From assembly GCF_963360655.1 (NCBI RefSeq), contig NZ_OY725712.1, positions 372,001-436,000 on the forward strand: a stretch of 64,000 nucleotides of DNA, read 5' to 3'. The notes under the pieces were generated by a model. The model was not told the DNA's origin and did no database searches. It saw only the letters and a list, made by a program, of their open reading frames with translations. A program made the translations under genes and the position numbers. Every line of letters starts with the position of its first letter. Position 1 is the first letter of the stretch. Below are positions 1 to 64,000 of the stretch, piece after piece. This DNA is from Collinsella aerofaciens. GTDB lineage: Bacteria; Actinomycetota; Coriobacteriia; Coriobacteriales; Coriobacteriaceae.

Positions 1-243
1 GAACGTCCTGCCGCAGTCGCGGCAGAGATAGCGTTGCTCGCCGTTCCTGGACTTGCCCTTCTTGACGATAGCGACCGAGCCGCAACGGGGGCAGCGCTCT
101 ACATCGTAGCCGTCTCCCGCCGCATCGTCGAACATGGCGGCGCGGATGATGTCGCGCACCGACTCGATTGCGCGGCGGCGCTCGGACTTGCTGAGCTTTG
201 CCATGTTCTTCTTGAGGATGATGACCAGATCCTCGGCGTTCAT
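1..243 (-). CDS. Transposase N-terminus with zinc ribbon (partial)
   Basis: The 81 codons up to the window edge start at ATG 243 and contain no stop. The first half is a Lys/Arg-rich helical segment ([19 protein letters not shown]). The second half is a zinc ribbon with CPRCGS followed by about 20 residues and CRDCGRTF. This arrangement is the DNA-binding head of IS1 InsA-type and IS1595-type transposases. The catalytic part lies beyond base 1. Family assignment rests only on the zinc ribbon, so IS1595 is likely but not certain. The gene faces out of the window and is separated from the kinase gene by the IS end. Confidence 0.75.
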
Positions 244-323
244 ACATGCTCCAATGCCGTGGTTAACAATTTCATTATACCACTGTGGCATCACCTATAT
301 GTCAATTCTGGTCTAACAGAGCC
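1..323 (-). mobile_element. Insertion sequence end (IS1595-like), partial
   Basis: The left edge of the window holds the 5' end of a transposase gene and about 80 bases of leader. Read on the minus strand, a plausible outer end begins GGCTCTGTTAGACCAG at 323. A TTGACA (305-300) and a perfect TATAAT (279-274) lie just inside, but 20 bases apart, which is longer than usual. The other terminus and any target duplication lie outside the window, so the exact boundary is an inference. Confidence 0.55.
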
Positions 324-329
324 TTTCTT

Positions 330-1739
330 TTAGGTAGCGGAGGTATCGACGACGCCGGTCGCATTGGCAACCGCGACTATGACGATCATGCATAGGAGCA
401 GCACACCCAATGCCTTGAGCCAGAGTTTCGCGAGCTTCTTGCCGCGATAGCTGTCGAGCAATGCGAATCGCCGACGAAGACGGCGCTTATCGAGCAGCGC
501 AAAATGCATAAGCACCATAAGGCCATCGACAAAGAAAAAATACTCGATTATGAGAAGCCACGTCGGGTAGCTTTGGGTTGCTCCGGTGGGATGAAAGACG
601 GCAAAGTGACTACCGGCAAAGAACACGAGCAGCGAGAAGCAGACGAGCGTATTCCAAATGCGCCCCAAAGACTCCGGAACGCGAGAGAGCAGACCGCATG
701 CAGCGGAGGCGGCAGGCCTAGGAAGCCCCGCGGGGTTCTGGAGCCCTTGGGGCGTCAACACCGTCTCCGAGGCCGGAGTACGGACAGCCACAGGCGCAAG
801 AGGCCGCACGGGGCGACTTAGATCGTATGCCGCGCGCGTCGCCCGTCCCAATGCTTCCGCACTCGCAAAACGCTTGGCCGGGTCGAGCGCCATCGACATG
901 CAGACGGCATCGGCAAGTGGAGCGGGAATGCCACGCGCCTCGCATTGCTCGCGCAGGTCGAGCCCTGGCTTAGGGTCGACTCCCGTCAAGCAGAAGAACA
1001 ACAGGGCGCCAAGTGCGTAGACGTCGCTTCGCACGCTCGTCTGCCCAAACCCATACTGCTCGGGCGGCGCATAGGGCCGTGTCCCAAACTTGACGGTGTC
1101 GGCATCGGCGCCGTCGCGCCATACGCGAGCGATCCCCAAGTCGATAATCACCAGCGATGAAAATGTCAGGCCGTCATCAGGCGTATAGTTGGCACCTGTC
1201 ACGATGATATTCGACGGCTTGAGGTCACGATGGATCACCGGCGCCGACGTCTCCCCCGCTATTGCAAAACCGGCGTGGAGCTCGCCCACGGCATCGCATA
1301 GGGCAGGATACAATTCACGCGCATAATCGGGGGTGGCTCCCAGACGGTCCACCAGCGCCCCGAGCGTCTCCCCTTCGATGTATTCCATAACCACGTTGAG
1401 CTCGTCGCCCACACGACGACAATCGACGATTCTGGGCAGGTGCTCAAAACGCCTGCCTGCCCGCTGAGCGGCAAACAGACGCTCGTATGCCCCGCCGATT
1501 TGAGCCGAAGCATCGATGCGTTTACGGACAAAGGGGCCGAGCGAACCACCGCCGGTTCCTTCAAAGTACACGAGCTCGGTTGCTTCAACGGACGAGCGCT
1601 TAAGTACACGCTCCACGCGATAGCTGTCGTCGCGATCGAGCGACGCCAGGTGCTCGGCAAGCGCTGCGGTCAGCTCGTCATCGGAATATGTTGGGCTCTG
1701 AGTATCCATAGCCTCCATCATAGCGCAGGGCGCAGACAC
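330..1739 (-). CDS. Membrane-anchored serine/threonine protein kinase
   Basis: This is a 469-residue Hanks-type kinase. The kinase domain spans about residues 40-300, with the catalytic loop HRDLKPSN at 170-177, an IDLG metal-binding motif (Leu instead of the usual Phe of DFG) at 199-202 and APPEQ at 224-228. A Pro/Ala-rich linker follows, then three hydrophobic segments near 363-383, 393-416 and 440-461, so the kinase should sit on the cytoplasmic face with a C-terminal membrane anchor. No PASTA repeats are present, unlike PknB. The listed GTG start lacks a clean ribosome site, and the ATG codons at residues 7, 8 and 11 are alternatives. It lies just downstream of a small HTH-like gene in the same direction. 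Confidence 0.85.
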   Translation of the reverse strand: MSAPCAMMEAMDTQSPTYSDDELTAALAEHLASLDRDDSYRVERVLKRSSVEATELVYFEGTGGGSLGPFVRKRIDASAQIGGAYERLFAAQRAGRRFEHLPRIVDCRRVGDELNVVMEYIEGETLGALVDRLGATPDYARELYPALCDAVGELHAGFAIAGETSAPVIHRDLKPSNIIVTGANYTPDDGLTFSSLVIIDLGIARVWRDGADADTVKFGTRPYAPPEQYGFGQTSVRSDVYALGALLFFCLTGVDPKPGLDLREQCEARGIPAPLADAVCMSMALDPAKRFASAEALGRATRAAYDLSRPVRPLAPVAVRTPASETVLTPQGLQNPAGLPRPAASAACGLLSRVPESLGRIWNTLVCFSLLVFFAGSHFAVFHPTGATQSYPTWLLIIEYFFFVDGLMVLMHFALLDKRRLRRRFALLDSYRGKKLAKLWLKALGVLLLCMIVIVAVANATGVVDTSAT

Positions 1740-1807
1740 CCCATGGCATCCGCGCCCCGTTCGTTTGCATCGTTGTTCGGCAGCTCCGCCGGCTCAGATA
1801 TCAGCCG

Positions 1808-2230
1808 CTAACTCACCGTCTCCTCGCCAAAGCGATACAGCTCCTCGTTGACCTTTTGGAGGCTGCACCCGCGATCGATGCAAAAGATGATAATCGCATC
1901 GCGGCGGTCCTTGCAGTTAAGGACGCTTACCCCGGCAGCCGTCAGCGCACGGTTAGTCTCTTTGAGCGTCAGCGCCATCGCAAAGGCAATCTGCAGCACC
2001 TTATTGCGGCTCGGATGCCGCGCACCGGTAAAAATCTGATAGCCAAAGGTCTCATTGAGATCGGCCATACGAACCACGCGCGAGCGCTCCAAGCCCTTTT
2101 CCTGCAGTAGCTGCTTCAGGTAGTTCGAAAGCGACGGGGCGGCAAAGTCGTGTTCTTTGATATAGCCATCGATGTTTGGCGCGTCGAGAAGCTCATTGAG
2201 TAACTCGTCAGTCAGCTTTTTATCGGGCAT
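1808..2230 (-). CDS. Small HTH-like protein upstream of kinase
   Basis: A 140-residue soluble protein with GGGAGGTG placed about 7 bases before the ATG. Residues 33-105 read like an XRE-type helix-turn-helix (LSNYLKQLLQEKGLERSRVV, then a conserved YQIFTGARHPSR and alternating helices), but the canonical turn is weak. The C-terminal 35 residues include a Cys pair around a hydrophobic strand (IIIFCIDRGCS). Its stop is 68 bases before the kinase start and both share orientation, so the two are probably co-transcribed and it may be a substrate or partner of the kinase. That partnership is inferred from position only. Confidence 0.6.
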   Translation of the reverse strand: MPDKKLTDELLNELLDAPNIDGYIKEHDFAAPSLSNYLKQLLQEKGLERSRVVRMADLNETFGYQIFTGARHPSRNKVLQIAFAMALTLKETNRALTAAGVSVLNCKDRRDAIIIFCIDRGCSLQKVNEELYRFGEETVS

Positions 2231-2262
2231 ACGACTTCACCTCCCCCAGTGCATGCAACATG

Positions 2263-2706
2263 CTAGAAACCGCTTACGTCCGAACGCTCCCAGCTAGCAA
2301 CCTGGTCGGGAGACACCGTACCCAGCGCCTCGAACTTCCAGGAGCCGCCCGCCTTCAGATGATTGGTGTTTGCAAGAGCCGTTCCAACCTGGTTGCCATC
2401 GGCATCGTACAGAACATATTCAATCTGAATGTAGCTCTTTTCCTTGTCCGTGTTATTGGTCAGCGTGCCCGTGATCTTATAGGTAAACTGATTGGAAGTG
2501 TCTTCAGCCTCGTCAGCAATGGTATACGGTTCTTGCGGTTCTTTTCGCTCCTCAGCCTGCTGTGTCGTCTCGGCAGGTTTTGCCGAATCGCTCGCAGACG
2601 AATCGGTTGAGTTGTCGCCCATAGAGCCCACGGCACCGACAATAACCAGCACCACGATGATGCCTAGGACAATCTTGCCGATCGGCTTCTTTCCCTCTTT
2701 TGCCAT
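2263..2706 (-). CDS. Membrane-anchored FxLYD-domain protein
   Basis: A 147-residue protein with a Lys-rich start, one membrane segment at about 10-28 (IGKIVLGIIVVLVIVGAVG), a Ser/Asp/Ala-rich linker to about 60, and a C-terminal beta domain of the FxLYD type (ITGTLTNNTDKEKSYIQIEY, then VLYDADGNQVG and a final W). Such domains are extracellular and of unknown binding partner in many Gram-positive bacteria. There is no lipobox Cys, so it is a single-pass anchored protein. The ribosome site AGGAAGG lies inside the 3' arm of a long hairpin (2712-2765), which suggests translational control. Confidence 0.75.
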   Translation of the reverse strand: MAKEGKKPIGKIVLGIIVVLVIVGAVGSMGDNSTDSSASDSAKPAETTQQAEERKEPQEPYTIADEAEDTSNQFTYKITGTLTNNTDKEKSYIQIEYVLYDADGNQVGTALANTNHLKAGGSWKFEALGTVSPDQVASWERSDVSGF

Positions 2707-2711
2707 TATTC

Positions 2712-2765
2712 ATCCTTCCTACGATCCGGCTACCGTGCCGGCACACAGCACATCGTAGGAAGGAT
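2712..2765 (-). promoter_or_regulatory. Hairpin that buries the ribosome site of the FxLYD gene
   Basis: ATCCTTCCTACGAT (2712-2725) and ATCGTAGGAAGGAT (2752-2765) are perfect 14-base inverted repeats. Between them CCGGC (2726-2730) and GCCGG (2737-2741) form a second stem. On the minus-strand mRNA the 3' arm ends 5 bases before the ATG at 2706 and contains the Shine-Dalgarno sequence AGGAAGG. The structure is seen directly; control of translation is inferred. Confidence 0.6.
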
Positions 2766-2870
2766 TGAACTTGAATTCATTAGCTGAGAGCTAAGGCTGC
2801 GGTAAACGGCCAATGCAGTTATCCAAACGTTGAGCAAACGCACTTTGCGCAACCGTCTGCTGGCAGCGCA

Positions 2871-3194
2871 TCAACCCACCGTGACGGATTCCCCGGTAAA
2901 GGCACTGATCATCAACAGGACAAAGAACACCAGGTAGCTGACACTCAGCAAGTACGCAATAATCAGGAAGACGACCCAGCCGACATTGGTTTTACCGTCG
3001 GCACGGCGTTGCTCGCGATTACGGCAAAGCCAAATCGTCACGCCAATGGCCACAATCAGCAACACGAGTGCCGCTGCTGCCAACCCGGCAAGCGCAAACA
3101 TCACGCCAATGCTCACAGCAATAACCGGAAGCAGCAGCAAGCCGCAGCCACACCCACCGGGACTATAAACGGCAGACTGTCGGCATCGCCTCAT
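2871..3194 (-). CDS. Small two-to-three-pass membrane protein
   Basis: About 107 residues. Following a short CGCG-containing N-terminus there is a long hydrophobic stretch (LLLLPVIAVSIGVMFALAGL and onward) enough for two passes, a basic loop (CRNREQRRADGK), and a further hydrophobic segment (VGWVVFLIIAYLLSVSYLVF). The ATG at 3194 follows a GGGGGTGG ribosome site. A GTG at 3224 that overlaps the stop of the antitoxin gene upstream is an alternative start and would couple the two genes. I do not recognise a family. Confidence 0.55.
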   Translation of the reverse strand: MRRCRQSAVYSPGGCGCGLLLLPVIAVSIGVMFALAGLAAAALVLLIVAIGVTIWLCRNREQRRADGKTNVGWVVFLIIAYLLSVSYLVFFVLLMISAFTGESVTVG

Positions 3195-3223
3195 CGCCGC
3201 GCCACCCCCATCATCTTTGAGCA

Positions 3224-3565
3224 CTACAGTGCGATGGCCTGCTGAACAGGAACGATCTTGCCGAGTTCCGGTTCGATCCGCCTTTTCTCGGCCTCAAGGT
3301 CAAACGCCACCTGAGCGCGCAGCCAATAACCATCCGTCAGGCCAAAGTAGCGGCAAAGACGGAGGTCGGTGTCGGCCGTCACGCGACGTTTTCCCAAGAC
3401 AATCTGCCCGATACGCTGAGCCGGAATCCCAGTCTCTTTCGCAAGACGATATTGAGAAATGCCCATGGGAACAAGAAACTCCTCTTTGAGAAGCTCACCA
3501 GGAGTCACCGGCGACAGCAAATCGGCCGAAGCCTCATCACTTGTGATAATCGACGATTTCGACAT
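3224..3565 (-). CDS. higA: HigA-type antitoxin
   Basis: A 113-residue XRE-family protein of the HigA/VapI group. The signature begins TPGELLKEEFLVPMGISQYR and continues through a helix-turn-helix (AKETGIPAQRIGQIVLGKR) to RLCRYFGLTDGYWLRAQ, which is highly typical. In known systems this protein neutralises the HigB ribonuclease and represses its own promoter. The start at 3565 overlaps the end of the toxin gene by 29 bases, the usual higBA order with toxin first. Upstream in-frame codons to 3640 lie within the toxin gene and are not needed. Confidence 0.88.
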   Translation of the reverse strand: MSKSSIITSDEASADLLSPVTPGELLKEEFLVPMGISQYRLAKETGIPAQRIGQIVLGKRRVTADTDLRLCRYFGLTDGYWLRAQVAFDLEAEKRRIEPELGKIVPVQQAIAL

Positions 3566-3818
3566 TCCAAGCCATCTCCTGTCTCCACTCAAAACAGACC
3601 CGATAGCGCTCGTTAACACGGATGCTATATTGACCGGCACGATCGCCCTTCAAAGCTTCCAGGCGGTTGCCCGGTGGAACGCGAAGATCATCAAGTGAAG
3701 CACAAACCTGCAGTTGGCGAATCTTCCTCAACGCAACACGCTCAAAGGGCACGAACCTCCTGACCCGCACACCCATGGCAAAGCGTTCGGTATCCTCATC
3801 TTTATACGATGCAATCAT
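3537..3818 (-). CDS. higB: HigB/RelE-type mRNA interferase toxin
   Basis: A 93-residue protein of the RelE/HigB fold: RLEALKGDRAGQYSIRVNER, then YRVCFEWR and a short final strand (NVEIVDYHK) are the hallmark strands. In characterised homologues the toxin cleaves mRNA at the ribosome. It is the first gene of a two-gene operon with the HigA-type antitoxin. An exact TATAAT on the minus strand at 3875-3870 and palindromes at 3830-3851 stand between promoter and start. The N-terminus (MIASYKDEDTERFAMG) is slightly longer than in compact RelE proteins; the second ATG is an alternative start. Confidence 0.85.
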   Translation of the reverse strand: MIASYKDEDTERFAMGVRVRRFVPFERVALRKIRQLQVCASLDDLRVPPGNRLEALKGDRAGQYSIRVNERYRVCFEWRQEMAWNVEIVDYHK

Positions 3819-3829
3819 AGTATCGCCTT

Positions 3830-3875
3830 ACGTTAGTAACGTCAAACGTTTCTATAGACTTACATCTCTATTATA
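3830..3875 (-). promoter_or_regulatory. higBA promoter and operator palindromes
   Basis: On the minus strand an exact TATAAT lies at 3875-3870, with no good -35. Downstream of it are two palindromes: AAACGTTT (3844-3851) and ACGTTAGTAACGT (3830-3842, six-base arms around one base). They share the core AACGT and sit between the likely transcription start and the toxin start, the expected place for HigA autorepression. Confidence 0.5.
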
Positions 3876-3920
3876 TCGTACGTTTGTTCGTGTTTTCTAG
3901 AACAAATAGTCCTTCACGCC

Positions 3921-5108
3921 TTAGTCAAGCGAAAGTAATCGTTTGTAGACATCGAGGCCTTTGAGCAGAATTTTCTCGTCAAAGAGCATGGTATCGGCAT
4001 GCAGAGCGCTCGTGGCATAGGCGGGACAGCCATCCGAATCGCTCGGGTTTTCTTGTCCCTCTGGCGCACCCGTGCCCAGCAAGAAGAACACGCCCGGAAG
4101 ATGGCGCTGATAGAAGGCGAAGTCCTCGGCGATTAGCAGCGGCTCGTCCACAAGTTGCAGCTCGGACAAGGCAGGCGCAATGCAGGCAAACAGCTCGGGG
4201 TCGTTATCGACTGGCGGATAGCCCTCGGCAAAATTGAGATCGTACGTGCAGCCCGTTGCAGCGCACGCCTCGTCGAGTACACGGCGCACGCCTTCGCGCG
4301 CGCGGTCGAACATATCATCCGTAAACACGCGCAGGCTGCCAGCCACATGGGCCTCCCCTGCCACCGCATTGCAGACGGTGCCGGCCTGAAGCAGGCCGAA
4401 CTTACCAATGCAGGGCTCGTCGGCACCCAACTCATCCATGAGCTCGCGCTCGGCAACCAAGAACTTGGCAGCCGCCAGTGCCGCATCGTGCGACTCCTCG
4501 ACTGGAACGCCGTAGGTCTTGGCGATATGGATGCTCGCGCCATGGATATGAATGTGCGTCTCGCTTGAGCGCGCCAGCAGCGGACCGGAACAGCTTGCCA
4601 ACGTGCCGGCGGGCAAATCGGGCCATACGTGGAAGCCAAAAATGCGGTCGACACCATAGCGCTCGAATACGCCGCTCTCACACACCGTCTTGGCGCCACC
4701 GGTCGTTTCCTCGGCCGGCTGGAACACAAAGAGCACGTTGCGCTTGATGACGCCCGGTTGCTCGCGAATCGTGCGGTCGACATGCGTCGCGGCGGCAAGC
4801 GCCATGGCCATGTGTCCATCGTGTCCGCACGCATGCATCTTGCCGGGATGGGTCGAGGCGAAGGCCGCACCCGTCGCCTCCGCGATGGGCAGCGCGTCCA
4901 TATCGGCGCGAATCGCCGTGGCATGCGCGGCGCCCGTGCCAGCGTCGAAGAAAGCGCAAACACAGCTGGGGCAGGGATGGACCACTTCACAGGCAAGCGA
5001 GGCGAGCACGCCCTCTATATAGGCTATGGTTTGAGGAAGCTCGAAATCGAGCTCCGGAATGCGATGCAGGTCGCGACGATAGCGACGAAGTTCTTGGAGC
5101 TCGGTCAT
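3921..5108 (-). CDS. M20D family metallo-amidohydrolase, possible N-acetyl-DAP deacetylase
   Basis: A 395-residue cytoplasmic peptidase-family M20 enzyme. Metal-binding motifs are in order: HRIPEL near 15, RADMDALPI near 65, HACGHDGHM near 90, PAEET near 130 and EDFAFY near 345. The Cys in CGHDGH is the group D hallmark (hippurate hydrolases, IAA-amino-acid hydrolases and N-acetyl-LL-DAP deacetylase). The chosen ATG has AAAGGA seven bases upstream; in-frame codons upstream to 5357 run through the divergent promoter region. It faces away from the lysA-dapA, dapB, dapH operon. Because dapH encodes the acetylase route, this is a good candidate for the deacetylase of that route, but the family is broad and substrate is inferred from context. 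Confidence 0.8.
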   Translation of the reverse strand: MTELQELRRYRRDLHRIPELDFELPQTIAYIEGVLASLACEVVHPCPSCVCAFFDAGTGAAHATAIRADMDALPIAEATGAAFASTHPGKMHACGHDGHMAMALAAATHVDRTIREQPGVIKRNVLFVFQPAEETTGGAKTVCESGVFERYGVDRIFGFHVWPDLPAGTLASCSGPLLARSSETHIHIHGASIHIAKTYGVPVEESHDAALAAAKFLVAERELMDELGADEPCIGKFGLLQAGTVCNAVAGEAHVAGSLRVFTDDMFDRAREGVRRVLDEACAATGCTYDLNFAEGYPPVDNDPELFACIAPALSELQLVDEPLLIAEDFAFYQRHLPGVFFLLGTGAPEGQENPSDSDGCPAYATSALHADTMLFDEKILLKGLDVYKRLLSLD

Positions 5109-5139
5109 AATGGATCCTTTCATGGGGCATATCCATTCC

Positions 5140-5151
5140 CACAATATTGTG
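5140..5151. promoter_or_regulatory. Perfect palindrome CACAATATTGTG
   Basis: This 12-base perfect palindrome lies 31 bases before the deacetylase start, in the divergent intergenic region. It is a plausible operator for an unknown repressor. A further ATTGTG occurs 5' of it at 5158-5163. Confidence 0.3.
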
Positions 5152-5219
5152 ATGCAGAATTGTGACGCCCTTGTTTCTAGCATATCCCTGCATTTTTTAA
5201 ACGTTATATACGAATACTC

Positions 5220-5248
5220 TTGTTTGGTAAAGTGCAACGTGGTAGGGT
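5220..5248 (+). promoter_or_regulatory. Candidate promoter of the lysine operon
   Basis: TTGTTT (5220-5225) and TAGGGT (5243-5248) are separated by 17 bases. The predicted start near 5255 would place the first transcribed bases directly before the riboswitch P1 stem at 5260. Both boxes match the consensus only in part. Confidence 0.35.
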
Positions 5249-5259
5249 CGTTACCACTT

Positions 5260-5487
5260 GATAGAGGCGCGGGCACGAAGAGCCGCGGGCGAGCCGGCAG
5301 GCTTTGACCCCGCGGGGAGGCGAAACCCGCCGAACTGGGTTTTTCGGGCACGAACAACCTGGTGGGCCTGCGGGAAACACCCGCAGGACTGTCTGCAGCA
5401 ATGCGGGAGCGCTATCCGGACATGGGGTCCACGCTATGCGGATTCGATGCGCAGATGGCGCCGTCTGGATAGCGAGGTTTACGGGAC
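5260..5487 (+). promoter_or_regulatory. Lysine riboswitch and expression platform
   Basis: The aptamer spans about 5260-5416. It starts GATAGAGGCGCGG, contains ACGAAGAG and the CCCGCCGAACTGGG block, and ends GGGAGCGCTATC, all in the order of the L box. GATAG (5260-5264) pairs with CTATC (5412-5416) to close P1. Downstream, GGATAGC (5467-5473) next to the GAGG ribosome site can pair either with GCTATCC (5411-5417), which includes the P1 3' strand, or, via ATAGCG, with CGCTAT (5432-5437). These exclusive pairings suggest translation control of lysA-dapA by lysine. No terminator with a T run is visible. This accounts for the 379-base stretch between the divergent genes. Confidence 0.88.
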
Positions 5488-7797
5488 ATGGCATTGACCC
5501 CCAACGAAGCGTATGCGGCCAAGCAGCCGTTTGTGGACAAGGAGACGCTCGAGCATATCGTCGAGCAGTTCCCCACGCCGTTTCATCTATACGACGAGGC
5601 GGGCATCCGCCGCAACATGCAAGAGGTGCGCGACGCCTTTGCGTGGAACCCGGGCTTTAAGGAATACTTTGCCGTCAAGGCTAATCCCAACCCGGCGCTC
5701 ATCTCCATTCTCAACGAATACGGCTGCGGCTGCGATTGCTCGAGTTATACCGAGCTCATGATTGCCCGCTCACTGGGTATCACCGGCCACGACATCATGT
5801 TCTCGTCCAACGACACGCCGGCGGCGGATTTTGAGCTCGCCGACAAGCTGGGCGCCATCGTCAACTTTGACGACATCAGCCATATCGAGTTCTTTGAGCG
5901 CGTCGCGGGACCCATCCCCAAGACGGTCAGCTGCCGCTTTAATCCGGGCGGCCTGTTCCAGCTCTCCAACGGCATCATGGACAACCCCGGCGACTCCAAG
6001 TACGGCATGACCACCGAGCAGCTCTTCGAGGCTTTCCGCATGCTCAAGGCCAAGGGCGCCGAGAATTTTGGCATCCATGCCTTCCTTGCCAGCAATACCG
6101 TCACCAACGACTATTATCCCAAGCTCGCACGTATCCTCTTTGAACTTGCCGTGCGCCTGGAGCGTGAAACGGGCGCACATGTCGCCTTTATCAATCTGTC
6201 CGGCGGCGTCGGCATCCCCTATCTGCCCGAGCAGCAGGCCAACGACATTCACGCCATCGGCGAGGGAGTGCACGCGGCCTACGACGAAATCCTGGTTCCT
6301 TCCGGCATGAGCGATGTGGCCATCTGCACCGAGATGGGCCGCTTTATGATGGGCCCCTATGGCTGCCTGGTCACCAAGGCCATCCACGAGAAGCAGATTT
6401 ACAAGGACTATATCGGCGTGGACGCAAGCGCCGTCGACCTCATTCGTCCCGCTATGTATGGTGCCTACCACCACATTACGGTAATGGGACAGCCGGGTGG
6501 CCCTGACAAGACCGCAGCACCGGTCACGAACACGTATGACATCACGGGCAACTTGTGCGAGAACAACGATAAGTTCGCCATCGACCGTGAGCTACCGCAG
6601 ATCGACATGGGTGATGTGCTCGTGATCCACGATACCGGCGCGCATGGCTACTCCATGGGCTACAACTACAACGGCCGCCTGCGCTCCGCCGAGGTGCTGC
6701 TGCGCCCCGACGGCTCGGCCGACCTTATCCGCCGCGCCGAGCGCCCGGGCGATTATTTTGCCACGCTCGACGTGCTGCCGTGCGGCCGTGAGCTGCTGGC
6801 CAAATCGCGTGCCGAAAGCGCTCGTCGTCGCGCCCAGGACGAGAGCCTGGCCGTCGCCGCCCAATGGAACAAACGCATCCAGATCGCGGAAGCGAAGGAG
6901 AAGAACATGGATATCCGCAACCTCGAGGGCTCGATCGTCGCCCTCGTCACGCCGTTTAAAAAGGACGGCAGCGTCGACTTTGACGCGCTCGAGTGCCTTA
7001 TCGATTTCCACCTGCAAAATGGCACCGACGCCATCCTCACCCTGGGCACCACCGGTGAGAGTGCCACGATGACCGATGACGAGGACAACTCCGTCGTCGC
7101 CGCCGTGGTCAAGCAGGTTGCAGGACGCGTCCCCGTCATCGCCGGCTCGGGCTCCAACTCCACGCAAACCATGCTCACCAAGTCGCTCACCTACCAGGGT
7201 TTGGGAGCCGACGGCCTGCTGCTCATTACCCCCTACTACAACAAGTCCAATGAAGAGGGTATATATCAGCACTTTAAGACCGTCGCCGATGCCGTGGACA
7301 TCCCCTGCATCCTGTACAACATCCCCGGCCGCTGCGGCTGCGGCATCAGCGAGCGCAACGTAGAACGCCTGGCCGCACATCCCAACATCATGGGTATTAA
7401 GGAAGCCTCGGGCAACGTCGCCCACGCGGCCAAGATTGCCCACCTGCTGTCCGACGACTTCCGCATGTACTCGGGTGAGGACGCCCTCACCGTGCCGCTC
7501 ATGAGCCTGGGCGCCTCGGGCACCATCAGCGTGTGGGCCGACGTTCAGCCGCAGCTCGTGCACGATATGTGCCGCGCCTATCTGGACGGCGACGTGGAGC
7601 GCGCCCGCGATATCCAGATTGCCGGTCAGCCGCTCATCAATGCCCTCTTTAGCGAGGTCAACCCCATCCCCGTCAAGGAAGCGCTTGCTCAGATGGGTAT
7701 GATCGAGGCAAACTACCGCATGCCTCTATGCCCCATGGCAGACGACACGCGCGCTGCACTTACCGATGCTCTGAAGGGAGCTGGTCTGCTTGATTAA
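5488..7797 (+). CDS. lysA-dapA: LysA-DapA fusion: diaminopimelate decarboxylase and dihydrodipicolinate synthase
   Basis: One uninterrupted frame of 769 codons encodes two lysine-pathway enzymes. Residues 1 to about 465 are a PLP-dependent group IV decarboxylase: the PLP lysine is K64 in EYFAVKANPNP, followed by a glycine loop (SGGVGIPYLP), EMGRFMMGPYG and the C-terminal YNYNGRLRSAEVL motif. Residues 474-769 are a complete DapA: GTTGES at 520-525, the catalytic Tyr in YNIPGR (Y610) and the Schiff-base lysine K638 in GIKEASG. M474 (base 6907) is preceded by AAGGAG seven bases upstream, so DapA could also be made alone. LysA and DapA catalyse the last and first committed steps of the pathway. 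The gene follows a lysine riboswitch and overlaps dapB. Whether the product is one polypeptide is not known from sequence. Confidence 0.9.
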   Translation: MALTPNEAYAAKQPFVDKETLEHIVEQFPTPFHLYDEAGIRRNMQEVRDAFAWNPGFKEYFAVKANPNPALISILNEYGCGCDCSSYTELMIARSLGITGHDIMFSSNDTPAADFELADKLGAIVNFDDISHIEFFERVAGPIPKTVSCRFNPGGLFQLSNGIMDNPGDSKYGMTTEQLFEAFRMLKAKGAENFGIHAFLASNTVTNDYYPKLARILFELAVRLERETGAHVAFINLSGGVGIPYLPEQQANDIHAIGEGVHAAYDEILVPSGMSDVAICTEMGRFMMGPYGCLVTKAIHEKQIYKDYIGVDASAVDLIRPAMYGAYHHITVMGQPGGPDKTAAPVTNTYDITGNLCENNDKFAIDRELPQIDMGDVLVIHDTGAHGYSMGYNYNGRLRSAEVLLRPDGSADLIRRAERPGDYFATLDVLPCGRELLAKSRAESARRRAQDESLAVAAQWNKRIQIAEAKEKNMDIRNLEGSIVALVTPFKKDGSVDFDALECLIDFHLQNGTDAILTLGTTGESATMTDDEDNSVVAAVVKQVAGRVPVIAGSGSNSTQTMLTKSLTYQGLGADGLLLITPYYNKSNEEGIYQHFKTVADAVDIPCILYNIPGRCGCGISERNVERLAAHPNIMGIKEASGNVAHAAKIAHLLSDDFRMYSGEDALTVPLMSLGASGTISVWADVQPQLVHDMCRAYLDGDVERARDIQIAGQPLINALFSEVNPIPVKEALAQMGMIEANYRMPLCPMADDTRAALTDALKGAGLLD

Positions 7798-8530
7798 GAC
7801 TGTCATTATGGGAACGGGCCGCATGGGCTCGCTCATCCGCACCACCGCCGAAAGCATTGTCGATGCCGCCGGGCAGCCCGTTTTTGATATCGTGGCCCAG
7901 ATTGGCTTCGATTTGAGCGAGCTCGAGAACGCACCGGCTGCCGATGTGATTATCGACTTCTCGAACGCCGCGACCTTCGACGCTGTCGTCGCCTATGTCG
8001 AGCGCACGGGCGCGGCGTTGGTCTCAGGCACCACAGGCTACACCCCCGAGCAGATGGACCGCCTGCGTGAGCTGGGCCAGAACACCCGCGTTATGCACTC
8101 GGGCAATTACTCCATCGGTATCGCAGCCCTGCGCCATCTGGTAGCGCAGGCTACACGCGAGCTGCCCGGCTTTGACTGCGAAATCGTCGAGACGCACCAT
8201 AACCAAAAGGTCGATGCCCCCAGCGGCACAGCCAAGTTGCTGCTCGATGCCGTCGCCGAAGCCGAGCCCGAGGCAGGCTACCACCCCGTCTATGGCCGCG
8301 AGGGCATGTGCGGCGCGCGTGACCCCGAGGAAATCGGCATGCACTCGCTGCGCGGTGGCACTGTCGCCGGCGTGCACGAAGTGAGTTTCTTTGGCCAGGA
8401 CGAGGAAGTCACGCTCACGCATCGCGCCACGAGCCGTCAGATCTTCGTCAACGGCGCCCTGGCAGCCGCGCAGAAGCTCGTCACCCGTGAGCACGGCTTC
8501 TATACGTTTGACCAGGTCATGTTTGCCTAA
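7790..8530 (+). CDS. dapB: 4-hydroxy-tetrahydrodipicolinate reductase
   Basis: A 246-residue NAD(P)H-dependent reductase, second step of the DAP branch. The N-terminal Rossmann loop GTGRMG is at 8-13, SGTTGYTPEQ near 79-88, and the substrate and catalytic block HHNQK (136-140) with DAPSGT (142-147) follows. It starts with TTG inside the 3' end of the fused gene (8-base overlap) after an AGGGAG ribosome site, which implies coupled translation. It is a little shorter than the E. coli enzyme but complete. Confidence 0.95.
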   Translation: MIKTVIMGTGRMGSLIRTTAESIVDAAGQPVFDIVAQIGFDLSELENAPAADVIIDFSNAATFDAVVAYVERTGAALVSGTTGYTPEQMDRLRELGQNTRVMHSGNYSIGIAALRHLVAQATRELPGFDCEIVETHHNQKVDAPSGTAKLLLDAVAEAEPEAGYHPVYGREGMCGARDPEEIGMHSLRGGTVAGVHEVSFFGQDEEVTLTHRATSRQIFVNGALAAAQKLVTREHGFYTFDQVMFA

Positions 8531-8569
8531 CCAGGTATCAACCGAATCCACCCAAAGGAGAGATAGCAA

Positions 8570-9289
8570 ATGAGCAGCGCAGCCGAGATGGATGCACAGG
8601 AGATTATCAACTACATCGCCACCGCGCCCAAAAAGACGCCCGTCAAGCTGTACGTGCGTGAAAAGCCCGGCATGAAGGTCCAGTGGGGCAATGCGCACGT
8701 CTACGGCGGTCGTCGCGGCAAGACCGTCTTTGGCGACTGGGATGAGCTCAAAGCCATCCTCGATGCCAATGCCGACTCCATCGACTACTACGACGTCGAA
8801 AATGACTGCCGCAATTCCGCCGTCCCCATGCTAGACCTTAAGGGCATCAACGCCCGCATTGAGCCGGGTGCGATCATCCGCGACCGCGTCGAGATCGGCG
8901 ACCGCGCCGTCATTATGATGGGCGCTATCATCAACATCGGCTCCGTTATCGGCGAGGGCTCTATGATTGATATGGGCGCCGTCCTGGGCGGCCGCGCCAC
9001 CGTGGGCAGGAACTGCCACATCGGCGCCGGCACCGTACTGGCAGGCGTCGTTGAGCCCGCGAGTGCCACGCCCGTCATCATCGAGGATGATGTCATGATT
9101 GGCGCCAACGCCGTGGTCCTGGAGGGCGTGCGCGTGGGCAAGGGCGCCGTCGTGGCTGCCGGTGCCGTGTGCGTCGAGGACGTCCCCGCCGGTGCCGTCG
9201 TGGCCGGTGTCCCCGCCCGCGTCATCAAGATGCGCGATGAGAAGACCGACAGCAAGACCGGTCTCGAGGAAGGCCTGCGCCAGCTGTAG
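8570..9289 (+). CDS. dapH: Tetrahydrodipicolinate N-acetyltransferase
   Basis: A 239-residue acyltransferase of the left-handed beta-helix type. Residues 1-80 form the DapH N-terminal domain ([19 protein letters not shown]), and 85-225 carry hexapeptide repeats ([64 protein letters not shown]). DapH acetylates tetrahydrodipicolinate, which commits the cell to the acetyl-DAP route rather than the succinyl or direct dehydrogenase routes. The ribosome site AAAGGAGA precedes the ATG, 39 bases after dapB, in the same operon. A stem-loop follows the stop. Confidence 0.93.
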
Positions 9290-9290
9290 G

Positions 9291-9318
9291 GTTACGCGGT
9301 TTTACCAAACCGCGTAAC
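9291..9318 (+). terminator. Perfect 12-base stem-loop after dapH
   Basis: GTTACGCGGTTT (9291-9302) pairs perfectly with AAACCGCGTAAC (9307-9318) around TACC. No T run follows, so it may be a processing or stabilising structure rather than an intrinsic terminator. A second hairpin with a CGAA tetraloop (GCGTAC / GTACGC, 9372-9387) lies further on. The 254 bases up to the next gene hold only these and the terminator at 9477. Confidence 0.5.
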
Positions 9319-9476
9319 TAGTCGACGCTACAAACGACCCAGAGCGGCAATCTGACGTTCAATCGTCGGTCGCGTACCGAAGTACGCTTCCCTCCTCTTT
9401 CACGTCACCTTGCTCGCTTAGGGGCGTTTTCGCTGGCGTATGCTCAACCTACGACGCAATGTCGGCAACCAAGCCG

Positions 9477-9523
9477 AAAACAAAAAAGGCCGAAGTCCCG
9501 AAGGGTTTCGGCCTTTTTGTTTT
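9477..9523. terminator. Bidirectional terminator between dapH and the convergent gene
   Basis: AAAAAGGCCGAA and TTCGGCCTTTTTGTTTT form a GC-rich stem with A and T runs on the two sides, so it can stop transcription from both directions. Confidence 0.85.
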
Positions 9524-9543
9524 CCGCAGCGTCCAAGCGCAGT

Positions 9544-10556
9544 TTATCGATTCTCGATGCTGCCGATATTCTTGAGCTCGATGGAGATGAGGCCGTTGGG
9601 TTCGTTGACAAACTCGATGTACTCGGAGTTCGAGCCCATCTCGGCCGGGAAGCTGATTTCGATACCCGTGTCGGTACGGATCTTATGATTGCGCACCGCC
9701 GCGCGTTCGACCTGCTTGCGCTCCACGGGCACACGCTCAGGCACTTTCTCCTCGGTCAGTGCCGCGCGCACACTCTCCTTGATAACCGGTTCGTCCTCAA
9801 AGACCTCGTCGACGATATCCCAAGGCGGCAGCTCCTCGTCATCCTCGACCTTCTCGGCAACGGCAGCCTTAACCTTGGCGAGCGCTACAGCCGTGTTGGC
9901 ACCGTGCTCCTCGGCGACTTCCTCGACCACACGCGTCACGGTGTCGATGACCTCCTTGCCCGATACGCCCGTGTCGCACTGCAGCAGGCCATCGGGGATA
10001 AGCATACGGTCCTCGCCGGCAATCTTGCGCTTCTTGTCCACGTAGCCGATCTCCATGGTACTCGCACGCACGATGGCATAGCTCGGCACCTTTTGCGAGG
10101 GGTTTGGCAGAATGGCGTAGTGGCGCGCGATGTCGTTGCGCACCTCCCCCCCTCGCGGCCCACTTCGTGCATAAAAGCCTGCTTGGAGCCCAGCAGAATC
10201 GCGGCAAACCAGCGGGCATCCTCATCGTCGTCAAAATCGGCCACGAGCACGTCGGTGGACTCGGCTTTCTCGGCTTTGGTGAGCTCGGAGGAGATAAACT
10301 CCGCAATCTGCTGCGACAGGTCCACGAACTCGCGCTCGCCAAAGAAATAGCCCTTGAGCTCGCCGCCAAACGCAGAGTTCTCGGCAAACGTGGCGCGTTT
10401 ATTGTCGGCCGAGGTGCGCACGCGGCGCAGATGCGTGGTCACGAAGTTGCGCACGGTGCGGCTCTCGATGTCCAACTCGCGCTGGCTCATAACGTTGACG
10501 GCAGAGTCAAAGTCCAGGATATGCAGAATCGCGTGATTGATTTTCATATACGGCAT
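9544..10556 (-). pseudogene. Nucleoid-associated protein (NA37/YejK-like), frameshifted
   Basis: Two overlapping frames together give a protein of about 338 residues. The first (from 10556) starts MPYMKINHAILHILDFD and runs through a predicted helical domain to FMHEVGRE. The second carries on from NDIARHYAILPNPSQK through YAIVRASTMEIGYVDKK to the end at 9544. Together they match the layout of nucleoid-associated NA37 proteins (PF04245). The frames switch at a run of seven G on the coding strand (C7 at 10146-10152); eight G would restore a single frame. It may be a real mutation, a slippage switch or a sequencing error. The exact start (M1 or M4) is unclear. Homologues bind the nucleoid; the exact role is not known. 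Confidence 0.75.
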
Positions 10557-10621
10557 TCCGTTCTAGATCGATTTCGGCACGAACCAGTATAGCGGTCGAG
10601 CCCGCCCCAGACGCATCGAAG

Positions 10622-10655
10622 ATTGGTGCATCGGGGACAGGTGCTTTGCACCAAT
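10622..10655. repeat. GGTGCA palindromic repeat, copy 1
   Basis: ATTGGTGCA (10622-10630) and TGCACCAAT (10647-10655) form a perfect nine-base stem around TCGGGGACAGGTGCTT. It abuts the stop of the DUF2974 gene. A related copy stands just before that gene's start at 11837, sharing GGTGCAT.GGGG.CAGGT and CTTTGCACCAA. Confidence 0.65.
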
Positions 10656-10657
10656 GG

Positions 10658-11818
10658 CTAGCGCAGGAGCTCGGACTGCCAAGCCTCGAGCTGTTCTGCC
10701 AAACTCTTGCCGGCAGCGGGCATGTCGATCTGGGGTCGTTTGGGCAGCAGTGCGCATTTAAGGATTGCCACGATGGTCTGCGAGACAAAACGTCGCGTAT
10801 CCTTGTCAAAGCCTTGCGCAGCCTGGAGCATCACGGGCAGGCTCTCGCGCAGATTCCCAGCGATATCCGCAAACCGCTCAGCACCCGTAGCCTCAAACAC
10901 AGAGAACAACGCATCTACAAAACGCTCGCGCTCGCTGGGCGACACTGCAAGCAGCATCTCGCGAATGGAGCCATCAACGTATCGAGCACCGGCAGACAGG
11001 CGCTCACAGTACACGAAGTCGTGGCCATCAACCACCCAGCTAAAGGGATTGTGCTGCAGCAGGCTGAACTCGGTGCTCTCAACGATGGCATAGTCCTCCT
11101 GTGTCTCGAACATCATGCCAAAGATCGACGACCGAGGTAGCGTCTTGTCGATTCGACCAGAAAGATCGGCAAAGGCGTTTCCGTTCAGAAACTCCTCGAC
11201 GAAGCCCGGACCATCATGGGAATACGCCCGTTCGATTCGCTCACGGGCGACATCGGAGCACATCGCCGCACCGTACACCGCAAGGTTTCCACCCTTGGAA
11301 TGACCTCCGCACAAAAGCGGCCCGCCAATCGCATCCGCCGCCTCGTCCACATAACGCGTCGCGGATTCCTGGGCCGGCACAGGACACCGGAACGCCATGT
11401 TAAAGTCCTCTTTCCAGCCCACAATCGTGCTGTCGGTCCCCCGGAAGGAAAGATAACTAAACCCCGCCGGAAACCGGAACGCCATGGCTGCAAACTGCTC
11501 TGTCGCCACCACATCGCTCACGGCACGATAGCCGCAAACGCGCACGCCACGGTAGCGAGGGCTTGCTGCCACGGCCTCCAACAAGGCCCTGCTCCCCTCT
11601 GGGTCCCACAAGTCGTCAATCATGTCCCGGTAGCACTCGGCACGCAGCAGCTCGCGTACGTCTAGGCCCTGCCAGTCCGTCAGCTCCGCCATATCACCCG
11701 GCAAACGCAAATAGGACAACCACGCAAAGACCAGGCTATCCACCGCGCAGAACGGCCGCTCCTCAAACGGATCAAACGCCGTCTGGGCATAGGTCAAAAA
11801 ATTAGGCGAATCCGACAT
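10658..11818 (-). CDS. DUF2974 (Mbeg1-like) alpha/beta-hydrolase
   Basis: A 386-residue protein with the layout of DUF2974 family hydrolases. The FRGTDSTIVGWKEDFNMAF block (about 125-143) and the nucleophile elbow GHSKGG (172-177, Ser174) are clear, and a His late in the domain (VDGHDFVYC) could complete a triad. The N-terminal 60 residues are the conserved helical cap of this family. No signal peptide or membrane segment is visible, so it should act in the cytoplasm. The natural substrate of this group is unknown. Palindromic repeats of one family flank the gene on both sides. Confidence 0.8.
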   Translation of the reverse strand: MSDSPNFLTYAQTAFDPFEERPFCAVDSLVFAWLSYLRLPGDMAELTDWQGLDVRELLRAECYRDMIDDLWDPEGSRALLEAVAASPRYRGVRVCGYRAVSDVVATEQFAAMAFRFPAGFSYLSFRGTDSTIVGWKEDFNMAFRCPVPAQESATRYVDEAADAIGGPLLCGGHSKGGNLAVYGAAMCSDVARERIERAYSHDGPGFVEEFLNGNAFADLSGRIDKTLPRSSIFGMMFETQEDYAIVESTEFSLLQHNPFSWVVDGHDFVYCERLSAGARYVDGSIREMLLAVSPSERERFVDALFSVFEATGAERFADIAGNLRESLPVMLQAAQGFDKDTRRFVSQTIVAILKCALLPKRPQIDMPAAGKSLAEQLEAWQSELLR

Positions 11819-11836
11819 GGCCCTCCCATCAACTAT

Positions 11837-11865
11837 GGTGCATAGGGGTCAGGTTACTTTGCACC
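11837..11865. repeat. GGTGCA palindromic repeat, copy 2
   Basis: GGTGCA (11837-11842) and TGCACC (11860-11865) enclose TAGGGGTCAGGTTACTT. Inner and outer parts match copy 1, with differences mainly in the loop. It lies between the hydrolase start and the ldh terminator. Confidence 0.6.
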
Positions 11866-11899
11866 AAAAAGGCGCCCGGGCCGTGTGGACCCGGACGCC
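11866..11899 (-). terminator. Terminator of ldh
   Basis: On the minus strand GGCGTCCGGG and CCCGGGCGCC pair with one G-U wobble and are followed by TTTTT. It stands 34 bases after the ldh stop. Confidence 0.85.
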
Positions 11900-11932
11900 T
11901 TCATTGTAGCTTTTCGCTCTAGCGAGCTTGAT

Positions 11933-12883
11933 TTAGCAGGAGAAATCAACGCTGTCGATGATGTCCTTGAGGGCCTTGGCGGAGGCGGTGAGCTCATGCT
12001 TCTCGTCATCGTTCAGCGGAACGGGGACGCGGCAGACAACGCCGTCGCGGCCAACGACGGTCGGCATGGAGATGGCCAGATCGGACAGGCCATACTCGCC
12101 CACCATGAGCGAGGAGACGGGCAGAACGGTCTGCTCATCGCGCATGACGGCGGTGCAGATGCGCTTGACGGCCATGGCGACGCCATAGTAGGTGGCGTGC
12201 TTCTTCTCGATGATGGTGTAGGCGGAGTTCTTGACGTCCTCGGCGATGCGCTTCTCGGCTGCCTCATGCTCCAGGTGGCCGTGAAGCTCACAGAAGGTGT
12301 TCAGCGGCACGCCGGCAACCTGGGCGCTGGACCAAGCGACAAACTCGGAGTCGCCGTGCTCGCCCATGACGTAAGCCTGAACGTCGCGCGGGTCGACCTC
12401 GACGTGGGCGCCGAGCATCTGCTGCAGACGGCCAGTGTCGAGCACGGTGCCGGAGCCGATGACGTGGCCCTCGGGCAGGCCGGACATCTTGATGGCGGCG
12501 TAGGTCAGAACGTCGACCGGGTTGGAGACGATGAGCAGAATGCCGTCGAAGCCAGACTTCTTAATCTCGGGAATAATGGACTTAAAGATGTTGACGTTCT
12601 TGTTGACCAGGTCCAGGCGGGTCTCACCGGGCTTCTGGGCAGCGCCAGCGGTGACGACGATCATGGCGGCGTCGGCGACATCGGAATAATCGCCGGCGTA
12701 GATCTTCATCGGCTCGGCAAACGTCATGCCGTGCGCGATATCCAAGGCCTCACCCTCGGCGCGGTTCTTGTCCACGTCGATGAGGACCATCTCGGAGAAC
12801 AGGCCACTCTGCATCAGCGCGAACGCCGAAGACGAACCAACGAAACCGCAGCCGACAATAGCGACCTTCTTCTCGTTAACCAT
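11933..12883 (-). CDS. ldh: L-lactate dehydrogenase
   Basis: A 316-residue NAD-dependent enzyme converting pyruvate and lactate, which regenerates NAD during sugar fermentation. The Rossmann loop is GCGFVG (11-16), the substrate-specificity loop QKPGETRLDLV (83-93) has the Gln that favours pyruvate over oxaloacetate, and the catalytic His is in GEHGDSE (174-180). The ribosome site GGGAG precedes the ATG. It is a single-gene unit with its own terminator and a hairpin in its leader (12910-12941). Length and motifs are typical of bacterial LDH. Confidence 0.96.
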   Translation of the reverse strand: MVNEKKVAIVGCGFVGSSSAFALMQSGLFSEMVLIDVDKNRAEGEALDIAHGMTFAEPMKIYAGDYSDVADAAMIVVTAGAAQKPGETRLDLVNKNVNIFKSIIPEIKKSGFDGILLIVSNPVDVLTYAAIKMSGLPEGHVIGSGTVLDTGRLQQMLGAHVEVDPRDVQAYVMGEHGDSEFVAWSSAQVAGVPLNTFCELHGHLEHEAAEKRIAEDVKNSAYTIIEKKHATYYGVAMAVKRICTAVMRDEQTVLPVSSLMVGEYGLSDLAISMPTVVGRDGVVCRVPVPLNDDEKHELTASAKALKDIIDSVDFSC

Positions 12884-12909
12884 TAGAAACTCCCATCTCT
12901 CTCCACAAA

Positions 12910-12941
12910 CAAACCGCCCGAGAACGACCCCGAGCGGTTTG
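12910..12941 (-). promoter_or_regulatory. Hairpin in the ldh leader
   Basis: CAAACCGC and GCGGTTTG pair perfectly at the base of a hairpin whose interior also carries CCCGAG twice. It ends about 26 bases before the ldh ATG and could be an attenuator, or the terminator of the upstream aminotransferase gene. Confidence 0.45.
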
Positions 12942-13085
12942 CCGTAACCCCAATATATCCAATCGGGACTTTGATTATGCTCCTATTCGCAGCCAAATAT
13001 CGACCGTTTACCGAAATTGTTTGCAGGATTCGTAAAATAACTGCACGAAATCGGTTTCGAGCTATTGACGAGTCGAAATAGGTTT

Positions 13086-14249
13086 CTAATACAGGCCCGC
13101 CTCGCGAATGGCCTCGACAGCCAAAGCGATCTGATCGGGCGGCAGGACCAGCGCCATGCGCACGTGCCCCTCGCCCGAAGGGCCAAAGCTCGCGCCCGGC
13201 GTCACCACAACGCCGGCCTTCTCCATAAGCTCCTCGCAAAACGCCATGGAATCGGTGCGATCACCGGGAAGCTTGGCCCACACAAACATGGAGCCATGCG
13301 CGTTGGGTCGCTCCCAGCCCAGGCCCTCAAGTCCGTCGCACAGGGCATCGCGGCGCTCCTGGTACTTCAGACGCTGTGCCTCGACCTCATCGCGTGGACC
13401 GTTCAGGCAGGCGATGGCGGCCTTCTGGATCGGGAAGAACATGCCAAAGTCGATCTGGCTGCGCAGCTTGGCAAAGGCAGAGACCACGTCCTCTCGGCCG
13501 ACCAAAAAGCCGATGCGGGCACCGGTGACGTTAAACGACTTGGAGAGCGAGAAGAACTCAACGCCCACCTCGAGCGCGCCGGGATACTGCAAGAAGCTGC
13601 CGCCCGGCTCGCCGTCGAACACGATGTCGGAGTATGCGTTGTCGTGAACGATCAGCAGGTCGTGCTCGCGGGCAAAAGCGATGATCTCCTCGTAGATCTC
13701 GGGCGTGCCCACCGAGCCCACCGGGTTGGCGGGCAGCGACACGATCATGTACTTGGCACGATCGGCCACCTCGGGATCGATGCCCGCCACATAGGGCAGG
13801 TAATTGTGCTCCGCCACCAGCGGATAATACTCGAGTTTGGCGTCGGCGATCTTGGCCCCCGCCTCAAAAACCGGGTAGCACGGATCGGGAACCAAAATGG
13901 TGTCACCCGGATCGAGCAGGGCCAGGCCCAAATGGCCCACGCCCTCCTGCGTGCCGTTGCACGACTGCACCATGGACGGCGTAATGCCCGAAACGCCAAA
14001 GCGACGCTCATAGTAATCGCACACAGCTTGCTTGAGTTCGGGCAGGTCGCGCAGGGCATACTTCCACATCTCGGGATCTTGGGCTGCCTGCGTGAGCGCC
14101 TCGACCACGTGGTCGTACGGCTTAAAGTCGGGCGTGCCCACGCTCATGTTGTAAATGGTCTTGCCCTGAGCCTTCAGCGCAAGCAGTTTGTTGTTGAGCG
14201 AGGCGAAGACCTCCGCGCTAAAGCGGTCGAGACGCTGCGATGCCTGCAT
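13086..14249 (-). CDS. Class I/II aminotransferase, possible (acetyl-)DAP aminotransferase
   Basis: A 387-residue PLP enzyme of fold type I. Motifs include YALRDLPELKQAV near 64-76, NGTQEG near 98-103, the ANPVG segment at 174-178, VHDNAYSDI at 201-209 and the PLP lysine K237 in SLSKSFNVTG. The sequence layout resembles DapL/PatA-type aminotransferases, which act on LL-DAP or N-acetyl-amino-oxopimelate. With dapH and an M20D deacetylase nearby, it could fill the transamination step of the acetyl-DAP route, but alanine or other amino acids are possible. The ATG at 14249 follows AAAGGTGG; upstream in-frame codons cross the nadE terminator and are rejected. Confidence 0.82.
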   Translation of the reverse strand: MQASQRLDRFSAEVFASLNNKLLALKAQGKTIYNMSVGTPDFKPYDHVVEALTQAAQDPEMWKYALRDLPELKQAVCDYYERRFGVSGITPSMVQSCNGTQEGVGHLGLALLDPGDTILVPDPCYPVFEAGAKIADAKLEYYPLVAEHNYLPYVAGIDPEVADRAKYMIVSLPANPVGSVGTPEIYEEIIAFAREHDLLIVHDNAYSDIVFDGEPGGSFLQYPGALEVGVEFFSLSKSFNVTGARIGFLVGREDVVSAFAKLRSQIDFGMFFPIQKAAIACLNGPRDEVEAQRLKYQERRDALCDGLEGLGWERPNAHGSMFVWAKLPGDRTDSMAFCEELMEKAGVVVTPGASFGPSGEGHVRMALVLPPDQIALAVEAIREAGLY

Positions 14250-14273
14250 GGTGCCACCTTTCGATATGAAAAA

Positions 14274-14299
14274 CGCGGCGCTCCGACAAGAGCGCCGCG
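14274..14299 (-). terminator. Terminator of nadE
   Basis: CGCGGCGCT and AGCGCCGCG form a perfect nine-base stem, followed on the minus strand by TTTTT. It lies 69 bases after the nadE stop and just before the aminotransferase ribosome site. Confidence 0.85.
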
Positions 14300-14367
14300 C
14301 GATACGGGCCATCAGATTGCAAAAGTGTAACGCTTGCAACCCCCGTATTGGTTCAATTTAGCCAACC

Positions 14368-16368
14368 TTAGTCAATCGGATCGAGCGCATCGATCTGCGC
14401 AAGCCACAGACGTGAGCTGGCGTCACTCGGCATACGCCAATCGCCGCGCGGACTGAGCGTCACCGAGCCCACCTTGGGACCATCGGGCAGGCAGCTGCGC
14501 TTAAACTGCTGGGCAAAGAAGCGACGATAGAACGTACGCAACCACGTGTGGACGGTCTTGACGTCGTAGACGCCCTCGAAGCTCTTGAGCGCCATGCGGT
14601 AGATCTTGCCCGGCTCAAAGCCAAAACGCAGCAGGTAGTAGAGGAAGTAGTCGTGCAACTCGTACGGGCCCACCAAATCCTCGGTCTTCTGCGCAATCTC
14701 GCCGTCGCCCGTGGGCGGCAGAAGCTCGGGGGACACCGGCGTATCGAGGATATCGAGCAAGACCTCGGCAATGCGCCCGCCAAAGACATCGGCGGCATAG
14801 CGTACCAGATGGCGCACAAGCGTCTTGGGCACGCTCGCGTTGACGGCGTACATGCTCATGTGGTCGCCGTTATAGGTAGCCCAGCCGAGCGCCAGCTCCG
14901 ACAGGTCGCCCGTGCCAATGACAAAACCGCCAGCCTGGTTGGCCAGATCCATCAGAATCTGCGAACGCTCGCGCGCCTGGCTGTTCTCGTAGGTCACGTC
15001 CTGCACAGCTGGATCATGCTCAATGTCCTTGAAGTGCTGCTCCACAGCCGCGTGGATCGAAACCTCGCGGAAGCTCACACCCAGGTCGCGGGCGAGCGAC
15101 TCGGCATTCGACTTGGTGCGATGCGTCGTGCCGAAGCCGGGCATGGACACGGCTGTGATACCAGTGCGCGGCAGCCCCAGTGCATCGAAGGCACGCACGG
15201 TCACAAGCAGCGCTAGCGTGGAGTCCAAGCCGCCCGAAAGGCCGATAACCGCAGCCTTGGTACCCGTGTGGGCAAGGCGGGTCTTGAGGCCCGCAGTCTG
15301 CAGATCGAGGATCGTCTCGCAGCGCTCGGCCAAGTCGCCGTGGTCGGCCGGCACAAAGGGCGCGCGCGGGAAAACGCGGTCGATATCGCAGGCATCGCGC
15401 AGGACGGGCTCTTTGGCCAGCACGCCCTCAAATGAAAACTCAACAGTCGTGGCCTCAGGCGCATCGTCCGCGCGCGTCCACGTCGTCGAGCGACGGCGCT
15501 CGGCAACCAGACGGTCGAGGTCAACATCGGCAACCGCCATATCGCAAGTGAGGAGCTTCGTGGCGGCGAGCTTAGATCCGTTTTCGTAGACGAGGTTCTC
15601 GCCCGCAAAGACCATGTCGGTCGTGGACTCGCCCTCGCTCGCATCTGCATAGGCATAGGCACAGTACAGGCGCGCGCTCTGGTTGGATATGAGGCTGCGT
15701 CGGTAATCTGCCTTGCCGATAATCTCGTCCGAGGCCGACGGGTTGAGGATCACCGTCGCACCGGCAAGCGCCATCTCGGTCGAAGGGGGCGCCGGCACCC
15801 ACAGGTCCTCGCAGACCTCAACGCCCAGCACCATATCCTCGACACCCTCGTCACAGCAGCGGTAGACAAGCTCCGAACCCAGCGGAACCGGACCCTGACC
15901 GGCAAACTCGACCCACACGGGATCTGCGGGCGCCGGAGCAAACCAGCGGCGCTCGTAGAACTCGCCATAGTTGGGCAGATACTTCTTGGCCGTGAGGCCC
16001 AAAAGCTCGCCCGCGCAGCACACGGCGGCGCAGTTGTAGATATTCTCGGCAACTGCAACGGGAAGACCGATAGTAAAGACAATCGGCAGCTCACGAGTCT
16101 CATCGAGGATATGCACCAAAGCAGCCTCGCAGGCATGCAGTAATGTGCGGTTATGGAACAGATCGGCCGCGGTATAGCCGCACAAGTTGAGCTCGGGCAG
16201 TACCAGCGCGCGAACGCCGCGCTCAACAGCCGCGCGAACAGCCGCTAACGCAACCTCGGCATTGCCCTCGACATCGGCCACGCGAATCTGCGGCGACGCC
16301 GCCGCCACACGCAAAAAGCCATCGTTCTTATTAGCCGAAACGCAGCATTGCCTTGTTGATCTGGACAC
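14368..16368 (-). CDS. nadE: Glutamine-dependent NAD+ synthetase
   Basis: A 666-residue two-domain enzyme that makes NAD from nicotinate adenine dinucleotide with ammonia taken from glutamine. The N-terminal nitrilase-type amidase domain (about 20-300) shows the Glu in VLPELNLCGY (E59), the Lys in KKYLPNYGEF and the nucleophile C186 in GVEVCEDLW. The synthetase domain (about 345-640) has the ATP loop SGGLDS at 378-383 and GTGDLSELALGW. The GTG start at 16368 follows AAGGGG with six bases spacing. It is transcribed alone and ends at its own terminator. Confidence 0.95.
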   Translation of the reverse strand: MSRSTRQCCVSANKNDGFLRVAAASPQIRVADVEGNAEVALAAVRAAVERGVRALVLPELNLCGYTAADLFHNRTLLHACEAALVHILDETRELPIVFTIGLPVAVAENIYNCAAVCCAGELLGLTAKKYLPNYGEFYERRWFAPAPADPVWVEFAGQGPVPLGSELVYRCCDEGVEDMVLGVEVCEDLWVPAPPSTEMALAGATVILNPSASDEIIGKADYRRSLISNQSARLYCAYAYADASEGESTTDMVFAGENLVYENGSKLAATKLLTCDMAVADVDLDRLVAERRRSTTWTRADDAPEATTVEFSFEGVLAKEPVLRDACDIDRVFPRAPFVPADHGDLAERCETILDLQTAGLKTRLAHTGTKAAVIGLSGGLDSTLALLVTVRAFDALGLPRTGITAVSMPGFGTTHRTKSNAESLARDLGVSFREVSIHAAVEQHFKDIEHDPAVQDVTYENSQARERSQILMDLANQAGGFVIGTGDLSELALGWATYNGDHMSMYAVNASVPKTLVRHLVRYAADVFGGRIAEVLLDILDTPVSPELLPPTGDGEIAQKTEDLVGPYELHDYFLYYLLRFGFEPGKIYRMALKSFEGVYDVKTVHTWLRTFYRRFFAQQFKRSCLPDGPKVGSVTLSPRGDWRMPSDASSRLWLAQIDALDPID

Positions 16369-16497
16369 TGGAGGCCCCTTCTACCCTGAGATTCAGTCTA
16401 ACGGACGTTCACATATCTCTAACTAGCCAAAGCAACCTCCCAGTTTACTGAGAGGCCAACCTGTGCTAAAAGCATGTATTTCAAAAATATCTTTAAT

Positions 16498-16532
16498 TAA
16501 AAAAGGAGAAATCGATAATCGACTTCTCCTTT
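16498..16532 (-). terminator. Terminator of the peptide/radical SAM operon
   Basis: On the minus strand AAAGGAGAAGTCGA and TCGATTTCTCCTTT form a long stem with a three-base loop, followed by a T run. It closes the operon 25 bases after the small peptide gene. Confidence 0.88.
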
Positions 16533-16556
16533 AAGCGAGGCGAGTAAATTCCGAAA

Positions 16557-16667
16557 CTAATGGCAGAATTTATCCATGTAGTCCTCAAAGTCGAACACTT
16601 CCACCACGACGCCCTCTTCCTGAAACTCTTTCAGTTGCTCCAAGAGATCTTTGTTAATAACGTCCAT
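16557..16667 (-). CDS. Putative RiPP precursor peptide, 36 residues
   Basis: A 36-codon gene starts at ATG 16667, seven bases after a perfect AGGAGG that begins within the stop region of the radical SAM gene. The first half (MDVINKDLLEQLKEFQEEG) is an acidic amphipathic helix typical of a leader. A hydrophobic VVVEV stretch follows, and the product ends FEDYMDKFCH with a single Cys next to the C-terminal His and nearby Phe, Tyr, Met and Lys. It is last in an operon with a B12-type radical SAM enzyme and an MFS exporter and is followed by a terminator. I recognise no known precursor family. Coding status is supported by the ribosome site, the spacing and the operon position, not by homology. 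Confidence 0.7.
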   Translation of the reverse strand: MDVINKDLLEQLKEFQEEGVVVEVFDFEDYMDKFCH

Positions 16668-16680
16668 GCAGAAACCTCCT

Positions 16681-19004
16681 CTATCTAATCAATTGTAGTA
16701 TATCTGCTTTCATGCAATTATCAACCAACTTGTTTAATTGCTCCTCGTTTGCCGATAGTCCCTCTTTTTTCAAAATGTCGCGCACCTCGTTCTTAGTAAT
16801 CGGCTTTTCAAACAACGAAAGCAAAGCGAACGAAAAATCATTAACCGCACACATTCTATGGGTGGCACAACTCAGCAGTACTCTTAACCCCTCTTTTGAG
16901 CGTCCGACTTCTTTCACAAACGAACTTTTAACCAATTGAAAACCATTATCGTGCATTACATAATCGGCATCGATATTTGTATTCAGCAATCCATAATGCA
17001 ACAGTTCTTCTATCGCCCTTGTCAGCTCGAGGTCGCCCTGATCAAGGATAAGAGAAATGCTACAATCGGCCTCCAATAAACGGGCCAACTTAAGGTATAC
17101 CAACTGGGAAACAGCATAGACATGATGGTATTCAGAATTATAGAAGTAGGCAAATGGCTCAACGAGCACGACAGAGGTCTTGGAATCCAGCCAGATTCGA
17201 TCAGCTGGATTTAGACTAGTTAGCCGTCGCTTTACTTTGGTCAAATGTCCCTTATACCTGACAGCGTGAATAGAATCTAGGATCCAGGTCACCTCTGAAA
17301 TATGAAGCCGCTGGGGCAAGTCAATTGTGTCGCTACCGTTTATGACCTCTTGCATATAAAAATCAATATGATGCTCATCAGATAAGGATTTTGCTTCATT
17401 TAAAGTTAAACCAGTGCCTGAAACATAATCCACTTCGAGGCGCAAATCCTCATATTGGGACTTCGGCATTACAGAGACACCATACTTATCGGGATGATTC
17501 CAAACATCCGACCCCATAACGAGACCAAAATTCGTAAATCCTCTCGTGGAATATGGAACACCACATACCTGTTTTGAATAATTCAAAACATTCTCTGTAT
17601 AAGCTAAGGTGTTCAGAGCCTCTTCTTTAGTTTCGGTCGGAAAGCCAATCATAAAGAATAGATGAACAGGAATACCCGCATTGAGACAATCATGGATATT
17701 GCGATCAATCCAATCAACTCTCGTGTTCTTCTTCATTAGATCAAGAACTCTTTGGTTGTATGACTCGAGGCCAAACTGAATCTGCCTACATCCACTTTGG
17801 TATATCTTGTTGAAAACGTCTGTACTTAGGGTTGGAGAGAACCTCGTTTCTCCATGCCAGAAAAACGTTTTTCCCGATGCGTTTATTTCATCCGCGAGTT
17901 GCTCCATTCTTTTGCCTTCGAATGTTTCATCCACAAAAGAGAAAACTCTCGTGCCGTATTTTTCATTTAACCGACACATTATTTCAAATACTCTCGATAT
18001 AGGCATCTTTCGGTAACAACCACCGGTAGCACCGGGAATGGTGCAGAAGGCGCAATGATTAAAACACTGCCTAGAGGAATAAACCGGCAATATTAACTCA
18101 GGCATGAAGTATTTAGAAAGGGCGAAGCCATCGAAATCGGGAACTGTATCGTTGATAAATGTTTGCTCAATCCGATGGTTTTTATATATCTTTCCACCTT
18201 TAGCATGGCAAAGGTTTGGAACACAGTCGAGATTGTCATCACCGGAGTCAAGAGCCTCAAGAAGACGTGCAAGCGGCTCTTCGCCGTCATACATCATTAT
18301 CGAATCAATGTATTCAAAAAAGGGATGCCATTCTTTCATGCAGTCATCTGCTAAACGAGTAATGTAATTGCCGCCCAATGAGACGTGTTTAACAGATGGA
18401 CATTCTTCTTTAATCAGTTTCGCTAACGTAACTGCAGAAATCAATTGGAAACAGCCGCTCACCGAAATCCCAATAAACTCAATTTTTTCCCTCTGAATAC
18501 GCTTAAGAAAGGCAGTTTCATAGAAGGAAATAAACGGATTATGCAAGGTATCCGCAAGCGATTTCATTATTTCTGGTGTCGAATAATAATCATAGGGCAG
18601 ATCTATGGAGTTGAACGTGTATTTAACTCCATACGAGACGTGATTTATGATATAGAGTGCATTTCTAAAAATGTTTTCAGCATATTGTCTTTCTTTTAGA
18701 TTAAAGTATCTCTTCGATCTGAAAATATCTTTTGCCTCGTCAACATTAAGTGCTGACTTTTGTATCAACTCGATTGTTAATTGAACATTCGAACTAAACG
18801 AATCCTTTGATTCCCGATACCTTTTACAGCACTCTTCGACATGTCTAAAAGATAGGAGGTCATCGTAAAATTCCACGTTTAAGTCAACAATGTCAACTTT
18901 ATATTGTTCAACCTCTTGAAGATATGACTTCAAAACAGGCAAGGCAAGATACGGCCCCCCACTGGACTCCATCCTGGGGGAAATACTAAAAGCGTTTTAG
19001 GCAT
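16681..19004 (-). CDS. B12-binding-type radical SAM peptide maturase, frameshifted near the start
   Basis: A radical SAM protein of about 774 residues if one frame change is allowed. The natural start is ATG 19004, eight bases after the MFS stop, giving MPKTLLVFPPGWSPVGG, the usual N-terminus of cobalamin-type enzymes. The rest continues in another frame from PYLALPVLKSYLQ; the switch is at a run of six G (C6 at 18955-18960). An N-terminal B12-like domain is suggested by IGISVSGCFQLISA and HVSLGG. The 4Fe-4S motif is CFNHCAFC, followed by VDETFEG, WHGETRFSP and FGLESYNQRVLDLMKKN. The last 100 or so residues look like a PqqD/RRE-type winged helix that would hold a peptide leader. No SPASM cysteine cluster is obvious. 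Base composition is far more AT-rich than its neighbours. Confidence 0.82.
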
Positions 19005-19011
19005 ATCAACG

Positions 19012-20199
19012 TCACATCTTTCGCAAATAATTCAATTGAAACGCAGCTACCATCATAATTGAAAATACACCAAGTCCTGTAACGAGAATTGAGAACATCG
19101 CGGTGCTCGTGAACAGCGAAACAAGGAGTGTTGAAATAACAACAGCAACCGATTGCAAAGACTCCCTAATTGAAAACAGGCTTATCGATTCAGATTCGTC
19201 TCTCGCCAAATCCTGCAGCGATGTTATGAGAAGCACATCTTGAATGGCGTTTCCGGCACCGACGATAAAAAGGATAATAAACGATATCCCAGACGCATAA
19301 CGATAGCCAAACGCCAGATACGCACCGAGCGCAAGATACGTCACAAAACAATATGATTTAACGCAATCGGAACCACTAATTAAACGACCATATATTGTAT
19401 TTCCGAACAACAGTCCGATTGTAAGACTACTCTGAAGGAATCCATATTGTATCGATGACGAGTCAAATTGCAATTGCGCTATAGCTGGCAAAAGAGAATT
19501 CAGAGAGCCGAATGCCACGCCACTAGAAATATCGATTAATAGGAAACCAATTGCCAAGTGCTTCGCGCTAAGATCACTAAATGCAGTCCTGTTTTTTTCA
19601 TTTTTGCTTATCCCCTCTTTATCATTAACCTCGATAACCGACGGAACATCTCGCAGCAACCAGAACGACGCGGCAAAAGAAAGCGCGTCTAATGCAAGAA
19701 CAGCCTCCGCCCCAAATTGAGCGACAACAAAACCGCCGGCAACTGGCCCCAGAACCATCATCAAATTCTGCAGAAACCCAAACGAATTATTAATTACGTC
19801 GCGATTGATACTATTCGTATTGGCTCTTAACAACGAGTAAAAGCAGGGCATTTCAACCGTTCGGCAAAGCGATACCGCGCACGTAATAGCAAACATACTC
19901 CATTTACTATCAACAAAAATATAGCAAACGAATAATCCCGCGCGAATTAAGTCTGCCAATCTCATGGCCTGCAGTGTCCCGATACCCATCTTCTGAGGCA
20001 GCTGCGCGAGCGAAACTGAAAACAGAGAGGGGGCAAATCTGCAGCAGACCATCAAAGCAGTTGCAGAAACATCGTGAGTTACCTCGTAAATCAGCATTGG
20101 CAAAGCAATATTCGCACACCAATTGCCTATTTCGCTTATCCCTCTAGCAATATATAGGACCCGAACCGGATGGCTAGCTCTCAATACCGTGAACATCAC
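19012..20199 (-). CDS. MFS transporter, probable peptide exporter
   Basis: A 395-residue major facilitator protein with about 12 hydrophobic segments. The first half carries RADLIRAGLF-like text (MRLADLIRAGLFVCYIF) and the second half repeats the pattern after a charged central loop (NDKEGISKNEKNRTAF). It is closest in style to MFS_3/enterobactin-exporter type proteins. It starts inside the 3' end of the DUF2087 gene (GTG 20199 or ATG 20196, both after a GAGG) and ends eight bases before the radical SAM start, so all genes should be translated together. Export of the modified peptide, or self-immunity, is inferred from context. Confidence 0.85.
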   Translation of the reverse strand: MMFTVLRASHPVRVLYIARGISEIGNWCANIALPMLIYEVTHDVSATALMVCCRFAPSLFSVSLAQLPQKMGIGTLQAMRLADLIRAGLFVCYIFVDSKWSMFAITCAVSLCRTVEMPCFYSLLRANTNSINRDVINNSFGFLQNLMMVLGPVAGGFVVAQFGAEAVLALDALSFAASFWLLRDVPSVIEVNDKEGISKNEKNRTAFSDLSAKHLAIGFLLIDISSGVAFGSLNSLLPAIAQLQFDSSSIQYGFLQSSLTIGLLFGNTIYGRLISGSDCVKSYCFVTYLALGAYLAFGYRYASGISFIILFIVGAGNAIQDVLLITSLQDLARDESESISLFSIRESLQSVAVVISTLLVSLFTSTAMFSILVTGLGVFSIMMVAAFQLNYLRKM

Positions 20200-20455
20200 G
20201 ATTAACCTCGTATTTCAGGCCTCGTTCATCCCTTAATAGGAATCCATAATCAACCAAGTACCGCCTCAACACGGCATAATCAGGATAGAGCTGTGACAGC
20301 ACACGATTAACCTGAAGCTCCGTATAACTTGTATTTAATTCAAAGAAAGAGACGGCCCATAGCAGCATGATTCTTTTATAGCTTTCCTTTTTTGGAATTG
20401 AAACCAGCTCGCCATTCTTGAGAAATCGTTTTTTAAAGTCTATTAGCTCATCCAT
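20174..20455 (-). CDS. DUF2087 winged-helix-like protein
   Basis: A 93-residue protein. The central part (ESYKRIMLLWAVSFFELNTS, then YTELQVNRVLSQLYPDYAVLR and RYLVDYGFLLRD) is the DUF2087 pattern, a small helical domain often attached to ArsR-type regulators. It is the first gene of the peptide operon, with GGAGG six bases before ATG and a promoter 30-55 bases upstream. It overlaps the MFS gene by about 25 bases. It could regulate the operon through the direct repeats around the -10 box; that is inferred. Confidence 0.7.
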   Translation of the reverse strand: MDELIDFKKRFLKNGELVSIPKKESYKRIMLLWAVSFFELNTSYTELQVNRVLSQLYPDYAVLRRYLVDYGFLLRDERGLKYEVNRDVHGIES

Positions 20456-20470
20456 TCACATCCTCCATTT

Positions 20471-20511
20471 CATACGCATCTAATACTAAAAATGCATACG
20501 CTTTAGGTCAT
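20471..20511 (-). promoter_or_regulatory. Promoter of the peptide operon with CATACGC direct repeats
   Basis: On the minus strand ATGACC (20511-20506) and TAGTAT (20488-20483) are 17 bases apart. CATACGC occurs at 20471-20477 and again at 20495-20501, 24 bases apart, on both sides of the -10 box, a good position for a regulator. Confidence 0.5.
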
Positions 20512-20534
20512 CGCATTCGGCTTCTTTATTCGAA

Positions 20535-20774
20535 CTAAACTCGAACTAATCTAAATGATTTGCTCAAACACTCTTCGAAAGCTCGTTTTTCACTCTGAGT
20601 AAAATGCCCTTCCCAGTCAGTCCACGAACAGGAAGGCAACTCACAGCGAGCGGAGTCGAAGCCCTCTGCCGTCGGTCGTTCAAAATGCACGACAACCTTT
20701 TCGATATCCTCATCTGCAATCAGGTCAGAATGAACGACCTCGGTACCGTCTTCGAATGTCATATACGGGTACAT
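20535..20774 (-). CDS. Conserved small protein of unknown function
   Basis: A 79-residue acidic soluble protein beginning MYPYMTFEDGTEVVHSDL. The ATG at 20774 follows GAGGTGG by eight bases; in-frame codons upstream are not needed. The middle (VVVHFERPTAEGFDSARCEL) followed by a Trp-containing segment (SWTDWEGHF) and a helical end resembles small proteins seen in other gut bacteria, often near toxin-antitoxin genes, but I cannot name a family. There is no membrane segment. It stands directly upstream of the AT-rich peptide cluster, in the same direction, with its own ribosome site. Confidence 0.6.
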   Translation of the reverse strand: MYPYMTFEDGTEVVHSDLIADEDIEKVVVHFERPTAEGFDSARCELPSCSWTDWEGHFTQSEKRAFEECLSKSFRLVRV

Positions 20775-20949
20775 CACGTAAACCACCTCGCAATCGTAAA
20801 TCCAGTTTAGCATCAAGCTATTGCACCAAAGACAGCAAGCCCCCCTTGATGAGTTGATGGTATCTGCTAAATGTCACGTACGATTCACATCTGGTGGGTA
20901 CCCTGATGGCTGAATGAAACGAAGCAGATTTACGCCGGGAGGACCCCGT

Positions 20950-21894
20950 ATGACAACCAAGTACACCGACGCGCCGCGCACGCGCGTCATGACGCCGGCA
21001 TCGCTCAACAACGGCGTGCACGAGAACCATTCCATCGGACAGACCATGGCCATCGCGCCCAAAAAGGGCCTGTTCGATGACATTTCCATTCCCCAGATCA
21101 TCGCCGGCGCCGCAGCTGCTGCCACGAGCGTCGCGCTTGCCTCCAAGATCGGTATCGCCGGATCGGTGATCGGCGCCGCCGTGAGCTCGGTCATCACCGT
21201 TGTGTCCTCGCAGGTCTACCGCCACTTTATCTCTGCGAGCGCCGAAGCAATCAAGGGCACGCATGCCGCTGTCGACTACCCTGCCGGCGCCTACGAGCCC
21301 GTTGAGCCCGATGTCGAGGAGCACCTAGGTGGCGCCGCGACCACGCAGGAAATGCGCCAGGTTGCGGGACGCGCGACCACAGCGCGCGTCGCCCCTAACA
21401 GCCTGCGCGCCAAGGCCGCGGCAGAGCGCAGCCAGACGCAAAAGAAGGTCATCGTCTTCTCGATCGCCATCGCCATTGTCGCGGTCATCGCCTGCGCCGG
21501 TGCCATCCTTATCACCACCGCCGGTGAGGGTCTGGGTGAGCGCCCCGAGCCAATCCTTTCGTCGCATACGACCGAGCACGACGCGGATAGCTCCGGTCAA
21601 TCGCAAGGCCAGCAGGACGACCCGCAGGGCACCTCCACATCCACCGACTCGTCCTCGAACACCCCCGATCAGTCGCAGGACACCGATTCCTCTGTGAACA
21701 ACAGCGGTACGCAATCCGGCACAACCGACTCAAGCCAAACGACTGACGGCTCTCAACCGAGCACGGGCGACCAGACGAGCGGCAATACATCGGGCACGGG
21801 ATCTACCGACAACAGCAGCACTAACAGCTCGGGCGGAACCGCGTCCGGCACGGCATCTGACAGCTCGAGCCAAGGCACGACGTCGGGCAACTAA
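20950..21894 (+). CDS. Membrane protein with long Ser/Thr/Gly-rich tail
   Basis: A 314-residue protein. The ATG at 20950 follows GGGAGG by seven bases. Residues about 45-90 are a Gly/Ala-rich hydrophobic region (IIAGAAAAATSVALASKIGI and onward) able to form a membrane hairpin. A soluble segment follows to about 160, then one strong membrane helix (VIVFSIAIAIVAVIACAGAI). The last 125 residues are low-complexity Ser, Thr, Asp, Gly and Gln, as in wall-spanning stalks, but there is no sorting motif at the end. Similar proteins occur in Coriobacteriia; function is unknown. Confidence 0.65.
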   Translation: MTTKYTDAPRTRVMTPASLNNGVHENHSIGQTMAIAPKKGLFDDISIPQIIAGAAAAATSVALASKIGIAGSVIGAAVSSVITVVSSQVYRHFISASAEAIKGTHAAVDYPAGAYEPVEPDVEEHLGGAATTQEMRQVAGRATTARVAPNSLRAKAAAERSQTQKKVIVFSIAIAIVAVIACAGAILITTAGEGLGERPEPILSSHTTEHDADSSGQSQGQQDDPQGTSTSTDSSSNTPDQSQDTDSSVNNSGTQSGTTDSSQTTDGSQPSTGDQTSGNTSGTGSTDNSSTNSSGGTASGTASDSSSQGTTSGN

Positions 21895-22032
21895 GCGCGT
21901 TTGCCTCTCATAGATAACCGACCTGCATAACGGGCGCGAACCGGCAACGGTCGCGCCCGTTTGCCTTGGGCGACGAGATGGCAAGCCCCGTGCGATGGTA
22001 AGATGCTTTGGTGTGTAAAGAGGAGATTTGCC

Positions 22033-23379
22033 ATGAGCAAGACAATAGTTAGGCCCACGCTTTCGCTGGGCAACCACATCTATCTGTATCGCCTGCTGCG
22101 CGATGCAATCGGATGCGGCAAGCAAACGTTTATGACGCAGGTCGAGGAGGCACTCGCCGCTGGTGACATGGCCGCTTATGACCTGGGCTTCGAGTCCACG
22201 CGCGAGCTGCTCGAGGAGCTCGACGACTGCATTAAGCTGACCGTCTTTAAGGGCGGTCGCCTGTATGCCACTGTCATCGCCAACGAGGCCTGGGATGCCG
22301 CCCTTGCCAAGGGCGAGGACAAGCCCAAGGCAGCCAAGGGAGCCAAGCAGTCCTACAAAAAGAAAAAACGCGGCGAGAAGGACCTCAAGGCCGTGCGTCC
22401 CAAGCACGTTAAGCGTCCCGAGCCCGAGCCCGTGGCCGAAGTCGCTCCGGAGCCCGAGCCCGAGCCCGAGATCGAAGCCGCTATTGAGGTAACAGCAGAA
22501 GCCGAAACCGAAATCACTGCCACGACCGATCCCGAAGTCATATCCGAGCAGGAAGCCACTGCGGAGCTCAACGAAGCTCCCAAGTCGACAACCGAAGAAG
22601 CCGCTGACCAGCCCGAAACGCCTGCGTTCCAAAACAGCGATGTCTTTGGCGACGAGACCGAGGACGATCAGCCCGACGAGCCCGACGATCAAGGCGCTAC
22701 CGAGTCGGCGCCGGAGCCCGAGACGCCGCAGCCCGCCATCTCGCTCACGGTCGTCTATGACCCCGAGAACGCAAACGCCGGCATCACCACCATGGCATCC
22801 ACGCCCATCGAGGCAAAGTCGAGCGTCGAGAACGAGAACGCGACGCAGGTTGAGGTTGAAACCGCAGTTGCAGACGCGCCCGTCACCGTGAAGCCCGCAG
22901 ATTCCACAACCAAGCCGAAGACGACGCCGGAGCCCGCAGATTCCACGATCAAGCCGGAAGCGACGCCGGAGCCCGCACCCGTCATCGAATCCGTGCCCGC
23001 CGCTGTTTGCGACCAAATTCCCGCACCGGCACCGTCTCCGGCCCCCGCTGCAGCACCGGCCCCCGCACCCGCAGCACCGACCATCCCCAAGGACTTCCCC
23101 ATCGATTTCGCAACCGAGGTCTTCTGCCCCGGCCCGCTTCTGCACGAGCTATCGACCTATCTCCCCTACGGCGCCGACACGCTCGGTATCGTCGGCGAGT
23201 ACTACTGGATCGCCCGCGAGCGCGGTACCATCGAGGCCGCGCGAAACCGCGCAAGCTTCCCCCTGCACTACACGCAGGCCGGCGAGCGCCACGAAGTCAC
23301 CGTGCGCATCCGCCGCAACACCACCGGCGGCCTCGGAGCCACCTGGGTCATCGACAAGGTCGAAGCCCCGGTCGAGTAA
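22033..23379 (+). CDS. Two-domain protein with Pro/Glu repeat linker
   Basis: A 448-residue protein starting MSKTIVRPTLSLGNHIYLYR, with AGAGGAG eight bases before the ATG. Residues 1-85 form a compact N-terminal domain (FMTQVEEALAAGDMAAYDLG, ending GGRLYATVIANEAWD). A Lys-rich patch (KKKKRG) and a 240-residue acidic linker follow, with PEPEPEPE runs and the near-duplicate KPADSTTKPKTTPEPADSTIKP-like units. Residues about 350-448 are a second domain (FPIDFATEVFCPGPLLHELS, then a final beta-rich RRNTTGGLGATWVIDKVE). No signal peptide or membrane segment is present, so it is likely cytoplasmic and possibly nucleic-acid linked. I do not recognise either domain. Confidence 0.7.
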   Translation: MSKTIVRPTLSLGNHIYLYRLLRDAIGCGKQTFMTQVEEALAAGDMAAYDLGFESTRELLEELDDCIKLTVFKGGRLYATVIANEAWDAALAKGEDKPKAAKGAKQSYKKKKRGEKDLKAVRPKHVKRPEPEPVAEVAPEPEPEPEIEAAIEVTAEAETEITATTDPEVISEQEATAELNEAPKSTTEEAADQPETPAFQNSDVFGDETEDDQPDEPDDQGATESAPEPETPQPAISLTVVYDPENANAGITTMASTPIEAKSSVENENATQVEVETAVADAPVTVKPADSTTKPKTTPEPADSTIKPEATPEPAPVIESVPAAVCDQIPAPAPSPAPAAAPAPAPAAPTIPKDFPIDFATEVFCPGPLLHELSTYLPYGADTLGIVGEYYWIARERGTIEAARNRASFPLHYTQAGERHEVTVRIRRNTTGGLGATWVIDKVEAPVE

Positions 23380-23419
23380 AAAAGGCCTCGGATAGCCAAT
23401 TGACCATCCGAGGCCTTTT
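23380..23419. terminator. Bidirectional terminator
   Basis: AAAAGGCCTCGGAT (23380-23393) and ATCCGAGGCCTTTT (23406-23419) pair perfectly over 14 bases, between convergent genes. Confidence 0.88.
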
Positions 23420-23432
23420 GAATTCAGGCCTT

Positions 23433-23825
23433 TTAGTTGTCATCGGTGCATATAGACACCAGAGAAGCAAGCTCATCCTCAAGTTGCGGAGCAAAGTATC
23501 TAAAAGAAACCTGCGCTCCAGTCGGTATCGACTCAATCATATTCGCAGCATTATCTGAGACTCGGTACGGTGCAGTTTCACCTGTCTTTAAATCCTCTAT
23601 TGAGCAGACAGCGTCTTCAGCATCAACCGACCTAAGCACGCCTTTTCCTTGTAACATCACATCGGCATGCCCGCCAGCTATTTCTAATGAACCTGAGTCT
23701 GTCGCAGTCACTTCTCCGGAACCTCCGCGCGATATCTCTTCCTTTGTTGAACAGCCCACCAATGAAGCCATCAGCACCAAAGACAGGGCTAGACGAATCG
23801 CCCTACTTCGAAAAAGTCGTTCCAT
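23433..23825 (-). CDS. Small lipoprotein
   Basis: About 130 residues with a classical lipoprotein signal: a basic start (MERLFRSRAIRLALSL) and the lipobox MASLVGC. The mature part begins STKEEISRGGSGEV and carries an OB-like beta pattern (GVLRSVDAEDAVCSIEDL, TGAQVSFRYFAP). It overlaps the end of the Tat-exported protein gene, so the two are probably co-expressed and may work together at the membrane surface. The start is not certain; ATG codons at 23852 and 23834 are alternatives and none has a strong ribosome site. Confidence 0.65.
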   Translation of the reverse strand: MERLFRSRAIRLALSLVLMASLVGCSTKEEISRGGSGEVTATDSGSLEIAGGHADVMLQGKGVLRSVDAEDAVCSIEDLKTGETAPYRVSDNAANMIESIPTGAQVSFRYFAPQLEDELASLVSICTDDN

Positions 23826-24930
23826 AAGTCCACGCATAATAGCTCTGATCATACTTCAGGAAGGATAAAGATGAATTCCAGCCGTCCGCTATGCCAATCA
23901 TCTGCCTTGTCTCTCCAGTTTTCTTACCAGTAAGTGTGGCGTAAGCCTCCGCTGTTACAGAATGGGCTGATCCGTTGTACAAACTCGCATGTAAAACATT
24001 CGGTCTATTAGAGTTAATCTCATTTTGAATGCTCGCGATAGCCGGAGAGGAGACAGTGCGGGCGATAAGAGTACTTCCTCTGCTTGCGCAGTAATTTGTA
24101 AACCCCGTTGCACAGGTTGATATCGGCGTTCCACCCAAAACAACGCCGGGAACAGTCTGTTCTTCATCGGAAAGAGCATGGGTATTGGTGTAACTCCATA
24201 TCTGCATATATTGCGAAGGGTCGCTATATAAATTGGCAATGCCATACAGTTCCGCAACGTTCGAAAAAGCTGTCACCATACAAGCATAGTGGGCGGTAAG
24301 CCTCTTAATCTCGCTTTCATCATATGACATAAACTGAGAAATGGAACGAAATCCAGATACTGTGTAATCCTGCATTTGAGTTGCGTAAATTACAACATCG
24401 TTCCAGCTTGAAGGTTTATTCGATAAAACGACAGGCCGTCCTTCTATGGAAACAGCCGGGATTGTTCTTCCGCAATTTGTTGTTATTGAACCGTCCAAAG
24501 ATTGCACGCCGAATTCGAATGGATTGATCATTACGACTGGGTTATTGAAAGAATAAGACTCGACACCAAGATCTCCTCCCCGATCCATAGGGCTGACTAA
24601 GCCGTCTCCAAAACGATATCCCGTAAGTATTTCATCATCTGAAGCATCTAAAACCAAATAGCCCGCGGCTCTATTGGATGTCACAACCGGAACAATGTAA
24701 CCAAGCGGGGACCCATCAACATCTACAAAAGGAATAGGGTCAGAAGGCGTATACGAATAGCCGAGGAGTCCCTTTATATATTTATCGGCAAGCTCTTGCG
24801 CAATTTCAGAAGTAAATTGTATCTGCTCACCATCAATATTGCCCGTCGAAGCAAAAACCTCTTTCGGACGTGCGGCTAAGGCGACAATTGAAGACGCGAC
24901 AAGTTGCAGAAAACGACGACGCGAAAGCAT
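23803..24930 (-). CDS. Tat-exported C39/C10-like papain-fold protein
   Basis: A 375-residue secreted protein. The start MLSRRRFLQLVASSIVALAA is a twin-arginine signal with a cleavage region near ASTG. Residues 35-150 look like a propeptide of the streptopain/Spi kind (DVDGSPLGYIVPVVTSNRAA, then GYLVLDASDDEILTG). The C-terminal domain has a Cys in HYACMVTAFSNVAELYG, a second in CATGFTNYCASRG, a His in GSAHSVTAEAY and a late Asn in DGWNSSLSF, consistent with a papain-like C39_2/C10 fold. Activity is plausible but not certain, since I cannot assign the catalytic Cys firmly. Composition is AT-rich compared with neighbours, a sign of transfer. Confidence 0.72.
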   Translation of the reverse strand: MLSRRRFLQLVASSIVALAARPKEVFASTGNIDGEQIQFTSEIAQELADKYIKGLLGYSYTPSDPIPFVDVDGSPLGYIVPVVTSNRAAGYLVLDASDDEILTGYRFGDGLVSPMDRGGDLGVESYSFNNPVVMINPFEFGVQSLDGSITTNCGRTIPAVSIEGRPVVLSNKPSSWNDVVIYATQMQDYTVSGFRSISQFMSYDESEIKRLTAHYACMVTAFSNVAELYGIANLYSDPSQYMQIWSYTNTHALSDEEQTVPGVVLGGTPISTCATGFTNYCASRGSTLIARTVSSPAIASIQNEINSNRPNVLHASLYNGSAHSVTAEAYATLTGKKTGETRQMIGIADGWNSSLSFLKYDQSYYAWTYGTTFSK

Positions 24931-24986
24931 ATGTTCTTCTTTCTAGAGAAGCGACTTATAAGGTACTCCTATTCTATAATCTTTTT

Positions 24987-24998
24987 TGTAACGTTACA
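24987..24998. promoter_or_regulatory. Perfect palindrome TGTAACGTTACA
   Basis: A 12-base perfect palindrome 57 bases upstream of the Tat-exported protein gene, next to an AT-rich region that may be its promoter. It is a candidate operator. The rest of 24999-25173 shows nothing I can name. Confidence 0.35.
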
Positions 24999-25173
24999 GC
25001 ACTGGTTATATTTCAATTCGATTTGCTTATGTCCTTGCAACCCAATGCGTCTTTACGTTTTAAACGGAATTAGAAAATCGCTCATAGCAAAAACGGGCTT
25101 TAATCCCAAAGAGATAACTTTGATTATGAATCAAACCAGCAGCCAGGGCATAGCTGCAGTGCAATTGCTACAA

Positions 25174-25201
25174 GAAAGGCCGCCCTTGGTGGCGGCCTTT
25201 C
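25174..25201 (-). terminator. Terminator of ettA
   Basis: GAAAGGCCGCC (25174-25184) and GGCGGCCTTTC (25191-25201) form a perfect 11-base stem, 10 bases after the ettA stop. Confidence 0.85.
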
Positions 25202-25210
25202 TACTTGCTA

Positions 25211-26890
25211 CTAGTCGCGCGTCAGCTTACGGTGAATACGATGCGGCTGGGCCGCGTCCTCGCCCAGGCGCTCGATGCGGTTGGCCTGATAGGCCTCGAA
25301 ATTACCCTCGAACCAATACCAGTTGCCCGGATTCTCGTCGGTGCCCTCCCACGCCAGAATGTGCGTGGCGACGCGGTCCAGGAACATACGGTCGTGGCTA
25401 ATGACCACCGAGCAGCCCGGGAACTCGAGCAGCGCCGCCTCGAGCGAGGACAGCGTCTCGACGTCGAGGTCGTTCGTGGGCTCGTCGAGGAGCAGCAGGT
25501 TGCCGCCCTGCTTGAGCGTGAGTGCCAGGTTCAGACGGTTGCGCTCGCCACCGGAGAGTACGCCAGCGCGCTTCTGCTGGTCCTGGCCCTTAAAGCCAAA
25601 GCTCGCCACATAGGCGCGGCTCGGGACCTCGGTCTCGCCGACCATCATGTGGTCCAGGCCGTCCGAGACGACCTCCCACAGGTTCTTGTCGGGGTCGATG
25701 CCGGAGCGGTTCTGATCAACGTAGCTAATCTTGACGGTCTCGCCCACCTCGAGCTCGCCCGAAGTCAGCGGCTCCAGACCCACAATCGTCTTGAACAGCG
25801 TGGTCTTACCGACACCGTTGGGGCCGATCACGCCCACGATGCCGTTGCGCGGCAGGGTGAACGAAAGGTCATCGATGAGCACGCGGCCATCGAATTCCTT
25901 GTGCAGATGATGAGCCTCAAGCACCTTGTTGCCCAGACGCGGTCCAACGGGAATGCGGATGTCGGTCCAGTCGAGCTTCTGGCTTGCGCGGGCCTCGGCC
26001 TCCATCTCCTCGTAGCGAGCCAAACGGGCCTTGTTCTTGGCCTGACGAGCCTTGGGCGAGCTGCGCACCCACTCGAGCTCGGCCTCCATGCGCTTGGCGA
26101 GCTTGGCGTCACGGTTGCCCTGCGCCTCGATGCGGGCGGCCTTGGTCTCCAGATACGTGGAGTAGTTGCCCTTGTAGGGATAAAGGTGACCGCGGTCGAC
26201 CTCGCAGATCCACTCGGCAACATTATCCAGGAAGTAGCGATCGTGCGTGACGGCAAGCACGGCACCCTGGTAGTTGTGCAGGAAATGCTCGAGCCACAGG
26301 ATCGACTCGGCGTCCAGGTGGTTTGTGGGCTCGTCGAGCAGCAGCAGGTCGGGAGCCTCGAGCAACAGCTTGCACAGGGCCACGCGACGGCGCTCGCCGC
26401 CGGAAAGCACGTTAACCGGCATGTCGGAATCGGGCAGCTGCAGGGCGTCCATGGCCTGACCGAGCTTGGAATCGATATCCCAGCCGTCGGCGGCGTCGAT
26501 CTCGTCCTGGAGCTTGCCCATCTCGGCCATGAGGGCATCCATGTCGCAGTCCGGGTCGCACATCTCCTCGCCGATTTTGTTGAAGCGATCGACCTTGGCG
26601 ATCATGTCGCCAAATGCCATGCGCACGTTCTCGATGACGGTCTTGTCGTCGTCGAGCGGCGGCTCCTGCTGCAGGATGCCCACGGTGTAGCCGGGAGTGA
26701 GCTTGGCATCACCGTTGGAGACCTCCTCGATGCCGGCCATGATCTTGAGCAGGGTCGACTTGCCCATACCGTTGGGGCCCACGACGCCGATCTTGGCACC
26801 GGGGTAGAAGCTCAGGGTCACGTCGTCAAGGATCACCTTGTCGCCATGGGCCTTACGAGCCTGATACATCTGGTAGATAAACTCCGCCAT
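25211..26890 (-). CDS. ettA: ABC-F translation factor EttA
   Basis: A 559-residue soluble protein with two ABC domains and no membrane part, which binds the ribosomal E site and gates early elongation according to ATP. The first domain has GPNGMGKST near 39-47, LSGGERRR and DEPTNHLD; an arm domain (EMCDPDCDMDALMAEMGKLQ) is inserted there. A linker rich in Lys and Glu (SPKARQAKNKARLARYEEME) follows, then GPNGVGKTT, LSGGERNR and DEPTNDLD. Length and the linker motif match EttA rather than antibiotic-resistance ABC-F proteins. It stands alone with its own terminator. Confidence 0.93.
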   Translation of the reverse strand: MAEFIYQMYQARKAHGDKVILDDVTLSFYPGAKIGVVGPNGMGKSTLLKIMAGIEEVSNGDAKLTPGYTVGILQQEPPLDDDKTVIENVRMAFGDMIAKVDRFNKIGEEMCDPDCDMDALMAEMGKLQDEIDAADGWDIDSKLGQAMDALQLPDSDMPVNVLSGGERRRVALCKLLLEAPDLLLLDEPTNHLDAESILWLEHFLHNYQGAVLAVTHDRYFLDNVAEWICEVDRGHLYPYKGNYSTYLETKAARIEAQGNRDAKLAKRMEAELEWVRSSPKARQAKNKARLARYEEMEAEARASQKLDWTDIRIPVGPRLGNKVLEAHHLHKEFDGRVLIDDLSFTLPRNGIVGVIGPNGVGKTTLFKTIVGLEPLTSGELEVGETVKISYVDQNRSGIDPDKNLWEVVSDGLDHMMVGETEVPSRAYVASFGFKGQDQQKRAGVLSGGERNRLNLALTLKQGGNLLLLDEPTNDLDVETLSSLEAALLEFPGCSVVISHDRMFLDRVATHILAWEGTDENPGNWYWFEGNFEAYQANRIERLGEDAAQPHRIHRKLTRD

Positions 26891-27074
26891 TTGTCTGTTC
26901 TATCCTTTCTACCTGCTGTTTCCCTATTCTTGATTCGCTTTAGTGGAAACGAAATGAGGAAACCAGCTCTGAAACTTAACGAAAAAGGGGCATGGTTGCC
27001 CACACCCCCTAATACTACCTGGGAAAAGTCCCCCGGAACATACTATGAACTGCGTACGCTAGTTTTCCGCAACC

Positions 27075-27779
27075 TTAACGAGCGGCTCGCTGCGATTTGC
27101 GCCACAGCAGATACGAGTAGACGTAGACGGCTCCGACCGAACCAAACGCCAGAACCGCAATCACTGCGGCGACGACTTCACTCGAAAGCACGCTGCCCGC
27201 CACGCCCATCACAATCAGGCCAACACCCAGCACCATAAAGCAGGCACCGCCAAAGCGCTGCGTACGGCGCCAGTTCTCGGGATCGGCAAGCGCCCAGGGC
27301 GTCTTGATACCGAGTGTATAGTTCCGCTTCACACGCGGCAAGTAGTTGCCTACGCCGATGAACAGCAGACCGACAGCACCGGAAATCAGCACGTTGACCG
27401 AACCGACCGCCGGCACCACGTCCCAGATCGTAAGCTCACCCAACCAGCTTATGGCGCACATAAACAAGGTGAAGGCGATTACGAAGCCCTGATAGAACTT
27501 GCCCGAGGTTCGATACGCCTCGCCCTTGGGGTCAATGCGTGGCACGACGTAGAACATCGCAAGAAGTGCCAGAGGCAGCACGCCGAGCGCGGAGGCCATC
27601 CAGCTAGGACCCCAACCGTCGACGGCGCCGTTCGCGCCCCAGTGCGTAGGAATCTGCGCAGGCAAGCTCGGCATCACTATGAGGTGCGCTACGACATTGG
27701 CGACGCACAGAGCGATCAGCGCAATCCACACACGCCGCGATACCCCCGTGGCGTGAATGCCCTTGTTTTCGTTATTCAT
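27075..27779 (-). CDS. sdpI: SdpI-family membrane protein
   Basis: A 234-residue protein with about six membrane segments. The first part carries the DUF1648 motif (PTHWGANGAVDGWG) and the C-terminal part the SdpI hallmark GNYLPRVKRNYTLGIKTPWA with TQRFGG. In Bacillus, SdpI gives immunity to the SdpC toxin and captures the SdpR repressor at the membrane. The ATG at 27779 overlaps the stop of the sdpR-like gene by eight bases. No sdpABC toxin genes are nearby, so it may protect against toxins of other cells or sense envelope stress. Confidence 0.88.
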   Translation of the reverse strand: MNNENKGIHATGVSRRVWIALIALCVANVVAHLIVMPSLPAQIPTHWGANGAVDGWGPSWMASALGVLPLALLAMFYVVPRIDPKGEAYRTSGKFYQGFVIAFTLFMCAISWLGELTIWDVVPAVGSVNVLISGAVGLLFIGVGNYLPRVKRNYTLGIKTPWALADPENWRRTQRFGGACFMVLGVGLIVMGVAGSVLSSEVVAAVIAVLAFGSVGAVYVYSYLLWRKSQRAAR

Positions 27780-28050
27780 CCTTATCACCTTCCGTGTTTG
27801 TAAAGCCCATAAACCAACCGATCAAGTCCTGCATGACGGTGGTGTTTAAGCTGTATACGATGTTTTGGCCATGGCGCTCGTCGGTCACCAATCCGGCGTT
27901 TTTGAGCGTCGCCAAGTGATGACTTAGCGACGGCTTACTGATATCGAAATGCTCGGCAAGCTCCCCCGCCGTGCAATTGCCCTCGCGTAGCAACTCCAAA
28001 ATGCGCCGTCGCGTTGGATCGGCAAGCGCCTTAAAACCCTCTCCCGGCAT
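27772..28050 (-). CDS. sdpR: SdpR-like ArsR-family repressor
   Basis: A 92-residue winged-helix protein: FKALADPTRRRILELLREGN, then TAGELAEHFDISKPSLSHHL as recognition helix and a wing (LVTDERHGQNIVYSL). No metal-binding Cys motif is present, in line with SdpR rather than ArsR metal sensors. GAGGAGG precedes the ATG by five bases. It is first in the sdpRI operon and an inverted repeat overlapping the -35 box should be its operator. Confidence 0.88.
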   Translation of the reverse strand: MPGEGFKALADPTRRRILELLREGNCTAGELAEHFDISKPSLSHHLATLKNAGLVTDERHGQNIVYSLNTTVMQDLIGWFMGFTNTEGDKDE

Positions 28051-28084
28051 AAGACCTCCTCTCAGCGCCCCTCATGACGCGCAC

Positions 28085-28114
28085 ACTATACTGGATATTT
28101 AGATGTTTGTCTAA
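28085..28114 (-). promoter_or_regulatory. sdpRI promoter and operator
   Basis: On the minus strand TTAGAC (28114-28109) and TATAGT (28090-28085) are 18 bases apart. TTAGA (28099-28103) and TCTAA (28110-28114) are an inverted repeat with six bases between, overlapping the -35 box, as expected for autorepression. Confidence 0.6.
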
Positions 28115-28156
28115 CTATTTAATCGAAATGCTTCAAACCACATCAAAGTAAGCGTC

Positions 28157-28185
28157 ATCGCAACCTATGGGCGATTACCTATAAT
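28157..28185 (+). promoter_or_regulatory. Candidate promoter of tcdA-tatD
   Basis: An exact TATAAT (28180-28185) follows a weak ATCGCA by 17 bases, 45 bases before the tcdA start. Confidence 0.45.
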
Positions 28186-28229
28186 GGCGATAGCTAAAAC
28201 ACGATTCGCTTCCCCATCGGAGGATGTCT

Positions 28230-29024
28230 ATGACCGAAAACGCTACTGCTCTCGTCGAGACGCGCGATACCAAGCTCGAAATCATCATGGGCCGCGAGGC
28301 ACTCGACAAGCTCGCCGATGCTACGGTACTGGTGCTCGGCTGCGGAGGCGTGGGCTCCAACTGCTGCGAGGCACTCGCCCGCGGCGGCATCGGACATTTC
28401 GTCATTCTGGACAAGGACATCATCGCGCCCAGCAATATCAATCGCCAGGCCATCGCCTTTCACAGCACCATCGGCAAGCGCAAAGTGGACGTGATGGATG
28501 CCATGATTCGCGATATCAATCCCGCCGCCACCGTTATCAAGCGCACCGAATACCTGCTGAGCGACAACATCGACGAGTTCTTCGCGAGCGTTTTGGAGCA
28601 GACGGGTGGCAAGCTCGACTACGTCGTCGACGCCATCGACACCATCTCGGCCAAGCTTACCATTGCCAAATATGCTCAGGACCACGACATTCGTTTGGTT
28701 AGCTCCATGGGCGGGGCCAACAAGCTCCATCCCGAGTGCCTCCGCTTTGCCGACATTTTCGATACGGTACGTGACCCCATGAGCCGCATCATGCGCAAAG
28801 AATGTAAGAAGCGCGGAATCAAGAGTCTGCACGTGCTGTTTAGCTGCGAGGAATCGGTTAAGACCCAACCCCGCGACCCGTCCAACATCCACGAGCGTAC
28901 CGAGTTGGGTACCGCCAGCTTTATGCCGCCCATCATGGGTCAGATGATTGCCGGCGAGGTTATCCGCCGGATCAGCGGGCGCGGCACCGAGCGCGTACGC
29001 GCCGACGGCCAACGCCTGGACTAG
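28230..29024 (+). CDS. tcdA: tRNA threonylcarbamoyladenosine dehydratase
   Basis: A 264-residue E1/ThiF-fold enzyme that cyclises t6A37 of tRNA to ct6A with ATP. The nucleotide loop is VLVLGCGGVGSNCCEAL near 36-52, with DKDIIAPSNINRQ next and DAIDTISAK near 138. The Cys in LFSCEES is in the usual sulfur/Cys region. The ATG at 28230 has GGAGG six bases upstream; the ATG at 28224 is too close to it. It is first of a two-gene operon with a TatD-type hydrolase 14 bases downstream. Confidence 0.9.
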   Translation: MTENATALVETRDTKLEIIMGREALDKLADATVLVLGCGGVGSNCCEALARGGIGHFVILDKDIIAPSNINRQAIAFHSTIGKRKVDVMDAMIRDINPAATVIKRTEYLLSDNIDEFFASVLEQTGGKLDYVVDAIDTISAKLTIAKYAQDHDIRLVSSMGGANKLHPECLRFADIFDTVRDPMSRIMRKECKKRGIKSLHVLFSCEESVKTQPRDPSNIHERTELGTASFMPPIMGQMIAGEVIRRISGRGTERVRADGQRLD

Positions 29025-29038
29025 CAGGATGTCCTGCG

Positions 29039-29821
29039 ATGGAACCGCAATTCTTTGACACGCATTGTCATCTTGATTTGATGCTCGGCCCCGATGCTGC
29101 AGCCAGTGAGTCGGCGGCGTCGGGTCTGGGGCTCTTTGACTGCGGGGTCGACCCACGCGACTTTTCGGCCGCAAACGGGCGCGCCCGTCGCCTACCAGGC
29201 ATCATCGCTGGCGTTGGGCTCCACCCCTGGTGGCTCGCCGACGGCCGCTGCGGTCCTGCCGAAGTCGATCTGCTTTGCGAAGTTGCTGCCCAAGAGCGCT
29301 ACATCGGCGAGGTGGGACTCGACTTTTCCGCACGCTTTGCCGGAAGTGAGCCGCTACAAATACAGGCATTTGACCGGCTCTGCGATACACTCGTGCAGCA
29401 TCCTCTTACCGGGCGCGTGATATCAATTCACGCCGTTCGTTCGGCAGGAGCCGTACTGGACGTCCTCGAATCGCATGGACTACTCATCCCAAACCCCGAC
29501 TCCCCCGTTATCATCTTCCACTGGTTTAGCGGCACTTCGGACGAACTCGTCCGCGCGCGTGATGCGGACTGTTATTTTTCCGTCAACGAACGCATGCTCG
29601 CGTCTAAACGAGGACGCGAATACGCACGACAGATTCCACTCGATCGTTTACTGCTCGAGACCGATGCACCAGCGGAGGCAAACACAGAAACAAGCGCGCA
29701 GTCGCTCATCAAATCGCTCACAAGGACCTCAGAACGCATCGCCTCGCTCAAAAATTGTGACGCAAAGCGCATCGAGTCGGCAGTTTTAACAAATGCGCAC
29801 TCTGTTTTTGACCTTCGCTAA
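29039..29821 (+). CDS. TatD-family metal-dependent hydrolase
   Basis: A 260-residue TIM-barrel metallohydrolase. The metal motifs are DTHCHLD (8-14), GLHPWW, GEVGLDF, IHAVRSAG (His with the Arg of the family), FHWFSG and ETDAP. TatD proteins are 3'-5' DNA exonucleases or D-aminoacyl hydrolase-like enzymes used in DNA quality control. It follows tcdA closely in the same operon. The 79 bases to the convergent kinase gene hold no clear terminator. Confidence 0.85.
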   Translation: MEPQFFDTHCHLDLMLGPDAAASESAASGLGLFDCGVDPRDFSAANGRARRLPGIIAGVGLHPWWLADGRCGPAEVDLLCEVAAQERYIGEVGLDFSARFAGSEPLQIQAFDRLCDTLVQHPLTGRVISIHAVRSAGAVLDVLESHGLLIPNPDSPVIIFHWFSGTSDELVRARDADCYFSVNERMLASKRGREYARQIPLDRLLLETDAPAEANTETSAQSLIKSLTRTSERIASLKNCDAKRIESAVLTNAHSVFDLR

Positions 29822-29900
29822 CCCCTGTGGGCAAAAATGCCAAGGGACATGCGAATCGCACAACGCAGTCCCTATTGGTAGGCAGTACAATTCGGCAGCA

Positions 29901-31418
29901 TTACACCAATTCGTGCATGAGATCACGGTTGCGTGCATACAATTCGTCAAAGATATGACGACGCGATGCATATAACTCGTGGGCAGCCATATCGGGCACG
30001 ATTGTTTGCGCAACGCCAAGGACTTGGGCGAGCTCATCCCATGATGCATAGGCGCCACCTGCGAGAGCTGCCATGATGGCATCACCGAAGCATGCGCCCA
30101 CCGTAACCTTGGCAACCGAGACCTCGCGCCCGCATACGTCGGCGATAGCCTGCATCCAAACTGGATTCTTGGTTCCACCTCCGACAAGCATAATGCGCCC
30201 AATTGGCAGTCCATGCTCTCGCTCGATAATGTCGACATGGGATGCAACGGTATACGCGACGCCTTCCAAGGCGGCGCGAACCATATGGGCTCGCGTATGC
30301 CTTCCGGTCAGGCCAAAGAAGACGCCACGCGCCTCGGGATCGTTGAGCGGAGTACGCTCCCCCGCAAAGTACGGCAGACACAGGAGCCCATCGGCACCCG
30401 GCGCCACATCGGCGGCATCATGCGCCATAACCGAATAGGCATCGGGACCACCGTGGCCCTCGGCCTCTACGGCGTCGCGATACAGCTCTTGGCGCAGCCA
30501 CGATGTGAGTGCGCCCGCCGTATTGGTCCCCGCGCAGATCCCGTAAGTTCCGGGAATGATAAACGTCCCCGGCCACAGGCGGGCATCATCGATCATATGA
30601 TCAGCTAGGTAGATGAAATACGCCGTACTCCCCAACTGAACCATCATATCGCCGGGACGGAATACACCCGTCGAAATGGCCTCGGCACCAGAATCGCCCG
30701 TTCCCACTAAGACAGGTGTCCCTGCCGCGAGCCCCGTCGCCTCAGCCGCACGCCGCGTAATCACCTCGGCAATATCGGTAGCCGACATTACCTCCGCCAT
30801 CTGGTCAGGCCGGCAGAAACGAGCACATTCCCGAGCATCAACCTTCCAGGTGTAGCGGTCGTATAGGGGAAGAAAATCCTCCGCCAAATAACGGTCCACC
30901 GTAAAACGCCCCGTCAACTTTGCGCATAGAAACGATGACGCCGTCAGGAACTTCGCGGCACGTTCGTGCACCTCGGGCATATTCTCCTTAAACCACAAGA
31001 TCTTGGGAGCAATATCTGACGAACAGAGATCGTGCCCGAAAAGCTCGCGTGCGCGATCTGACCCATATTCGGAAAGAAGCTCGTCAATCTGCGGCTTCGA
31101 ACGTGCATCGACTCCATACAAAATCGCGGGCGCCAGCGCGTTGCACTCGGTATCGACCGGCACACAGTCGCAACCCAATGCGGAAAGGCCCACGCATCCG
31201 ATCTGTGCCGCGTTAACCCCCGATCGCGCCACCAGCTCGCGCGACAAGCGGCAAAAATCGCCCCACCAAACTGCCTCCGCATCATGCTGGTACCATCCAT
31301 CACACGGGTTGTCCGTCTCATGTCCACAAGAGGCTTGGCAAACGATGTTGCATCGATCATCGATTAAAACGCCTTTAGAGGCGCTTGTCCCAATATCAAT
31401 ACCCAGATAGAGCGCCAT
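29901..31418 (-). CDS. FGGY-family carbohydrate kinase
   Basis: A 505-residue sugar kinase of the xylulokinase group. The N-terminal phosphate-1 loop is YLGIDIGTSASKGVLID, with GTGDSGAEAISTGV near 260 and the second ATP site GGGTKNPVWMQ near 430 plus GACFGDAIMAAL. Substrate residues do not point to one sugar. It is the last gene of the ten-gene operon that begins with the YfcC permease, six bases after the BtpA gene. In this setting it probably phosphorylates a ketose or polyol released in the pathway. Confidence 0.85.
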   Translation of the reverse strand: MALYLGIDIGTSASKGVLIDDRCNIVCQASCGHETDNPCDGWYQHDAEAVWWGDFCRLSRELVARSGVNAAQIGCVGLSALGCDCVPVDTECNALAPAILYGVDARSKPQIDELLSEYGSDRARELFGHDLCSSDIAPKILWFKENMPEVHERAAKFLTASSFLCAKLTGRFTVDRYLAEDFLPLYDRYTWKVDARECARFCRPDQMAEVMSATDIAEVITRRAAEATGLAAGTPVLVGTGDSGAEAISTGVFRPGDMMVQLGSTAYFIYLADHMIDDARLWPGTFIIPGTYGICAGTNTAGALTSWLRQELYRDAVEAEGHGGPDAYSVMAHDAADVAPGADGLLCLPYFAGERTPLNDPEARGVFFGLTGRHTRAHMVRAALEGVAYTVASHVDIIEREHGLPIGRIMLVGGGTKNPVWMQAIADVCGREVSVAKVTVGACFGDAIMAALAGGAYASWDELAQVLGVAQTIVPDMAAHELYASRRHIFDELYARNRDLMHELV

Positions 31419-31424
31419 AGGTGC

Positions 31425-32234
31425 CTACTCCCCTCGCGCCGTACGAGCGGCAGCCATAAAACGAGCTACCCGCTCAACATCAACCGGGGCATCCAGCTTT
31501 CCGTCGCGCTTTAAGCAGGTGCCGACAAACGCGCCATCGTAGTGAGCAAATACGTCAGCCACGGTATTTTCGCGACAACCGGTGCCACATACCACGGGTA
31601 CTTCGCCAACACGCTCGCGGACTTCATCGGCAAGCTCGCCCGAAGCGCCACGACCGGCAGCCGAACCGCCGATGACCATCGCATCCGGTAGGCAATTAAA
31701 GAGAAGTGAATCGGCAATGTCCGCAGTCGTGCGGTCGTTGAGATAAACCTCCCCCTCGCTCGTGATGAAGTGAAAAAGCTTGAGGTCGTCCAGGCGCAGC
31801 GCCGCCTTGCGACGCATGGTGTGAGCGAAATCTCGGTTAATCAGCCCAAGATCACCGGCCCAGGCACCGCAAAAATTGCAGCGCGTGAACTGCGCGTCGA
31901 CGGCAGCGCACAGCTCGATTGTGGCATCACCATCGTAAATAGCCTCAGCTCCCCAAGGAGTCGACAGATCATGGGATAGAGTCCCGATTACATAGCCCAT
32001 CGATGCAAGGGTTGAGGGAGAAACGTGCTGCTCGTAGGGCATCGAGAGCTCATTGGTAATCAAAATGCCATCGACACCGCCCTGCTGCAACGCCTCGAGA
32101 TCGCGCTTGGCGGCTTCCACGACCTGCGACACGCTTCCGCCCGGGTAATACAGTGGATCGCCCGGCAGAGGACGCAAGTGCAGCATTCCGATGACCGGCT
32201 TTTCGGTCTTGAACATCGAGGTTAGAAACGACAT
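31425..32234 (-). CDS. BtpA/SgcQ-family TIM-barrel protein
   Basis: A 269-residue protein with the BtpA pattern: KPVIGMLHLRPLPGDPLY at the N-terminus, GGVDGILITNELSMPY, then DLGLINRDFA, VIGGSAAG and VCGTGCRENTV. BtpA was first linked to photosystem I in cyanobacteria; in other bacteria members such as SgcQ sit in sugar operons and act on unknown phosphosugars. The chosen ATG at 32234 follows GAAGGAG by six bases. It lies between the YjbQ and FGGY genes. Confidence 0.82.
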   Translation of the reverse strand: MSFLTSMFKTEKPVIGMLHLRPLPGDPLYYPGGSVSQVVEAAKRDLEALQQGGVDGILITNELSMPYEQHVSPSTLASMGYVIGTLSHDLSTPWGAEAIYDGDATIELCAAVDAQFTRCNFCGAWAGDLGLINRDFAHTMRRKAALRLDDLKLFHFITSEGEVYLNDRTTADIADSLLFNCLPDAMVIGGSAAGRGASGELADEVRERVGEVPVVCGTGCRENTVADVFAHYDGAFVGTCLKRDGKLDAPVDVERVARFMAAARTARGE

Positions 32235-32267
32235 AACGTGCTCCTTCATAGGGTTATCGCGGGGACG

Positions 32268-32696
32268 TTACTCCCCCAGCACTTCGACGTACACTTTTCG
32301 CTTCTGCGGACCGTCAAACTCCGCAAGATAGATGTTCTGGGCACCTCCACACACGATGTGGCCATCTTGGACGGGAAAGAAGCAACTGTTTCCACAAATC
32401 ATGCTCTTGATATGCCCACAGGAGTTGTTGCCGGTGGCTCCATAGCTCGGCAGGAAGTGTGCATGCGCATAGGGGGCGTCGAGTGGGGCGATGCGATCAA
32501 GCGTCTCCATAAGATCCGTCTCCACGCAGGGCAGCCCCTCGTTTACCACGATTCCACAGGTCGTATGCGACAAAATAATCGCTGCCAAGCCATTGGTCAC
32601 CGAGCTGCGTTCGATGGCAGCGTGCACGTCTTCGGTAATATCGATGAACTGGTCCGGAGCAGTCGATAGATAGCTCAATGTCTCGAGCGTCACCAT
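32268..32696 (-). CDS. YjbQ (UPF0047) family protein
   Basis: A 142-residue beta protein with the YjbQ block: SHTTCGIVVNEG, then a His in YAHAHFLPSYG, NNSCGHIKSMICGNS and LAEFDGPQKRKVYVEVLG. YjbQ proteins form trimers with conserved His and Asp residues and have been linked to weak thiamin-phosphate synthase activity; their main substrate is not settled. It starts one codon after the amidohydrolase stop, within a sugar-catabolic operon, so an unknown step on a phosphorylated sugar is likely. Confidence 0.82.
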   Translation of the reverse strand: MVTLETLSYLSTAPDQFIDITEDVHAAIERSSVTNGLAAIILSHTTCGIVVNEGLPCVETDLMETLDRIAPLDAPYAHAHFLPSYGATGNNSCGHIKSMICGNSCFFPVQDGHIVCGGAQNIYLAEFDGPQKRKVYVEVLGE

Positions 32697-32698
32697 GT

Positions 32699-33559
32699 TT
32701 ACTCATCCCCTTCAAGAAAACGCAGGGCATTACCCCAGTAGAGCCTTTCTCGCGCATCGTCGCGCATGGGCACGGTATCGAGCGCCCGCTTGAGTTTGAA
32801 TGCACGGAAGCGCGGCGTATTGCTGGCGAACATCACTTGATGCGATAGCGCGCGCTCATACCACAGCGGCCCCATATCGACCGTGAAAAGACGCTGCATC
32901 ATCTCCTCGGGCGAATCGATGTAAGTGATAGAGGTGTCCGTGTAGCAGTTGGGATACTTGAGCAGCATCGCCACGGTCTCGCGCACCCAGGGCCAGCCAA
33001 AGTGGGTCAAACTAAAGCGCACATTTGGATGCGTTGCGATTGTGTGCTCAAATGCAAGCGGGTTACTGCGCGAGAGCTCTGCGCCAGGCTCCCAAGACAT
33101 ACCGGCATGGAAAACCACCGGCTTGTTATAGCGCTCGCACAGCTCGTAAAGCGGCTCGGCCACAGCATCATCGGGGGCAAAACCCTGCTTTGCCGGATGC
33201 AGACAAAGCCCCTTTGCCCCCAACTCGGTAAAGGCGCGCTCCAATTCGTCTGCGGCACCGCTCACCTGCGGATCTACGCTCGCAAATCCCCACAGACGAT
33301 CGGGGTGCGCGGCAACCAGCATGGCAATCTGGTCATTGGTGCCAAAATGCCCTCCGCATGCCGTGGTTACATCGAGCGGCATGAGCACACTCTTCTGCAC
33401 GTCGCAGACGTCCATCTCGACTTGAAGCTCATCCCAATCCATGGGGCCCATATGCCCCATACCATATTCTCGTGACCAAAAACCGAATCCATCAGGCTCA
33501 TCACCCGGCGTACAGATCTCGCCGTAGAGCATAGGATGGACCAACATGTCGATAACCAT
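32699..33559 (-). CDS. Amidohydrolase 2 family enzyme
   Basis: A 286-residue TIM-barrel hydrolase or decarboxylase of the amidohydrolase 2 (ACMSD-like) group. MVIDMLVHPM holds the reduced first motif, LWGFASVDPQ and KGLCLHPAKQGF follow, then VVFHAG and LTHFGWPWVRETVAML with the metal His, and MFASNTPR near the C-terminus where an Asp is more usual. The first motif lacks the classical HxH, so metal binding may differ. The ATG at 33559 has AAAGGAG upstream. It is gene seven of the operon. Confidence 0.78.
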   Translation of the reverse strand: MVIDMLVHPMLYGEICTPGDEPDGFGFWSREYGMGHMGPMDWDELQVEMDVCDVQKSVLMPLDVTTACGGHFGTNDQIAMLVAAHPDRLWGFASVDPQVSGAADELERAFTELGAKGLCLHPAKQGFAPDDAVAEPLYELCERYNKPVVFHAGMSWEPGAELSRSNPLAFEHTIATHPNVRFSLTHFGWPWVRETVAMLLKYPNCYTDTSITYIDSPEEMMQRLFTVDMGPLWYERALSHQVMFASNTPRFRAFKLKRALDTVPMRDDARERLYWGNALRFLEGDE

Positions 33560-33586
33560 TTCGTACTCCTTTCCAGGCATTTAACC

Positions 33587-34387
33587 CTAGTACGGCTCAA
33601 ACGAACCAATCACTCGGGACGACAGCTCAGCGCCCGCCTTCATACACGCCGGAATATCAAGGCCATCGATCACGCCCTTGGTAAACCCGGCAATATACGA
33701 GTCGCCGGCACCCACGGTATTAACGACCTTCTCCGCCGGTACGATCCCGCACTCATAGAAGCGCTCACCGTCATAGGCAATGCTTCCCTTCTCGCCAAGC
33801 GTGGCAACCGCAACGCGCGGTCCCAATTCCTGCACGTGGCGTACCCAGTCTCGCAGCTCCGGAGTGTCCTCTTCAAACGACATGAACGCATAGTCTACGT
33901 AAGGAAAATGAGCCTCGCATGCATATTCGGGATCCTGGCTGAACACCGAGAAGTCCATAACCACCGTCTTGCCCGCATCATGCCATTCGGGCAGGAGGTC
34001 CAAACAATTGCCAAACAGGTCGGTGTGAATGATGTCGTGCTCTAGGATAAACGCCCGGTCGTCTTCATTCGGACGATATGTCTCCATTACGCCATCGATT
34101 GCCTCGAGATGCACGCGATCGACGCCGTCTTTCAATGCCATGAGCATCACCGAGGTGTCGCCATCCTCCACCCGCAGATGAGAGATATCAAACCCCTCAG
34201 CGGCCAGCGCCTCTCTCATCTTGTCTCCGTACTCGTCCTTGCCGACAACCGACACGGCGGATACCGAAACGCCCATTCGTGCAAGATGGATACCCCAGTC
34301 AATGCCGTTACCAGTCGGATAGAACACGCCGATGTTTTGATAGACGTCCGCGCAGCAAAAACCAGCCGCACACGCTTTAATACCCAT
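33587..34387 (-). CDS. PfkB-family sugar kinase (FrlD-like), first of two
   Basis: A 266-residue ribokinase-family enzyme. GNGIDWGIHLARMGVSVSAV replaces the more usual GGNAVNFA, the C-terminal anion-hole motif is VNTVGAGDSYIAGF near 228-241, and ERFYECG-like text precedes it. Such short PfkB proteins include fructoselysine 6-kinase FrlD. It shares pattern (DYAFMSFEEDTPELRDWVRH) with the next kinase gene but is clearly diverged. The ATG at 34387 follows TTGGAG. The 121 bases from the preceding gene are wider than elsewhere in the operon. Confidence 0.85.
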   Translation of the reverse strand: MGIKACAAGFCCADVYQNIGVFYPTGNGIDWGIHLARMGVSVSAVSVVGKDEYGDKMREALAAEGFDISHLRVEDGDTSVMLMALKDGVDRVHLEAIDGVMETYRPNEDDRAFILEHDIIHTDLFGNCLDLLPEWHDAGKTVVMDFSVFSQDPEYACEAHFPYVDYAFMSFEEDTPELRDWVRHVQELGPRVAVATLGEKGSIAYDGERFYECGIVPAEKVVNTVGAGDSYIAGFTKGVIDGLDIPACMKAGAELSSRVIGSFEPY

Positions 34388-34508
34388 GGTCTTCTCCAAT
34401 GCTCAAAAGGGGACCCACCACATGGCGAGCCCCCTTTTCGCGTTTCGCTTATTGTTTTGCATCGGCTGTCCAAGGCCTCATAGCCAGACCGCCGTACGCT
34501 TTCTTAAG

Positions 34509-35372
34509 CTATTCGACGATTGGCGCCCCGTGGCCCCAAGAACCTTCCATACCGCACACGGTCGAGGCAAACCCGGCAGCAAAGTCGAGCGCGCGCTCGA
34601 TGGCCTCGGCGCCATCCTCACCACGCTTGGCGGAATCGAGATAGCACATCAAAAACGAGGTGAGGAACGAGTCGCCCGCCCCCATGGTGTCCTTCATGTC
34701 CGTTACCGGTTTAGCCAGCTGGCGGTAATAACGCTCGCCGTCGTAAGCAATGCAGCCCTCGGCGCCCGCCGTAGCCGACACAAAACGCGGACCCAGGCCC
34801 TTCACCCATGCCAGACGCTCGCGAATCTCGTCCTCACTCGCGGCATCCGCCGCACTAAAGAAAGCAAAATCGACGTAGGGCGCAATCTGCTCGTAGTACT
34901 CGTCGGTGGAGTCGTCCGAAAAGTCAAAAGAGACCGTGACGCCCGCAGCCTTCAGCTTGGGCAGCTCGCGCTCGGTAAAGCAATAGTTGCCCGAATGAAC
35001 CACATCGAACTGCTTCATGTACGAAAGGTCAAAGCGATCGAGGACATAGCGCGCATCGCCACGGATACCGCCCTCGTTGGAGCCGAGGAAGACACGGTCA
35101 CCGTCAACGACGGTCACGCGAGCCGCTCCGTTCTCGCCAATCATCTGCTCGCACTTGTCAAGCTCGATACCCTCATCCTCGAGGCTTGCAATGACATGCT
35201 CGGCAGCGGCGTCATTGCCAAAAATGCCCATGTATGCAGAGCGTGCGGCACCGCATTTCTTGGCATAAACGGCGAAGTTCACCGCATTGCCGCCAGGATA
35301 CATGGTGTGGATATGCTCGTAGCGATCGACGACGTTGTCGCCAAATCCGAGCGCGTTAACGTTAAATGCCAT
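34509..35372 (-). CDS. PfkB-family sugar kinase (FrlD-like), second
   Basis: A 287-residue ribokinase-family protein starting MAFNVNALGFGDNVVDRY. The substrate motif is YPGGNAVNFAVYAKKCG and the ATP motif DTMGAGDSFLTSFL near 245. The length and N-terminus match FrlD (fructoselysine 6-kinase). It follows the FrlB-like gene by 13 bases with AAGGG before the ATG, the expected neighbour in frl operons. In-frame codons upstream to 35456 lie within that gene. Confidence 0.87.
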   Translation of the reverse strand: MAFNVNALGFGDNVVDRYEHIHTMYPGGNAVNFAVYAKKCGAARSAYMGIFGNDAAAEHVIASLEDEGIELDKCEQMIGENGAARVTVVDGDRVFLGSNEGGIRGDARYVLDRFDLSYMKQFDVVHSGNYCFTERELPKLKAAGVTVSFDFSDDSTDEYYEQIAPYVDFAFFSAADAASEDEIRERLAWVKGLGPRFVSATAGAEGCIAYDGERYYRQLAKPVTDMKDTMGAGDSFLTSFLMCYLDSAKRGEDGAEAIERALDFAAGFASTVCGMEGSWGHGAPIVE

Positions 35373-35385
35373 GGTATTTACCCTT

Positions 35386-36354
35386 CTAGTACTCGACGAC
35401 GCCCATGTAGCGACGGAAATCGGGATCATGGTCAAACACCTTGCCGCGTGCGGCACGCAGCTCGCAGTTCATGGCGTAGAACAGCACCGGGTCCAGATAG
35501 GCACGGACGCTCGCCGGCACGGCTTCCATACCGTACTCCTTGGCATCGAGCACCATCAGCGTATCGGTATGCGTCTTAAGGAACGCCAGGGCGCGCTCGT
35601 CCATAGCACGGCACTCGCTGGAGCCCATCTGCAGGAAGTAAAAAACGCCATCCTGAGTAGCCTCGAAGGGGCCATGGAAGTACTCGGCAGAGTGAATGTA
35701 GCTGCAGTGCTGCCACTGCATCTCCATAAGAGAGCAGATAGCGAAACCGTAGGTCTGGCTAAAGTTGGGACCGCTGCCCAGAATATAGAAGAACTCGTGC
35801 TCCTGGCAAAGCTTGGCAAAGCGATCGCCCAGCTCGGCATTTACCTTCTCGCGTGCCGGGGGAAGAATCTTATCCATCTCGGCGATACCGGCATACATAT
35901 CGGCAAGATCGGCGTAGCCCTCCTGCTGATCGAGCAGCTCTGCCGCAAGCGACAGCGAAATGCCAGCGGGGACCTCGGCCTGCGGCACGCCCTCGCCCCA
36001 TGGGTAGACCCACGTGGTCCACTTGCCGGAGTCAATCTTGGATCCAGCGTTGTCGGTCTGGGCGATCACCGTAGCGCCAGCAGCAAGGGCAATCTCGCAG
36101 CCCTCGACGACCTCGGGGGTATTGCCGCTGTGGCTACAAGCGATGACCAGGGACTTCTCGCCCAGACGACGCGGACGCATGATATCGAACTCGCGAGCCG
36201 TATAGATATACGAAGTGAAGGTGGTTGCCTCGCGCTGCAGAAGCTCATGAGCCGGGATCAAATCGATCATGGAGCCACCGCAAGCAATCCAGTAGACGCT
36301 GTCGAACTTGCCCTTCTCGGCAATTGCCTCTTTGATCAGATCGTGTGCGTTCAT
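35386..36354 (-). CDS. SIS-domain deglycase, FrlB-like
   Basis: A 322-residue sugar isomerase-fold protein with two SIS domains: YWIACGGSMIDLIPAHELL, ACSHSGNTPEVVEGCE (first phosphate loop), FFYILGSGPNFSQTYGFA and EMQWQHCSYIHSAEYFHGPFE. This arrangement is that of FrlB, which splits fructoselysine 6-phosphate into glucose 6-phosphate and lysine. The C-terminus RRYMGVVEY is also FrlB-like. The exact Amadori substrate cannot be read from sequence. ATG 36354 follows AAAGGA. Confidence 0.87.
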   Translation of the reverse strand: MNAHDLIKEAIAEKGKFDSVYWIACGGSMIDLIPAHELLQREATTFTSYIYTAREFDIMRPRRLGEKSLVIACSHSGNTPEVVEGCEIALAAGATVIAQTDNAGSKIDSGKWTTWVYPWGEGVPQAEVPAGISLSLAAELLDQQEGYADLADMYAGIAEMDKILPPAREKVNAELGDRFAKLCQEHEFFYILGSGPNFSQTYGFAICSLMEMQWQHCSYIHSAEYFHGPFEATQDGVFYFLQMGSSECRAMDERALAFLKTHTDTLMVLDAKEYGMEAVPASVRAYLDPVLFYAMNCELRAARGKVFDHDPDFRRYMGVVEY

Positions 36355-36416
36355 ATCCAGTTCCTTTCTTGTTTGGCCCGCAATCAATGACGTTGGTTGT
36401 GTGGCCGATGGTTGTT

Positions 36417-37268
36417 TTAGTCAATCAGATATTTCTCGAATGCGGCCATGTTCTTGGCATCTGCCGCCGCCGGGTCATCGTAGTAACGACCGTCCGTGAT
36501 TTCCTGGCCCAGCATGCCGTCGAAACCATGGGCGTTGAGCGTGGCGACGAAGGCGTCCATATCGTGCTTGCCATCGCCCCACACCAGATGGCCATACGGG
36601 TCACCGTCGATAAAGTGCATCTCGTGAATTGCCCCATCACCAAAGGCGGCAAACCAGTCCTCGAGCGTCTCGCCTGCAACGCCCATCGCGGTTGTATCAA
36701 CCATGGGCTGTAAGTACGGGCTCGCGACCTCGTCAATCATGCGCTTCGCATCGGAAACCGTCGTCACAAGGTTGCTCTCCTCGGGACGCAGGCTTTCCAT
36801 CGTAAGCACCAGACCGTGCTCGCCGGCATACTCCGCCAGAATGGACAAGTGCTCGCGGCTGCGCTTCCAGGCTTCCTCGCGGTCCTCGTCCCAGTCGCCC
36901 CAGCCCGAGTTGATGGACATACGGTCGCACCCAAGTACCTCGGCAAGCTCAATGCCGTGCTTAAAGTACGCCAGGCTGCGCTGTTCATGCAGCGGTTTGC
37001 GTGCGCAGTACTGCCAAGGATAGACAACATTCTCGGGGCACAGAGTACGATACCTAAGCCCACGGTCTGCAGCCTTTTTCGCCAGGACCTCAGCCTCAAA
37101 GTAGCCCGTGTGGTCGAGTGTCACATGCGGCTCCGCACACCACAGCTCAATGGACTCAAAGCCCAAACGCTGCTGCACATCAAGGAAGTAATCGAGCGAC
37201 CACATGATGTAGTGAATATTCATGCCCGCAATCTGCTCGCGGCGCAGCGTCGGTTTGGATTCAGGCAT
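36417..37268 (-). CDS. Sugar phosphate isomerase/epimerase, FrlC-like
   Basis: A 283-residue TIM barrel of the AP endonuclease 2/xylose isomerase-like family. It begins with REQIAGMNIHYIMWSLDYFL, has GFESIELWCAEPH, RYRTLCPENVVYPWQY, and metal ligands in LTMESLRPEESNLV, VDTTAMG and MHFIDGDPYGHLVWG. FrlC exchanges psicoselysine and fructoselysine. AAGGAGG for this gene lies in the last codons of the amidohydrolase gene, so the two are coupled. Confidence 0.85.
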   Translation of the reverse strand: MPESKPTLRREQIAGMNIHYIMWSLDYFLDVQQRLGFESIELWCAEPHVTLDHTGYFEAEVLAKKAADRGLRYRTLCPENVVYPWQYCARKPLHEQRSLAYFKHGIELAEVLGCDRMSINSGWGDWDEDREEAWKRSREHLSILAEYAGEHGLVLTMESLRPEESNLVTTVSDAKRMIDEVASPYLQPMVDTTAMGVAGETLEDWFAAFGDGAIHEMHFIDGDPYGHLVWGDGKHDMDAFVATLNAHGFDGMLGQEITDGRYYDDPAAADAKNMAAFEKYLID

Positions 37269-37269
37269 C

Positions 37270-38853
37270 TTACGCCTCCTTATTTCGATCGAACACGATT
37301 TGTCCGTCCGACATCGTCATGTCAACCGCAAGATCACGTGCGTCGCGATAATCGAGGTCGAACACATCCCGATCGAGCACGCAGATATCGGCAAGCTTGC
37401 CAACCTCAAGCGTACCCAGCTCGTCTTCGCGCATCAGGTCGTACGCGCCCCCGGCAGTCCAAGCGCACAAGAGCTCGACAAGCGTCAGCGTGTTGACCTC
37501 ATTCACGGGCAGTCCGTCGTCGAAGTATCCGCCGCACGCACTGTAGATTGACTCGCCCAAGCTCGGAATCAGCAGCGGCAAATCCGTGCCACAGCACACT
37601 GTGCATCCGGAATCTACCATGCCGCGGCGATTCCAGCTGTGCAAAAGTCGCGTCTCGCCAATTTGTCGACGCATCATCGACAGGCAATCCTCGCGCCGGT
37701 CCAGCGTCAGAATCTGCGGATAGACCTCGCAAATTCCACCCAACTTGCCAAACTCGACAAGATCGGTCGGGTCAGAGTTCTCGAGATCGGTAATCGCATG
37801 GCGACGAAGCATCCGTCCATGCTCGTCTCGAGGCAGCGAGGCATAGAGCGCCACGGTGCGACGAACGGCGCCATCGCCCTGGCAATGCAAGGAATATCGG
37901 AAGCCGTCAGCATCAATTGCACGCAGCTCGTTCTCAATCAGATCCCACTCTGGCTCCTCGACGACCGTCTTGCCGGCAGCGCCCGCATCGGCCGAGTCCT
38001 CATAGGGGTCAATCATCTCGGCAAGCCCCGCCCATACGCCGCGATCGGTCATACGGTTGAAGCCAGAAAAACGAACGAACGATCCCCGGAAGCGCTCTCG
38101 TGCCTCGCGGGCATAAGCCAGATTTGCACCGGCGCCCACCGGCTGCGACATCATAGAGACGCGAACCGTCAGCTCACCAGATTCCTCACGGCGAGCCATT
38201 TCGTCGGCAAAGCCGTAGTAGTCATCAAACGCCATCTCCTTGATGGCGGTAACGCCGCGCTCGTTAAGCATGCTCATGTAGTCCGAATACCCGGCACGCA
38301 CCTCGGGCAGCGCGAGGAAATCGCTCATCATGCGCCAGATCTTCTCGGAATAGCACGCCTGGGGCGTAAAACCGTATCGCGCACTGGCGGCAGCGTTGAG
38401 AACGCAGGTCTCCGCTCCCGGTGTAAAGCAGACGACGGGGATGTCGCCAAAACAATCGTCAAGCACAGCTGCCGTATTTGCGTTCTCGGCATCCGATGCC
38501 AACGTTTCGGGCAGGTTGTGGCCAAAAGCCGCCGCGCAATCCGAATGATCTTCTTTCCATGCACGCAAGAGCGACACGGCCTCTTTGGCATCGGCGATGC
38601 CGGACAGATCAGACCCCAACGTCCGCAGCGCCCAACCTGTATAGAAGGTATGCACATCGATCAGGCCAGGCATGATGGTGCGGTCGCCCAGGTCAACTAC
38701 CTCGTCCGCCTGGGTCAAATACGAAGCCGCCTCGCACTTGGCGCCAACCGCCTCAATTCGATTGCCACGGACCGCTACGAAACCTTCAAACGGCAGGTCC
38801 CCCGTACCGGTAAAGACGCTCTTAGACGTCAGTACCGTCAAACGATCAGACAT
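37270..38853 (-). CDS. Amidohydrolase 3 (YtcJ-like) family enzyme
   Basis: A 527-residue metallohydrolase of the YtcJ-like group. The first motif is MPGLIDVHTFYTGWALR (His but not the full HxH), a long mid-region follows with KEMAFDDYYGFADEMARREE, RYSLHCQGDGAVRRTVALYA (metal His), HAITDLENSDPTDL and CGTDLPLLIPSLGESIYSAC (catalytic Asp). It should hydrolyse an amide or carbamoyl bond; loss of the second metal His makes the exact chemistry uncertain. It follows the permease by nine bases and is the second gene of the operon. Confidence 0.82.
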   Translation of the reverse strand: MSDRLTVLTSKSVFTGTGDLPFEGFVAVRGNRIEAVGAKCEAASYLTQADEVVDLGDRTIMPGLIDVHTFYTGWALRTLGSDLSGIADAKEAVSLLRAWKEDHSDCAAAFGHNLPETLASDAENANTAAVLDDCFGDIPVVCFTPGAETCVLNAAASARYGFTPQACYSEKIWRMMSDFLALPEVRAGYSDYMSMLNERGVTAIKEMAFDDYYGFADEMARREESGELTVRVSMMSQPVGAGANLAYAREARERFRGSFVRFSGFNRMTDRGVWAGLAEMIDPYEDSADAGAAGKTVVEEPEWDLIENELRAIDADGFRYSLHCQGDGAVRRTVALYASLPRDEHGRMLRRHAITDLENSDPTDLVEFGKLGGICEVYPQILTLDRREDCLSMMRRQIGETRLLHSWNRRGMVDSGCTVCCGTDLPLLIPSLGESIYSACGGYFDDGLPVNEVNTLTLVELLCAWTAGGAYDLMREDELGTLEVGKLADICVLDRDVFDLDYRDARDLAVDMTMSDGQIVFDRNKEA

Positions 38854-38862
38854 CACAACCAC

Positions 38863-40326
38863 CTACACCGGAAGCATGCCAGAGATTGCCGTTACGATCA
38901 GGCCAAAGACGACCATGAAAATGAAGAACTTCCAAATGGTCTTCCACCATTGGCCAAACGAAATCCTAGCCACGGCAAGGCCAGCGACCGTCATGCCCGC
39001 CACGGGGCTGATGGTGTTGATGGTCTGGTTGGCAAACTGGAGCGCGGTGACGGCTGCCTCGGGATTGAGGCCCATGAGCTCGGTCAGGGGGCCCATAACG
39101 GGCATGGTGAGCGCCGCCAGGCCAGAACTCGAGGGAACCAGCAAAGAGAGCAGGCCAAGGACGATATACATAAACGTGGTGTAGACGGCGGCGGGTGCAC
39201 CGGCGAGCGCGGTAGCGAGCGCCTGGAGGATGGTGTCGATGATCATGCCGCCCTCGGCGATGACCAGAATACCGCGAGCGATACCGATAACGATGGCAGC
39301 GTACGCAAAGTCGGCGAGACCCTTAACGAACTCCTCTGCGATTGTCTGCTGGTCAAGACCGCCCAGGATACCGGCAAGCAAGCCCATGCCAAGGAACACG
39401 GCGGAAATCTCATTCATGTACCAGCCCTGGGTAACAAGACCCCAGACGATAATGCCCATACCGCAAGCAAAATCGATAAGCACGAGCTTCTGACGGATAG
39501 TGAACTCTTCCTCGATGGAGGCATCGGTCACGGAAAACTCAATACGCTTGAGCTTATCGTCCTCGTACACAATGGACGACTCGGGGTTTTTCTTGACGCG
39601 CATGGCGTAGCGCATGGCCCATGCGATACCGACGGCAGTGAAGATAACCCAAGAAACGGCGCGCAGCCACAGTTGCGGATTACCCTCGATGCCAATGATG
39701 CCTTGGGCGATCAAAACATTAAACGGGTCGATGGTCGAAGCACAATATCCCAGGTTAGGACCAAGGAAGCAGATGATGAATGCCGTCATCGAGTCATAAC
39801 CGATACCCATCATGATGGGAATGAAGATGGCATAGAACGGCAGGGCTTCCTCAGACATGCCAAACGTAGTGCCGCAAATGGACAGCAATGTCATCGTGAT
39901 GGGAATGATGAGGATGTCCTTGTTCTTGAGCTTTTTAATCACACGGCTCATGCCGGCATTCAAAGCGTTGGTCTTGGTGATGATCGCGAACGATCCGCCA
40001 ATCAATAAGACGAACGCAACGACGTCGGCAGCCTCCTGGATGCCCTTGGTGGGCGCTTGCAGAACCGCGAAGATATCCTGGCCCAGATTGATGGTCTCGC
40101 CGGTCTCGGAATCGGTGTAGTTCTTATCGACCTGTTCATAGGTTCCAGCAACGGCGACTTCACGCTCGCCCGCCGCTGTCGAAATCGTCTTGCGCTGATA
40201 CTGACCAGAGGGAACGATCCAAGTCAGGACCGCAAAGACAACGATCAGCAAGAACATGATCGTATAGACATGCGGTAATTTGAACTTAAAACGTCTGTTT
40301 GTCTTCTTCGCCTTCGTATCTGACAT
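38863..40326 (-). CDS. YfcC-family permease
   Basis: A 487-residue membrane protein of the YfcC/DcuC superfamily with 11-13 hydrophobic segments. It starts MSDTKAKKTNRRFKFKLPHV, has an early motif WIVPSGQYQR, then TTFGMSEEALPFYAIFIPIM, FLGPNLGYCASTIDPFNVLIAQG and near the end LVPSSSGLAALTMPVMGPL with NTISPVAG. These proteins take up dicarboxylates, amino acids or peptides. In this operon a glycated amino acid or dipeptide is a likely cargo. GGAGG precedes the ATG at 40326 by seven bases, and a strong operator stands upstream. Confidence 0.87.
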   Translation of the reverse strand: MSDTKAKKTNRRFKFKLPHVYTIMFLLIVVFAVLTWIVPSGQYQRKTISTAAGEREVAVAGTYEQVDKNYTDSETGETINLGQDIFAVLQAPTKGIQEAADVVAFVLLIGGSFAIITKTNALNAGMSRVIKKLKNKDILIIPITMTLLSICGTTFGMSEEALPFYAIFIPIMMGIGYDSMTAFIICFLGPNLGYCASTIDPFNVLIAQGIIGIEGNPQLWLRAVSWVIFTAVGIAWAMRYAMRVKKNPESSIVYEDDKLKRIEFSVTDASIEEEFTIRQKLVLIDFACGMGIIVWGLVTQGWYMNEISAVFLGMGLLAGILGGLDQQTIAEEFVKGLADFAYAAIVIGIARGILVIAEGGMIIDTILQALATALAGAPAAVYTTFMYIVLGLLSLLVPSSSGLAALTMPVMGPLTELMGLNPEAAVTALQFANQTINTISPVAGMTVAGLAVARISFGQWWKTIWKFFIFMVVFGLIVTAISGMLPV

Positions 40327-40368
40327 AGATACCTCCAAAGAACTCGAGACTGCATCGCATCTCGCTTC

Positions 40369-40391
40369 AACGTTTGCACAATGCAAACGTT
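40369..40391. promoter_or_regulatory. Operator of the ten-gene operon
   Basis: AACGTTTGCA (40369-40378) and TGCAAACGTT (40382-40391) are perfect 10-base inverted repeats around CAA, 43 bases upstream of the permease start. A weak promoter (TTGATG, 17 bases, TAATCT on the minus strand) lies just upstream. The adjacent GntR/UTRA regulator is the likely ligand. Confidence 0.65.
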
Positions 40392-40496
40392 CTATGACGT
40401 TCCATAGATTACCATCAGCTTTTTCCTTCATCAAGATAATTTCAAACTGATTGCCGCAACGCGGTTGAACGGTTGCGTTTGCGCCGTGAACGGTAT

Positions 40497-40532
40497 GGAA
40501 ACGCCCGGTGAGATGATCCACCGGGCGTTTCC
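40497..40532 (-). terminator. Terminator of the GntR gene
   Basis: GGAAACGCCCGGTG (40497-40510) and CACCGGGCGTTTCC (40519-40532) form a perfect 14-base stem 13 bases after the GntR stop, separating regulator and operon. Confidence 0.8.
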
Positions 40533-40544
40533 ATTCGCAATGTC

Positions 40545-41288
40545 CTAGATGTCAAAAACGTAGCGAGACCCAACGATCCGCTGACGACCGATGATAAACG
40601 GCCGCCGCTGCTCATCGAAAAAGAAGGCTTCCATATAAAACAAGGGCTCGCCAACGGGAACTGCCAACAGTCGAGCGACCTCGGGCGACGCGCACGCGAT
40701 CTCGAGCGTGCACGGGTCGGTAAACGCGGGCGTGCGGCCCGTCCGGTTGCGCACGAACTCAAAAATGGATTGGTTAGATAGAGGTGCCGTTGATAGATAG
40801 GCGTTGTCCTCGTAAACATATATGTTGTTCTCGAGCATGACAGGGACGCCATCGGCAGTGCGCACGCGCTCAACGCAAATCAAGTCAGTTCCAACGGGAA
40901 CACCAAAGAACTGTGCTTCGGTGGAATCCGCCGGCAGTATCTTTCTCGAAATGACACACGCCCCCGGTTCCATTCCGTTAACGCGACATGCGTCCGAAAA
41001 ACTCTGGACGTCATCCTTCTGGCGAATCTTGCGCTTAAGCTTGGGGGCATTGACAAACGTGCCTTTCCCCTGCCGCTTCGTTAGATAGCCCTGCTGGACG
41101 AGCTCCTCAATAGCGCGTCGCACGGTAACGCGGCCAACTTTATAGCTCTCAGCCAATTCGAATTCGTTGGGTATCCGCGCGCCCGCCTTGTAGGCGCCGG
41201 AGTTGATTTCGTTTTTGATGATATCAATAACCTGTTGGTACAGCGGTATCGCTGCTTTACCGTCAGTTGGCCCTTCAGTCGGTGGCAT
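40545..41288 (-). CDS. GntR-family regulator with UTRA domain
   Basis: A 247-residue HutC/FrlR-type regulator. Residues 14-80 are the GntR winged helix (IPLYQQVIDIIKNEINSG, ARIPNEFELAESYKVGRVTV, QGKGTFV). Residues about 100-245 form a UTRA effector domain (FFGVPVGTDLICVERVRTAD, FIIGRQRIVGSRYVFD). Members bind phosphorylated sugars or Amadori products, which then lifts repression. It stands directly upstream of the permease operon, in the same direction, with its own terminator. GGGAGAGG precedes the ATG. Confidence 0.9.
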   Translation of the reverse strand: MPPTEGPTDGKAAIPLYQQVIDIIKNEINSGAYKAGARIPNEFELAESYKVGRVTVRRAIEELVQQGYLTKRQGKGTFVNAPKLKRKIRQKDDVQSFSDACRVNGMEPGACVISRKILPADSTEAQFFGVPVGTDLICVERVRTADGVPVMLENNIYVYEDNAYLSTAPLSNQSIFEFVRNRTGRTPAFTDPCTLEIACASPEVARLLAVPVGEPLFYMEAFFFDEQRRPFIIGRQRIVGSRYVFDI

Positions 41289-41319
41289 ATACCCTCTCCC
41301 AGCACAATTAATTCTAAAA

Positions 41320-41354
41320 CGGGCTTAAGGGCATTCAACAAGCCCTTAAGCCCG
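41320..41354 (-). terminator. Terminator after the HAD gene
   Basis: CGGGCTTAAGGGC (41320-41332) and GCCCTTAAGCCCG (41342-41354) form a perfect 13-base stem, followed on the minus strand by TTTTAG. Confidence 0.8.
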
Positions 41355-41438
41355 CATTAGCTTAAAGTATGCTAGGTGTCGCACCAAAATGTTGGCTATT
41401 TACTCATCAGACCCGAAAAACGCGCAACTACCGCGCTC

Positions 41439-42098
41439 CTAAGAAAGCGTGAGCAGCTCCGGCAGCTGGTCGATAATCTTGTCCGCGGCATCCTGGCTAA
41501 AGCCAAAGCGCTCCTCGCGCTTGGCAATGACTGTCAGGCCGGCTCGCTTGCCGGCAGTGATGCCAGGCACCGAATCCTCGACGCAGCAGCAGCGATTCGC
41601 GGGCAGCCCCAGCAGGTCCAGCGCATGCAGGTAGATGTCGGGCTCGGGCTTGCTCTCCTTAAACTGCTCGCCGCTCACCACATACTCAAAGGCATCCGAC
41701 AGCCCGCATGCGTTGAGCACTTCCTCGATGCTAACCATGGGAGACGAGCTGGCAAGCGCCACGCGAACGCCACGGCGCGGCAGCTCTCGAATCGTATCCA
41801 CGGCGCCTGGGTTAATCAAAGCCTGATAGTCGCGCGGACGCTTATGAGCCCATTCGTCCCAACGGGCCAACGCTTCATCGCCAGTGAAATGCCCCTTACC
41901 GGCGCGCTCAAACCAATCGACCAGCATATGCAGGAAGAACTGATGCGAGGTACCGACCTGCCCATTCAACTCCTCTTGAGTCAGATTAAGCCCAAGCTCC
42001 TTGGCAAACGCGGCAGTCTCGCCCAGGTAGTAATACTCGGTATCGACGATGACGCCATCCATGTCAAAGATAACGGCGTCGAACGGAAATGCGGACAC
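41439..42098 (-). CDS. HAD-superfamily phosphatase (beta-phosphoglucomutase-like)
   Basis: A 219-residue HAD subfamily IA enzyme. Motif I is FDAVIFDMDGVIVDTE near the start, the helical cap follows, motif II is ALASSSP, and motifs III and IV are ESKPEPDIYLHAL and CVEDSVPGITAGKRAG. It should dephosphorylate a sugar phosphate or act as a phosphomutase. The GTG at 42098 has GGGAGG five bases upstream and gives the usual N-terminus; longer in-frame starts cross the intergenic gap. It follows the Cof-type phosphatase gene in the same direction, 64 bases apart. Confidence 0.85.
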   Translation of the reverse strand: MSAFPFDAVIFDMDGVIVDTEYYYLGETAAFAKELGLNLTQEELNGQVGTSHQFFLHMLVDWFERAGKGHFTGDEALARWDEWAHKRPRDYQALINPGAVDTIRELPRRGVRVALASSSPMVSIEEVLNACGLSDAFEYVVSGEQFKESKPEPDIYLHALDLLGLPANRCCCVEDSVPGITAGKRAGLTVIAKREERFGFSQDAADKIIDQLPELLTLS

Positions 42099-42162
42099 GG
42101 CACCCTCCCTAACAAAAGGACGCCCGCGAGCAGGCGCCCAAACCATGCATTAATCGGCGATT

Positions 42163-43005
42163 CTAACCCAGCAGCTTATCCAGCGCCACCGCAATACCAT
42201 CTTCGTTGTTATTGGCGGTCACCATCTGAGCCACAGCCTTAACCTCATCGACGGCGTTACCCATGGCAACACCGGTGCCGGCCCACTCAATCATGGACTT
42301 GTCGTTCTGGCCGTCGCCAAACGATACAACCTCACTGGCATCGATGCCGAGCTTGGGCAGGGCTCCCTCGAGCGCACGAGCCTTGTCGATACCGGGCGCC
42401 GTGTACTCAAAGTACCAGTCAGCCGTAAACATGCCCGAAAGCGTCTGCTTAAAGGGCGCATACATCTCCTCGTAATGCGCCTGCAGGTAGGCCGGGTCGC
42501 CTGCCGTCAGCAGCTTGTCTACGGGATAAGTGTCCACGACCTCATGCAAGCTCTCGACCTCGCGGATCTTAAGGTCGCAGGCATCGCGCTCGTATTTGAC
42601 GATGTTTTTCTGCGAGCCATCCGGCAGCGTAATCATGCAGTGGTACGAGTCCTCGACATGCAAGTCGCGACCGAGCGAGATCATGGGGATCACATCATAG
42701 TTTTGCAGATGATCAATCAGACGGTGCAGCTCGTCAGCCGGCATGGCCTGGTCAAAAAGAACCTCATCGGTCTGAGCGTCGACCACATGCGCGCCATTGA
42801 AAGCGACTAGCAGACCGTCATGGTTTTGAAGGTCGAGCTCCTGCGCCAGAGCATGTAGTCCCCATGCGGGACGGCCCGAAGCCAAAATGAGCTTAATGCC
42901 CGACTCCTGTGCCGCGAGCAGCTTTTCGCGCGTGCGCGGGCTGATGACCTTTTGGTCGTTGGTGAGCGTACCGTCGATATCCATCGCGATGGCTTTGATT
43001 GCCAT
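42163..43005 (-). CDS. Cof-type HAD phosphatase
   Basis: A 280-residue HAD subfamily IIB phosphatase. Motif I is IAMDIDGTLTNDQKVIS, motif II ILASGRP, and motif IV FGDGQNDKSMIEWAG with the following GVAMGNAVDEVKAVA. The large cap domain sits between residues 85 and 190. Members act on sugar phosphates or pyridoxal phosphate and the substrate cannot be told. GGGAGG precedes the ATG at 43005. It is probably co-transcribed with the next HAD gene. Confidence 0.88.
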   Translation of the reverse strand: MAIKAIAMDIDGTLTNDQKVISPRTREKLLAAQESGIKLILASGRPAWGLHALAQELDLQNHDGLLVAFNGAHVVDAQTDEVLFDQAMPADELHRLIDHLQNYDVIPMISLGRDLHVEDSYHCMITLPDGSQKNIVKYERDACDLKIREVESLHEVVDTYPVDKLLTAGDPAYLQAHYEEMYAPFKQTLSGMFTADWYFEYTAPGIDKARALEGALPKLGIDASEVVSFGDGQNDKSMIEWAGTGVAMGNAVDEVKAVAQMVTANNNEDGIAVALDKLLG

Positions 43006-43154
43006 ATATGCCTCCCTGTCATTGAACAACCTTGTCTGAGCCATCATACAGAACACCCATCGCGACTCCGTTTACAACGGGCAAAAAGTCATATTGTCTC
43101 GAACATGAACGGTGCGTAGTCATGAAGCTTTATCGCTCAGGTCAAATACGTCTG

Positions 43155-43829
43155 CTAGCGACGCTCATCCGTCGGTGCGCCGTCGACGATCGCGATGCCC
43201 GCCGAGGCACCCAACGCGCTGGCGCCGGCCTCGATGAACGCGCAAGCCTCTTCGTAATTATGGATACCGCCCGCCGCCTTGATTGCCACGGCATCGCCGA
43301 GCACCTCGTGCATCAGCCGCACGTCCTCGAGCTTAGCACCGCCAAAGCTTCTGCCAGTCGATGTCTTAAGGAATCCCGGCTTAGCCTCCAGCGCGATCTC
43401 GCATACACGGCGCTTGGCGGCGTCGTCGCCGTCCAGCTTGCACATCTCGACGATTACCTTGTCAGTGATGCCATGCGCGCGACAAAAATCAGCAATGGTA
43501 GTCATCTCGCGCTCGATGGCATCAAAATCGCGGTTCTCGATCGACCCCTGATTCAAAACGTAGTCAATCTCGGTAAAGCCACACGCAGCGTATTCCTCAA
43601 ACCTCGCAAGCTTCTCCTCAAGCGTCATAGTGCCCTGGGGAAAGTCGATGGCGCCGGCAAGGATGATGTCAGAGCCCTCGAGCATGGCGCGGCCCGTCTC
43701 GTACTCCTGAAGGTTCGCAAATACGCAGCGAAAGTTGTACTTTAACGCCTTCTCGACATACTGCTCAAACGTGTCCTCGGGGGCATCGATATAGTCGATG
43801 TATTTATTGATGGGTTTGGCAAGCGTCAT
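43155..43829 (-). CDS. deoC: Deoxyribose-phosphate aldolase
   Basis: A 224-residue class I aldolase that splits deoxyribose 5-phosphate into glyceraldehyde 3-phosphate and acetaldehyde. The Schiff-base lysine is in FLKTSTG, the second active-site lysine in AIKAAGGI, and the early block KYNFRCVFANLQ and IDFPQGTM is also typical. The usual C-S pair of the first strand (ACV..P) is altered to RCVFANL, so a relative with a different aldehyde is possible. AAGGAGG precedes the ATG. No other nucleoside genes are adjacent. Confidence 0.88.
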   Translation of the reverse strand: MTLAKPINKYIDYIDAPEDTFEQYVEKALKYNFRCVFANLQEYETGRAMLEGSDIILAGAIDFPQGTMTLEEKLARFEEYAACGFTEIDYVLNQGSIENRDFDAIEREMTTIADFCRAHGITDKVIVEMCKLDGDDAAKRRVCEIALEAKPGFLKTSTGRSFGGAKLEDVRLMHEVLGDAVAIKAAGGIHNYEEACAFIEAGASALGASAGIAIVDGAPTDERR

Positions 43830-43950
43830 GCTGGGCCTCCTTGTTCAGGACTGACAACCGATTCGTGGTTTCACGCGAAAAACCACGTTCAATGTACGCC
43901 CGACATGCAAGGACAGCGTCCGCATTCCGACAAGTGGTATGAAATTAGCT

Positions 43951-43966
43951 GTAAACGTATATTTAC
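43951..43966. promoter_or_regulatory. Inverted repeat upstream of deoC
   Basis: GTAAA and TTTAC enclose CGTATA, 122 bases before deoC. Together with a hairpin CGTGGTTT / AAACCACG nearby (about 43869-43892) it may form deoC control sequence. Evidence is symmetry only. Confidence 0.25.
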
Positions 43967-43992
43967 TGACAGCGAATGGCACCGCACGCGGA

Positions 43993-44038
43993 TGCCGAAA
44001 GGGGCCCGCATCCCAACGGATACGAGCCCCTTTCGGCA
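43993..44038. terminator. Terminator at the left junction (former pgi terminator?)
   Basis: GCCGAAAGGGGC (43994-44005) and GCCCCTTTCGGC (44026-44037) form a perfect 12-base stem. The 16 bases AAAGGGGCCCGCATCC (43998-44013) recur at 47513-47528 in the terminator behind pgi. It lies 23 bases after the duplicated pgi stop. Confidence 0.8.
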
Positions 44039-44059
44039 TAAGCCAACTCAGCCGTAAAA

Positions 44060-44090
44060 ACTACTTGCGGTGAGCGCGGTAGAACTCGAT
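44060..44090 (-). repeat. Duplicated pgi 3' end (attachment-site-like)
   Basis: On the minus strand this encodes IEFYRAHRK and a stop, identical to the end of the complete Pgi protein. Sequence upstream of it has no resemblance to pgi and has a stop in frame, so it is not a gene. It matches 47578-47608 with two mismatches. Confidence 0.75.
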
Positions 44091-44568
44091 CGCACTATCT
44101 TATCCGAGCCGGGGCACGTTCGCACAGCGCGCGTATGACGGTTGCAAAACCACCCCATTTGAAAACAAGGCCATTTGAAACAAAGGCAAAAAAGTACTTG
44201 CAAAGACGCGTTCCGACATATAAGTTGATAAAAGACCGCCGTTGCGGTTTTAAGTAGATCGAGCATATGAAGTTTGAATTTTAGCGTGTAAGAGAAGGAA
44301 GATCGGCAAAGTACAGCCCCAAACGCAATGACAACTTAATGAGGTAACTGCCACATGTGAGGCACCCAGGGCATTGCTGTCTCGATTTTGAGCACGATGC
44401 CTTCCGCCTTGCATGGGCCGTTCCATCCAGCCCCTGCAGCAACTGCCTCACGGGCTCATTGAAAACCGCATAGCACCCCAACGTCAGCACATCACCCACG
44501 GCAAGCACATCACTCACGACAACCAACACATCAACAAACAGCACGAACATCAACCGATTGGAGAAGCT
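44091..44568. other. Gene-free left part of the element
   Basis: This 478-base stretch has no convincing gene. It holds two adjacent 16-base repeats, CCATTTGAAAACAAGG (44155-44170) and CCATTTGAAACAAAGG (44171-44186), and just after them a possible promoter TTGCAA (44198-44203) with TATAAG (44219-44224) at a short 15-base spacing. Near 44480-44545 there is CA-rich sequence with several ACATCA repeats before the next gene. Confidence 0.45.
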
Positions 44569-45459
44569 ATGACAAACCACCACGCTGAAGACGGCGATAA
44601 GAAAAGCAATCTGGATGCCCGCATTGAGCGAGCATATGCAAACGAATATGACGCCGCCTTTGCCGCCGCGACCATCAAGAACTACGCGTCGCTACCACTC
44701 GCGACGATCTTGGCCGACCACCCTCAACTGCTAAAGCGCTGCACAAAGATCATGGGCGACCCCGACATTCGCAAGCTGACAGACCCCTATGCCCCAAAAC
44801 GCGACAACGATTCGTACGTTCTTACCGTAGGCTGCCTAGCCCATATGCTTACGGCGCTCGACACGAAACTCAAGCTCGAATGGGAACCCGACGAGCGTCA
44901 TGAACTCGAAAGCAAGCGGAACACCCTGCGCACCGCACTGTTCCTTCCGTTGGACGGCCTCAAGCGCTGCAACGTCGAGCTCAATACACAGGCGCGGCAA
45001 AAGCCCGGGACCACGGGGCAGAAAACTCCAAGACCCCATGCGGCCATCGTCGACCGCAACCGATATAACCGCATGACCGCGCACTTTTCTGCCGAGGGAG
45101 CAGCCATAAGGACGCTGATCGATCTGCTGTGCCTCCTGAGCATCAACGAGCTATTTGAGGGCTATCTCGCCCTTGTTCCCGCGACGGCACCCAAGTCGGT
45201 AGCAAAGATCATCGAGACCTGCAGAAGCCAGTTTGAGCGCCATCGCAATGGCAGCGAGATGAACGCCAGCATCGCGCAGTACTACGCGGCTCATTACAAA
45301 AATGACGGATGTGCCCCTGTCGAGCATCAGCTGCGGCTCGCCTACACCACGCCCGCCGCAACGCTCCATCGCTTTGGAGCCCTTGGCGCTTGCGAGCCGC
45401 ACGAACAGGCAGCCTGCCCCACAACCGAGCTCGATCTCAGGCTCGGACGAACCCTGTAG
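44569..45459 (+). CDS. Unknown protein of the pgi-linked element
   Basis: A 296-residue mostly helical, hydrophilic protein. The ATG at 44569 has GGAGA seven bases upstream; the frame is open further upstream but that part is CA-rich low complexity. Recognisable sections are NLDARIERAYANEYDAAFAA, SYVLTVGCLAHMLTALDTKL and a more hydrophobic IRTLIDLLCLLSINELFEGYLA. There is no signal peptide, membrane helix or known motif. Codon use is similar to the rest of the element. It is the first of three rightward genes, 63 bases before the ClpP-like gene, so it may belong to a transfer module. No function can be given. Confidence 0.6.
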   Translation: MTNHHAEDGDKKSNLDARIERAYANEYDAAFAAATIKNYASLPLATILADHPQLLKRCTKIMGDPDIRKLTDPYAPKRDNDSYVLTVGCLAHMLTALDTKLKLEWEPDERHELESKRNTLRTALFLPLDGLKRCNVELNTQARQKPGTTGQKTPRPHAAIVDRNRYNRMTAHFSAEGAAIRTLIDLLCLLSINELFEGYLALVPATAPKSVAKIIETCRSQFERHRNGSEMNASIAQYYAAHYKNDGCAPVEHQLRLAYTTPAATLHRFGALGACEPHEQAACPTTELDLRLGRTL

Positions 45460-45522
45460 CCCGCCAGCCCCCCCGCGGGCAACAATCCTATTCCACAACA
45501 CAACCAACAGAAAGGAGTCCCC

Positions 45523-46140
45523 ATGGACACCAATCATTCCCCCATCATCAGCCCCCTCACCATGCGTGAATCCGCCCGAGGTATCACGCTCACCAGCATT
45601 TACGATGAGATGCTCGCCCGTCGCGAGCTCTCCGTCATGGGAAACATCGAAACCCCGATGGCCCACGACCTATGCCAGCAGATCCGCCTGCTCGATGCCA
45701 CCGACCCCAGCCGTCCCATCACCATATTTGTCGCCAGCGCCGGCGGAAGCGTGCGATCGGGTCTTGCGATCTATGACGCCATGCGCCTCGCATCGTGCCC
45801 CATCCGCACCGTCTGCCTGGAATTCGCCGCGTCCATGGGCGCTGTGATCTTTATGGGCGGCGACGATCGCCGTATGGCGCCCCATGCAGAGCTCATGATT
45901 CACGACCCACTGATCCCCCAGGGGGCAGGCGGCTCGGCACTTGCGCTGCAGGAAACCAGCCGGCGTCTCATGCAGACCCGCAAGACCCTCACGCAAATCC
46001 TCTCGGACCGCAGCGGCCTCACGCCCAAGCGCATCCAGTCCCTCACTGCAAAAGACACCTACCTTTCGGCCGAGCGCGCCGTCGAGCTCGGCTTTGCCCA
46101 CGAAATCCTCTCGACCACCAAGGAGGTCGCCCATGTCTAA
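45523..46140 (+). CDS. ClpP-like serine protease on the element
   Basis: A 205-residue ClpP/crotonase-fold protease. The oxyanion region is FVASAGGSVRSGLAIYDAM, the nucleophile Ser is in EFAASMGAVIFMGG, the His in AELMIHDPLIPQG, and the Asp in TAKDTYLSAERAVELGF, so the triad appears complete. Compared with housekeeping ClpP the handle region is diverged and there is no clpX beside it. ClpP-like genes are often found on phage and conjugative elements, with capsid or surface roles. Its stop overlaps the coupling protein start by eight bases. AAAGGAG precedes the ATG. Confidence 0.85.
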   Translation: MDTNHSPIISPLTMRESARGITLTSIYDEMLARRELSVMGNIETPMAHDLCQQIRLLDATDPSRPITIFVASAGGSVRSGLAIYDAMRLASCPIRTVCLEFAASMGAVIFMGGDDRRMAPHAELMIHDPLIPQGAGGSALALQETSRRLMQTRKTLTQILSDRSGLTPKRIQSLTAKDTYLSAERAVELGFAHEILSTTKEVAHV

Positions 46141-47437
46141 CCTCGCCAGCCGCCTCGCCGCATCTGAGTCCGCATCGTCCACCATCCTCGCCAAGGATCG
46201 AACGCTTTCCTGCGACACCCGCCAAACGGGACTCAACAACAACGCACTTGTGATCGGCCCCTCGGGAGCCGGCAAGACCCGAAACGTCCTCAAGCCCAAC
46301 CTGCTGCAAATGAACGCAAGCTACATCGTGCTCGACACCAAAGGCACGCTCTGTCGCGAAGTGGGACCCGTGCTGGCAGCCCACGGCTACCGCGTGCAAT
46401 GCCTCAACTTCGCCGACCTCAACACCGTCCCGGCCTTTGCGCTCGGCATCGAGCGCTGCGGCTACAACCCCCTGAGGCACATTCGCCGCAAGGCGGACGG
46501 CAGGCCCAACCAGCAGGACATCCTCTCGGTGGCAAAGGCCATCTGCCCCATCGAGGACAACAACCAGCCTTTTTGGGATCATGCGGCGGCAAACCTGCTG
46601 TCGTGTCTTATTGCCTACGTCACCGAACAGCTACCCGCCGACGAGCAGACGATCAGCTCGGTCATCAAGCTGATCGAGCACCTGCAGGACGGTGCCACGG
46701 CCCGATTGTTTGACGATCTGATCACGACCGACCCTCAAAGCTATGCCCTCTCGCTATGGCGGCGCTACGCCATTACGCAAAATGCCGAGCGCATGCACGC
46801 GAGCATCGTCGGCATCCTTGCCGAAAAGGTCATGTGTCTGGGATTCGACGGTGCGGCACAGCTCTATCGTGAGTGCCATCAGGTGGACTTCGCTTCCATG
46901 GGACACACCCCCTGCGCCCTGTTTGTAACCGTGAGCGATATTGACCGCAATCTCGATCCGCTGACCGGCCTCTTTATTACGCAGGCGTTTATGGGCCTCA
47001 TTCGTGAGGCCGATAGGCAGCCCGACGGCAGCCTGCCCGTGCCCGTGCGCTTTATGCTCGATGACTTCGCAAATCTGCAGATCCCCCAGATCGACAACGT
47101 GCTCTCGATTATCCGAAGCCGCAACATCTGGGCAACGCTGCTGCTGCAGTCGACCAACCAGCTCGATGCGCTCTATGGCGAGGCACGCGCACGCTCCATC
47201 ATGGGCAACTGCGACACGCATCTGGTGCTGGCGTTCCAGGATCCCGAGAGTGCCCGGGTGTTTTCCGACCGCGCCGACGCGCTGCCCAGCACGCTCATGG
47301 CGACGCCGATTGATCGCTCGTGGCTCTTTGTACGCGGTCGCACTCCCGAACAGGTCGAGCGCTTTAGGCTCGAAGACCATCCGCTCTACGGGGAGCTGCC
47401 CGAGGCGCAGCGAGGCCATGCGGAGGCCGAGATCTAG
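46133..47437 (+). CDS. VirD4/TraG-type coupling protein lacking a membrane anchor
   Basis: A 434-residue P-loop ATPase. Walker A is IGPSGAGKTRNVLKPNLLQM near 42-61, with the typical IVLDTKGTLCREVGPVL next; Walker B is VRFMLDDFANLQIPQ, followed by SRNIWATLLLQSTNQLDALYG and CDTHLVLAFQDPESARVFS. These are the motifs of type IV coupling proteins that feed DNA into a conjugation channel. The usual two N-terminal membrane helices are absent, as in some soluble TraG-like proteins, so it may be a shortened form. AAGGAGG lies six bases before ATG, inside the ClpP-like gene. No partner transfer genes are in the window. Confidence 0.85.
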   Translation: MSNLASRLAASESASSTILAKDRTLSCDTRQTGLNNNALVIGPSGAGKTRNVLKPNLLQMNASYIVLDTKGTLCREVGPVLAAHGYRVQCLNFADLNTVPAFALGIERCGYNPLRHIRRKADGRPNQQDILSVAKAICPIEDNNQPFWDHAAANLLSCLIAYVTEQLPADEQTISSVIKLIEHLQDGATARLFDDLITTDPQSYALSLWRRYAITQNAERMHASIVGILAEKVMCLGFDGAAQLYRECHQVDFASMGHTPCALFVTVSDIDRNLDPLTGLFITQAFMGLIREADRQPDGSLPVPVRFMLDDFANLQIPQIDNVLSIIRSRNIWATLLLQSTNQLDALYGEARARSIMGNCDTHLVLAFQDPESARVFSDRADALPSTLMATPIDRSWLFVRGRTPEQVERFRLEDHPLYGELPEAQRGHAEAEI

Positions 47438-47512
47438 GCGCAGGGTTCTCGCAGCGCGCGGCGCCCCGGCGATGTTCCACAAAGGCCGTGCGCCCCGGGA
47501 CCACGGCAAAGC

Positions 47513-47546
47513 AAAGGGGCCCGCATCCGATAGGATACGGGCCCCT
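47513..47546. terminator. Terminator behind pgi
   Basis: AGGGGCCCGCATCC and GGATACGGGCCCCT pair over 14 bases around GATA, with one wobble or mismatch. It lies 32 bases after the pgi stop and is a near copy of the hairpin at 43993. Confidence 0.82.
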
Positions 47547-47578
47547 GACTATAAGACGCGATGCGTTAACAGCAGCGA

Positions 47579-49273
47579 CTACTTGCGGTGCGCGCGATAG
47601 AACTCGATGAGCGCCTGGGTCGAAGCGTCCTGCTCGGCCTTGGCGGCGTCATCGTGGAAGGCCGGGGTGATCTGCTTGGCAAGCTGCTTGCCCAGCTCGA
47701 CGCCCCACTGGTCGTAGGAGTCGATGCCCCAGACCGTGCCCTCGACAAACGTGATGTGCTCGTACAGGGCGATGAGCTCGCCGAGTGCGAACGGGGTCAA
47801 CGTGTCGCCAAAGATCGAGGTCGTCGGACGGTTGCCCTCAAAGCAGCGGGCCGGGACGATCTGCTCGGGCGTGCCCTCGGCGCGCACCTCATCGGCCGTC
47901 TTACCAAAGGCGAGCGCCTTGGTCTGGGCCAGGAAGTTGCCCAGGAACAGCTCGTGCACGTCCTGGCCGCTGTCGGTCGCAGGGTTGGCGGTATTGGCGA
48001 AGGCAATGAAATCGGCCGGGACCACCACGGTGCCCTGGTGCAGCAGCTGGTAGAAGGCGTGCTGACCGTTGGTGCCGGGCTCGCCCCAGAAGATCTCACC
48101 GGTGTCGGAGGTCACGGCGCTGCCGTCCCAGCGGACATGCTTGCCGTTGGACTCCATGGTGAGCTGCTGCAGGTAGGCCGGGAAACGATGCAGGTACTGG
48201 CAGTACGGCAGCACGGCGTGGCTCTTGGAACCGAAGAAGTTGACGTACCAGACGTTGAGCAGGCCCATCAGCGCGACGGCATTGTTCTCGAGCGGCGTGT
48301 TGCAGAAGTACTCGTCGATGGCGTGGAAGCCCTCGAGGAACTGTTGGAAGCGCTCGGGGCCGAGCACGACGATCAGCGACAGGCCCACGGCGGAGTCAAC
48401 GGAATAGCGGCCGCCAACCCAGCTCCAGAAACCGAAGGCGTTGGCGGGGTCGATACCGAAGGCCTCGACCTTCTCGAGTGCGGTGGAGACGGCGACGAAG
48501 TGCTTTGCCACGGCCTCGGCGTTCTGCTCATCGGAGCCGTCGATGGCGCCCTGAGCCTTGAGCTGCTCGAGCATCCAGGTCTTGACTTCGCGGGCGTTGG
48601 TGAGGGTCTCGAGCGTGGTGAAGGTCTTGGAGACGATGATCACGAGCGTGGTCTCGGGATCCAGGCCCTTGAGCTTCTCGGCCTGATCGTTGGGATCGAT
48701 GTTGGAGATGTAGCGGCAGTCGATACCGGCGTCGGCATAGGGACGCAGGGCCTCGTAGGCCATGACCGGGCCCAGATCGGAGCCGCCGATGCCGATGGAC
48801 ACCAGGTGCTCGATCTTCTTGCCGGTAACGCCCTTCCACTCACCGGAGCGCACGCGCTCGGCGAAGGCATACATGCGATCGAGGACCTGGTGCACGTCGG
48901 CGACGACGTCCTGGCCATCGACGATGAGCTGGCCCTTCTCGCTTGCCGGGCGGCGCAGCGCGGTGTGCAGGACAGCGCGGTCCTCGGTGGTGTTGATGTG
49001 CTCGCCAGAGAACATGGCGTCGCGGCGCTCCTCGAGCTTCACCTCGCGAGCAAGATCGCACAGCAGCTTGACGGTCTCATCGGTCACCAGGTTCTTCGAC
49101 AGATCGAAGTGCAGGTCACCGGCGTCAAAGCTCAGCTTGTTCACGCGGTCGGCGTCAGCAGCGAACCAGGCCTTGAGGTCGATACCTTCGGCCTCGAGCT
49201 TCTCCTGATGGGCCTCGAGTGCCTTCCAAGCGGCAGTCGACGTAGCATCGATAGGTGCGGCAACAGTTGCCAT
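47579..49273 (-). CDS. pgi: Glucose-6-phosphate isomerase
   Basis: A 564-residue glycolytic enzyme that interconverts glucose 6-phosphate and fructose 6-phosphate. Signature blocks are [20 protein letters not shown] near 165, [33 protein letters not shown] and [10 protein letters not shown] near the end, with catalytic Glu in the [12 protein letters not shown] region. ATG 49273 follows GAGGAGG by five bases. The length is that of long eukaryote-like Pgi. The last ten codons are duplicated at 44060. A strongly open frame lies opposite but is a shadow. Confidence 0.95.
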
Positions 49274-49472
49274 AGAGTCCTCCTCAGCATACGGGCGCAC
49301 GCCTCCATGCGCCCGGACATTCAGATGCCACTATTCTAGCGCAGGTCAAGACTACAATCAGCGAGCGTTGCCAATCGGCCCCCAAACGGCAACCGATCAA
49401 AAAGAGACAGGCTTATTTTGGCAGGTCAAACGCTTTACCAACCAAAAATAACCCATCCCTTTATGGCAAATA

Positions 49473-50048
49473 TTAGGCCACGGCGCAGACGCTACCGAGC
49501 AACTCACGCAGAGGAGACCCGATGCCCTCCAGCAGTTCGGGCGCGATAATGGCAAAAACGGGAACCTCGCCGGTGCCCACGACAGCAGGCACCTTGCCCT
49601 CCGAGACAATGCATCCATAAGGGACAAAACCATCTTCGCCGGCATCGAGCGCCGCCATGCGACGCGCGAGTTCGCGCGCAAAGCCGGCAGCATCGGCATC
49701 GCCAATCGCCAGGACAAAGTCCACGCCTTCGTCGGTCGCCAGGGCCACGGCTTCGTCGACCAGTTCGTCTCCCCCGTCGCCCTCAAACGAGCCGCAGCGG
49801 AAAAGCACACGCTCGAGTAGGGCTCGAGCGCGCGAACCAAGTGCCGCCGAGACAAGCTCATCGCGCGTATGCTTGTCACCGCCCAACACGACCAGTGCCT
49901 TGGTGCCAGCGTAGTGGGCAACCAATCGCCCGCACCAGCGAGCCACATCCCCATCCGCAACCAAGCGCGTCGGCATACCAAACCCATAATTGACCATCTT
50001 TCCCACAACCCTTCCGTGCGCATAGGCGGTATCAATCGTTAGGCTCAT
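49473..50048 (-). CDS. Unknown protein, resembling part of an iron-type alcohol dehydrogenase fold
   Basis: A 191-residue soluble protein. The text YGFGMPTRLVADGDVARWCG, then ALVVLGGDKHTRDELVSAAL, RVLFRCGSFEGDGGDELVDE and VDFVLAIGDADAAGFARELA recalls the NAD-binding half of iron-containing alcohol dehydrogenases, but the GGGS motif is altered to GDAD and the metal-binding helical half is missing. It may be a separated, repurposed domain or a remnant. No good ribosome site precedes the ATG. It reads toward pgi, 199 bases away, with no close partner. Confidence 0.5.
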   Translation of the reverse strand: MSLTIDTAYAHGRVVGKMVNYGFGMPTRLVADGDVARWCGRLVAHYAGTKALVVLGGDKHTRDELVSAALGSRARALLERVLFRCGSFEGDGGDELVDEAVALATDEGVDFVLAIGDADAAGFARELARRMAALDAGEDGFVPYGCIVSEGKVPAVVGTGEVPVFAIIAPELLEGIGSPLRELLGSVCAVA

Positions 50049-50175
50049 GCTACGAAGCAAGGTTTTCCGAGCTGTTTCGCACTCTTTAGAGCTGCGTTAA
50101 AACCCGATGCAGTTGCACGACTATACCTGGCAAAAAGGAACAGGTTTTGACGATGTCCGGACGAGCGGGTATTAT

Positions 50176-50206
50176 CGAACAGATATTCGATAAGAACATG
50201 TGTTTG
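50176..50206 (+). promoter_or_regulatory. Two tandem LexA (SOS) boxes
   Basis: CGAACAGATATTCG (50176-50189) and AGAACATGTGTTTG (50193-50206) each differ at one base from the Gram-positive consensus CGAACRNRYGTTYG. The first lies in a longer perfect palindrome, TTATCGAA / TTCGATAA. They end 14 bases before the polymerase start. Confidence 0.75.
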
Positions 50207-50220
50207 ATGGAGGGACACGG

Positions 50221-51726
50221 ATGGCGCACGAGCAGCACACCTATATCTGCATCGACCTCAAGACGTTTTATGCCAGCGTCGAGTGCGTCGACCGTGGGCT
50301 CGATCCGCTCACCACCAACCTAGTCGTTGCCGACGAATCGCGCGGACGCACGACCATCTGCCTCGCCATCACGCAGGCCATGAAGGACTTAGGTATTCAC
50401 AACCGCTGCCGCCTATTCGAGATTCCCGACGGCATCGACTACATCAAGGCCGTACCGCGCATGCAGCACTACATGGAGGTGTCGGCGCAGATCTACGGTA
50501 TCTACCTGGAATACGTCAGTCCGCAAGACGTTCACGTCTACTCAATTGACGAGTGCTTTATCGACGTGACACCCTATCTGGACCTCTATCACACCGATGC
50601 GGAAGGCTTCGCCTGCATGTTGCGCGACGAGGTCCTGGCGCGCACCGGCATCACGGCGACGGTCGGCATCGGCCCCAACCTATTCCAGGCCAAAGTTGCA
50701 CTCGATATCACCGCCAAGCACGTACCCAGCCGCATCGGCATACTCGACGATGAGACCTTTCGCAAGGAAATCTGGCCCCATCGTCCCATCACCGATATCT
50801 GGGGCATCGGCCCCGGCGTGGCAGCACGACTCGAAAAATACGGCGTCTACGATCTGATGGGCGTCGCGGCGCTCGACGAAAACCTGCTTTACGACGAGCT
50901 CGGCGTCAATGCCGAGTATCTCATCGACCACGCCTTCGGACGCGAGCCGACAACCATCGCCGATATCCAAGCCTATCGCCCGCAAGCAACTTCGACCACC
51001 ACAGGACAGGTGCTCTCGAAGGGCTATGCCTACGAGCAGGCCTACACCGTCTTGCGCGAGATGGTCGACAACGCCGTGTTGGACTTGATCGATAAGCACG
51101 TGGTCTGCGACAGCATCTCGCTCTTTGTGGGCTACGCGAGCGAGCGCGCCGACATACGCAGGCTTGATGCCAGCGGTACTGCACAATATGTGGACGGATG
51201 CGGACACCTGCGCTCGAGTACGTCGAGCATCGAACCCACCGCAACCGCCGGCCCCGAGCTCGCGCCCCGTGCTCCCAAGCCCGTCCAGCGCGATGACGAA
51301 CGGCGCCGCCTGGTGCGCGAAGCGCAGGCAATCGATGGCATCTTTGTGGGAGAGCATGGTGGCAAACCGCGTGGTGGCTATGCCGCGCTCTTTGCGCACT
51401 CCAACGCCTCGCGCAAGCTGCCCGAGCGTACCAATTCGTTTAAGAAGATCATGGGCTATTTCGATGAGCTCTGGGCGCAGACTGTCGATCCCAAACGACC
51501 GGTCAAGCGCATCAACCTGGGCTTTAGCAATCTTGTGCCCGAGGAATTTGCCACCATCGATCTGTTCAGCGATATCGAGGCCGATGAGCGCGAGCGCGAC
51601 CTGGCGCGCGCCGTCCTGGCCGTGAAAGGCAAGTACGGCAAGAACGCGCTCGTCAAGGGATTAAGCTTTACCGCCGGCGCCACCGCGCGCGAGCGCAACG
51701 ATCAAGTTGGAGGACACCGTGCCTAA
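50221..51726 (+). CDS. Y-family DNA polymerase (UmuC/DinB-like)
   Basis: A 501-residue translesion polymerase. The start of the fingers and palm is YICIDLKTFYASVECVDRGL, the catalytic acidic motif is VYSIDECFIDVTPYL, followed by TATVGIGPNLFQAKVALDI and the helix-hairpin ITDIWGIGPGVAARLEKYG. A little-finger domain follows (GQVLSKGYAYEQAYTVLRE), and a low-complexity insert occurs near 335-365 before a late block (INLGFSNLVPEEF). Gram-positive relatives are the UvrX/YqjW type. GGAGGG precedes ATG 50221. It is preceded by LexA boxes and overlaps the yolD-like gene, as in Firmicutes. Confidence 0.9.
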   Translation: MAHEQHTYICIDLKTFYASVECVDRGLDPLTTNLVVADESRGRTTICLAITQAMKDLGIHNRCRLFEIPDGIDYIKAVPRMQHYMEVSAQIYGIYLEYVSPQDVHVYSIDECFIDVTPYLDLYHTDAEGFACMLRDEVLARTGITATVGIGPNLFQAKVALDITAKHVPSRIGILDDETFRKEIWPHRPITDIWGIGPGVAARLEKYGVYDLMGVAALDENLLYDELGVNAEYLIDHAFGREPTTIADIQAYRPQATSTTTGQVLSKGYAYEQAYTVLREMVDNAVLDLIDKHVVCDSISLFVGYASERADIRRLDASGTAQYVDGCGHLRSSTSSIEPTATAGPELAPRAPKPVQRDDERRRLVREAQAIDGIFVGEHGGKPRGGYAALFAHSNASRKLPERTNSFKKIMGYFDELWAQTVDPKRPVKRINLGFSNLVPEEFATIDLFSDIEADERERDLARAVLAVKGKYGKNALVKGLSFTAGATARERNDQVGGHRA

Positions 51727-52144
51727 ACCCAAACAACAGCCCATGCGCCCGCCGACCGCCTTCGAGCGCCTGGCGGACCCCGAGGGCAGACGCCGCGCAG
51801 CCGACCCCAACCTCACTGCCAACGGTGCCGTGCGCGCCAACCGCGCCGCACAGTTTATGCCCTTTGCCGCCCTCACGGGATACTACGAACTCGTGCGCAA
51901 GCAGGAAATCACCGTCGAGCAAAAACGTGAGCTCACGGAAGAAAAAGCCCTCGAGCTTTCGCAAAAGCTCGAGGGCCTCAAACGCGGCGACTTGGTGCGC
52001 GTCACCTATTACGATACGTACGGCTATCGTAGCCGCACGGGCATTCTCGACGAAGCGTTACCCGCATTCAAGCTGCTCAAACTCAGGGATATCGCCATCA
52101 ACTTCGACGATATCCAGGACATTGAGCTACGCGGACGAGCCTAG
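51719..52144 (+). CDS. YolD-like protein
   Basis: A 141-residue protein that begins with GTG after GGAGG, eight bases inside the polymerase gene. The core NRAAQFMPFAALTGYYELVR is the YolD-family hallmark, and the end (VRVTYYDTYGYRSRTGILDE and so on) is a small beta barrel. YolD proteins accompany Y-family polymerases in SOS operons and are thought to help them, as UmuD does. It shares CTAG with the convergent surface-protein gene. Confidence 0.87.
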   Translation: MPKPKQQPMRPPTAFERLADPEGRRRAADPNLTANGAVRANRAAQFMPFAALTGYYELVRKQEITVEQKRELTEEKALELSQKLEGLKRGDLVRVTYYDTYGYRSRTGILDEALPAFKLLKLRDIAINFDDIQDIELRGRA

Positions 52145-54693
52145 CGACGAGAACGCTTGCGCAAGACGAGAGCAATGCCAAGCACTGCGGCAGCTGCAAC
52201 CAGCAATCCCAAGACCAGCGTGAGGGTCGAGTCGCCAGCGCGAGGCAGCGAGCCGTCCTTCGGAGTCTTCTTAGCGGTCGTCGTGACGGTGGTCGTGGTG
52301 CTGCTCGACTGGTCGTTGCCACCCGTCTGGCTGCCGCCAGGCTGATCGCCGCCACCCGGCTGCGAAGGATCGGTGGGTTCCGTCGGATCCGGAGTACCGG
52401 GATCAACCGGATTCTCCGAATTCTCCTTGCGCTGGATCCAGACCTGGCAACCATAGAACGGGTTGGCGGTACCAAGGCACAGACCCTGGTTGGTCACCGC
52501 AAAGGTGCGCAGACCATGGTTATACGGATCGTTAAAGCCATTGGTCGTCAGCGTCGTAAAGTTCACGCCGTCCTCGGTCACATACATATCAAAGCCGCGC
52601 TCGGCATCGCGCAGGTAACACATGCACGTAAGGACACTCTGCAACTTCTTGAGGTTCTCCTCGCTCAGCAGCTTATCGAGCGCATCCTGAATATCGCTCG
52701 GCAGCTCGGTGCCATAGGCATCCTCGTACTGCTGCTTAAGGCTCTCATAGCTATCGAGCATGTCCTGATACTGGTCGGCAAAGGACTTGAAGTACGCGAT
52801 CTCGCCATCGATCTTCTGGACATAAGCGGCGTCGTCCTCAAAGTCCTGGGACATCGTCGCGGCCTGATCGCAAAGACCGCCCGCGGCATCCTCCAGCGCA
52901 TCGCTCAGATCGCCAAAGCCCTTAGCAACCTCGGTCTTCTCGTCATCGACATCGACGGCCTTGTTTGAATCATCAACCTCAGCAGCTTCGTTCGAATCAT
53001 CGACCTCGACGGCCTCGTTTGAATCATCGTCCGCAAGCGTGTTCACGGGAACGATGGGGTCGTCAGGCGATTTCTTGTCGAGCAGGTGATTGAGCAGGTC
53101 CCTAAGGCGCTGAACCTGAGAGTCCCACTCCTCGGGCGTCATATCGATAATGTCGCCATTGGAGAACTGGCCGATCGGCTCAAGCAGGCTCGCGGTATCA
53201 AAGGTACCGATATACAGCTTGCCGTCGAACTTCTGCATGCGCCAAATGTACTGGTTCTCGTTTCGGCCAAAGCCCGAAGTCAGGCCGGAAATACCGCCCT
53301 CGGGGAACATGTCGGTGCGATCGCCAACGACGAGCTCCATGTTCTCGTCCTTGTCCATGCGATAGATGTTAACCGACTGCTCAAGATTGGCATTCACAAA
53401 CGAGCAGTCAACGCCACCCATGCTGCTCTTGCCGCCCTCTTCGGTGTTGGATTTGTTGAACAGGATGCGCTCGAGGGCAATCTCCTCGTCGTTGTATTCA
53501 CCGATATAGAGGTAGTCGTTGTAGACGATGAGGTTGGCAGCGCCAGAACGGGTACGGGCAGGATCGATGCCAAAGCAGTACTTTGCACCGTCCGTCTTCT
53601 GATCGCCGACAATGGGAGTCCACGAATAGCTGCCGTCGGCATTCTTGTCGCCACGGACCATGGCAAACGACTGCATGGAATTATCATCGGGAGCGTTCTC
53701 GGGCGTACCGGTGCAGATGGTCGCATAGAGATGGCCATTGTACGAGACCATATCCCAAATGGCGCCGCCGTAGATGCTGTCCTGATAGCGAATCGCCGGA
53801 TAGCCAAACAGCGTCTCCGAGTTGGCAATCTCGGTGAAGCTGTCCTGGCCCTTCGAGGGGTCAGACGACGTCAGGATTGTCGACACAAAATTACCGTTCG
53901 CGTCTTTACCCACATTACTGATGACGAGCTGGCCATCATGGACGCACATGCCGCGGATACCGGTAGAAATGCCCTGCTTGTAGGCAGCACCGTAATCCTG
54001 CATGCTCGAAAGGCCCTGATAGACAACTTTGTACTCATCCGTCTTAGGATCGATCTCGTATACAGCAGGCAGGCCGCCTTTGCCGTCATTGGTCCTGACG
54101 CTGCCGCAGAAATAGAGCTTACCCTTATAGCTCACGGCATTGCGGAACAAAGGAGCGACGCCGTTGAGCGATTCAGAGAGTAGCAGCTTGGTCTCACCGG
54201 TCTTGGTATTGATCTTGACCAAGATGCCGCCGCTGTCCTTGTCGGCCGTGCCGTCCTCCTTCTGCTGTCCATAGAAGAAGGTACCGTTAAACATGGCCTC
54301 CAGCGTCAGGCGCATGGTTTCGACATCAAAGGAATCGCCCAGCGTGCTGTTCATGAGCGTCAGCGTGTTGCCCATCGCCGCATAGCAGGTGCCCACATAA
54401 AGCCAGTCACCATAGCTCGCAGCCGCCCAAGTGTAGCTCTGGCCGCGATCGCCTTCGTTGTTGGCCGTATTACCATCGGCGCCCGGAACGGCAACGGCAC
54501 CGTTACCCTGGTAGTCGACGATGCCATCCGGCTGCGACGTTCCTACCGTAGGATGCGAGAGCTTCTCAAAGGAATACCCATTTCCCGCATTGTAGGTAAC
54601 GGCACCCGATGCGTCTTCGGCGTGCGCCGGCAGCGGCGATACCAAGATAGCGGCAAGCGCTGCCACCAAGCCAAGTGTTCCCACTCGTCTCAT
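52141..54693 (-). CDS. Wall-anchored surface protein with propeller-like domain
   Basis: An 850-residue exported protein. A signal peptide (MRRVGTLGLVAALAAILVSP) ends at AHA. Residues 40-510 consist of repeated short beta units with tyrosines and Gly (YGDWLYVGTCYAAMGN, YKGKLYFCGSV, YNDYLYIGEYNDEE, FDGKLYIGTFDTAS), which suggests a beta-propeller. A tandem nine-residue acidic repeat (DDSNEAVEV, three copies) and a coiled-coil region follow, then a last beta unit, a Pro/Ser/Thr stalk, LPRAGD, a membrane segment and RKRSRR, a sortase signal. No enzyme motif is seen. It probably binds a host or food ligand. Confidence 0.85.
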   Translation of the reverse strand: MRRVGTLGLVAALAAILVSPLPAHAEDASGAVTYNAGNGYSFEKLSHPTVGTSQPDGIVDYQGNGAVAVPGADGNTANNEGDRGQSYTWAAASYGDWLYVGTCYAAMGNTLTLMNSTLGDSFDVETMRLTLEAMFNGTFFYGQQKEDGTADKDSGGILVKINTKTGETKLLLSESLNGVAPLFRNAVSYKGKLYFCGSVRTNDGKGGLPAVYEIDPKTDEYKVVYQGLSSMQDYGAAYKQGISTGIRGMCVHDGQLVISNVGKDANGNFVSTILTSSDPSKGQDSFTEIANSETLFGYPAIRYQDSIYGGAIWDMVSYNGHLYATICTGTPENAPDDNSMQSFAMVRGDKNADGSYSWTPIVGDQKTDGAKYCFGIDPARTRSGAANLIVYNDYLYIGEYNDEEIALERILFNKSNTEEGGKSSMGGVDCSFVNANLEQSVNIYRMDKDENMELVVGDRTDMFPEGGISGLTSGFGRNENQYIWRMQKFDGKLYIGTFDTASLLEPIGQFSNGDIIDMTPEEWDSQVQRLRDLLNHLLDKKSPDDPIVPVNTLADDDSNEAVEVDDSNEAAEVDDSNKAVDVDDEKTEVAKGFGDLSDALEDAAGGLCDQAATMSQDFEDDAAYVQKIDGEIAYFKSFADQYQDMLDSYESLKQQYEDAYGTELPSDIQDALDKLLSEENLKKLQSVLTCMCYLRDAERGFDMYVTEDGVNFTTLTTNGFNDPYNHGLRTFAVTNQGLCLGTANPFYGCQVWIQRKENSENPVDPGTPDPTEPTDPSQPGGGDQPGGSQTGGNDQSSSTTTTVTTTAKKTPKDGSLPRAGDSTLTLVLGLLVAAAAVLGIALVLRKRSRR

Positions 54694-54783
54694 AAGGTTA
54701 TAGCCTCCCCTGTCCTAAAGCCCAGTTTTAGCATTCTTCATTTCTGTCCACGGTTAATTGCAATCTGAGCACAGCAATAATCA

Positions 54784-54799
54784 GTGTATAAATATACAC
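54784..54799. promoter_or_regulatory. Inverted repeat GTGTATA-AA-TATACAC
   Basis: Seven-base perfect arms around AA, 91 bases upstream of the surface protein gene. It may be an operator or an AT-rich promoter with chance symmetry. The rest of the 272-base gap shows nothing else I can name. Confidence 0.35.
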
Positions 54800-54965
54800 C
54801 TGTAATTTTTTGGACGGGTTCATAGATGCTCGATTGGTAGCGAATTCCGCGCAAACCGTCACCAAACTCCACTTTTGCCGCATCTAAAGGTTATTTTTGC
54901 GCAAATTTTTGGATGCCGATAGTCACAATGGGCAGGAGGCTGGTACCCACCGGAGAGGGCAACGC

Positions 54966-55349
54966 CTACATTTTCATAACGTAATAGCCCGCACCCCTCA
55001 CTGCCGTCTCGAGTGTGTCGCGATCAACCGGGCGCTTCGAGCGCACGCGTGCCGTGTGGTCCGCGTACGTTACCGTAGCCCACACGCCATCAAGCGCATT
55101 GAGGGCATTCGTCACATTCCGGGCGCAGCCGTCGCAACTCATGCCGCCGATAAGGAGTTCCTCACGATAGGGGTAGTGGGACTCGTCGGTGTCTGCCACC
55201 ACAACCTTTTTGGCCTTCTTGCCGCTCGCACCATCGCTGCAGCAACTCTTCCCGTGTGTCGAAGCGGCAATGCGACGCAGTCCAAAAAACATGCCGACGG
55301 CAATGACGGTCAGCACGATGAGATTCGCAGGGTTGAGCAAGTCACTCAT
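54966..55349 (-). CDS. Membrane-tethered heavy-metal-associated (HMA) protein
   Basis: A 127-residue protein. The N-terminus carries one membrane segment (NLIVLTVIAVGMFFGLRRIA), then a Cys pair (GKSCCSDG) and Lys-rich linker, and the C-terminal 70 residues are an HMA domain with the metal site GGMSCDGCARNV. It thus looks like a copper chaperone or sensor tied to the membrane, unlike free CopZ. ATG 55349 follows AAAGGGG. A CsoR-type operator lies upstream. No copper ATPase gene is in the window. Confidence 0.83.
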   Translation of the reverse strand: MSDLLNPANLIVLTVIAVGMFFGLRRIAASTHGKSCCSDGASGKKAKKVVVADTDESHYPYREELLIGGMSCDGCARNVTNALNALDGVWATVTYADHTARVRSKRPVDRDTLETAVRGAGYYVMKM

Positions 55350-55377
55350 GCGTTCCCCTTTCAGTAGCACTATCTAG

Positions 55378-55394
55378 ATACCCCCATGGGGTGT
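55378..55394 (-). promoter_or_regulatory. CsoR-type copper operator
   Basis: ATACCCCCATGGGGTGT is a near-palindrome with a CCCCATGGGG core, the G/C-tract layout of CsoR and RicR operators. It stands 29 bases before the HMA gene. Confidence 0.6.
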
Positions 55395-55456
55395 CCCCAT
55401 CTTAACCCAAAATCATGTCCGTTCGGTCAATTAGTTTTCCTCTTCAAACTTTTTTG

Positions 55457-55499
55457 TTGACCATGGCTTACTTTCGTGTATAAGTTTTCCTAGGCTAAC
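55457..55499 (+). promoter_or_regulatory. Promoter and possible DtxR-type iron box before DUF3793
   Basis: TTGACC (55457-55462) and TATAAG (55479-55484) are 16 bases apart, each one base from consensus. TAGGCTAAC (55491-55499) matches the core of DtxR/IdeR iron boxes and lies at the transcription start, with the outer bases not conserved. Confidence 0.5.
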
Positions 55500-55522
55500 G
55501 GTTTAGATCCGTAAGGAGCGAC

Positions 55523-56227
55523 GTGACTCGAACCATAGACATCCCAACGTTTCAGGCAGCAGTCGTGCGCAACTGCTCCCCCACGCTCGCGGGCATCAAG
55601 CCGGCATCGCTCTTTACCTATCCAGGCACCTACGCCCACGGGGACGGCTCGACCGCAACAGAAACCATCGCAGAACGCCGAGCACGCCTGCTCAACGTTA
55701 TCGCCCAGTGCAACCGCGAGCTTGACCCGCTTGGCATCCACCTGAGTGTTTTGGTCTGGCGGCCCTGCGGAGCGCTCGTGTACGTGTACCGAGCCAAAAG
55801 CCTCACCACCTATTTCGCGGACCCTCGCGCCAAAACGGCGCTCGCCTCGGAAGGCTACGACACGAGAGACCTTTCGACATGCCTTGTGCATTTGGCATCA
55901 CGCATCACGCTCGCGAGTAATAACGTCGCGGAATGCGCCTGTAGCCAGACTCGATGCGCACTACCCCAGCAAGCTAGCTGCAGCAACGACTGCACCTGCG
56001 AGTTTCCGCACGAAATAGGCTACTTCCTAGGATATCCCTACGACGACGTGCACGAGTTTATCGTCCAGCGCGGCGAGAACTATAAGGTCTTTGGGGCCTG
56101 GAAGGTCTACGCAAATGTCGAGCAGGCACTTGCGACGTTTGATGCCTACCGCGCCTGCACCCAATACTTCACCTTTGTCTATCAGCAGGGCTACAGCTTG
56201 GCGCAACTTGCCCAGGCAACCCGATAG
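55523..56227 (+). CDS. DUF3793 family protein
   Basis: A 234-residue protein with the DUF3793 layout: TLAGIKPASLFTYPG near 22-36, RARLLNVIAQCNRELDPLGI and LVWRPCGALVYVYR, then the C-terminal signature HEIGYFLGYPYDDVHEFI with YKVFGAWKVYANVEQALATF. A Cys-rich insert (CACSQTRCALPQQASC) lies at about 137-160, extra to the family and possibly metal-binding. These proteins are regularly found next to flavodoxins in anaerobes; function is unknown but ties to iron supply are suspected. Start is GTG after AAGGAG. Confidence 0.85.
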   Translation: MTRTIDIPTFQAAVVRNCSPTLAGIKPASLFTYPGTYAHGDGSTATETIAERRARLLNVIAQCNRELDPLGIHLSVLVWRPCGALVYVYRAKSLTTYFADPRAKTALASEGYDTRDLSTCLVHLASRITLASNNVAECACSQTRCALPQQASCSNDCTCEFPHEIGYFLGYPYDDVHEFIVQRGENYKVFGAWKVYANVEQALATFDAYRACTQYFTFVYQQGYSLAQLAQATR

Positions 56228-56273
56228 AACATAGAAGCCGTGGCAACCTGCCGCACAACTGAAAGGACTCAAC

Positions 56274-56693
56274 ATGAGCAAGATCGCCGTCGTCTACTGG
56301 AGCGGCACGGGCAACACCGAGGCCATGGCAAACCTCGTTGCCGAAGGTGCAACCGATGCCGGCGCCGAGGCAGAGGTCATCTCCTGCGCCGACTTCTCCG
56401 CAGACAAGGCCGCTGGCTATGACGCTATCGCCTTCGGCTGCCCCGCCATGGGTTCCGAGGAGCTTGAATATGATGAGTTCCAGCCCATGTGGGATGAGGT
56501 CAAGGAGACCCTCGGCGACAAGAAGGTCGTCCTCTTTGGCTCTTATTCGTGGGCCGAGGGCGAATGGATGGACAACTGGAAGGCGGACGCCGACGAGGAG
56601 GGCGTCAACGTCGTCGATTCCGTCATCTGCTACGACGCCCCCGATGATGAGAGCGAAGCGGCCTGCCGCGCCCTTGGAGCCGAGCTCGCCTAG
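56274..56693 (+). CDS. Flavodoxin
   Basis: A 139-residue FMN electron carrier. The phosphate loop is VYWSGTGNTEAMA (7-19), the 60-loop region is GCPAMGSEELE and the 90-loop GSYSWAEGEWM with the Trp that stacks on FMN. It replaces ferredoxin under low iron in many anaerobes. It follows the DUF3793 gene by 46 bases and ends the operon at a strong hairpin. Confidence 0.93.
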   Translation: MSKIAVVYWSGTGNTEAMANLVAEGATDAGAEAEVISCADFSADKAAGYDAIAFGCPAMGSEELEYDEFQPMWDEVKETLGDKKVVLFGSYSWAEGEWMDNWKADADEEGVNVVDSVICYDAPDDESEAACRALGAELA

Positions 56694-56750
56694 CGGCAAT
56701 GAGCTCCGCCCGCAACGCGCATTGCAACAAAACACATTCGCGTCCCAACA

Positions 56751-56785
56751 AAAACGGGAGCCGGATCACATCCGGCTCCCGTTTT
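56751..56785. terminator. Bidirectional terminator
   Basis: AAAACGGGAGCCGGAT and ATCCGGCTCCCGTTTT form a perfect 16-base stem with loop CAC, between convergent transcripts. Confidence 0.9.
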
Positions 56786-56810
56786 CTGCTATGTCAGTCA
56801 TATAAAGCGG

Positions 56811-57563
<753 letters not shown>

Positions 57564-57575
57564 GATAGGACCTCC

Positions 57576-58937
57576 TTACAGACCGGCGATGTGATCGGCG
57601 GGCGTCGCGACAACCTGTCCGGCGCTCTTGGCGGGACGCTTCTTCTTGGTCTCGGCCGTGCCCAAAAGCCTCGCCTCAAGACCGCTCACCAAGCGAGCGA
57701 GCGGCAGGGTGATGACCAGATAGAACAGGGCGGCAACCACGTACGGTGTAATGGAGCCCGTCGTGGCCACGATGGTACGGGCGTTCATGACGATCTCGAC
57801 CACACCCACGGCGGCAAGCAGCGACGTATCCTTGTAAAGCAAGATAAACTCGCTGGTCAGCGTAGGCAAAACATTACGGAACGTCTGCGGAATCATGACA
57901 TAGAGCAGCGTCTGGAACGCGTTCATGCCCAGCGAACGCGCAGCCTCGTTTTGGCCCTTGGGGATCGATTGAATACCGGCACGGAAGATCTCGCATAGGT
58001 ACGCAGACGAGTTCATGGCCATGACGATAACGCCAAGCACGTAGTCATCAACCTTGACGCCGGCCAACGGCAGACCGAAGAACGCGATATAGATCTGCAG
58101 GAACGCCGGCGTACCGCGGATGATATTCACATAGATGCCGGCGAGGCAGCGCAGGATGCGCGACTTGGAGATGCGCATGAGCGACAAGGCAAAGCCAAAG
58201 GGAATTGCCAGCGGAAACGCCACAAGCACGATCGAGAGCGACATAAGGAAGCCCTTAAAGACGATCGGCAGGCTTTGGACCAAAATGACTGGGTTTAAGA
58301 ACAGGCGCAGGAACATATTGGAGTTCCAGGCCTCGACCCACGGCTGCTCCTTAAGATCGGCCAGGAAGTTATCGAATGCCGTCACGCCCTTGATCTCCAC
58401 CGACGGAATCTTGGAGATCTTCTTGGTCGAGCCATCGGCCAAAGTGCAGGTGCCGCTAAAGGCCTCATCGCCGCCCTCGACGGGGAAGGTCACGCCGTAA
58501 ACCTCGACACGGAAAAAGCCGCCGGCAGGCGCCGTCTCGCCAAAGTCAATCTTGAGCGTCTGGCCATCAGCCTTGCACGTGGGTTTCATGGGCGTACGAT
58601 CCATGAGGTCCTCGCCCGAGAGCATCGTCAATCGCGTGTCATCGGTACCAAACGTCGTGCCGTCGACAAACGTCAGCGAAAGACCGCTCAGCTCCTCGTC
58701 GGCATCGGCCTGGACCTCCCAGGTAATGCGCGTCTCGGTACCGCCGACCACAGCGCTGCCCGAACCAGTGTTGGGTCGGGCGGTAATCTTTGCGGTCTCA
58801 AGCGCCTGGGCGGTCGTGGGCGCATATGCCCCTGCGCACACCAGCGCGAGCGCCACGGCCATGGCGCAGGCTAGCTTTTGGAGCAAGGCGGGCAGTGGAA
58901 AACGCTGCTCCGCGGCCCCTTTGTTCAGTCGAGACAA
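57576..58937 (-). CDS. Amino-acid ABC permease with extracellular N-terminal domain
   Basis: A 453-residue protein. It starts with TTG at 58937 after AGGAG (alternative ATG inside the signal), then has a signal-like helix (MAVALALVCAGAYA) and an extracellular beta domain of about 150 residues (TARPNTGSGSAVVGGTETRI, VEVYGVTFPVEGGDEAFSG). The C-terminal 220 residues are a HisM/GlnP permease with five membrane helices and the EAA loop EAARSLGMNAFQTLLYVMIP. The fusion of an Ig-like outer domain is unusual for this family. Substrate cannot be named. It lies between the ATPase and binding protein genes. Confidence 0.85.
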   Translation of the reverse strand: MSRLNKGAAEQRFPLPALLQKLACAMAVALALVCAGAYAPTTAQALETAKITARPNTGSGSAVVGGTETRITWEVQADADEELSGLSLTFVDGTTFGTDDTRLTMLSGEDLMDRTPMKPTCKADGQTLKIDFGETAPAGGFFRVEVYGVTFPVEGGDEAFSGTCTLADGSTKKISKIPSVEIKGVTAFDNFLADLKEQPWVEAWNSNMFLRLFLNPVILVQSLPIVFKGFLMSLSIVLVAFPLAIPFGFALSLMRISKSRILRCLAGIYVNIIRGTPAFLQIYIAFFGLPLAGVKVDDYVLGVIVMAMNSSAYLCEIFRAGIQSIPKGQNEAARSLGMNAFQTLLYVMIPQTFRNVLPTLTSEFILLYKDTSLLAAVGVVEIVMNARTIVATTGSITPYVVAALFYLVITLPLARLVSGLEARLLGTAETKKKRPAKSAGQVVATPADHIAGL

Positions 58938-59005
58938 GGTGGCTCCTATCGTAGAAGTTGCCGGCAAAACGAGACGGAAATACTCTCCGTCAAGAGAAGC
59001 GCAAA

Positions 59006-59033
59006 GGCCCTCTCCGCCAAAACGGAAAGGGCC
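59006..59033 (-). terminator. Stem-loop between binding protein and permease genes
   Basis: GGCCCTCTCCG and CGGAAAGGGCC pair with one mismatch, followed on the minus strand by TTTGC. It may be a partial terminator that gives more binding protein than permease. Confidence 0.6.
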
Positions 59034-59055
59034 CGCGAGCAATCAAGTAGCTATT

Positions 59056-59916
59056 TTACTTGATGTTGTACTTAGCCATGAGGGCGTCAATGGTACCGTC
59101 GTCGGTCAGGTCCTTGATGGCCTGGTTGATGTCTTCCTTGAGCTTGGTGTTACCCTGGTTGATGGCGATGGCGTACTCCTCGCCGGTGCTGATCTGCTTA
59201 ATGGTCTGGCAGGTGTTGAACTGCTCGGCGGTCAGCTGGCTGGCAACGGAGCGGTTGGTGACTACGGCGTCGCCCTTATCGGACTGCAGGGCGCTGAAGC
59301 ACTCGGTAGCGTCCTTGTAGGGGACGATCTTGGCCTTGGGGAAGTTCTCCTGGGCAAAAGACTCGGCGGTCGAGCCAGACTGAACGATGATGGTAGCGTC
59401 GGCGTTGTTGAGCTTCTCGCTGTAGTTGTCGGCCGTGATGTCGGTGTTATCGACCTTGGTCACGATAGCCTGATCGTCCATGTAGTAGGAATCGGAGAAA
59501 GTGACTTCCTTCTCACGCTCGGGCGTGTCGGTGATAGCCGCGATGGAGACGTCGTACTTGGCGCCCGAAGCGACACCCGGAACCAGCGTGTCAAAGTCAT
59601 TGTTGACGTACTCGACATCCAGGCCCAGCTTGTCACCGATAGCCTTGATGAGCTCAAGGTCAAAGCCCTGGTAGTCGCCGTTGTCATCCTTGTACTCAAA
59701 CGGCGCGTACTCGGCAGAGGTGCCGACGGTCAGCGTGCCGTCCTTGACGAGCGCGTACTCCTTGGAGCCGTCGACCTTCTCGACCTTAGCGTCGTCAGAG
59801 CTGCTGGAACCGGCATCAGAACCAGAGGTGGCGTTGGACGAACCGCAGCCCGTCAGAGCAAGGGCGAGCGCCATAGCACCCGTGGCGGCAAATGCGCCAA
59901 GCTTCTTCAGCTTCAT
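59056..59916 (-). CDS. Amino-acid-binding lipoprotein
   Basis: A 286-residue family 3 solute-binding protein. The signal MKLKKLGAFAATGAMALALA ends in the lipobox LTGC. A Ser-rich linker leads to the mature domain (TLTVGTSAEYAPFEYKDDNG, FDLELIKAIGDKLGLDVEYV, TFSDSYYMDDQAIVT) and the end TIDALMAKYNI. It should bind a polar amino acid outside the membrane and pass it to the permease. ATG 59916 follows GGAAGGAG. Confidence 0.93.
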   Translation of the reverse strand: MKLKKLGAFAATGAMALALALTGCGSSNATSGSDAGSSSSDDAKVEKVDGSKEYALVKDGTLTVGTSAEYAPFEYKDDNGDYQGFDLELIKAIGDKLGLDVEYVNNDFDTLVPGVASGAKYDVSIAAITDTPEREKEVTFSDSYYMDDQAIVTKVDNTDITADNYSEKLNNADATIIVQSGSTAESFAQENFPKAKIVPYKDATECFSALQSDKGDAVVTNRSVASQLTAEQFNTCQTIKQISTGEEYAIAINQGNTKLKEDINQAIKDLTDDGTIDALMAKYNIK

Positions 59917-60063
59917 AATCAGTCTCCTTCCGGTGACCTCGTTTGATTCAGAGGTCTGCAAAAACTGTTGGCTATTATGCACCCGGAATTACGAATCTGC
60001 AATGAGAAAACTGATTGAAACAAACCCATAACGTGAATGGAATACTCTACTTTGTGACAGTCA

Positions 60064-60930
60064 TTACTGCTGCAATGACCTTAATAGTCTAATTTCAGCT
60101 GCATAACCTGCAAGTTCGTTCGGAGTCTCCAAAATAAACGGCAGCGAACGCAAGTGGCCATTCGATACAATATTCTGCATAACCTGCATACCTCCACCAA
60201 ATTCCTCACTGCCAAGGTATCCCTTGCCGATGCACTCGTGACGATCTTTATGGGCGCCACAAGAGTTCTTCGAATCGTTGCTGTGTACGGCATGCAAGCG
60301 ATCGATACCCACCACGCGGTCGAACTCGTCGAGTACGCCGTCCAGATCATGGATGATGTCGTAGCCGGCATCGCTCACATGGCAGGTGTCTAGGCAAACG
60401 CCCAGCTTGGCCGACAGCTCGGGGCGTTTGCCGGCAACACCCTCAATGATGAGCGCCAGTTCCTCAAAGCTGCGGCCCACCTCGGTGCCCTTGCCCGACA
60501 TGGTCTCGAGCAGCACCGTCGTCTGCTGGCCCTCAAACATCACCTGACACAGGGCGTCGACAATCATCTGAATGCCGGCGTCGGAGCCCTGCCCCACATG
60601 CGCACCGGGATGGAAGTTGTAGTAGTTGCCGGGCAGCGCCTCCATGCGCCGCAGGTCCTCTGCCATAGCCTCCAAGGCGAACTCGCGCGCCCGCTCTTTG
60701 GCAGAACAGGGGTTGTAGGTATACGGGGCATGCGCCACCAGCGGTCCAAAGTCGTTTTGCGACATAAGCTCGCGCAGAGCCGCCACGTCATCCATGTCAA
60801 GTTCTTTTGCCTTGCCACCGCGCGGGTTGCGCGTAAAGAACGCAAAGGTATTGGCGCCAATGGACAACGCCGTCTCCCCCATTGCCCGATAGCCCTTCGT
60901 CGTCGAAAGATGGCACCCGATCGTCAGCAT
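60064..60930 (-). CDS. nfo: Endonuclease IV
   Basis: A 288-residue zinc-dependent AP endonuclease used in base-excision repair. It starts [18 protein letters not shown], with [44 protein letters not shown] and the late [20 protein letters not shown], covering the metal ligands in order. The ATG at 60930 has GGAGGG nine bases upstream; the open frame reaching 61014 is formed by a repeat element and is not part of the gene. Confidence 0.92.
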
Positions 60931-60950
60931 CTCCAGCTCCCTCCTCATCA

Positions 60951-61027
60951 GTTGCGGTGAAATACGGTCTATTGGTGCCCTATTTTGGCGCAAACAGACC
61001 GTATTCCACCGCAAGTTATAAAAGGGG
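60951..61027 (-). repeat. Covarying hairpin repeat, copy A
   Basis: TTGCGGTG (60952-60959) with CACCGCAA (61007-61014), and AATACGGTCT (60961-60970) with AGACCGTATT (60996-61005), form an 18-pair stem. It ends GTTATAAAAGGGG. Copy B at 62118 shares the outer stem, the loop text and this tail but has a different inner stem. Confidence 0.75.
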
Positions 61028-61083
61028 CATCAGGGGCAAAGGCCTCCAAGGCATTCCAGGCGCTGGCGCCATGCCCCCACGCA

Positions 61084-62103
61084 CTAAAGTTTCAAGCGAA
61101 TCGCATCGATAATGCGCGCGCAGCGCTGCGTGGCGGCAAGGGGCATGACGGGACTCTCGAGTTTCCCCGCCCGGATGAGCTGGGTCGCATGCTGGATTTC
61201 GCCGTAGAAATCATCGATCTCAAACGGGGCATTTATTTCGAGCGTTCGACCGTCGGAATACTTCACATGGGCGAGCTCGGGGCGATGGAGACGCTCGATT
61301 TCCAACGAGCCTCGCTCACAGACAATCGTTAAGCGGCTTTCATATGTTGCTTTGCCGTCGCACACCATATGAATGGGTATACCGCCGACGCTCATACGGA
61401 TCTCGTCGGCCCAATCGACGCGGCCGCCTGATACGTCACGCCAGCGAACTTCACGGGATGAAACCTCGCACGCGCCCGCGAGCAAATCCTCAAACCAACC
61501 GACCGCATAGCAGCCCATGTCATATAGACAGCCGCCCTGCAACGAATCAAGCAGATAGCCCGAAGGAGGCTCGCCGTAATCGAGCTTTTGCACGCTTTCA
61601 ATCGAGACAATACGGCCAAGCTCACCCGACGCAAGCAAGTCCTTCACGCGAGTGCGCATCGGGCAAAACCGATTCTTCATCGCCTCCATAAACAGCACGC
61701 CGCGCTCACGAGAGGTGGAGGCAATCGAGAGAGCCTCTTCCTCACTCAAAACGGCCGGCTTTTCGCACAGCACGGCCTTTCCCGCGCGCAGTGCCCGACA
61801 GACCCAATGCGCATGCATGCCATGTGGAAGAGCCAAGTAGATTGCGTCGACATCGGGGTCGGCAATCAGCGCATCATAAGCCACATCGCCGCTATCGTCA
61901 GCCGTGGCATAACTGTGCGCGGCATCAATCGAAAACGCCCTGCAAAACTCCTCAACATGCGAAGGAGTGCGGCCGGCGGCAGCCACAAGCCGTGCCCCGT
62001 CCACCTCCTTGAGCGACGATGCAAATCGATGCGAAATGTGTCCAGCGCCCAAAACGCCCCAACAAACCTCACGCAAATCATCACATGAATCCCGATGACC
62101 CAC
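61084..62103 (-). CDS. Gfo/Idh/MocA-family oxidoreductase
   Basis: A 339-residue NAD(P)-dependent dehydrogenase. The Rossmann start is CWGVLGAGHISHRFASSL, the EKP motif is in GKAVLCEKPAVLSEEEAL and the Lys/Asp/His region is QGGCLYDMGCYAVGWFEDL, where His of the usual DxxxH is replaced. It should act on a sugar or trans-dihydrodiol-type substrate. The GTG at 62103 follows GGGGG; the frame to 62181 comes from repeat copy B. It lies between two hairpin repeats. Confidence 0.85.
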   Translation of the reverse strand: MGHRDSCDDLREVCWGVLGAGHISHRFASSLKEVDGARLVAAAGRTPSHVEEFCRAFSIDAAHSYATADDSGDVAYDALIADPDVDAIYLALPHGMHAHWVCRALRAGKAVLCEKPAVLSEEEALSIASTSRERGVLFMEAMKNRFCPMRTRVKDLLASGELGRIVSIESVQKLDYGEPPSGYLLDSLQGGCLYDMGCYAVGWFEDLLAGACEVSSREVRWRDVSGGRVDWADEIRMSVGGIPIHMVCDGKATYESRLTIVCERGSLEIERLHRPELAHVKYSDGRTLEINAPFEIDDFYGEIQHATQLIRAGKLESPVMPLAATQRCARIIDAIRLKL

Positions 62104-62117
62104 GACAGCCCCCTTCA

Positions 62118-62190
62118 GTTGCGGTGAAATAGTTCCTGTTTGGCCCCTATTCTGCCGCAAACAGGAACTATTCCACCGCAAGTTATAAAA
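62118..62190 (-). repeat. Covarying hairpin repeat, copy B
   Basis: TTGCGGTG (62119-62126) with CACCGCAA (62174-62181), and AATAGTTCCTGTTTG (62128-62142) with CAAACAGGAACTATT (62158-62172), form a 23-pair stem. It ends GTTATAAAAGGG as copy A does. Confidence 0.75.
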
Positions 62191-62193
62191 GGG

Positions 62194-63384
62194 TCATGAG
62201 GAGCGCGTTTTGCCGAAGGCCTTAAGCACCGCCGTCACGGGACCAGGCTGGAAACGTCGGCGCACATCGTCGAGACGCTCGGGAATATCGATGTGCTGTG
62301 GGCAGTGGCGCGCGCATTTGCCGCACTTGACGCAATTGCTCACGAGCTTGGGCTCGCTCGTGCGCACCGCACTCGCCGTAAAGTATTGCGACAGCCCCGT
62401 AAACCAGCTGTGCGCATAGCTCGCGTTGTAGGCGGCAAAGCAGCCGGGAATGTTGATACCCTTGGGGCATGGCATGCAGTAGCCGCATCCCGTGCAGGGC
62501 ACACGGTTCGATTTCTCAAACTCCATCAACACGCGCGCAATCGTGTCGAGCTGGTTGGCCGTCATCGAATTCGGCAACGCGAGGTCTGCCAGTGACGAAT
62601 TCTCGTCCACCTGCGCGGTATCGGTCATACCAGAAAGCAACATGGTCACCTGGGGATGATTCCACACCCACGAAAGACCCCAGGCAGCAGGAGTGCGCAA
62701 ATGCGGGTCGCGGGCACTATCGAGCACAGCGCGGGCCCGTGGCGGCAGCTTGCCCGCTAAACGCCCGCCCAGCAGCGGCTCCATCACAAACACCGCGAGC
62801 CCGCGCTCCGCAGCCGCCATGAGTCCTGCCGTTCCCGCTTGGTAACGCTCGCCGGCATAGTTGTACTGTATCTGGCAAAAATCCCAGTCATATGCGTCAA
62901 GCATCGTCAGGAAATCCACCGCGCTGCCGTGGTACGAAAAACCAATCTGGCGAATACGCCCCGCCGCCTTTTGACACGCGATCCAGTCCTCAATGCCCAA
63001 CGCCACCACACGTTCCCACTGGGTGGGCGAGGTAATGTTATGCATGAGGTAATAGTCGATATGGTCGGTCCGCAGGCGCCGCAGTTGCTCATCGAAGAAC
63101 CGGTCGAAATCCTCCGCGCACTTGCACGAAGCATGCGGCAACTTGGTCGCCAGCAACACCCGGTCACGCAGCCCCAAGCGCTCAAGCGAGGCGCCCACGC
63201 ACGCCTCGTTACCGGGATAGAGATACGCGGTGTCCAGATAATTAATCCCCTGCTCCACCGCACGGGAGATGATGGCATCGGCCGTCTTCGCATCGGGGTG
63301 TCCCGGCGCACCGGGAAACCTCATGCAGCCCAGACCCAACGCCGAGATACGGTTGCCGCTTTTGGGGTCAACGCGATATTGCAC
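62194..63384 (-). CDS. Aldo/keto reductase with two [4Fe-4S] clusters
   Basis: A 396-residue protein. Residues 1-300 are an aldo/keto reductase barrel (LGLGCMRFPGAPGH, YLDTAYLYPGNEACVG with the catalytic Tyr, KLPHASCKC with Lys, DYYLMHNITS with the His). The last 95 residues carry a ferredoxin-type pair, CTGCGYCMPCPKGI and CVKCGKCARHCPQHI. Such proteins are common in strict anaerobes and probably pass electrons between ferredoxin and an aldehyde or ketone. No partner subunit is adjacent. The gene is divergent from panE. Confidence 0.9.
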   Translation of the reverse strand: MQYRVDPKSGNRISALGLGCMRFPGAPGHPDAKTADAIISRAVEQGINYLDTAYLYPGNEACVGASLERLGLRDRVLLATKLPHASCKCAEDFDRFFDEQLRRLRTDHIDYYLMHNITSPTQWERVVALGIEDWIACQKAAGRIRQIGFSYHGSAVDFLTMLDAYDWDFCQIQYNYAGERYQAGTAGLMAAAERGLAVFVMEPLLGGRLAGKLPPRARAVLDSARDPHLRTPAAWGLSWVWNHPQVTMLLSGMTDTAQVDENSSLADLALPNSMTANQLDTIARVLMEFEKSNRVPCTGCGYCMPCPKGINIPGCFAAYNASYAHSWFTGLSQYFTASAVRTSEPKLVSNCVKCGKCARHCPQHIDIPERLDDVRRRFQPGPVTAVLKAFGKTRSS

Positions 63385-63546
63385 GGCCCCTCCCCTCCCA
63401 TCGAAGCCCTGACGAGGCGAAACAAACCCGTCACGTCATCGAAACACATCGGAATCGCAATTGAGAACGTATCGTAACGCAGCAGAAATCGAGCCGTCAC
63501 GGCACCGCTTTAACATCAGCAAAAAGCCCGATGAAAGGAGCCGGGC

Positions 63547-63615
63547 ATGACCACGCGCATGTCTTTGCGGTCTGCCCCGCAGCGTAACGTCCAGACAAAC
63601 GTTTCTTTTTTATAA
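63547..63615 (+). CDS. Possible 22-residue leader peptide
   Basis: ATG at 63547 has AAAGGAG six bases upstream and opens a 22-codon frame ending at TAA 63615 (MTTRMSLRSAPQR and on to VSFL). It lies 48 bases before an intrinsic terminator and then the panE-type gene. That order is the one of a leader-peptide attenuator. No homologue is known to me and it may be chance. Confidence 0.35.
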   Translation: MTTRMSLRSAPQRNVQTNVSFL

Positions 63616-63663
63616 CAGCCGCCCCGCGCACCCACCAATCACCCTGGCAGCATACAATCCATC

Positions 63664-63689
63664 AGGCGCCCCTTACGCGGGCGCCTTTT
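63664..63689 (+). terminator. Intrinsic terminator in front of panE-type gene
   Basis: AGGCGCCC and GGGCGCCT form a perfect eight-base stem followed by TTTT. No plus-strand gene precedes it except the 22-codon frame, so it may act as an attenuator. Confidence 0.7.
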
Positions 63690-63708
63690 ACATGGGGAGA
63701 TGATTCAC

Positions 63709-64000
63709 ATGCAGATCAACAAGGTCGCCTTTATCGGCAAGGGCGGCGTCGGCCTGCTCTACGGCAGCATGATCGCCCGGGCGCTCGGCAACGACGCCGT
63801 CGAATACGTCATGGATGATGCCCGTTTTGAGCGTCATGCGAACGACGCGCTCACCGTCAACGGCAAGCCCTGCGATCTCACGTCCGTCCGTGCCAGCGAG
63901 GCGACGCCCGCCGATCTGGTCATCCTGACAGTCAAGACCACCGGTCTCGACCAAGCACTCAAGACTATGGAGCGCGTCGTGGGACCCAACACGCTCATCG
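63709..64000 (+). CDS. Ketopantoate reductase-family protein (partial)
   Basis: The frame starts at ATG 63709 after GGGGAGA and runs to the window edge for 97 codons. The N-terminal Rossmann block VAFIGKGGVGLLYGSMIAR, then VMDDARFERHANDALTVNG and DLVILTVKTTGLDQALKTM are typical of ApbA/PanE, which reduces ketopantoate to pantoate for coenzyme A. The C-terminal domain lies outside the window, so other members of the family are possible. Confidence 0.82.
   Translation, partial: MQINKVAFIGKGGVGLLYGSMIARALGNDAVEYVMDDARFERHANDALTVNGKPCDLTSVRASEATPADLVILTVKTTGLDQALKTMERVVGPNTLI

Follow-up and report, generated by a model that had tools for sequence, protein, structure and literature searches.

What does a compact, AT-rich block of four genes do in a genome of Collinsella, a common human gut genus, and is its smallest gene, of only 36 codons, the precursor gene of a RiPP? 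The block lies in a 64,000-nucleotide stretch of Collinsella aerofaciens DNA (hereafter the window), for which a preliminary description had proposed a RiPP system made up of this peptide, a B12-type radical SAM enzyme, an MFS exporter and a DUF2087 protein. We find that the block is most likely an acquired RiPP operon with an undescribed precursor, and we hold this best explanation, taken in full, with good confidence. The features discussed below are as follows.

20455-20174, minus strand: DUF2087 protein gene, 93 amino acids (PF09860, E 5e-20)
20199-19012, minus strand: MFS transporter gene, a putative exporter or self-protection gene (PF07690, E 3e-17)
16681-19004, minus strand: radical SAM enzyme gene, predicted B12-binding (PF04055), with an open frame remaining at 18972-16681
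16696-16887, minus strand: PqqD/RRE-like region of the enzyme, weak (hhalign)
16675-16680, minus strand: AGGAGG ribosome-binding site of the peptide gene, upstream of its ATG
16557-16667, minus strand: putative RiPP precursor gene, 36 residues, open in relatives and with a C-terminus in common with genome G066
16502-16532, minus strand: intrinsic terminator 3' of the peptide gene, 14-pair stem, -18.3 kcal/mol
16324-20845, strand not applicable: AT-rich island, lacking in 12 Collinsella genomes in which both flanks are present
20535-20816: extra ORF within the island, 93 amino acids

The ORF listing contains all four minus-strand genes where they had been placed, and the perfect AGGAGG reported ahead of the peptide ATG is found at 16680-16675. 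The strong terminator claimed after the last gene was recovered as well (z -3.4; 2 of 200 shuffles equally good), in a region that has four terminator-like sites in total against 4.3 by chance and hence no excess. The promoter claimed before the first gene was not: our scan shows no promoter-like site at 20456-20534, and the region's 10 such sites are no excess over the 10.2 in shuffles. GC content is 42% across 16324-20845 against 58% in the remaining window, as expected from the description of the block as AT-rich, and 12 Collinsella genomes have both flanks close together without the block, indicating that the island is an insertion, in agreement with the proposed acquisition. Searches of Rfam gave no match in 16300-21000 up to E 0.5, and no cobalamin riboswitch was seen. 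The nearest NCBIfam models of the MFS protein, TIGR00900 and EntS, both score far under their cut-offs. The DUF2087 match, which is unique in the window genome, spans residues 17-83 of 93, and a PDB sequence search with this protein returned no match.

The enzyme gene had been listed earlier as the open frame 18972-16681; this frame is present, but it lacks the conserved N-terminus of the enzyme. In the intact relative, the start corresponds to the ATG at 19004 (MPKTLLVFPPGWSPVG...). A G run at 18955-18960 has six G's in the window compared with four in eight other records, and the two extra G's, at codon 15, split the conserved N-terminus, such that the frame from 19004 stops after 24 codons. 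With its enzyme gene interrupted, the window copy probably makes no mature product and the pathway is probably silent in this genome, although the frameshift could be an assembly error in the G run.

Relatives show that such damage is widespread. Within a collection sampled at one genome per species, seven of the eight Collinsella genomes with the enzyme gene carry an evidently disruptive lesion in it and one copy is intact. The lesions all differ: a frameshift, a lost start, two stops and three insertions. The pN/pS of the enzyme is 0.09; with missense differences so few, the enzyme losses look recent and repeated. The lesion table listed 13 ORFs mechanically, of which we counted the MFS gene, the enzyme gene and four flanking genes (3515, 4593, 12047 and 16596 of L022). 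The seven others (an IS21-type transposase, upstream-extended ORFs, and antisense or doubtful ORFs) were excluded after the table had been inspected, and five or six of them carry stops in some records.

These lesions, considered apart from the identity of the operon, could reflect neutral decay of a useless imported operon and so be uninformative on the product, a serious contender to which we give somewhat less than an even chance. The MFS gene has been hit as well, by one lesion in G007, and its pN/pS is raised, at 0.36. Although seven of the eight distinct lesions fall in the enzyme gene, that gene makes up 60% of the operon's codons and the excess is not significant (P 0.10); likewise, the three loss-of-function point changes do not exceed the 3.1-6.0 expected at the neutral rate from synonymous ones. 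Neutral decay accounts poorly, however, for the scarcity of missense differences in the enzyme, with 62-86 expected for the 25 synonymous ones and 7 observed, or for the finding that 3 of 10 protein-changing point differences abolish the enzyme (P 0.010-0.023). These counts use G027, whose copy is intact, as the reference and are not polarised on a tree. The four flanking genes also speak against it, since no record that includes them has them broken, though they are probably core genes.

The repeated recent loss of maturation suggests that making the product carries a cost or does harm to the maker, or that the product is a shared good open to cheaters. We can propose only tentatively, as a possibility that we rate as rather doubtful, that gut Actinomycetota have a new RiPP family whose short C-terminal core ends in (F/Y)C(H/N), that it recently spread in Collinsella and that selection has knocked out its maturase repeatedly and independently, for the most part sparing the precursor, the exporter and the regulator. 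If true, this would fit a modified peptide that harms its maker or its neighbours, with non-makers that keep the MFS gene acting as protected cheaters.

The preliminary description had called for a search of Coriobacteriia for the peptide and its neighbours, and relatives of all four genes turned up in G066, a genome from another family of the same order. Identities to the window proteins are 44% for the radical SAM enzyme, 30% for the MFS protein and 42% for the DUF2087 protein, and gene order and direction differ from those of the window operon. The window enzyme has a radical SAM domain (PF04055, E 8e-18) with the motif CxxxCxxC (CFNHCAFC), which bears out that part of its assignment as a B12-type radical SAM enzyme, whereas the B12-binding match (PF02310, E 9e-4) reaches 19.6 bits, below the cut-off of 32.1. 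Several B12/radical SAM profiles of NCBIfam match from about residue 150, all of them under cut-off, and the enzyme reaches no NCBIfam cut-off; the top family is TIGR03975, with 116.9 bits for the window enzyme and 94.7 for that of G066 against a curated cut-off of 281.85. In PDB, a sequence search with the enzyme found AprD4 only (E 1.4e-5), and one with its C-terminus gave one meaningless match (E 0.95).

An RRE-like domain had been suggested for the C-terminal region of the enzyme. A weak likeness to PqqD/RRE is there, limited to the last ~65 residues (roughly 706-769 in the intact form of 773 residues). Aligned by hhalign over the whole length of a PqqD profile built from 28 of 29 sequences (L078, out of register, was removed beforehand), these residues gave E-values of 6e-4 to 7e-4 for the pair alignment and 3e-3 for the single sequence, whereas E was at least 0.25 for three stretches elsewhere in the enzyme. 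The printed probabilities were low, at 4-12%, with 4.0% for the single sequence and 0.6% for the best of 40 shuffles. Pfam PqqD was not reported for the enzyme, and a model of its C-terminal 182 residues alone was too poor for use (mean pLDDT 44.5). A second RRE-like domain, suspected by eye at residues 610-690, was unsupported by hhalign.

The enzyme's substrate might instead be a small molecule or some component of the cell, with the peptide as an accessory subunit or regulator. Profiles of PhpK, HpnJ, BchE and AprD4, whose substrates are small molecules, all match it, and PhpK scores 107 bits compared with 117 for the RiPP family TIGR03975. We nevertheless consider this improbable: what the two peptides share is the extreme C-terminus with its penultimate Cys, as expected for a substrate core, neither four-gene set includes a further biosynthetic enzyme, and a PqqD/RRE-like tail is indicated, if weakly.

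The peptides themselves also link the two loci. The G066 peptide, of 39 residues, lies directly 3' of the enzyme gene, and its C-terminus, IEVLDHEDYLVKYCN, is identical to that of the window peptide, VEVFDFEDYMDKFCH, at 8 of 15 positions, ungapped and through the last residue. None of 20,000 shuffles was as good, and this peptide was the top match among 600 open segments of the G066 locus. The motif common to both is (V/I)EVxDxEDYxxK(F/Y)C(H/N). Homologous clusters without a peptide gene had been named as the case that would speak against a precursor; the peptide is present in G066, and its frame is open in all nine Collinsella records that show this place (counting the intact reference), with three synonymous differences and one non-synonymous. 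In line with the preliminary description, the window peptide falls outside every Pfam, NCBIfam and PHROG family; its sole row in these searches has 13.7 bits, for a model whose cut-off is 90. The G066 peptide likewise lies outside all NCBIfam families. That the peptide is a spurious or short regulatory ORF beside an efflux unit of MFS protein and radical SAM enzyme, as its 36 residues and want of a family match might suggest, is hardly credible given its open frame throughout Collinsella, its counterpart after the G066 enzyme gene and the purine-rich ribosome-binding sites at both loci. A short peptide gene and an adjoining modifying enzyme have thus been kept as a pair across two divergent loci, which supports the peptide as a conserved partner of the enzyme and, apparently, as the putative precursor of an undescribed B12 radical SAM RiPP family. 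The boundary between leader and core cannot be placed from the two independent versions known.

We propose that the precursor consists of a variable N-terminal part, a strand-like segment, VVVEVFDFED, and a short C-terminal core. The strand-like segment would dock, probably on the PqqD/RRE-like C-terminal domain of the enzyme, and the B12-dependent radical SAM enzyme would modify the core, YMDKFCH in the window and YLVKYCN in G066. The likeliest chemistry would be C-methylation of a core residue, followed by a cross-link via the shared Tyr, Phe/Tyr or Cys. No protease is encoded among the four operon genes, and one from outside the operon would free the product. The MFS protein may then export it and may also protect the producer, while the DUF2087 protein might tune precursor expression, by analogy with BtmL in the bottromycin pathway.

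Among 396 Actinomycetota genomes drawn evenly, no full-length relative of the enzyme was found outside Collinsella and G066; one partial match occurred in G665. Enzyme matches were present in 100 plasmid records, all below 60% identity and none over more than 80% of the enzyme's length, and among five neighbourhoods opened, no peptide with such a C-terminus was seen by eye in the ORFs around three. A scan of viral contigs with two short patterns only gave no enzyme relative. The locus would extend the B12 radical SAM RiPPs by a precursor that appears to be undescribed. It would also place DUF2087, whose function is unknown, in a RiPP-type context for a second time, after bottromycin. One intact and seven differently broken enzyme genes in near-identical operons amount to a natural experiment, which allows a direct test of how the product affects producers and neighbours.

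Among known systems, TIGR03975 (rSAM_ocin_1) comprises RiPP maturation radical SAM C-methyltransferases, of which the window enzyme is a relative rather than a member (117 and 95 bits for window and G066 against 282). ApyD belongs to an MNIO-containing RiPP cluster, and its profile gives the window enzyme 85 bits, under the cut-off of 750. PbsB, another B12 radical SAM enzyme, cross-links two aromatic residues, and the pbs cluster also has an MFS gene (PMC12257519). The MNIO, arginase and other enzymes of that cluster are missing from the four window genes. ApyD and PbsB are B12-dependent radical SAM enzymes with RiPP precursors as substrates, as is proposed for the window enzyme.

The bottromycin cluster of Streptomyces has YcaO and hydrolase genes and a precursor sequence of its own, with no counterpart among the four window genes. 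It has three radical SAM methylases, described with the motif Cx7Cx2C (PMC5682303), compared with one enzyme with CxxxCxxC in the window. BtmL has an extra N-terminal part predicted to be ArsR-like, unlike the 93-residue DUF2087 protein of the window. The bottromycin cluster combines B12 radical SAM methyltransferases, the MFS exporter BtmA/BotT and the DUF2087 protein BtmL, which increases precursor-gene transcription (PMC7113386). The window operon likewise brings together a DUF2087 protein, an MFS gene and a radical SAM enzyme of probable B12 type, a similarity of make-up rather than membership.

Of four consecutive minus-strand genes, the first encodes a DUF2087 protein, the second an MFS transporter and the third a B12-type radical SAM enzyme; the product of the last is a 36-residue peptide, a candidate RiPP precursor, as the preliminary description had proposed. 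An AGGAGG ribosome-binding site is found ahead of the peptide gene and a strong terminator hairpin (14 pairs, z -3.4) downstream of it; the promoter that had been placed upstream of the first gene is unsupported. The AT-rich character of the block was borne out, with 42% GC in an insertion of ~4.5 kb (16324-20845) compared with 58% in the remaining window, and in 12 genomes of the genus (L034-L044, L046) the two flanks lie near each other without this island. DUF2087 has a single occurrence in the window's genome. A second AT-rich stretch (44% GC) lies at 24001-25000 in the GC-rich window.

The operon and its surroundings
20455-16557, minus strand: four-gene operon
20535-20816: ORF of 93 aa in the same island, upstream of the operon, with no Pfam, NCBIfam or PHROG match
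14368-16368: flanking gene, NAD-synthetase-like protein by reading

At the same site, Collinsella genome G014 carries a stretch resembling the extra upstream ORF and no match to the operon, and DNA similar to this ORF is also present in G033 without the window's flanks, so the island site may be an insertion hotspot.

By sequence comparison, the 36-residue peptide is a conserved partner of the enzyme. At locus L024 of G066, a genome of another family in the same order, a 39-residue ORF begins 21 bases past the enzyme gene and precedes the MFS gene, with the DUF2087 gene upstream in divergent orientation. Likeness between the two peptides is confined to the C-terminus (VEVFDFEDYMDKFCH in the window, IEVLDHEDYLVKYCN in G066), where 8 of 15 residues are identical without gaps and the match extends to the last residue. 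The score of this match was reached by none of 20,000 shuffles, and the match ranks first among 600 open segments in L024. The MFS proteins share 30% identity (E 5e-36) and the DUF2087 proteins 42.5% (E 1e-23). The G066 enzyme and the intact enzyme of Collinsella genome G027 are 44% identical over the alignment, with a sharp drop past residue ~580; they share the N-terminal FPPGWSPxGPYLALPVLKSY and have the cysteine motifs CFNHCAFC (G027) and CFNNCAFC (G066). That the same four genes recur despite changed order and direction argues for one functional unit. Between the G066 peptide and MFS genes (L024 11850-11930) we spotted by eye a hairpin-like stretch, GCCCTGCCTC...GAGGCAGGGC, a possible attenuator that would favour the precursor mRNA.

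The enzyme's best NCBIfam match is TIGR03975, the RiPP maturation radical SAM C-methyltransferases, at 117 bits against a cut-off of 282, followed by PhpK (107 bits), ApyD (85) and HpnJ (85); judged from these scores it is a relative of the RiPP C-methylases outside every named family. Its C-terminus had been proposed to be RRE-like, and this is weakly supported. When a PqqD profile built from 28 PF05402 sequences was aligned to enzyme stretches by hhalign, residues ~706-769 of 773 covered the whole profile (E 7e-4 as a pair alignment, 3e-3 as a single sequence), compared with E 0.25 or more for three other stretches and 1.6e-4 for the tail of a Rhizobium relative used as a positive control. 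As a single sequence the real tail had a probability of 4.0% and the best of its 40 shuffles 0.6%, but because the printed probabilities are low (4-12%), a PqqD/RRE-like domain is only suggested. Elsewhere in the window's genome, a 381-residue open frame contains a PqqD-domain match of 36.5 bits (L100, G000:C6:108443-108631), possibly part of a second peptide-modifying system.

The window is part of a Collinsella genome: all ten enzyme loci in a genome contig search came from Collinsella records, seven of them C. aerofaciens. Among 65 genomes from the family, 8 carry the enzyme at E 1e-30, all of a single genus and with 97-100% identity per matched piece. Order-wide it occurs in 9 of 395 genomes (these eight plus G066), an even draw of the class returned the same nine (of 396), and 4 of 396 genomes in a phylum draw passed the threshold: two Collinsella, G066 and, with a partial match, G665. 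The enzyme gene is disrupted in seven of the eight Collinsella genomes, and no lesion is common to two.

Lesions in the enzyme gene, relative to the intact G027 copy (773 codons)
Window (G000), 18955-18960, codon 15: run of 6 G's where the 8 other records covering this place have 4, +2 frameshift, either a genuine mutation or an artefact of assembly
G009, start codon: ATG to ATA
G010, codon 11: stop
G034, codon 29: stop
G029, nt 2240-2255: insertion junction
G007, 2232-2245: separate insertion junction
G013, 592-596: IS21-type element (istA/istB-like ORFs by reading), 5-base overlap

The insertions in G029, G007 and G013 span contig gaps and are known from their junctions rather than from read-through. 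A ninth record, strain D40t1 (L021), has the G029 junction, and the visible part of its enzyme gene is the final 83 bases. The insertion elements of L013/L019 and L017/L020/L021 have related ends (GGTTGATTT...; ...AATCAA) and, in two or three strains, lie inside one stretch of ~25 bases of the enzyme gene, where the target appears to be duplicated over 14-16 bases. Because G034 is apparently an assembly from a metagenome (L014), the losses are not accounted for by culture alone. The peptide gene is open in all nine records (reference counted) and, with the reference not counted, the DUF2087 gene in 7/7 and the MFS gene in 6/7, the exception being a one-base insertion in G007.

These losses could reflect neutral decay rather than selection. 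Free drift would predict 62-86 missense differences beside the 25 synonymous ones in the enzyme gene, but only 7 were observed, plus the lost start; its pN/pS (0.09, lost start included) is near the 0.07 of flanking gene 14368-16368. Gene-abolishing changes make up 3 of 10 protein-changing point differences (P 0.010-0.023), and yet a neutral rate predicts 3.1-6.0 such changes, so the excess holds over missense changes only. Likewise, seven of eight lesions fall in the enzyme gene rather than the other three, which per codon is not significant (P 0.10). Against decay, four flanking genes, which are probably core genes, are unbroken in 23 of 23 copies readable whole, a count that leaves out, by a choice made after seeing the table, seven other ORFs (IS21-type transposase, upstream-extended, antisense or doubtful), five or six of which show stops in some records. 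Throughout, the counts are small and the differences not polarised. The MFS gene has 12 synonymous and 14 missense differences (pN/pS 0.36), the DUF2087 gene 2 and 2, and the peptide gene 3 and 1; the 304 synonymous differences in the flanking gene indicate a much younger age for the island in these genomes than for its flank. Leaving the lost start aside, the small lesions in the enzyme gene number three, and all of them lie within codons 1-29 (chance about 5e-5), an after-the-fact observation.

In the mechanism we propose, the peptide would dock on the enzyme's C-terminal domain through the segment common to the window and G066 peptides, and the enzyme would modify the last residues of the docked peptide; a protease encoded elsewhere would then cut it, and the product would exit via the MFS protein. 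The DUF2087 protein probably modulates precursor expression, much as BtmL acts on btmD in the bottromycin pathway. BtmL is reported to raise precursor transcription specifically, by an unknown mechanism, and its deletion to lower production to about 40% (PMC7113386); this study is the only open-access report we found of DUF2087 alongside radical SAM. We infer the enzyme's chemistry by analogy: C-methylation is the best known chemistry of B12 radical SAM enzymes of RiPPs (PMC5682303), and PbsB cross-links aromatic residues (PMC12257519).

The window's peptide has no match in Pfam, NCBIfam or PHROGs, in keeping with the earlier suggestion of an undescribed precursor family, and the G066 peptide has no NCBIfam family match. 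The open-access literature, with subscription papers mostly outside its scope, yielded no radical SAM RiPP with a precursor peptide for Collinsella, and C. aerofaciens and RiPPs were found together only in a report on a pig isolate collection. We rate as new the precursor of this probable B12 radical SAM RiPP, itself a known kind of system; the operon's unusual feature is its record of repeated maturase loss.
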